Source: a bacterium
GTDB taxonomy: Bacteria; KSB1; UBA2214
NCBI GenBank assembly: GCA_029560815.1
Contig: JAKQKF010000515.1
Span: 1-20,736 of the forward strand
Reading direction: 5' to 3'
Length of the DNA: 20,736 nucleotides
Below the pieces are notes generated by a model. It was not told where the DNA came from, did not search any database, and saw only the letters and a list, made by a program, of their open reading frames with translations. Numbering within the stretch: the stretch's first letter is position 1; every line of letters begins with the position of its first letter. The position numbers and the translations under genes are program-made. This document shows, piece by piece, positions 1 through 20,736 of the stretch.

Positions 1-188
1 ATCTCCGCCAGATCGGGCGCTATGCCCGCCGGATGGAGGTGCCGGATCTGCCCGAGCGGCTGCCCGATGCGGGCCTCCCCGGCGCAGACCGCCGCCACCG
101 TGAAAGAGGGGTGGTCGTGGAGCAGATGGAGAAAGTACTGGCCCACCATGCCGGTGGCACCGAGAACAGCAACGCGGATCTTGTCCAT
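1..188 (-). CDS. asd: Aspartate-semialdehyde dehydrogenase, N-terminal part (runs off the window)
   Basis: The enzyme reduces aspartyl phosphate to aspartate semialdehyde with NADPH, in the pathway to lysine/diaminopimelate, threonine and methionine. Only the first 62 codons are visible. They begin MDKIRVAVLGATGMVGQYFL, a Rossmann fold start with the GATGMVG nucleotide-binding loop at residues 10-16, followed by a helix and a second strand (FTVAAVCAG). The wording is closest to the archaeal-type (USG-1-like) Asd branch. The ATG at 186-188 is chosen because the conserved strand starts immediately after it; no good Shine-Dalgarno is visible. A promoter-like pair lies at 219-247. The catalytic Cys and His lie outside the window. 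Other Rossmann dehydrogenases with the same fold (for example ArgC) are less likely because of the GATGMVGQ wording. Confidence 0.8.
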   Translation of the reverse strand, partial: MDKIRVAVLGATGMVGQYFLHLLHDHPSFTVAAVCAGEARIGQPLGQIRHLHPAGIAPDLAE

Positions 189-218
189 GGCATAAATTCC
201 GGGAACGATTTTTCCATA

Positions 219-247
219 AAGATAAAGAAAGCCGGGGAGAAAAACAA
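219..247 (-). promoter_or_regulatory. Promoter of asd
   Basis: On the minus strand, TTGTTT (247-242) and TATCTT (224-219) are separated by exactly 17 bp. The same two hexamers with the same spacing occur upstream of the DUF2752 gene at 1373-1401. The predicted start would leave a leader of roughly 25 nt before the asd ATG at 188. Confidence 0.55.
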
Positions 248-364
248 GGGCGGAATGCGCTGCACGTCCCGGCCAAGGGAGCAGAGCTGATGGTTACTCT
301 ATTGCGGCCGGAGATGAGGGGTGGGCGCTGCTGCAGCGCAGCTCCAGACTGCATAGATACAACA

Positions 365-388
365 AAGGCCGGAGAGGGCTCCGGCCTT
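365..388 (-). terminator. Terminator after the PDZ gene
   Basis: A perfect 10-bp inverted repeat (AAGGCCGGAG / CTCCGGCCTT) with a 4-nt loop at 375-378 lies 28 bp past the stop of the PDZ gene. On the minus strand it is followed by a moderately T-rich tract (TGTTGTAT). It separates the PDZ gene from asd, which is read in the same direction. Confidence 0.6.
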
Positions 389-416
389 GATGGTGCTTTG
401 TTCCGGGCTGCTCCCG

Positions 417-1340
417 CTAATTCTTCTCCACCTCGATGTCGAGGTTGATCTTGAGATCCTCAAGCTCCTCCCGCAGCTCCTCGAGGTCTTCGCGCAGTTC
501 CTCCATGGTCTCCCGGCCGAACGGCCAGCCGCTCCCCTCCAGCTGGATGCGGAAATTCCTCTCCGGGCGCTCGGGCAGTTCCACCTTGACGCTCTGTGAT
601 TGTCCTTTGCGCAGGAAGGTGACCTCCTGCCCGGCGGCTTCGTTCTCCTCGATGGCGTCTGCGACCTCCTCCACCTTGCCCACCTTCTTGCCGTTGACGG
701 CGGTGATGACATCGCCCGCCTTCAGACCGGCAGCGGCCGCGGCGCTCTCTTCATCCACCCTGGTCACCAGCACCCCCTCACCCTCTCCGGTCTGGAAATA
801 TTCGGCGAGGTCACGATTCATCTCCTGCAGCTGCACCCCCATGCGACGGTTCTTCTGCATCCAGAAACCCTGCAGCGGCCGCAGCTCTTTCTGCCGCTCA
901 AAGCGTTTTCTCCTCTGGTCCGGCATCACCTGGACGTTCTCATCGCGTACAACCCGGCGTTCCTGCAGCACGGCGGTCAGAGTGATCTTTTTCTTTTCGC
1001 GCAGGACGAGAAGCTTCACTTCGTCGCCCGGCTTCATCTTGCGGACGTCGCGGGTCACGTCATCGGCATCGCGCACGGTCCGGTCCTGCAGCTTGATGAT
1101 GATGTCGTTTTCGCGCAAGCCCGCCTTGTCAGCGGGTCCGTCCTTGACCACCTCCTGGACGAGTGCGCCTTCTTTCTCGTCCCAGCCGCTCTCCTCACCG
1201 GCGTCGCTGAGGTAGACGCCCAGCCAGGCGCCACCTTTGACAACGACTCTGGTTTCGATCTGCTGGGCAGTGGCGGCGCCTGCGGCCAGGAGAATCCCAG
1301 CCAGCAGGGCGATCCCCGCCCGTTCATACCATCGTCTCAT
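417..1340 (-). CDS. Exported double-PDZ-domain protein without a protease domain
   Basis: This is a 307-residue protein. Residues 1-25 form a Sec-type signal peptide (basic MRRWYER, then a hydrophobic stretch ending ATA), so it should act in the periplasm or be exported. PDZ 1 spans about 39-125 (WLGVYL carboxylate-binding-type loop, then GPADKAGLRENDIIIKL). A basic linker covers about 126-165. PDZ 2 spans about 167-257 (MGVQLQE, then AAAAGLKAGDVITAVNG). The tail at 277-300 is a Glu/Leu/Arg heptad-like coiled coil. The PDZ domains resemble those of DegP/DegQ, but there is no trypsin-like domain and no Ser-protease motif, so a peptide-binding adaptor or scaffold is more likely than a protease. 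The start is supported by GGGAGG just upstream of the ATG. A TATAAT lies at 1366-1361 on the same strand, with no convincing -35. The target is unknown. Confidence 0.8.
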   Translation of the reverse strand: MRRWYERAGIALLAGILLAAGAATAQQIETRVVVKGGAWLGVYLSDAGEESGWDEKEGALVQEVVKDGPADKAGLRENDIIIKLQDRTVRDADDVTRDVRKMKPGDEVKLLVLREKKKITLTAVLQERRVVRDENVQVMPDQRRKRFERQKELRPLQGFWMQKNRRMGVQLQEMNRDLAEYFQTGEGEGVLVTRVDEESAAAAAGLKAGDVITAVNGKKVGKVEEVADAIEENEAAGQEVTFLRKGQSQSVKVELPERPERNFRIQLEGSGWPFGRETMEELREDLEELREELEDLKINLDIEVEKN

Positions 1341-1360
1341 ACGGCCTCCCGTGATTGAGT

Positions 1361-1366
1361 ATTATA
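1361..1366 (-). promoter_or_regulatory. Possible -10 element of the PDZ gene
   Basis: A perfect TATAAT reads on the minus strand 20 bp upstream of the PDZ start codon. The hexamer 17 bp further upstream (TGCGCT) does not resemble a -35, so this is only a candidate. The surrounding ATTATAAT is self-complementary, so the motif reads on both strands. Confidence 0.25.
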
Positions 1367-1372
1367 ATTCGC

Positions 1373-1401
1373 TTGTTTTTGACAGCGCAGCAGTGTATCT
1401 T
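1373..1401 (+). promoter_or_regulatory. Promoter of the DUF2752/isomerase unit
   Basis: TTGTTT (1373-1378), 17 bp, TATCTT (1396-1401). Both hexamers are identical to those of the asd promoter. The preceding TCGC is shared with the promoter at 2872. The -10 sits inside an inverted repeat (1390-1410) that could be an operator. Confidence 0.55.
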
Positions 1402-1433
1402 GCACACTGCGGCCAGGCCCGCAGCCGGGCCTG
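1390..1433 (+). promoter_or_regulatory. Two adjacent inverted repeats over the promoter and early leader
   Basis: The first repeat is GCAGTGT (1390-1396) with ACACTGC (1404-1410), 7 bp around a 7-nt centre, and it covers the predicted -10. The second is CAGGCCCG (1414-1421) with CGGGCCTG (1426-1433), 8 bp around CAGC, in the first bases of the predicted transcript. Neither is followed by a T-tract, so they are not intrinsic terminators. The first fits a repressor operator and the second an RNA leader hairpin. Both roles are inferred. Confidence 0.4.
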
Positions 1434-1477
1434 CGCCGGTTTTACCCTGTATATTCATCCTGCTGATATAAATACGT

Positions 1478-1897
1478 ATGAAGATTTCAATTCGTTCCAC
1501 AAAATTTTCAGATCTCGAGGTCGGCCTGCTTCTTCTCCTCGTCGGGCTGCTCGGGATGGCGGTCAGTCACTTCCTGCCGGGAGTTGTGGAGAGACTGCCC
1601 CGCTGCCTCTTCCGCGAATGGACGACTCTGCCCTGCCCCTCCTGCGGGGCGACCCATGCCGGCATTGCACTCAGCCATGCCCGTCTCTGGAGCGCCCTGC
1701 GCATCAACCCGTTCTTCACCCTCTTTTACCTTGGTATGGTCCTCGCGGCCGCCAATGCTCTGGCCGGGCTGCTCTTCGGCCGCAATCTGGCCCTGTCCTG
1801 GACCCTCTCCGGCAGGCGCCGCCTCCTTTTCACGCTGCTCATCGCGCTGCTGCTCAACTGGGCTTATCTGATTGCGCTCCGCTTCGGTGCGGCTTGA
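1478..1897 (+). CDS. DUF2752 small membrane protein
   Basis: A 139-residue protein with three hydrophobic segments at about 15-36, 79-101 and 115-135, so an inner-membrane protein. The DUF2752 hallmark is present: CPSCGATH at 53-60 with its CxxC pair, between the first two membrane segments, then a conserved INP (76-78) and LNW (126-128). The molecular function of the family is not known; the CxxC could bind metal or be redox active. It is the first gene after the promoter at 1373-1401, with a leader of about 70 nt. The ATG at 1478 is the only start that keeps the first membrane helix intact, but no clear Shine-Dalgarno precedes it. The next gene starts 97 bp downstream. Confidence 0.8.
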   Translation: MKISIRSTKFSDLEVGLLLLLVGLLGMAVSHFLPGVVERLPRCLFREWTTLPCPSCGATHAGIALSHARLWSALRINPFFTLFYLGMVLAAANALAGLLFGRNLALSWTLSGRRRLLFTLLIALLLNWAYLIALRFGAA

Positions 1898-1994
1898 ATT
1901 CCCGGCGCCGGCAGCCGAACGGGAACAAACCGCCGTCAAATGGGGTTTTGTAAGAAAGAGCTGCCGCAGGATCACTCGAGAGAGAGAAAGCACC

Positions 1995-2816
1995 GTGCTC
2001 ATCGGCTTCACCGTAGAAGGTTACAAGGAATGGCATCCCGCTGCGATCACTGCGGCCATGCGCCGCCTGGGCGTGAATTTCATTGAATTCAACCTTCGGA
2101 TCGTCGATGAGCTGGAGCGTGTCATCCCCCAGCTGCGGGGGGTGCGCACTGCCTTTCACCTCCCCATCACGGAGGAGGACGGCTGGGACTGCACAAGCGC
2201 CGACCGGACCGACGAGATCGACCGACTCGTCGCCATCCTGCAGAGCCACCATCGCCGGCTTGGCTTGACCCACTTTATCGCCCATCCGCCCGAATCCAAT
2301 CCCGATTCCCCGGCTTACCAGGCCAGCCTGGAGACCCTTTTTACCACAGTGGCACGGCTGCCGCTCCCCACCTTCTTCGAAAACGTGGTCACCACCTCGC
2401 CGGAGCAGATCCGCCTCTTTCTCACCGAGGCCCAAAAACGCCTGGGCGGACGCTACGCCGGCATGTGTTTCGATGCCGCCCACTTTATGATCAGCGGCCA
2501 GGATCCGGTGGAGCAGTTCCTCGCCTTCCGCGACGAAATCGGGGCCGTCCACCTCAGCGACTGCGTGGGGAATGAGGACAGCCATCTCCCCTTCGGCAGT
2601 GGAGGCGAACTGCCGGTCAAAAAGCTGCTGCGGGCGATGCGCCGGAGCGGCTATGACGGCAGCATCACCCTGGAAATCCGCCCCAAGCCGGGCGACGATC
2701 TTTTCGCTTTCATCGAGAGCTATATGCTTATGCTGCGCTGTTTTTCGCCCGGCCGCTACCTCGGCGCCCGGCTGCGCCTCTTCGCGATGCGTCATCTGCT
2801 GCGAAGGATGAAGTAA
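1995..2816 (+). CDS. Sugar-phosphate isomerase/epimerase-like TIM-barrel protein (AP_endonuc_2 fold)
   Basis: A 273-residue protein of the xylose-isomerase-like TIM-barrel superfamily. Metal-ligand positions typical of the fold are visible: Glu129 (FFEN), Asp160 and His163 (CFDAAHF), His186 (VHLSD) and Glu227 (LEIRP), each at the end of a predicted beta strand. The substrate cannot be told from the sequence; sugar-phosphate isomerases, epimerases and endonuclease IV relatives share this layout. Lack of the endonuclease IV zinc cluster favours a sugar enzyme. The GTG at 1995 is preferred because the first barrel strand (LIGFTVEGY) follows at once and a GAGAGAGAAAG tract precedes it. The frame is open upstream to a TTG at 1872, but that stretch overlaps the DUF2752 gene and reads as non-protein-like. 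The last 25 residues are basic and hydrophobic, beyond the usual barrel. It probably belongs to the DUF2752 transcription unit. Confidence 0.75.
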   Translation: MLIGFTVEGYKEWHPAAITAAMRRLGVNFIEFNLRIVDELERVIPQLRGVRTAFHLPITEEDGWDCTSADRTDEIDRLVAILQSHHRRLGLTHFIAHPPESNPDSPAYQASLETLFTTVARLPLPTFFENVVTTSPEQIRLFLTEAQKRLGGRYAGMCFDAAHFMISGQDPVEQFLAFRDEIGAVHLSDCVGNEDSHLPFGSGGELPVKKLLRAMRRSGYDGSITLEIRPKPGDDLFAFIESYMLMLRCFSPGRYLGARLRLFAMRHLLRRMK

Positions 2817-2871
2817 CCTGACCGGCTGGTACTATATATTGATGATATTGCGCTTATCGCATAAAAATCGC

Positions 2872-2900
2872 TTGCTTTTATCCGCTTGCGGCGTTACTTT
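2872..2900 (+). promoter_or_regulatory. Promoter of the trehalase-selB unit
   Basis: TTGCTT (2872-2877), 17 bp, TACTTT (2895-2900), preceded by ATCGC as at the DUF2752 and 14294 gene promoters. The predicted leader to the start codon at 3120 is about 210 nt. Confidence 0.55.
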
Positions 2901-3109
2901 CAATTAGAGGCTTCACTCTCTTTGAGCCGATCCCACATAGTAAAAAATGACTGAGACAAACCACACCCCCAAATTCCTTCGCTTCACCCACATCCTTGTA
3001 TTTCAGGATCCAGCGTCATTGCATGGACGGCATCATGGTGCACCCGCACCGCAAGTCTGCTGCGGCGTTCCGCCGGCAGCGTCTCAAGAGCAAAAGCACT
3101 CAAAAAAGT

Positions 3110-3113
3110 GAGG
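3110..3113 (+). promoter_or_regulatory. Ribosome binding site that sets the trehalase-like start
   Basis: GAGG sits 6 bp before the ATG at 3120. It overlaps the alternative in-frame GTG at 3108, which has no ribosome binding site of its own, so the ATG is preferred. Confidence 0.6.
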
Positions 3114-3119
3114 TTGGGA

Positions 3120-4271
3120 ATGAGTCAGAATTTTCATGCCATGATCCCAGAGATCAAATCGCGCATCAAGGAAGAGTGCGTGCGCGAGATGACTCAGGAT
3201 AACGAATCCCTCATCGGATTGCCCTATCCCTACGTCATCTCCGGCAAAGGTAAAACGGAAGCCCTTCATTACTGGGACACTTACTTCATCAATCTGGGAT
3301 TGCTGCGCATGCGCATGATCGACTATGCGCGCCATAATGTCGAAAACCTCATCTTTCTCCAGCGCAAATTCGGCTATGTGCCCGCCTCCAACGCCCGGGA
3401 TATGGTCGCTCACTCCCAACCCCCCTTTCTGCCCTGGATGGTGCGCGATATCTACCGCGCCACCGGCGAGAAGGAGTGGCTGCGCCGCATACTGCCCGAG
3501 GTGGTCCATGAATTCAAATTCTGGACCAGCAAGCCGCATACCACCCCGACCGGGCTTTACCGTTATCATCCGGCCAAAGAGGGGACGGATGATCCGGCCG
3601 TCCTGGCCATGGCCGAGTCGGGATGGATCGATTCGCCCCGCTTTACCGATCCGCGCAGCTTCAATGCCATCGACCTCAACGCCTTGCTCAGCCGCAACGC
3701 CAAGATGATCTACGACCTTCAGGTGGAGGCCGAAGGCCACGGCGACGAACAGCTCCTGCAAAAGAGCGCCGCCATGAAAAAGATGATGGAATTCTGCTGG
3801 GACGAGAGTGAAGGCTTTTATTTTGACAATAATTTCGAGAACAAGCAGCTGAGTCCGGTCAAGAGCATGGCCGGTTTCATGCCCCTCTTTGTCGAGATCG
3901 TCGACGAGACGCGCGCACAGCGCATCGCCAGCCACCTCAAGGATTTCACCGCACCCGGCGGCCTCACCCTGACCGATCAATCCTATGGCAAGACGAACTC
4001 GCTCTGGAACGCCCCGCTCATCCAGGCTCCCTTTGTCTACACCACCCTCAAAGGCTTGTGCGATTATGACTTTATGGAGGATGCCGCCGATATCGGCACC
4101 AACTGGCTCACCATGGTCCAGGAGAATTATGCCGCCACCGGCGAGCTCTGGTCCTGGTACAATGCCGCCGACCGCTCCGTCCGCCATCCCGACGGCATCG
4201 AAAACAGTCCCCTGCTCGCGCTGACCGCCGGGGTTTACGCCGAAATGGTCGACTGCCTGGGTCTGGACTAG
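3120..4271 (+). CDS. Trehalase-like (alpha/alpha)6-barrel glycosidase, cytoplasmic
   Basis: A 383-residue six-hairpin glycosidase closest to GH37 trehalase and its GH63-type relatives. Visible family blocks: ALHYWDTYF near 48-56, the helix GYVPASNARDMVAHSQPPFL near 84-103, AESGWIDSPRF at 165-175, and QSYGKTNSLWNAP near 293-305. QENYAATGE near 337-345 aligns with the segment that carries the general base in trehalase. No signal peptide is present, so it should act on an intracellular sugar such as trehalose, or on a related glycoside. It is shorter than the usual 500-550 residues. In family members the catalytic acid Asp directly follows GW in this motif; here that place is Ile170 and an Asp comes one residue later (171), so substrate or activity may differ. 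SelB follows after 22 bp, in the same unit. Confidence 0.7.
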   Translation: MSQNFHAMIPEIKSRIKEECVREMTQDNESLIGLPYPYVISGKGKTEALHYWDTYFINLGLLRMRMIDYARHNVENLIFLQRKFGYVPASNARDMVAHSQPPFLPWMVRDIYRATGEKEWLRRILPEVVHEFKFWTSKPHTTPTGLYRYHPAKEGTDDPAVLAMAESGWIDSPRFTDPRSFNAIDLNALLSRNAKMIYDLQVEAEGHGDEQLLQKSAAMKKMMEFCWDESEGFYFDNNFENKQLSPVKSMAGFMPLFVEIVDETRAQRIASHLKDFTAPGGLTLTDQSYGKTNSLWNAPLIQAPFVYTTLKGLCDYDFMEDAADIGTNWLTMVQENYAATGELWSWYNAADRSVRHPDGIENSPLLALTAGVYAEMVDCLGLD

Positions 4272-4293
4272 AGGGAGAGGGAAGCGTCCGACC

Positions 4294-6189
4294 ATGCCCA
4301 TCATCATCGGCACCGCCGGTCATATCGACCATGGCAAATCCGCCCTCGTCAAGGCCCTGACCGGAACCGACCCCGACCGCCTCGCTGAGGAGCACGAGCG
4401 CGGCATGACCATCGACCTGGGTTTCGCCTTTCTCAGCCCCGAGATCGCTCTTATCGATGTGCCCGGTCACGAAAAATTCATCAAAAACATGGTCGCCGGG
4501 GTGAGCACCATCGATCTCGCCATGCTGGTCGTCGCGGCCGACGACGGGGTTATGCCGCAGACCCGGGAACATCTCGACATTCTCTCGCTGCTGCGGCTGC
4601 AGCGCGGCTTGATCGTCCTCAGCAAGGTTGATCTGGTCGATGCGGAGCTGCTCGAACTCGTGCGCGAAGAGGTGCGCGAGGCGGTCAAGGGCACATTTCT
4701 CAGCGGCGCCCCGATTTTTGAGGTCTCGTCGCTCACGGGGCAGGGATTGCCGGCGCTGCGCGAGGCCCTGCTGGCCGCAGCGGCGGCGATGCCGATGCGG
4801 CCGGCGCGCGGCACTTTCTGGCTGCCGGTGGACCGCTCCTTCATCATCAAGGGATTCGGCACCGTGGTCACCGGCACGCTCCTCGCCGGCAGCGCGGCCG
4901 TGGGCGAAACTCTGGAGCTGCTCCCGGCCGGCCGCCCGGTCAAAATACGCGGCCTGCAGCAGCAGGGAAAAAGCGTCGAACGCGTGAGCAGCGGCTATCG
5001 CACCGCTGTCAATCTGCAAGCCATCAGCCGTGAGGAGGTGGGGCGCGGCGACGTCCTCGCCACGCCCGGGCAGTTCAAGGCTTCCCGGCTCATGGATGGC
5101 CGCCTGGATCTGCTCAAGAGCGCAAAGAAGGAGCTGCTCAACCGTGCGCGCGTCCGTCTCCACCTTGGCACCCGTGAGATTATGGCCCGCGTCAAGCTCC
5201 TCGACACCGAACGCCTCAAGCCCGGCACCTCCGCTCTCGTCCAGCTCCTTCTGGAAGAGCCCGCAGTCGCCATGCGCCGCGAGCCCTTTGTTGTGCGCCA
5301 CTATTCCCCCGCCTTCACCATCGGCGGCGGCATGGTTCTCGAGGCCGAAGCGGCCGTCCACCGCCGCTTCGACAAAAAAGTGCTTGAACATCTCAAGGCC
5401 CTCGAGCATCCCGATCCGATGGAGATGATCACCTCCGCCCTGCTATCCAATCCCTTCGCCCTGCAGAACGGTCAAGAGATCGCCGCGCGCTGCGGACTGG
5501 AGCAGGAGCAGACTGAAGCGCTGCTGGCCGGCGGCCTGGAGAGGGGGGAAATCCTCGCCTTCGGCGCCGGCGCCAAAAGCCTCTACGTCCACCGCGACGG
5601 CTTCGCCCAGCTCCAGGAGCTGCTTGAGTCATCACTTGAGGCCTTTCACAAACGTGAGCCCCTCAAGCCGGGCATGAGCAAAGCCGAGCTGCGGGCCCAG
5701 GCGGGCGGCGGGGTCGCGCCCAAACTCTTCGACCAGGCCCTGGCCGCCCTTGTGGCCGGGCAGCGCGTGCTGGAGCAGCCGCAGTGGGTCAAGCTCGCCG
5801 GCCACACCATCCGTCTCGGCGCTGCCGACGAAAAGATCGTGGAGCGCATCACTGCGCTGCTCGCCGCAGCCCCCTTCTCTCCCCCCGACGAAGCGGAACT
5901 CGGCCGGGAGCTGGGCCTCTCCGCCCATGAGCTCCGGCGCCTCCTCGGCGCGCTGCAGGGCATGGGGCGTATTTTCCGGCTCGAAGGCGATCTCTACTTC
6001 CTGCACAGCGCCCTGACTGAGGCCGACCGCCGTCTGCAAGAGTACGCCGCCGGCAGGGAGGAGATCTCAGTGAGCGAGTTCCGCGAACTGCTGGGCACAA
6101 CGCGCAAATATGCCGTGCCCCTGCTCAACTGGTTCGACCATACCGGCCGCACCGAACGCATCGGAGACAACCGCATCATCAACCGCTGA
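4294..6189 (+). CDS. selB: Selenocysteine-specific translation elongation factor SelB
   Basis: SelB binds GTP and selenocysteinyl-tRNA and delivers it to UGA codons followed by a SECIS hairpin. This 631-residue protein has the normal length and order. The GTPase domain has the P-loop AGHIDHGKS at 8-16, DVPGH at 55-59 and SKVD at 110-113 in place of the common TKxD/NKxD. Two beta-barrel domains lie at about 175-370, including [13 protein letters not shown], the EF-Tu domain 2 signature. Four winged-helix modules fill about 380-631. The last one, with [17 protein letters not shown] near 602-618, is the SECIS-binding module and is well preserved. A GAGGGAGAGGG tract precedes the ATG by about ten bases. 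It follows the trehalase-like gene by 22 bp; no functional link between them is evident. The presence of selB implies selA, selC and selD elsewhere in the genome. Confidence 0.95.
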
Positions 6190-6206
6190 CCGCCGCTTTT
6201 TTTGCC

Positions 6207-6235
6207 TTGCTTCTCAGCCGGGGATTATGTAAACT
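6207..6235 (+). promoter_or_regulatory. Promoter of the ATP-citrate lyase operon
   Basis: TTGCTT (6207-6212), 17 bp, TAAACT (6230-6235), preceded by C as in the other five sites. It begins 18 bp past the selB stop and leaves a leader of about 120 nt before the start codon at 6364. A T7 run at 6197-6203 lies just upstream but has no stem in front, so no terminator for selB is claimed. Confidence 0.5.
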
Positions 6236-6363
6236 ATCCGCTGAAAAACTACTCTCACAGAGGCCAACGAGAGAGAAGAAAAGAGGCCTGGCCATGCCCT
6301 TCCACTGAACTCCCCTCCTCTGTGCGAAAACCAATTCAATCTCAATAGAATCAGGCAGGCGTC

Positions 6364-7626
6364 ATGCAGATTTCCGGACTCAAGTACGGCGCGCAGCTGC
6401 TGGAACTGGTGGAGTTCCCCTATGCCCCCTTCCTCACTGCCGATGCCACCAAAGAGGAAATTCAGAACCTCCTCAATGCCCATAAAAAAATTGTTATCAA
6501 ACCTTTCTTCAGCGGCGGCGTCGGCAAAAAGGGAAAAGCCGGGTTGATCCGCATCGTTGACAACGTTCACGATGCCCTGCTGGCAAAGCGCGACCTCTAT
6601 TTTGCCACCCATCAATATGGATCCAAAAGCGTGGAGGCCAACGGCGTCACCTATGAGGCCTTCATCCCTTCGGAGATCGAAGTCTATTTCAGTATCACCG
6701 CCTCGACCCTGCACCGCAAACCGATCTTCACCATCAGCCCCTGGGGCGGCGTGGATATCGAATCCCTGCCCGAAGATAAAAAAAAGCTCACCTGGATCGA
6801 TCCTTTCATCGGCCTCAAATCCTTCGACGTCACCAACGCCCTCATGGACACCGGCTGCCCGGAGGCCTTTATCTCGCCTCTGGTGGCGAATCTGCCCAAA
6901 CTCTGGGGACTCTATGACAATTACGGCCTGACCACCCTGGAGCTCAATCCGATCCGTATGGCCCGGCAGGACAATCGCATCGTCCCGGTGGCCTGCGATC
7001 TCAAGGCCGCCTTTGATCAGGACAACCCCGCCTGGAAGCGCCTTGGCCTCCCCCGGACCGTCTTCCAGTCCGATATCACCCCTTTTGAGGCGCAGATCAA
7101 CCAGTTGCGCACCTATCAGGGTCAGAGCGACGTGCTCGAGCTCAATCCCACCGGCACGATCATCCCCTTCATGTTCGGGGGCGGCGCCAACTCGGCGGCC
7201 ACGGAGACCCTCGGCAGTTCCGCCATTTTCGCCTCGGATTTCGGCGGCAATCCGCCCTACGAAAAGATGTATGACATCGGCCGCATCGTCTTCAAGAGCT
7301 GGCTCAGCCGCGCCAACGTGCTGCTCATCATCGGCGGCAAAGCCAATAACACCGACATTTACGTCACTTTCAAAGGTATCTTTGATGCCCTGCGCGACCA
7401 TGTGGCCGCCCACGGCCCCCAGCCGGTCTACGTCGTGGTCGGCCGCGGCGGCCCCAATCTGATCAAGGGGATGTTTTACGCCAAGGATATCCTCGACACC
7501 CTCAAACTCCCCTACAAGATGTTCGGCTACGACACCTCGATGATCCAGGTGCTGGAGTACGCCAAGCGGATCGACCGGTGGTGGGCCGATAAGGGCAAAA
7601 AAGAATACGAAAAGAAGAAGGCGTGA
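6364..7626 (+). CDS. aclB: ATP-citrate lyase small subunit (ATP-grasp and citrate-binding)
   Basis: This 420-residue protein corresponds to the N-terminal part of animal ACLY, the plant ACLA subunit and the Chlorobium AclB subunit. It uses ATP to activate citrate, which the large subunit converts to acetyl-CoA and oxaloacetate. Residues about 1-245 form the ATP-grasp domain: KIVIKPFFSGGVGKKGKAGL at 42-61 and the metal-binding LELNPI at 192-197. Residues about 255-400 form the citrate-binding domain: FMFGGGANSA at 269-278, LLIIGGKANNTD at 320-331 (compare GGSIANFTN of ACLY) and RGGPN at 361-365, where Arg361 matches the citrate-binding arginine of ACLY. The sequence is clearly divergent from the animal and Chlorobium forms. 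AGGCAGG precedes the ATG. The large-subunit gene follows after 3 bp, so the two are probably translationally coupled. Subunit letters differ between organisms. Confidence 0.85.
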   Translation: MQISGLKYGAQLLELVEFPYAPFLTADATKEEIQNLLNAHKKIVIKPFFSGGVGKKGKAGLIRIVDNVHDALLAKRDLYFATHQYGSKSVEANGVTYEAFIPSEIEVYFSITASTLHRKPIFTISPWGGVDIESLPEDKKKLTWIDPFIGLKSFDVTNALMDTGCPEAFISPLVANLPKLWGLYDNYGLTTLELNPIRMARQDNRIVPVACDLKAAFDQDNPAWKRLGLPRTVFQSDITPFEAQINQLRTYQGQSDVLELNPTGTIIPFMFGGGANSAATETLGSSAIFASDFGGNPPYEKMYDIGRIVFKSWLSRANVLLIIGGKANNTDIYVTFKGIFDALRDHVAAHGPQPVYVVVGRGGPNLIKGMFYAKDILDTLKLPYKMFGYDTSMIQVLEYAKRIDRWWADKGKKEYEKKKA

Positions 7627-7629
7627 GCG

Positions 7630-10353
7630 ATGAGACAGCAGAAGACGAAACCCTTTCCCTATTTTGTCGGCATCCATTCCCTGGAAGAGCTGGTCACTAA
7701 AACCTCCAAAGTCTGTGTGATTAATATCCTCGGCAACGAGAGCCGCAAGGTCACTCCGGTCTCGCATGAATACAGCGGCGGCAATATTGTCGCCGGCGTC
7801 CAGTACGGCCGCAAGGGTTCCCTCGAGACCAGGGCCGGCAATATCCCGGTCTACAGCAGTATCCGCGATGTGATCCAGAGCGGCATCTTTTTTGATATCG
7901 GCGTCATCTATCTGCCCCCCGCCGCGGTCGGCCAGTCAGTGGCGGAGCTGGTCACCTATAACGAGGCTCTCAAACGCATCGTCATCGTCACCGAAAAGGT
8001 GCCGACGCGCGATTCGCGTAACATCCGCTTCGTCTGCCAGGAGGCCGGCGTCGACGTCATCGGCGCCAACTGCCTCGGCGTGGCCAACGTCTGGGACCAT
8101 GTCCGCGTCGGCGGCGCCCTCGCCGGCGACCATCCCGAGGAGGCCCTGCGCCAGGGCTCGGTGGCCATCCACTCCAACTCGGGCAATTTTACCACCACCA
8201 TCGCCGAGTACCTGCGCACTGCCGGCTTCGGCCTCAGCACCGCCGTCAGTTCGGGAAAGGATGTCTATATCCATTTCGCCCTGCCCGAATTCCTCTACGC
8301 CGCCCAGAACGATCCGCGCACCAAGGCGATCGCCCTCTACGTCGAGCCGGGCGGTTACTATGAAAAACAGGCTCTGGACTGGATCAAGGAGCGCCGCTTC
8401 GGCTTTAACAAACCCATCGTCGTCTGCGTCACCGGCCGCTGGAAAAAGGATATCCAGCGCTCATGCGGCCACGCCGGCGCCCTGGCCGGCGCCGGCGATG
8501 ACGCCATCTCCAAGGAGCAGTGGTTCGACGACTATTTCGGCGTGCCCGCCTACGATCCCGACAACCCCCGGGTGAGCAAGCGCGGCGTGCGCGTCTCCTC
8601 GATCCAGCACTTCCCCGAGGCGATGAAGGCCGTCTTCGAGGCGATCGATGAAGCGCCCGATTTCGCCTCCAGCGGCGACCTTTCGCTCAAACTCTGGATC
8701 AGCGATAACTGGCTGGCGCTCCCCCCGGAACTGGACACCCCCGTGGTCAGAGCAATGTCACCCTATGACCACCAGATCCGCGAGATCAACATCCAGGTCG
8801 GGGCCAACTATCTGCGCCAGTCCATGGCCGACAAATCGGGCGCCTCGCGCATGGATCCCAAAACCCAGGTCTCGGAACTGCACGGCAAATCGATCCTCGA
8901 GCTCTCCAACTATACCATGGAGGAGAACATCTACTTCTCCCTGGCCAAGGTGATGCCCGATCCGGCCGATATCCCCACCATCAACATCCTGCTCAACCTC
9001 TTCCTCAAGATAGAAGAGCGGCGCATGGACCTGGTCGACCTGGCCCGCGCCAACGGCTGTACACCCAACGCCTACATCGGCTCCCAGATCGCCCTGATCG
9101 GCGACAAGCCTTTTCTGGCGCGCGCGCGCGAGGCGACGCGTATTCTCATCAACATGATCCGCGAGTTCGAAATCGACGAGCGCACCACCGATTTCCCCGC
9201 CGCCCTCGATATCTTCATCACCACCGAGCTGCTCACCAGCGCACCGGTGCGTAAAACCCCGGTCTCCGAGCTCCTGCTCAAAGAGATCAAACGCTGCCCG
9301 AAAAAATCCTTCCCCATCCGGGTGATCCAGCACATCATCCAGCTGGCCGAGAGCAAGGGGCTGCAGATTCGCGACAACTATGAGTTTTTCCTCGCCGGCA
9401 TCGCCATCTCCATGTTCTGGAAACCGATGCTCGAAAAACGGATCAGCCGCCAGGTGGCCGAAGACGCGGTGACCTATTTTTACATCATCTCGCGCATTGT
9501 CGCTTACTCAGTCATTGACCGCAAGAACAACAGCCACTGGCACGAACTCATCGACGCCAAGGTGAGCAACCTGCGCAGCAGTTTCACCGAAAACGCCTTT
9601 TCCGTGCTATTTAACCGCAAGCCGACCGAGAGCGAACTCTTCGAGTTCAAGGCCCTGATCGGCCTTACTCTTACCAACGGTCCCGGCACCCTCTCTGCCA
9701 AGGGGGCCAAGGAATCGGTGAGCGCCCGCAACCATATCGCCACCGCCTTTCTCGGTTTCCTCACCAACACCGGCCTGGCGCACGGCGGCAACGGCTTTGA
9801 GGCCGTCGGCTATCTGCTCGAGCAGTTCAAAAACGGACTCGCCGACCCGGGCAGCCCGGACCACGGCCTGGACCTCAAAAAAATGGCCAACACCGCAGCC
9901 CGCGCCTACCGGGACTATAAAAAGAACGAAAAGGAGAGCGGTGAGCTCCAGTACGCGCGCATCCCCTGCATCAACCATCCGGTTTTCAAGGGCAACGATG
10001 TCAACATCGATCCGCGCGAGCAGTATATCCGCGGCGAGTTTGACAAGCGCGGCATCCGGAATCTTTTCCTCGACTTTTACCACCACCTCGTCGAGGAACT
10101 CTTCTTCGAAGGCGCGACCCGCAACATCTTTTGCGTCAACATCGATGCCGTCCTGGCTGTCATCATCCTCAAGCTGGTCTGGAAGGACCTGCAGGAGGGC
10201 CGCTTGACCAGCAAGATGGTGCAGGACCTCAGTTTCACCCAGTTCCTCTACGGCCGGGCCATCGGCGTGGCCGCCGAGATCGCCGATCACCGGGACCGCG
10301 GCACTGACATGGACTGCCGCACGCCCCAGGACCGGGTGCAGTTTGTTCTCTAA
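7630..10353 (+). CDS. aclA: ATP-citrate lyase large subunit with two tandem citrate-synthase-like modules
   Basis: This 907-residue protein is the partner of the preceding ATP-grasp subunit. Residues 1 to about 345 are a succinyl-CoA synthetase alpha-like domain with a CoA-binding Rossmann part, the SNSGN turn (about 187-191) and the phosphohistidine loop CGHAGALAGAG at 279-289, His281 being the phosphorylated residue by homology. Canonical large subunits then have one citrate-synthase homology domain and end near residue 600. Here two follow. The first (about 405-640) keeps the fold pattern (MEENIYF, TPNAYIGSQIALIGDKPF, YIISRIVAYSVIDR) but lacks the catalytic His and Asp. The second (about 641-907) has SARNHIATA (698-706), AHGGNGF (717-723), NHPVFK with His783 (compare GHRVK in ACLY), VNIDAV with Asp839, and a final GRAIGVAAEIADHRD. 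I read this as a pseudo-dimer within one chain. The duplication is inferred by eye; family membership is secure. Confidence 0.85.
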   Translation: MRQQKTKPFPYFVGIHSLEELVTKTSKVCVINILGNESRKVTPVSHEYSGGNIVAGVQYGRKGSLETRAGNIPVYSSIRDVIQSGIFFDIGVIYLPPAAVGQSVAELVTYNEALKRIVIVTEKVPTRDSRNIRFVCQEAGVDVIGANCLGVANVWDHVRVGGALAGDHPEEALRQGSVAIHSNSGNFTTTIAEYLRTAGFGLSTAVSSGKDVYIHFALPEFLYAAQNDPRTKAIALYVEPGGYYEKQALDWIKERRFGFNKPIVVCVTGRWKKDIQRSCGHAGALAGAGDDAISKEQWFDDYFGVPAYDPDNPRVSKRGVRVSSIQHFPEAMKAVFEAIDEAPDFASSGDLSLKLWISDNWLALPPELDTPVVRAMSPYDHQIREINIQVGANYLRQSMADKSGASRMDPKTQVSELHGKSILELSNYTMEENIYFSLAKVMPDPADIPTINILLNLFLKIEERRMDLVDLARANGCTPNAYIGSQIALIGDKPFLARAREATRILINMIREFEIDERTTDFPAALDIFITTELLTSAPVRKTPVSELLLKEIKRCPKKSFPIRVIQHIIQLAESKGLQIRDNYEFFLAGIAISMFWKPMLEKRISRQVAEDAVTYFYIISRIVAYSVIDRKNNSHWHELIDAKVSNLRSSFTENAFSVLFNRKPTESELFEFKALIGLTLTNGPGTLSAKGAKESVSARNHIATAFLGFLTNTGLAHGGNGFEAVGYLLEQFKNGLADPGSPDHGLDLKKMANTAARAYRDYKKNEKESGELQYARIPCINHPVFKGNDVNIDPREQYIRGEFDKRGIRNLFLDFYHHLVEELFFEGATRNIFCVNIDAVLAVIILKLVWKDLQEGRLTSKMVQDLSFTQFLYGRAIGVAAEIADHRDRGTDMDCRTPQDRVQFVL

Positions 10354-10380
10354 TTTTTTCAGGTGAAAGGGTGGCCGTGT

Positions 10381-11652
<1,272 letters not shown>

Positions 11653-11713
11653 CCTGCAGGGATTCGTCACGTAAACAGGAACAGGCAAGCCACACACTAT
11701 TACCGGAACTTGT

Positions 11714-11718
11714 GAGGG
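11714..11718 (+). promoter_or_regulatory. Ribosome binding site of the beta-solenoid lipoprotein
   Basis: GAGGG lies 7 bp before the ATG at 11726. The GTG at 11723 directly before it is in frame but would have a poorer spacing, so the ATG is used. Confidence 0.55.
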
Positions 11719-11725
11719 CTACGTG

Positions 11726-12367
11726 ATGAAAACGACCGCTCGAACACTCAGCCTGACATTGCTCCTGGCCTTTATGGCGGGATGCGATTCGTCGATCAAC
11801 AAGAGTATCTACGTTCAGGACGGCGAACGCCGCGACAGCGGCATCAACACTGTTAACGGCACCATCACCATCGGCAACGACTGTGTAATCCGCGGCGGAT
11901 GCCGCACGGTCAATGGCGCCATCCGCGTCGGACAAAATTCAACCGTCCGCGAGTTGCAGGCGGTCAACGGCGAGATCGAGCTGGGACGGAATTCAAGGGC
12001 GAAGGAAGATCTGATGACCGTTAACGGCACGATCACCCTCCAGCCCGGCAGCCTGGTGAAAGGCGACGTCTCCATCATCAACGGCAACATCAAGATGGAC
12101 AACGCTACGGTCGAGCAGGATTTGACTCTCTTCAACGGCAATATCGAGCTCGCCAACGCCTCCCTGGTCAAGGGGGATATCCTGGTCAAGGACGCCAAGG
12201 GCAGCCACGCCAGAGAACAGGTTCTGACTATCCGGCTGGGTGAGGGCTCCGTGGTCGAAGGGGATATCATCGTGCTGGAAGATGCGGTCAAGGTCAAGGT
12301 GGTGCTGGGCAAAGATGCGCGCATCGAAGGGGATGTCACCAATGCCGAGGTGGTGCAGGAGACCTGA
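11726..12367 (+). CDS. Lipoprotein with repeated NG beta-solenoid units (bactofilin-like)
   Basis: A 213-residue protein. Residues 1-19 are a signal peptide and AFMAGC puts the lipidated cysteine at position 20, followed by Asp21. In Enterobacteria Asp at this place favours inner-membrane retention; whether that holds here is unknown. From residue 42 the chain is built of 18- or 19-residue units that each carry (V/I/F)NG: at 43, 62, 80, 99, 118 and 136. This regular pattern predicts a short right-handed beta-solenoid like that of bactofilins or polymer-forming cytoskeletal proteins and adhesin-like DUF families. Two more degenerate turns (VVEGD, RIEGD) follow. The partner and role are unknown. 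The gene lies 73 bp after the DUF362 gene with no promoter of the local type between them, so it may be read from the acl promoter. It ends at a strong terminator. Confidence 0.7.
   Translation: MKTTARTLSLTLLLAFMAGCDSSINKSIYVQDGERRDSGINTVNGTITIGNDCVIRGGCRTVNGAIRVGQNSTVRELQAVNGEIELGRNSRAKEDLMTVNGTITLQPGSLVKGDVSIINGNIKMDNATVEQDLTLFNGNIELANASLVKGDILVKDAKGSHAREQVLTIRLGEGSVVEGDIIVLEDAVKVKVVLGKDARIEGDVTNAEVVQET
11849..12184 (+). repeat. Six 18/19-codon repeats in the lipoprotein gene
   Basis: The encoded units start TVNGTI, TVNGAI, AVNGEI, TVNGTI, IINGNI and LFNGNI, at 18- or 19-residue spacing. The units are diverged at the DNA level, so this is an old protein repeat rather than a recent tandem duplication. 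Confidence 0.7.
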
Positions 12368-12398
12368 TTCCGCCGCCCGACCTATAGGGTTATATAAA

Positions 12399-12436
12399 AA
12401 AAATGCCTGTCCCGGCGTGCCGGGACAGGCATTTTT
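12399..12436. terminator. Bidirectional intrinsic terminator
   Basis: A perfect 17-bp stem (12399-12415 with 12420-12436) closes on a 4-nt CGTG loop. One flank is A-rich and the other T-rich, so it reads as stem plus T-tract on both strands. It lies between the lipoprotein gene (ends 12367) and the OmpA/TSP3 gene (ends 12454 from the other side) and should stop both convergent transcripts. Confidence 0.92.
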
Positions 12437-12453
12437 GTCTTGGTGCGAGAGAT

Positions 12454-14067
12454 CTATTTCACTCTGATGAACTCGATGCGGCGGTTGCGGGCGCGTCCCT
12501 CGGCGCTCTTGTTATCGGCGACGGGATAGCGGTGGCCAAAGCCGATCGCGGTGATGCGCTCCTCTTTCACCCCCTTGCTGATCAGGTAGCGCCGGACCGA
12601 CTCGGCCCGGCGCTCCGAGAGCAGCTGATTGGCCGCCGCTTTGCCGACATTATCGGTATGGCCGCGGATTTCCACAATCGCGGCGGGCTCGAGCAGCAGG
12701 GAATTGGCCACATCATCGAGCACGGGCAGGGATTCGGCGGTCAGATCGGCCTTGCCTGTCGCAAAGTTGACTCCCTGCAGGACCAGGGCGGTGCCGCTCT
12801 CTTCGGCCTGGGCGATCCGCCGGTCGTCCGGGCAGCCGTCTTCGTCCTCAAAGCCGTTCATGGTCTCGGGATCGCGCGGGCACTTGTCGCGCTCATCGGG
12901 AATGCCATCACCATCCGTATCGGAATCGGGGCAGCCGTCTTCGTCCATATAGCCGTTGACGGTCTCGGGCTGGTCGGGGCACTTGTCGACCAGATCGACG
13001 ATCAGATCGCCATCATTGTCGACGTCAGGACAGCCGTCCTGGTCCTCGAAGCCGTCGTGGTCCTCAGCCTTGCCGGGGCAGGCGTCGAGGGCATCCTCGA
13101 TGCCGTCCTGGTCATTGTCCGGATCGGGGCAGCCGTCCTCGTCCTCAAACTGGTCGAAATCCTCGGGTGCGTTGATACAGAGGTCCTGGGCGTCGGCGAT
13201 GCCGTCCAGATCGTTGTCGGGATCGGGGATGCCATCCTCATCCTGGAAGCCATCGAGGTCCTCCGGAATCAGCGGGGCAAGGTCTCTTACGTCGGGCACG
13301 CCGTCATTGTCATTGTCCGGATCCGGAGCGCCGTCGAGGTCCTGAAAGCCGTCCAGGTCCTCCGCATGGAGGGGATCGGCATCGAGGCGGTCGACGATGC
13401 CGTCCCGGTCGCGGTCCTGCTGATAGCTGATGTACCAGGTAACGGTGGCCAGCGCCTGGAGGTACTGTGAATTGATGTCATCCTGGCCGACGTTGTCACG
13501 GCGGAGATGAAGCAGGCTGGCAAATCGCGCCTGCAAATCGATGGAGAGGGCCGGATGGGGATAGAGTTCGAGCCCAAGTCCCTCGTAGAGCAGGCCGTTC
13601 TTGCGCCAGCCGCTGACGCGATCACCCCAGCGCCAGTAGTGGTCGCCCCAGAAGGTCACTTTCTCTCCGGTCAGGTAGCGCAGGTCCCAGAAGAGGATGC
13701 CGGTGCCGACCGTGAGGTAAGGTTTGACTGCGCCATTCTTGCTGGCGGTGATCCGGGCCCCGGCCGTCAGCGGAAAGATGAAAGTGCGGTGCATCTCATC
13801 AGGATCTTTCTGCCAGCGGGATCCCTCCCTGCTCGGTTTGAAGCTGCCATAGCCCAGGGAGCCCTCCAGCACGACATGGCGGCTGAGGCCGTATTTCAGA
13901 CCGAGCCCGGTGGCTGAGCCCACAGCGGCGCGGTCGGGCGCATCACCTAGAAATTTGACCGCGCTGGTATGCACGGTGATGCCGAAGCTTTTATCCCAGA
14001 TCTGCGCCTGCAGTGCGATGGGGATGAGAAGAGCGAGCTGGAGCAGCCTCCGATACGATTTACACAT
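12454..14067 (-). CDS. OmpA-family outer-membrane protein with TSP3 calcium-binding repeats
   Basis: A 537-residue protein. Residues 1-22 are a signal peptide (MCKSYRR, hydrophobic core, ALQAQ). About 23-215 show alternating aromatic and polar strands as in an 8-stranded outer-membrane barrel (GLGLKYGLSRHVVLEGSLGY). About 216-416 are thrombospondin type 3 repeats rich in DxDxDG, which bind calcium and form a stiff stalk. About 417-537 are the OmpA C-terminal peptidoglycan-binding domain, with VNFATGKADL, EIRGHTDNVG and LSERRAESVRRYL. The protein would span from the outer membrane to the cell wall. The frame is open 51 codons further upstream, but the ATG at 14067 begins the signal peptide and the earlier part is not protein-like. 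Only a weak GGGG precedes it, and no promoter of the local type was found. It ends at the shared terminator. Confidence 0.9.
   Translation of the reverse strand: MCKSYRRLLQLALLIPIALQAQIWDKSFGITVHTSAVKFLGDAPDRAAVGSATGLGLKYGLSRHVVLEGSLGYGSFKPSREGSRWQKDPDEMHRTFIFPLTAGARITASKNGAVKPYLTVGTGILFWDLRYLTGEKVTFWGDHYWRWGDRVSGWRKNGLLYEGLGLELYPHPALSIDLQARFASLLHLRRDNVGQDDINSQYLQALATVTWYISYQQDRDRDGIVDRLDADPLHAEDLDGFQDLDGAPDPDNDNDGVPDVRDLAPLIPEDLDGFQDEDGIPDPDNDLDGIADAQDLCINAPEDFDQFEDEDGCPDPDNDQDGIEDALDACPGKAEDHDGFEDQDGCPDVDNDGDLIVDLVDKCPDQPETVNGYMDEDGCPDSDTDGDGIPDERDKCPRDPETMNGFEDEDGCPDDRRIAQAEESGTALVLQGVNFATGKADLTAESLPVLDDVANSLLLEPAAIVEIRGHTDNVGKAAANQLLSERRAESVRRYLISKGVKEERITAIGFGHRYPVADNKSAEGRARNRRIEFIRVK
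12823..13359 (-). repeat. TSP3 tandem repeats, 99-bp unit
   Basis: Five full 33-codon units run from 13359 down to 12865, plus a partial sixth to 12823. Each encodes a version of (D/T)xxGFxDxDGxPDxDxDxDG followed by a short linker, mostly ending PE. Units 3 to 5 have gained a Cys pair (GCPD and CPxxxE). Period and sequence are well conserved, so copy number could vary by slippage or recombination. Confidence 0.85.
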
Positions 14068-14228
14068 GCCAGGCCCCGAAACAAGTATGGTGGTGTGATG
14101 GAGGAAAAGAGCGTTATTTCCGTACTTCATAGTACAAAAAAAGCAGGCGACTGCGTAAATAATCTCTTGCAGCCGCTGCCGGGATGCTCCGGAAGCCGCT
14201 AACTTTACGAGAGTTATCAAAAATTCGC

Positions 14229-14257
14229 TTGCACTTGAGGCCCGAATCGCCTAATTT
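14229..14257 (+). promoter_or_regulatory. Promoter of the 14294 gene
   Basis: TTGCAC (14229-14234), 17 bp, TAATTT (14252-14257), preceded by TTCGC, as at 1368-1372. The predicted leader is about 30 nt, ending in GAGGAG (14282-14287) six bases before the ATG. Confidence 0.5.
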
Positions 14258-14293
14258 ACGCCATGCAGTCCACCCACTTTCGAGGAGCCCGTG

Positions 14294-14764
14294 ATGGAAT
14301 GGATCATAACCCTCCTGGTGCTGGCCGGCATGGCCGGTTTTAGCTATTGGTATATCAGGAGATTTAACAGAAGCAGGGGAGGCGGCGACGTCAAGCTGAT
14401 GATGGCCGCGGTGCGGCGGCGTGAAGTCGGCATGAAGCGGAGCCTGGAGCTGAGCAAGGAGGAGCACGACGAGACCAACGCCCTGCTCGACAGGCAGTGG
14501 CGCATCATCCACGGGCGCTGGATCGGCATCGGCGCCCACTACCTGCAGGGCTTTGCGAGCGACGCCGCCGGCCTGCCCGCCCCCGGCGACCAGGATTGGC
14601 GGCTCTTTCAGCTCTATGGTCTGGAAGACTATGCGATGTTCCGCCGGTGCGTGGCGGTCATCGAGGAGGAGGGCAACAACTTGCTGCGCCATCACCTGGA
14701 AATCCGCCTCATTCCCGGCGAATCGATGACCGAGGTCGGCGGCAAGGTGAAAAGGCTGCTCTGA
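14294..14764 (+). CDS. Small membrane-anchored protein of unknown function
   Basis: A 156-residue protein that I do not recognise. Residues 3-21 form one transmembrane helix (WIITLLVLAGMAGFSYWYI), followed by a basic, glycine-containing linker (RRFNRSRGGG) and a mostly helical, charged cytoplasmic domain of about 125 residues with several Trp (QWRIIHGRWIGIG). There are no Cys-pair or catalytic motifs. GAGGAG six bases before the ATG at 14294 supports this start over the adjacent GTG at 14291. It has its own promoter, and the cytidylate-kinase-like gene lies 135 bp downstream on the same strand. Confidence 0.6.
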   Translation: MEWIITLLVLAGMAGFSYWYIRRFNRSRGGGDVKLMMAAVRRREVGMKRSLELSKEEHDETNALLDRQWRIIHGRWIGIGAHYLQGFASDAAGLPAPGDQDWRLFQLYGLEDYAMFRRCVAVIEEEGNNLLRHHLEIRLIPGESMTEVGGKVKRLL

Positions 14765-14899
14765 CGCGGGCCGCCGCACACTTGTCCTCAAGGCCGAGAG
14801 CAGGGCGGCCGGTGCGGCTCCGTACAAAATTTTCCTGACGGTTGCACGGCACTGCCGTGGATCCGGCCGGACGCTGTCCATCAAGGAGAGAGAGCTCTT

Positions 14900-15523
14900 A
14901 TGAAGGATAACTTTGTCATCACCATCGGGCGGCAATTCGGCAGCGGCGGCCACCAGATCGGCCGTAAGCTGGCCGGGGAGCTCGGAATCTCCTTTTACGA
15001 CAAGGAGCTCATCCGCCTCGCCTCGCAGCAGAGTGGCTTGAAAGAGGAGTTATTCGAACAGATGGATGAAAGGAGGCGGTTCAGCCTCTTCGGTGGCGTG
15101 CTGGGCTTGCGAGGCATCCCGGTGGAGGAGTATTATGCCGATTTCTACCTGAGTAACGAGACCCTTTTCAGAATCCAGGCCGATGTGATCCGCGAAATCG
15201 CCGGCAAGGATTCCGCCCTGTTCGTCGGCCGCTGCGCAGATTATATCCTGCAGAGTCATCCGCGCGCTTTTCATCTCTTCATCTGCGCGGATCTGGATGA
15301 CAGGATCAGCCGGGTCTCCAAACGCTTCAATCTGGCGGCGGGCAAAGCCGGAGAGCTCATCACGAAAACCGACAAGCAGCGCGCCTCCTTTTATAACCAT
15401 TTCACCAGCAAGATCTGGGGGGCGGTGGAGTCCTACCATCTCTGCATCAACTCGTCTTTTCTCGGCATCGAAGCAACGGTAGAGTTCATCCACCAGATGG
15501 CCGCCAGGAAATTCGCCTTGTGA
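14900..15523 (+). CDS. Cytidylate-kinase-like family protein
   Basis: A 207-residue P-loop protein of the cytidylate kinase-like family (Cytidylate_kin_2). The nucleotide loop is GRQFGSGGHQIGRKLA at 10-25, the modified P-loop of this family, followed by YDKELI (33-38). FVGRCADYIL (108-117) and a lid-like region with IxRVSKRF (136-143) come later. True Cmk proteins make CDP from CMP; this family is a divergent branch whose substrate is mostly not established, so nucleotide phosphorylation is inferred. A GGAGAGAGAG tract precedes the ATG. It ends 30 bp from the convergent patatin gene with no terminator visible between them. Complementary GC-rich stretches at about 14767-14815 could fold in its leader. 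Confidence 0.8.
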   Translation: MKDNFVITIGRQFGSGGHQIGRKLAGELGISFYDKELIRLASQQSGLKEELFEQMDERRRFSLFGGVLGLRGIPVEEYYADFYLSNETLFRIQADVIREIAGKDSALFVGRCADYILQSHPRAFHLFICADLDDRISRVSKRFNLAAGKAGELITKTDKQRASFYNHFTSKIWGAVESYHLCINSSFLGIEATVEFIHQMAARKFAL

Positions 15524-15553
15524 TGAGCGTTGAGCAGCCGCCCTGCGCCGAAA

Positions 15554-16468
15554 TCATTTTTGCGCCACGGGGGTGGTGTACCACCTGTCGATCGCCGCTT
15601 TAATCGCAGGTATCGCCTTCTGGCCCGCCTCCATGCCGGCGATCATCAGCTCTTTCTTTTTGGAAAAATCCATTGTGCCCACATTGCCCACCTCCGGCTC
15701 GATGAGAACGTCGGCCTGCCGGTTTTTGTACTCATCGATCCTTTTGCCCATGATGTCGATCGCCTGCAGGGTAATCTGGATGATGTTCCCGGTCTCATAA
15801 TTGGTGATGTCCTTGCCGATATTGACCGCAATGACAATATCGGCCCCCTTTTCGCGCGCGGTCTCGGGCGCGATGCTGCCGTTGACGCCGCCATCGACCA
15901 GGATGCGGTCATTGATACTCAACGGCGTGAAAATGCCGGGGATGGAAGCCGAAGCGCGCACCGCCAGCTCAACCGGCCCTTTTTCAAGAACCACCGACTC
16001 GCCGGTGTTGAGATCGACAGCCATGGCGTAAAAGGGGATCTTCATCTCCTCGATGTTCTTGATCTTGACGTGCTCGGTCACGAATTTTTCCAGCTTGTTG
16101 CCCTTGACCGGCCCGGTCTTGGAGGAGAGGAGCGAAAAGTCAAAAATATCGTCCTTCTCCAGCTCGAAAGCGAGCCACTCCAGTTCGAAACTGTTGGGAT
16201 TGGCGGAGTAGATAGCGCCGATCAGGCTCCCGACCGAGGTGCCGACGATCATGTCGATCGGGATCTTTTCCTGCTCCAGGGCGCGGATGACACCCACATG
16301 GGCGAATCCTCTGGATGAGCCCCCGCCCAGAACCAGAGCGACTTTTGGCGTCCGGGTATTAAACGGCAGGGTCTGCTTCGCGGTGGTGAGACAGCCCTGT
16401 ACGAACAGGGCCGCCATCAGAATAAGCACTGCCAGTGTCCGCGTGATCTTGATGTTCACTTTTTTCAT
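15554..16468 (-). CDS. Patatin-like phospholipase lipoprotein (RssA/NTE type)
   Basis: A 304-residue serine hydrolase of the patatin family, with a Ser-Asp dyad that cleaves acyl esters of lipids. Residues 1-25 are a signal peptide and FVQGC gives the lipidated Cys26, so it is tethered to a membrane on the outside of the cytoplasm. Family motifs are intact: oxyanion loop GGGSSRGFAHVGV at 48-60, nucleophile elbow GTSVG at 76-80 (Ser78), and DGG at 192-194 (Asp192). The ATG at 16468 starts a typical MKK signal peptide. An in-frame ATG at 16504 would add 12 residues and is possible, since GGGAG abuts the chosen ATG rather than being well spaced. The promoter at 16537-16565 serves either start. 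Bacterial members may act in membrane lipid turnover; the substrate is not evident. Confidence 0.88.
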   Translation of the reverse strand: MKKVNIKITRTLAVLILMAALFVQGCLTTAKQTLPFNTRTPKVALVLGGGSSRGFAHVGVIRALEQEKIPIDMIVGTSVGSLIGAIYSANPNSFELEWLAFELEKDDIFDFSLLSSKTGPVKGNKLEKFVTEHVKIKNIEEMKIPFYAMAVDLNTGESVVLEKGPVELAVRASASIPGIFTPLSINDRILVDGGVNGSIAPETAREKGADIVIAVNIGKDITNYETGNIIQITLQAIDIMGKRIDEYKNRQADVLIEPEVGNVGTMDFSKKKELMIAGMEAGQKAIPAIKAAIDRWYTTPVAQK

Positions 16469-16715
16469 CTCCCAGCTGCGTCCTCGTTTAGGCCCCAGGG
16501 CCATCCTGCCGCACTTATCTCTGACTGTCTGCTGTAAAAATAGCCAATCCGGATGCCAATTTCAAGTTAAAAAGCAGCCCCCCGCACCGCGGCGCGCCGG
16601 GTTCTTCCCTGCCGGGGTCGTTTTCATCGCCGACCTCGGTACCGCAGCCGAGGCCCCCCCGCGCCGCCGCGCGCGAGGCTCATCCCGACCGGATGTACGG
16701 CCCGCTTCTGCCGGC
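16469..16715. other. Intergenic region between the patatin and zinc-ribbon genes
   Basis: It holds the patatin promoter (16537-16565). The rest (about 16570-16715) is very GC-rich. A short hairpin lies there, CCTCGG (16634-16639) with CCGAGG (16648-16653), without a T-tract. It lies past the stop of the zinc-ribbon gene. I see no gene in it. Confidence 0.5.
16537..16565 (-). promoter_or_regulatory. Promoter of the patatin gene
   Basis: On the minus strand, TTGAAA (16565-16560) and TATTTT (16542-16537) are separated by 17 bp, again with C before TTG. It lies about 70 bp upstream of the chosen start codon. Confidence 0.55.
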
Positions 16716-17015
16716 TCACCCTTCTCCGTCACTTCTTTTTGAGCCGAAGAGCGCATCAAGCCTGCGGCGGGCTTGCTCCGCCTTGCTGTCCTTTTCAGCC
16801 GGCTGACCGGCAGCGCTGAAATAGTCGCAAAAATTGCCCATCTCTTTCTCTTTTACCCACTCCGCCTGGGGTTCGCGGCAGCCATGATAGGCCAGGGGAT
16901 CATAAAAGCGGCAGTTACGGCAGCAGTGCAGGTAGCTGCTGCACCGGCTGCAGAGCTGCTGCCGGCCGGGCTTGCCCTCCACCTGGATTTCACTTTTACA
17001 GTTGTAGCAGAACAT
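16716..17015 (-). CDS. Small cysteine-rich zinc-ribbon protein
   Basis: A 99-residue cytoplasmic protein with nine cysteines at 3, 6, 22, 25, 31, 32, 35, 46 and 63. CYNC (3-6) and CSRC (22-25) form one four-Cys zinc ribbon; CRNC (32-35) with Cys46 and Cys63 could make a second metal site. The middle block CRFYDP, then GCREP and FCDYF, is a recurring arrangement in small uncharacterised proteins. The C-terminal 30 residues are charged and helical (QARRRLDALFG). The ATG at 17015 is fixed by AAGGAG five bases upstream; an open stretch of 14 codons before it is not part of the gene. It is last in the fabF-rnc-dehydrogenase-YigZ run, 97 bp behind YigZ. Function unknown; nucleic-acid or protein binding is a guess from the fold. 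Confidence 0.75.
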   Translation of the reverse strand: MFCYNCKSEIQVEGKPGRQQLCSRCSSYLHCCRNCRFYDPLAYHGCREPQAEWVKEKEMGNFCDYFSAAGQPAEKDSKAEQARRRLDALFGSKRSDGEG

Positions 17016-17020
17016 CTGCT

Positions 17021-17026
17021 CTCCTT
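17021..17026 (-). promoter_or_regulatory. Ribosome binding site that sets the zinc-ribbon start
   Basis: AAGGAG on the minus strand, five bases before the ATG at 17015. This decides against the more upstream in-frame ATG at 17057. Confidence 0.7.
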
Positions 17027-17057
17027 GATCGTTTACATCGCTACCCTCCCCGCTCAT

Positions 17058-17107
17058 GGCCGGAGCGGGTACCGGGTTTTATGACTATATACTTTGGCCG
17101 GAGCGGG
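17058..17107. repeat. 12-bp direct repeat, 38 bp apart
   Basis: GGCCGGAGCGGG occurs at 17058-17069 and again at 17096-17107, the second copy touching the space just before the YigZ stop codon. The first copy also pairs with CCCGCTC at 17049-17055 (7-bp stem). No function is evident. Confidence 0.5.
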
Positions 17108-17112
17108 CGGGA

Positions 17113-17715
17113 TCAGAATCTGATCTGCCCGTGGGTCATCTCGACAGCTTCGGCGCGGAAAGGTTCGGCTTCCTGGAGCCGCAGGGCCAGTTTCAGGCGT
17201 ACCTCCTCCCCGTACTCCGATTCCTCGATTGCGGCCCCGTGCCGTTCGATCAGCTTCATCACCGCATTGAGATGGTCGTACCCCACCGCCAGCTCCAGCG
17301 ATCTTGTCAGCCAGATGCGCCGGACGCCAGCCTGCTCCAGCGTCAGCGCAGTGCTCTCTGAGTAGGCGCGGACGAGTCCGCCGGTGCCGAGTTTGGTACC
17401 GCCGAAGTAGCGTACAACGACAATGACAAGGTTGGTGAGATCGCGTCCGGTGATGACCTGGAGGATGGGTTTGCCCGCCGTGCCGGAGGGTTCGCCGTCA
17501 TCGGAAAAGCGGCTGTTCTCCCCGGTGCCGCTCCCCAGGCGCCAGGCATAGCAGTGGTGGGTGGCATCAAAAAAACGTTTGCGCAGTCCGGCGAGAAAGG
17601 CCTCCGCCTCCTCGCGCCCAGCCGCAGGTGCGGCGAAGCCGAGGAACCGGGAGCCCTTGATCTTGAGCGTGGATTCGGCCGCGCCCGCGATGGTCTGAAA
17701 GAAATCCTGATTCAT
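17113..17715 (-). CDS. yigZ: YigZ/IMPACT family protein
   Basis: A 200-residue protein of the widespread YigZ/IMPACT (UPF0029) family. The N-terminal domain (about 1-125) has SRFLGF, ATHHCYAWR at 51-59, DDGEPSGTAGKPIL at 72-85 and VVVRYFGGTKLGTGGLVRAY at 99-118, all hallmarks. The C-terminal domain (about 130-200) matches the ferredoxin-like DUF1949 domain of bacterial members. Eukaryotic IMPACT regulates Gcn2; the bacterial role is unsettled, and ribosome or nucleic-acid association has been suggested from structure. Length is normal. The ATG lies 35 bp after the acyl-CoA dehydrogenase stop, with no visible Shine-Dalgarno. Confidence 0.92.
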   Translation of the reverse strand: MNQDFFQTIAGAAESTLKIKGSRFLGFAAPAAGREEAEAFLAGLRKRFFDATHHCYAWRLGSGTGENSRFSDDGEPSGTAGKPILQVITGRDLTNLVIVVVRYFGGTKLGTGGLVRAYSESTALTLEQAGVRRIWLTRSLELAVGYDHLNAVMKLIERHGAAIEESEYGEEVRLKLALRLQEAEPFRAEAVEMTHGQIRF

Positions 17716-17750
17716 AATCTGGTGGCGCCGCGGGAGCAGCGGCCGTGCTG

Positions 17751-18911
17751 CTAGACCCCGCCGGCGGATTCCTTGATGACGTGGCGCGCGATCACGCCGC
17801 GCTGGATCTGGTTGGTGCCTTCATAGATCTGGGTGATCTTGGCGTCGCGCATATATTTTTCGACCGGATAGTCCTTCATATAGCCATAGCCGCCAAAAAT
17901 CTGCACGGCGTCGGTGGTGACGCGCATGGCGACGTCTCCGGCCAGCAGCTTGCACATCGCCGATTCGCGGCCGTAATCCCTGGCGCCGGCGTCGATCATG
18001 CGCGCTGTGGCGTAGACCAGCGCGCGCGCAGCTTCCACCTGCGTGGCCATGTCGGCGAGCATGAACTGGATGCCCTGAAAAGCGGATATGGGCTGGCCGA
18101 ACTGCTGGCGGGTGCGGGCATAGCGCACGGCATGGTCGAGAGCACCCTGAGCAATGCCGACCGCCTGGGCGGCCACGCCGGGACGCGAGCGGTCGAGGGT
18201 TTTCATGGCGATGACAAAGCCCATCCCCTCCTTGCCGAGCAGATTCTCCCGCGGGATCGCGCAGTCCTGAAAGACCACCTCGCAGGTGGCCGAGGCGCGG
18301 ATGCCCATCTTGTCCTCTTTTTTACCAAAGATCAATCCCGGTGTCCCCTCCTCGACGAGAAAGGCGGTAGCGCCGCGGGCCCCGCGTTTGGGATCAGTGG
18401 TGGCGATGACGGTGTAGTAGCGGGACACGCCCCCGTTGGTAATGAAATGTTTGGTGCCGTTGAGGATATAGTGGTCGCCCTCGAGCCGGGCAGTGGTCTG
18501 AATCGCTCCCGCGTCCGAACCCGCCTCCGGTTCGGTCAGGCAAAAGGCGGCGAGCCCTTCGCCGGCGGCGAGCACGGGCAGATGGCGGCGTTTCTGTTCC
18601 TCTGTTCCGGCGATAAGAATCGGAAATGTGCCGAGCGCCGTGCCGGCCATGGCCAGGGCGATACCGCCGCAAGCCCTGGAGAACTCTTCCGTGACCAGGG
18701 CCATCTCCGTAATGCCGCCACCCATGCCCTCGTACTCCTCCGGGATCCACAGGCGAAAAAAGTCCATGCGCGCCATCTCGCGGACGATGGGCCAGGGAAA
18801 TTCGGCGCTGCGGTCGTATTCAGCCGCCGCCGGCGCGATGGTACCGGCCGCAAATTCACGCGCCAGCTGCTGCAGGGTTGCCTGCATCTCGGTCAGATAA
18901 TAGTTCATCAT
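17751..18911 (-). CDS. Acyl-CoA dehydrogenase
   Basis: A 386-residue FAD enzyme that introduces the alpha-beta double bond in acyl-CoA and passes electrons to electron-transfer flavoprotein. Length and order are standard: N-terminal helical domain, the FCLTEPEAGSDAG FAD/substrate motif near 123-135, the middle beta domain, and the C-terminal helical domain with RQQFGQPISAFQGIQF and FGGYGYMKDYPVEKYMRD. The catalytic base is Glu364 in YEGTNQIQR, the position used by short- and medium-chain and butyryl-CoA dehydrogenases (not the isovaleryl type), so a short- or medium-chain acyl-CoA is likely. The first ATG (18911) overlaps the rnc stop as ATGA, which indicates translational coupling. No ETF genes are in view. 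Chain-length specificity cannot be read from the sequence. Confidence 0.93.
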   Translation of the reverse strand: MMNYYLTEMQATLQQLAREFAAGTIAPAAAEYDRSAEFPWPIVREMARMDFFRLWIPEEYEGMGGGITEMALVTEEFSRACGGIALAMAGTALGTFPILIAGTEEQKRRHLPVLAAGEGLAAFCLTEPEAGSDAGAIQTTARLEGDHYILNGTKHFITNGGVSRYYTVIATTDPKRGARGATAFLVEEGTPGLIFGKKEDKMGIRASATCEVVFQDCAIPRENLLGKEGMGFVIAMKTLDRSRPGVAAQAVGIAQGALDHAVRYARTRQQFGQPISAFQGIQFMLADMATQVEAARALVYATARMIDAGARDYGRESAMCKLLAGDVAMRVTTDAVQIFGGYGYMKDYPVEKYMRDAKITQIYEGTNQIQRGVIARHVIKESAGGV

Positions 18912-19675
18912 GCTTTCGATTTCTCCTGCTTCTGATAGAGAAGATTCAGGGCCTCCTCGGCAGCGTGCTGCTCGGCCACTTTTTTGGAAGTGCCGGTGCC
19001 GGAGCCATGCTTGCTGCCGTTGATAAAGACAGCGACGGTGAAGATCTTGTTGTGATCCGGGCCCTCCTCATTCTCAACCATATAGATCGGGCCGGTCTTG
19101 TTCTCACGCTGGCAGAATTCCAGCAGCAGGCTTTTGAAATTCTTGTACTGGGTCTCCTCCAGCAGGGAGGAGAGTCCAGTTACGATATGCCTGTGGATCA
19201 TCTTGCGGGCCGGTTCGAGTCCGCCATCCAGGTACATCGCTCCAATCAGGGCCTCGACCGCGTCGGAGAGAATGGAATCACGCGCCCGCCCCCCGGCACG
19301 CTCCTCGGAATCGTTGAGCAGCAGATACTTGCCCAGATCGAAATCGCGGCCGACGCGGCTTAGATTGACCCGGTTGACGAGAAGGGATTTGTAATTGGTC
19401 AGCACACCCTCCTCCTCATCCGGAAATTCGGTGTAGAGATTCTCGGTCACCACCAGTCCGAGGACCGAATCGCCGAGAAGCTCGAGACGTTCATTGGACT
19501 GCAGGCGGTCTTCGCCGGTATGGACAAGATAGGAACGATGTTTGAGGGCCTGGATCAGCAAGGACTGATCATGGAAGCGGTAGTTGATGATGCGCATCAG
19601 CTCTTCGAGCTGCGGCGTTTTAACTTCGCGGCGCGTTTTGAGAAGCTTGGACCAGGGGACTTTCAACCACTGCAT
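18908..19675 (-). CDS. rnc: Ribonuclease III
   Basis: RNase III cuts double-stranded RNA in rRNA and mRNA processing. The protein has 255 residues, with a 20-residue N-terminal extension. The endonuclease domain carries the signature NERLELLGD at 61-69 (Glu62, Glu65, Asp69) and the second metal-binding pair Asp138 and Glu141 in DAVEALIGA, so the active site is complete. The double-stranded RNA-binding domain is at about 178-248, with GSGTGTSKKVAEQHAAEEAL. The ATG at 19675 is preceded by GGAG at five bases; the open frame further upstream only mirrors fabF. It follows fabF by 91 bp, the order fabF-rnc found in many bacteria, and its stop overlaps the acyl-CoA dehydrogenase start. Confidence 0.96.
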   Translation of the reverse strand: MQWLKVPWSKLLKTRREVKTPQLEELMRIINYRFHDQSLLIQALKHRSYLVHTGEDRLQSNERLELLGDSVLGLVVTENLYTEFPDEEEGVLTNYKSLLVNRVNLSRVGRDFDLGKYLLLNDSEERAGGRARDSILSDAVEALIGAMYLDGGLEPARKMIHRHIVTGLSSLLEETQYKNFKSLLLEFCQRENKTGPIYMVENEEGPDHNKIFTVAVFINGSKHGSGTGTSKKVAEQHAAEEALNLLYQKQEKSKA

Positions 19676-19680
19676 AGATT

Positions 19681-19684
19681 CTCC
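19681..19684 (-). promoter_or_regulatory. Ribosome binding site that sets the rnc start
   Basis: GGAG on the minus strand, five bases before the ATG at 19675. It fixes the start of RNase III well inside a much longer open frame that extends up to 20143. Confidence 0.65.
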
Positions 19685-19766
19685 AGCAAATGGCAGTTCC
19701 GCAGAGTTGCCGCCGGGCTTTTCCGGCGCAAGGAATGAAGAGGATAAAAAAGGAGAGCCCGCACCC

Positions 19767-20736
19767 CTATTCGGCGATCCTCCTGAAGAGCAGAGTGACG
19801 TTATGTCCGCCGAAACCGAACGAGTTGGAGAGAGCCACTTCCACCCTGCGTTCTTTTGCCCGGTGAGGAGTATAGTCAAGATCGCAGAGAGGATCCGGCG
19901 TTTCAAGGTTTGCCGTCGGGTGGACGATCTGGCGTTGGATCGACATGATCGTGGCAATAGCCTCGACTGCTCCGGAGGCGCCGAGGAGATGGCCCAGCAT
20001 CGACTTGGAGGAACTGATCGAGAGCTGCCGGGCGTGATCACCGAAGAGCTTTTTGATCGCCAGGGTCTCGGTCTTGTCGTTGAGCGGCGTGGAGGTGCCG
20101 TGGGCGTTGATATAGTCGACAGCTTCGGGTGCGACTCCCGCACTCTTGAGCGCGCCCTTCATCGAGCGCACGGCGCCGTCGCCGGAGGGATCAGGAGCGG
20201 TGATGTGGTTGGCATCAGCGCTGAAACCATAACCACCCACCTCCGCGTAGATCCTTGCGCCGCGCCGTCTGGCGTGCTCCAGCTCTTCGAGCAGAAGAAC
20301 GGCGCCGCCTTCGCCCATGACGAAACCGTCGCGGTTAAGGTCGAAGGGCCGGCTGGCGCGTCCGGGCTCATCGTTGCGGGTGGAGAGGGCATGCATCGCA
20401 TTGAAGCCGGCTATACCCATGCGGTTGATCGGAGCTTCAGAGCCGCCGGCGAGAATGCCCTCCGCCTCGCCAAGGCGGATATGCGCACAGGCCAGCCCGA
20501 TGGCATGGGCTGCGGAGGCGCAGGCGGAGACAGTGGTGTAGTTGATCCCCGTCAGGCCATGACGGATGGCGATCAGGCCGGGGCAGATATCGGGAATGAG
20601 CATCGGAATGAGGAGAGGGCTGACGCGGCCGGGCCCGCGCTCGAAAAGGACCTGGCACTCCCGCTCAAAAACCTGCATGCCGCCAATGCCGGAGCCCAGA
20701 ATAACCCCATAGCGGTCGCGATCGAATTGATCAAAA
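19767..20736 (-). CDS. fabF: Beta-ketoacyl-ACP synthase II (N-terminus outside the window)
   Basis: FabF condenses malonyl-ACP with acyl-ACP in fatty acid elongation. About 322 residues are visible; roughly the first 90 are cut off by the window edge, and the frame continues through to base 20735 (GVILGSGIGG just before the first internal Met). The Cys-His-His triad is complete: TTVSACASAAHAI (Cys), INAHGTSTPLNDKTE (His) and SSSKSMLGHLLGASGA (His with its conserved Lys). The acyl-pocket and glycine-rich end SNSFGFGGHNV is normal. The rnc gene follows on the same strand. The order matches the common acpP-fabF-rnc cluster, so acpP may lie just beyond the window. Confidence 0.95.
   Translation of the reverse strand, partial: FDQFDRDRYGVILGSGIGGMQVFERECQVLFERGPGRVSPLLIPMLIPDICPGLIAIRHGLTGINYTTVSACASAAHAIGLACAHIRLGEAEGILAGGSEAPINRMGIAGFNAMHALSTRNDEPGRASRPFDLNRDGFVMGEGGAVLLLEELEHARRRGARIYAEVGGYGFSADANHITAPDPSGDGAVRSMKGALKSAGVAPEAVDYINAHGTSTPLNDKTETLAIKKLFGDHARQLSISSSKSMLGHLLGASGAVEAIATIMSIQRQIVHPTANLETPDPLCDLDYTPHRAKERRVEVALSNSFGFGGHNVTLLFRRIAE

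Follow-up and report, generated by a model that had tools for sequence, protein, structure and literature searches.

The window, by which the whole stretch of 20,736 nucleotides that was analysed is meant, contains adjacent genes for the putative small (aclB) and large (aclA) subunits of an ATP citrate lyase (ACL), with aclB upstream and 3 bases between its end and the start of aclA (Table 1). AclB matched the Pfam profiles Citrate_bind (PF16114, 2e-18) and ATP-grasp_2 (PF08442, 5e-13). Among solved structures, the N-terminal domain of AclA came closest to the small subunit of citryl-CoA synthetase (6hxq), and His281 of this domain was taken to be the phosphorylated histidine from knowledge of the family. 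Beyond residue 345, over about 560 residues, AclA gave no Pfam match above the cut-off. At 77 of 80 relative loci an aclB match was located upstream on the same strand, 9 to 303 bases before the aclA match; at L040, L042, and L048 an aclB match was looked for and none was found.

A DUF362 gene begins 9 bases past the aclA stop codon. Relatives of it lie downstream of aclA in 3 of the 80 loci, at about 10 (L001), 670 (L002), and 750 (L003) bases, so co-transcription may be possible in the nearest lineage only. The window also carries a gene for SelB, in spite of which an ARAGORN scan of the window returned no tRNA genes.

Table 1. Features of the window, in window positions; residue counts in the last column refer to the alignment of 317 family sequences.
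Feature	Position	Strand	Basis
PDZ-repeat protein	417..1340	-	by eye
Trehalase/MGH1-like glycosidase	3108..4271	+	
SelB (selenocysteine elongation factor)	4294..6189	+	
aclB, 420-aa putative ACL small subunit (ATP-grasp and citrate-binding domains)	6364..7626	+	Pfam
aclA (type II), 907-aa putative ACL large subunit	7630..10353	+	open ORF, ATG start
CoA-ligase domain (acyl-CoA-synthetase-like, SucD/CCS-type), residues 1-345	7630..8664	+	
His281 in GHAGA, presumed phospho-histidine position of the CoA-ligase domain	8470..8472	+	His in 317/317
CSH copy 1, degenerate, residues ~400-630	8827..9519	+	
Predicted beta-hairpin opening copy 1, residues 406-417	8845..8880	+	secondary structure of models
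Phe587, opposite Asp839 of copy 2	9388..9390	+	hhalign register
CSH copy 2, residues 646-907	9565..10350	+	NCBIfam, PF00285 in relatives, hhalign, conservation
Asn683, where citrate synthase/type I ACL have their first catalytic His	9676..9678	+	Asn in 317/317
His718 in HGGNG, also found in citrate synthases (LHGG)	9781..9783	+	His in 317/317
His783 (NHPVFKG), equivalent of the GFGHRV/GIGHRV His	9976..9978	+	His in 317/317
Asp839 (NIDA), equivalent of the catalytic Asp	10144..10146	+	Asp in 317/317
Arg897 near the C terminus	10318..10320	+	Arg in 317/317
DUF362 gene	10363..11652	+	
588-aa ORF, calcium-binding-type DxDxDG repeats, then OmpA-like C terminus	12454..14220	-	by eye
Cytidylate-kinase-like protein	14900..15523	+	
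Acyl-CoA dehydrogenase	17751..18911	-	

The type II ACL family and its hosts

By its sequence, the window protein is the large subunit of the postulated type II ATP citrate lyase. It was found to be 46-48% identical, end to end, to the AclA proteins of Magnetococcus marinus MC-1, M. massalia, and Endoriftia (P0166, P0214, and P0236). These proteins are 905-916 aa long, and both citrate-synthase homology (CSH) copies described below align with the window protein; the type II genes of MC-1 are Mmc1_3638/3639. The first-pass annotation had known of no description of such an ACL. The absence of a description was not supported, as the family has been named since 2011-2012: the name type II ACL is used for such genes in the accessible parts of PMC3522073, PMC6315080, and PMC6783814, and it is attributed in PMC3522073 and PMC6783814 to Hugler and Sievert 2011. 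Such excerpts credit type II ACL with citrate cleavage in tubeworm symbionts and magnetotactic cocci, and they presume a low-similarity ACL in Nitrospina, whose genes are described as having very low similarity to known ACLs (PMC3578206). The excerpts of the type II literature mention no purified or solved enzyme and no enzyme study, and treat the activity of the family as postulated only; in the literature examined, the family is named but without characterisation.

A search for ACL-like proteins of about 900 residues had been recommended by the first-pass annotation. The 120 relatives listed of 2533 were 878-909 aa long, many relatives carried a precomputed PF00285 citrate-synthase match, and some were named citrate/2-methylcitrate synthase in the databases. 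A genome scan confirmed 195 relatives, of which 80 loci were retained, with hosts including Geothrix, Ignavibacteria, Calditrichota, Planctomycetota, Nitrospinota, Magnetococcales, and Desulfobacter, among others. In a tree of N-terminal domains built from 53 rows, type II (35 rows), type I (11 rows, all from one phylum), and SucD (7 rows) formed separate branches with support of 100/99, 100/99, and 98/92, respectively; the SucD row L133 (wrong frame, branch length of about 9) was left out, and with it the type II support was 68/75. The Nitrospina type II relatives fall in the same tree as the window protein, which clusters with L004 and L002 (a KSB1 bacterium) and belongs to a clade separate from that of Magnetococcus, together with relatives from Geothrix, Ignavibacteria, and uncultured KSB1. 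Two different type II AclA genes were present on two contigs of the Melioribacteraceae MAG JALSNL01 (L021 and L044, 68% and 51% identical to the window protein), representing either paralogues or contamination.

Residue conservation was read from an alignment of 317 sequences (306 distinct, 215 at <90% identity), selected by length and comprising 77 of the 80 loci (three were cut off and omitted) together with 240 of the 241 proteins listed; the proteins included were 881-959 aa long, and P0102 (878 aa) was omitted.

Of 54 host genomes, 12 (2/12 in one set and 10/42 in another) gave no full-length citrate synthase; these counts cover citrate synthases other than the Re type and include several MAGs of unstated completeness. 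Five of the latter ten genomes gave no match and five gave weak partial matches only (E 1e-9 or weaker); the three weak partial matches of genome G047 lay outside a 900-residue frame, in two short frames. The window's four nearest relatives (78-95% identity) yielded no citrate synthase, but the fifth, L043 (77%), had one; in the genus of L004 it was found in 0 of 2 genomes, namely L004's own and one more. The lineage of the window is itself probably among those without citrate synthase.

In the genus of Desulfobacter latus, 13 of 19 genomes had type II aclA and aclB, 4 had citrate synthase without aclA, and 2 had neither, these being raw counts, uncorrected for kinship, from genomes of which some are small and probably incomplete. 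Full-length citrate synthase was found in none of the 13 aclA-bearing genomes, one of which has a 107-position fragment. No mention of this exclusion was met in the open-access literature, in which it was not searched for by name. It provides a candidate gene for a classic activity, and in a cultured organism.

Two CSH modules in AclA

The first-pass annotation had noted that AclA exceeds known two-subunit ACL large subunits by about 300 residues and had read the excess as a further CSH module in tandem with the usual one. The difference in length was borne out, with 907 aa for AclA and 585-610 aa from the first Met for 11 type I large subunits (open frames of 611-624 aa). That AclA carries two CSH modules, one of them degenerate and catalytically empty, is well supported by profile comparison and structural model. 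The four matches between copy 1 and copy 2 that had been aligned by eye (MEENIYFSL with FTENAFSVL, TPNAYIGSQIALIGDKPF with SARNHIATAFLGFLTNTG, EFFLAGIAI with NIDAVLAVI, and FYIISRIVAYSVIDRK with FLYGRAIGVAAEIADHR) all fall in the register of the hhalign profile alignment. The repeat lay well above chance, with a score of 80.0 over 200 columns (E 2.6e-11), as compared to maxima of 22.5 for 100 column-permuted and 34.9 for 100 block-permuted controls. Most of the signal came from the Magnetococcus clade (152 sequences), which by itself gave a repeat match of 194 columns with E 1.3e-10. From the 165 sequences of the window's own clade taken by themselves came a match of 38 columns (prob 38.7), and its score of 34.7 did not exceed that of the best block-permuted control.

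Each copy was also compared by hhalign to profiles of type I CSH and citrate synthase. Against the type I CSH profile, P was 0.025 for copy 1 and 0.1 for copy 2; against two citrate-synthase profiles, it was 0.01 and 0.18 for copy 1 and 0.0019 and 4.9e-5 for copy 2. The last, over 147 columns, is the sole clear link among the six, and the weak values are uninformative because the profiles are small (11, 11, and 6 sequences). Ten control profiles (reversed, N-domain) scored 11.8-20.0.

The fold of copy 1 was deduced from prediction. A structure in another fold, or profile matches to an unrelated family, had been named as evidence against a module in this region. When modelled alone (residues 398-646), copy 1 was predicted to adopt the citryl-CoA-lyase (CSH) fold, with the lyase 6hxp as the top Foldseek match, and Si-citrate synthase (PF00285) resembled it at a lower score. 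In a second look with another aligner, the 50 rows listed for copy 1 were ACL, citryl-CoA lyase, citrate synthase, or 2-methylcitrate synthase, without an unrelated family; the one exception by title, 8gre, matches the same range as the Cit2 entries. The full AclA model was less informative, as its fold search was filled by the N-terminal domain, with little on the C-terminal half, and its full-chain alignments to ACL spanned residues ~12-902 at an rmsd of ~18. Unlike copy 1, copy 2 has no strands predicted at its start.

The absence of the catalytic His and Asp from copy 1, also put forward by the first-pass annotation, was confirmed. The profile alignment has a gap opposite His783, and column 587, opposite Asp839, is never Asp in the 317 sequences but Leu, Val, Ile, Phe, Met, Tyr, Ala, Cys, or Thr. 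Across 91 aligned sequences, 90 or more shared the residue at 4 of 246 positions in copy 1 versus 48 of 262 in copy 2. The conserved residues kept in copy 1 (Ser403, Pro479, Asn480, and Gly491) are scattered, and the end of the copy (residues 629-650) contains no conserved Arg.

Copy 2 was recognised by the NCBIfam citryl-CoA lyase model NF004869 over residues 651-851, although at E 9e-4, far below the cut-off of that model, and by PF00285 matches in several relatives. The annotation had described its catalytic His and Asp as kept. This holds for His783 and Asp839, which match the GIGHRV and N(L/V)DG positions of type I ACL, and Asp794, Arg796, and Arg876 are invariant too (317/317). The LHGG, GHRV, NVD, and Arg positions of Si-citrate synthase are likewise present in copy 2. 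What the annotation had omitted is a further catalytic His, in whose place the window protein has Asn683. This Asn aligns with the His of AEHG in the hhalign alignment to citrate synthase; the corresponding ADHG His is present in 11/11 type I ACLs and A(D/E)H in 11/11 of one citrate-synthase set, whereas a second set matched the pattern in 1/6 and was left out of the count. Copy 2 is therefore not a textbook site either and, judged from this residue, could be altered or non-catalytic. The His-to-Asn change appears fixed in the family, and no mention of it was met in the literature, in which it was not searched for by name.

Compared with its nearest counterparts, AclA shares the order of CoA-ligase domain and then CSH with the type I two-subunit ACL (Chlorobium AclA, 6hxj), which has one CSH module rather than two. 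Citryl-CoA synthetase and citryl-CoA lyase (6hxq and 6hxp) are separate enzymes with a single lyase module, whereas here the ligase and two lyase modules are fused. A clean standalone single-module relative of copy 2 was not found among the best 120 of 457 matches; these start at positions scattered over residues 422-679 and lie mostly on short contigs, and they were therefore read as fragments of type II AclA. The tandem anatomy explains the extra length of type II AclA and gives residues that can be tested. With one copy dead, it also bears on the kinship of the four-chain citryl-CoA lyase core and citrate synthase. The open-access literature searched held no description of a duplicated citrate-synthase module in ACL, and within it the duplicated dead module looks new, although an earlier description is possible.

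Proposed mechanism, alternatives, and metabolic role

We propose that copy 2 is the live site of type II ACL and copy 1 a dead duplicate, that the live copies are paired across chains, and that the enzyme is reversible, a reading that we regard as probable. AclB and residues 1-345 of AclA would make citryl-CoA with ATP via phospho-His281, and citryl-CoA would then be cleaved by copy 2 at a site composed of Asn683, His718, His783, Asp839, Arg876, and Arg897. Copy 1 would be the product of a tandem module duplication in which the fold was kept and the site was lost. The CSH core of human ACL is described as four modules from four chains (PMC10115795). Since each type II chain has two CSH modules, two chains would suffice to rebuild the four-module core that type I builds from four chains. 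The live copies would pair across chains while the dead copies fill the other positions, giving an alpha2-beta2 enzyme with two sites per core.

The choice of partners was made from conservation. In citrate synthase and human ACLY, an Arg near the C terminus is donated to the active site of the partner, and by motif position and general knowledge of these enzymes Arg897 is presumably its equivalent. As Arg897 is invariant and residues 629-650 have no conserved Arg, pairing of copy 2 with copy 2' is proposed, and this pattern suggests a structural, filling role for copy 1. The first-pass annotation had instead made copies 1 and 2 of a single chain the dimer, a fused pseudo-dimer with one live site, for which a single alpha-beta pair would be enough. 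The tandem arrangement and the predicted fold of copy 1 would suit such a dimer, and Ser403, Pro479, Asn480, and Gly491 of copy 1 could line its interface; but Arg897, if its role is as presumed, would then serve the dead site, and the live site would receive no conserved Arg from residues 629-650. The catalytic pseudo-dimer is accordingly doubtful, and we consider it unlikely. It is very improbable that residues 400-907 form one citrate-synthase domain with insertions, the repeat being a by-product of helical packing. In some relatives the Pfam citrate-synthase profile does run from position 56 to 348 over 342 residues and into copy 1, and residues 400-907 gave one hhalign match to citrate synthase that likewise reached into copy 1, over 228 columns (P 3.6e-4). 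The single domain was rejected on the strength of the model of copy 1 alone, which showed a complete fold.

The chemistry itself could be placed elsewhere. Were both CSH modules non-catalytic, cleavage would occur in the CoA-ligase part and the modules would act as a scaffold or an allosteric CoA sensor. Asn683 in 317/317 sequences is consistent with this, as are the D1026A and R976E studies of human ACLY, where one group, in the part of the paper accessible, argues for an allosteric role of the entire CSH module (PMC10115795); the natural His-to-Asn change bears on this dispute over catalysis at the ACL CSH site. Against it, His783, Asp794, Arg796, Asp839, Arg876, and Arg897 are all invariant, which looks like a working site, and the loss of constraint seen in copy 1 is not shared by copy 2. 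We therefore deem non-catalytic modules distinctly unlikely. Another CoA-ligase/Claisen enzyme, acting for example on a citrate analogue such as 2-methylcitrate, would fit the unusual Asn683, the database names of some relatives, and the low similarity to validated ACLs noted in the accessible part of PMC3578206. It was judged quite improbable, as AclB has a citrate-binding domain, citrate cleavage is reported, in the source as far as accessible, for MC-1, which has only these genes, and the genes and citrate synthase are mutually exclusive in the genus group of Desulfobacter latus.

Returning to the proposed two-chain enzyme with copy 2 as its site, a reversible ACL is the likely function of the gene pair in the window, as far as can be read from sequence. 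In lineages without citrate synthase it would be the sole link between citrate and acetyl-CoA plus oxaloacetate. For Desulfobacter, according to the titles of 1987 reports, D. postgatei reportedly has an ATP-citrate lyase that serves to oxidise acetate and form ATP, and D. hydrogenophilus reportedly has a reductive cycle. Most simply, this 1987 Desulfobacter enzyme would be type II ACL, working in both directions. The full combination, i.e., an alpha2-beta2 type II ACL that uses a dead module for half of its core, works with the Asn683 site, is the 1987 enzyme, and serves as the ATP-forming citrate synthase in lineages without one, including that of the window, is offered as a tentative possibility.

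Citrate synthase occurs alongside type II aclA in 42 of the 54 host genomes; type II ACL thus need not be the only citrate enzyme of a host, and its use differs between hosts. In Geothrix and relatives (G001, G002, G003, G004, and G021), type II aclA and a canonical citrate synthase gave matches separated by a few hundred bases, on opposite strands and with the 3' ends facing.
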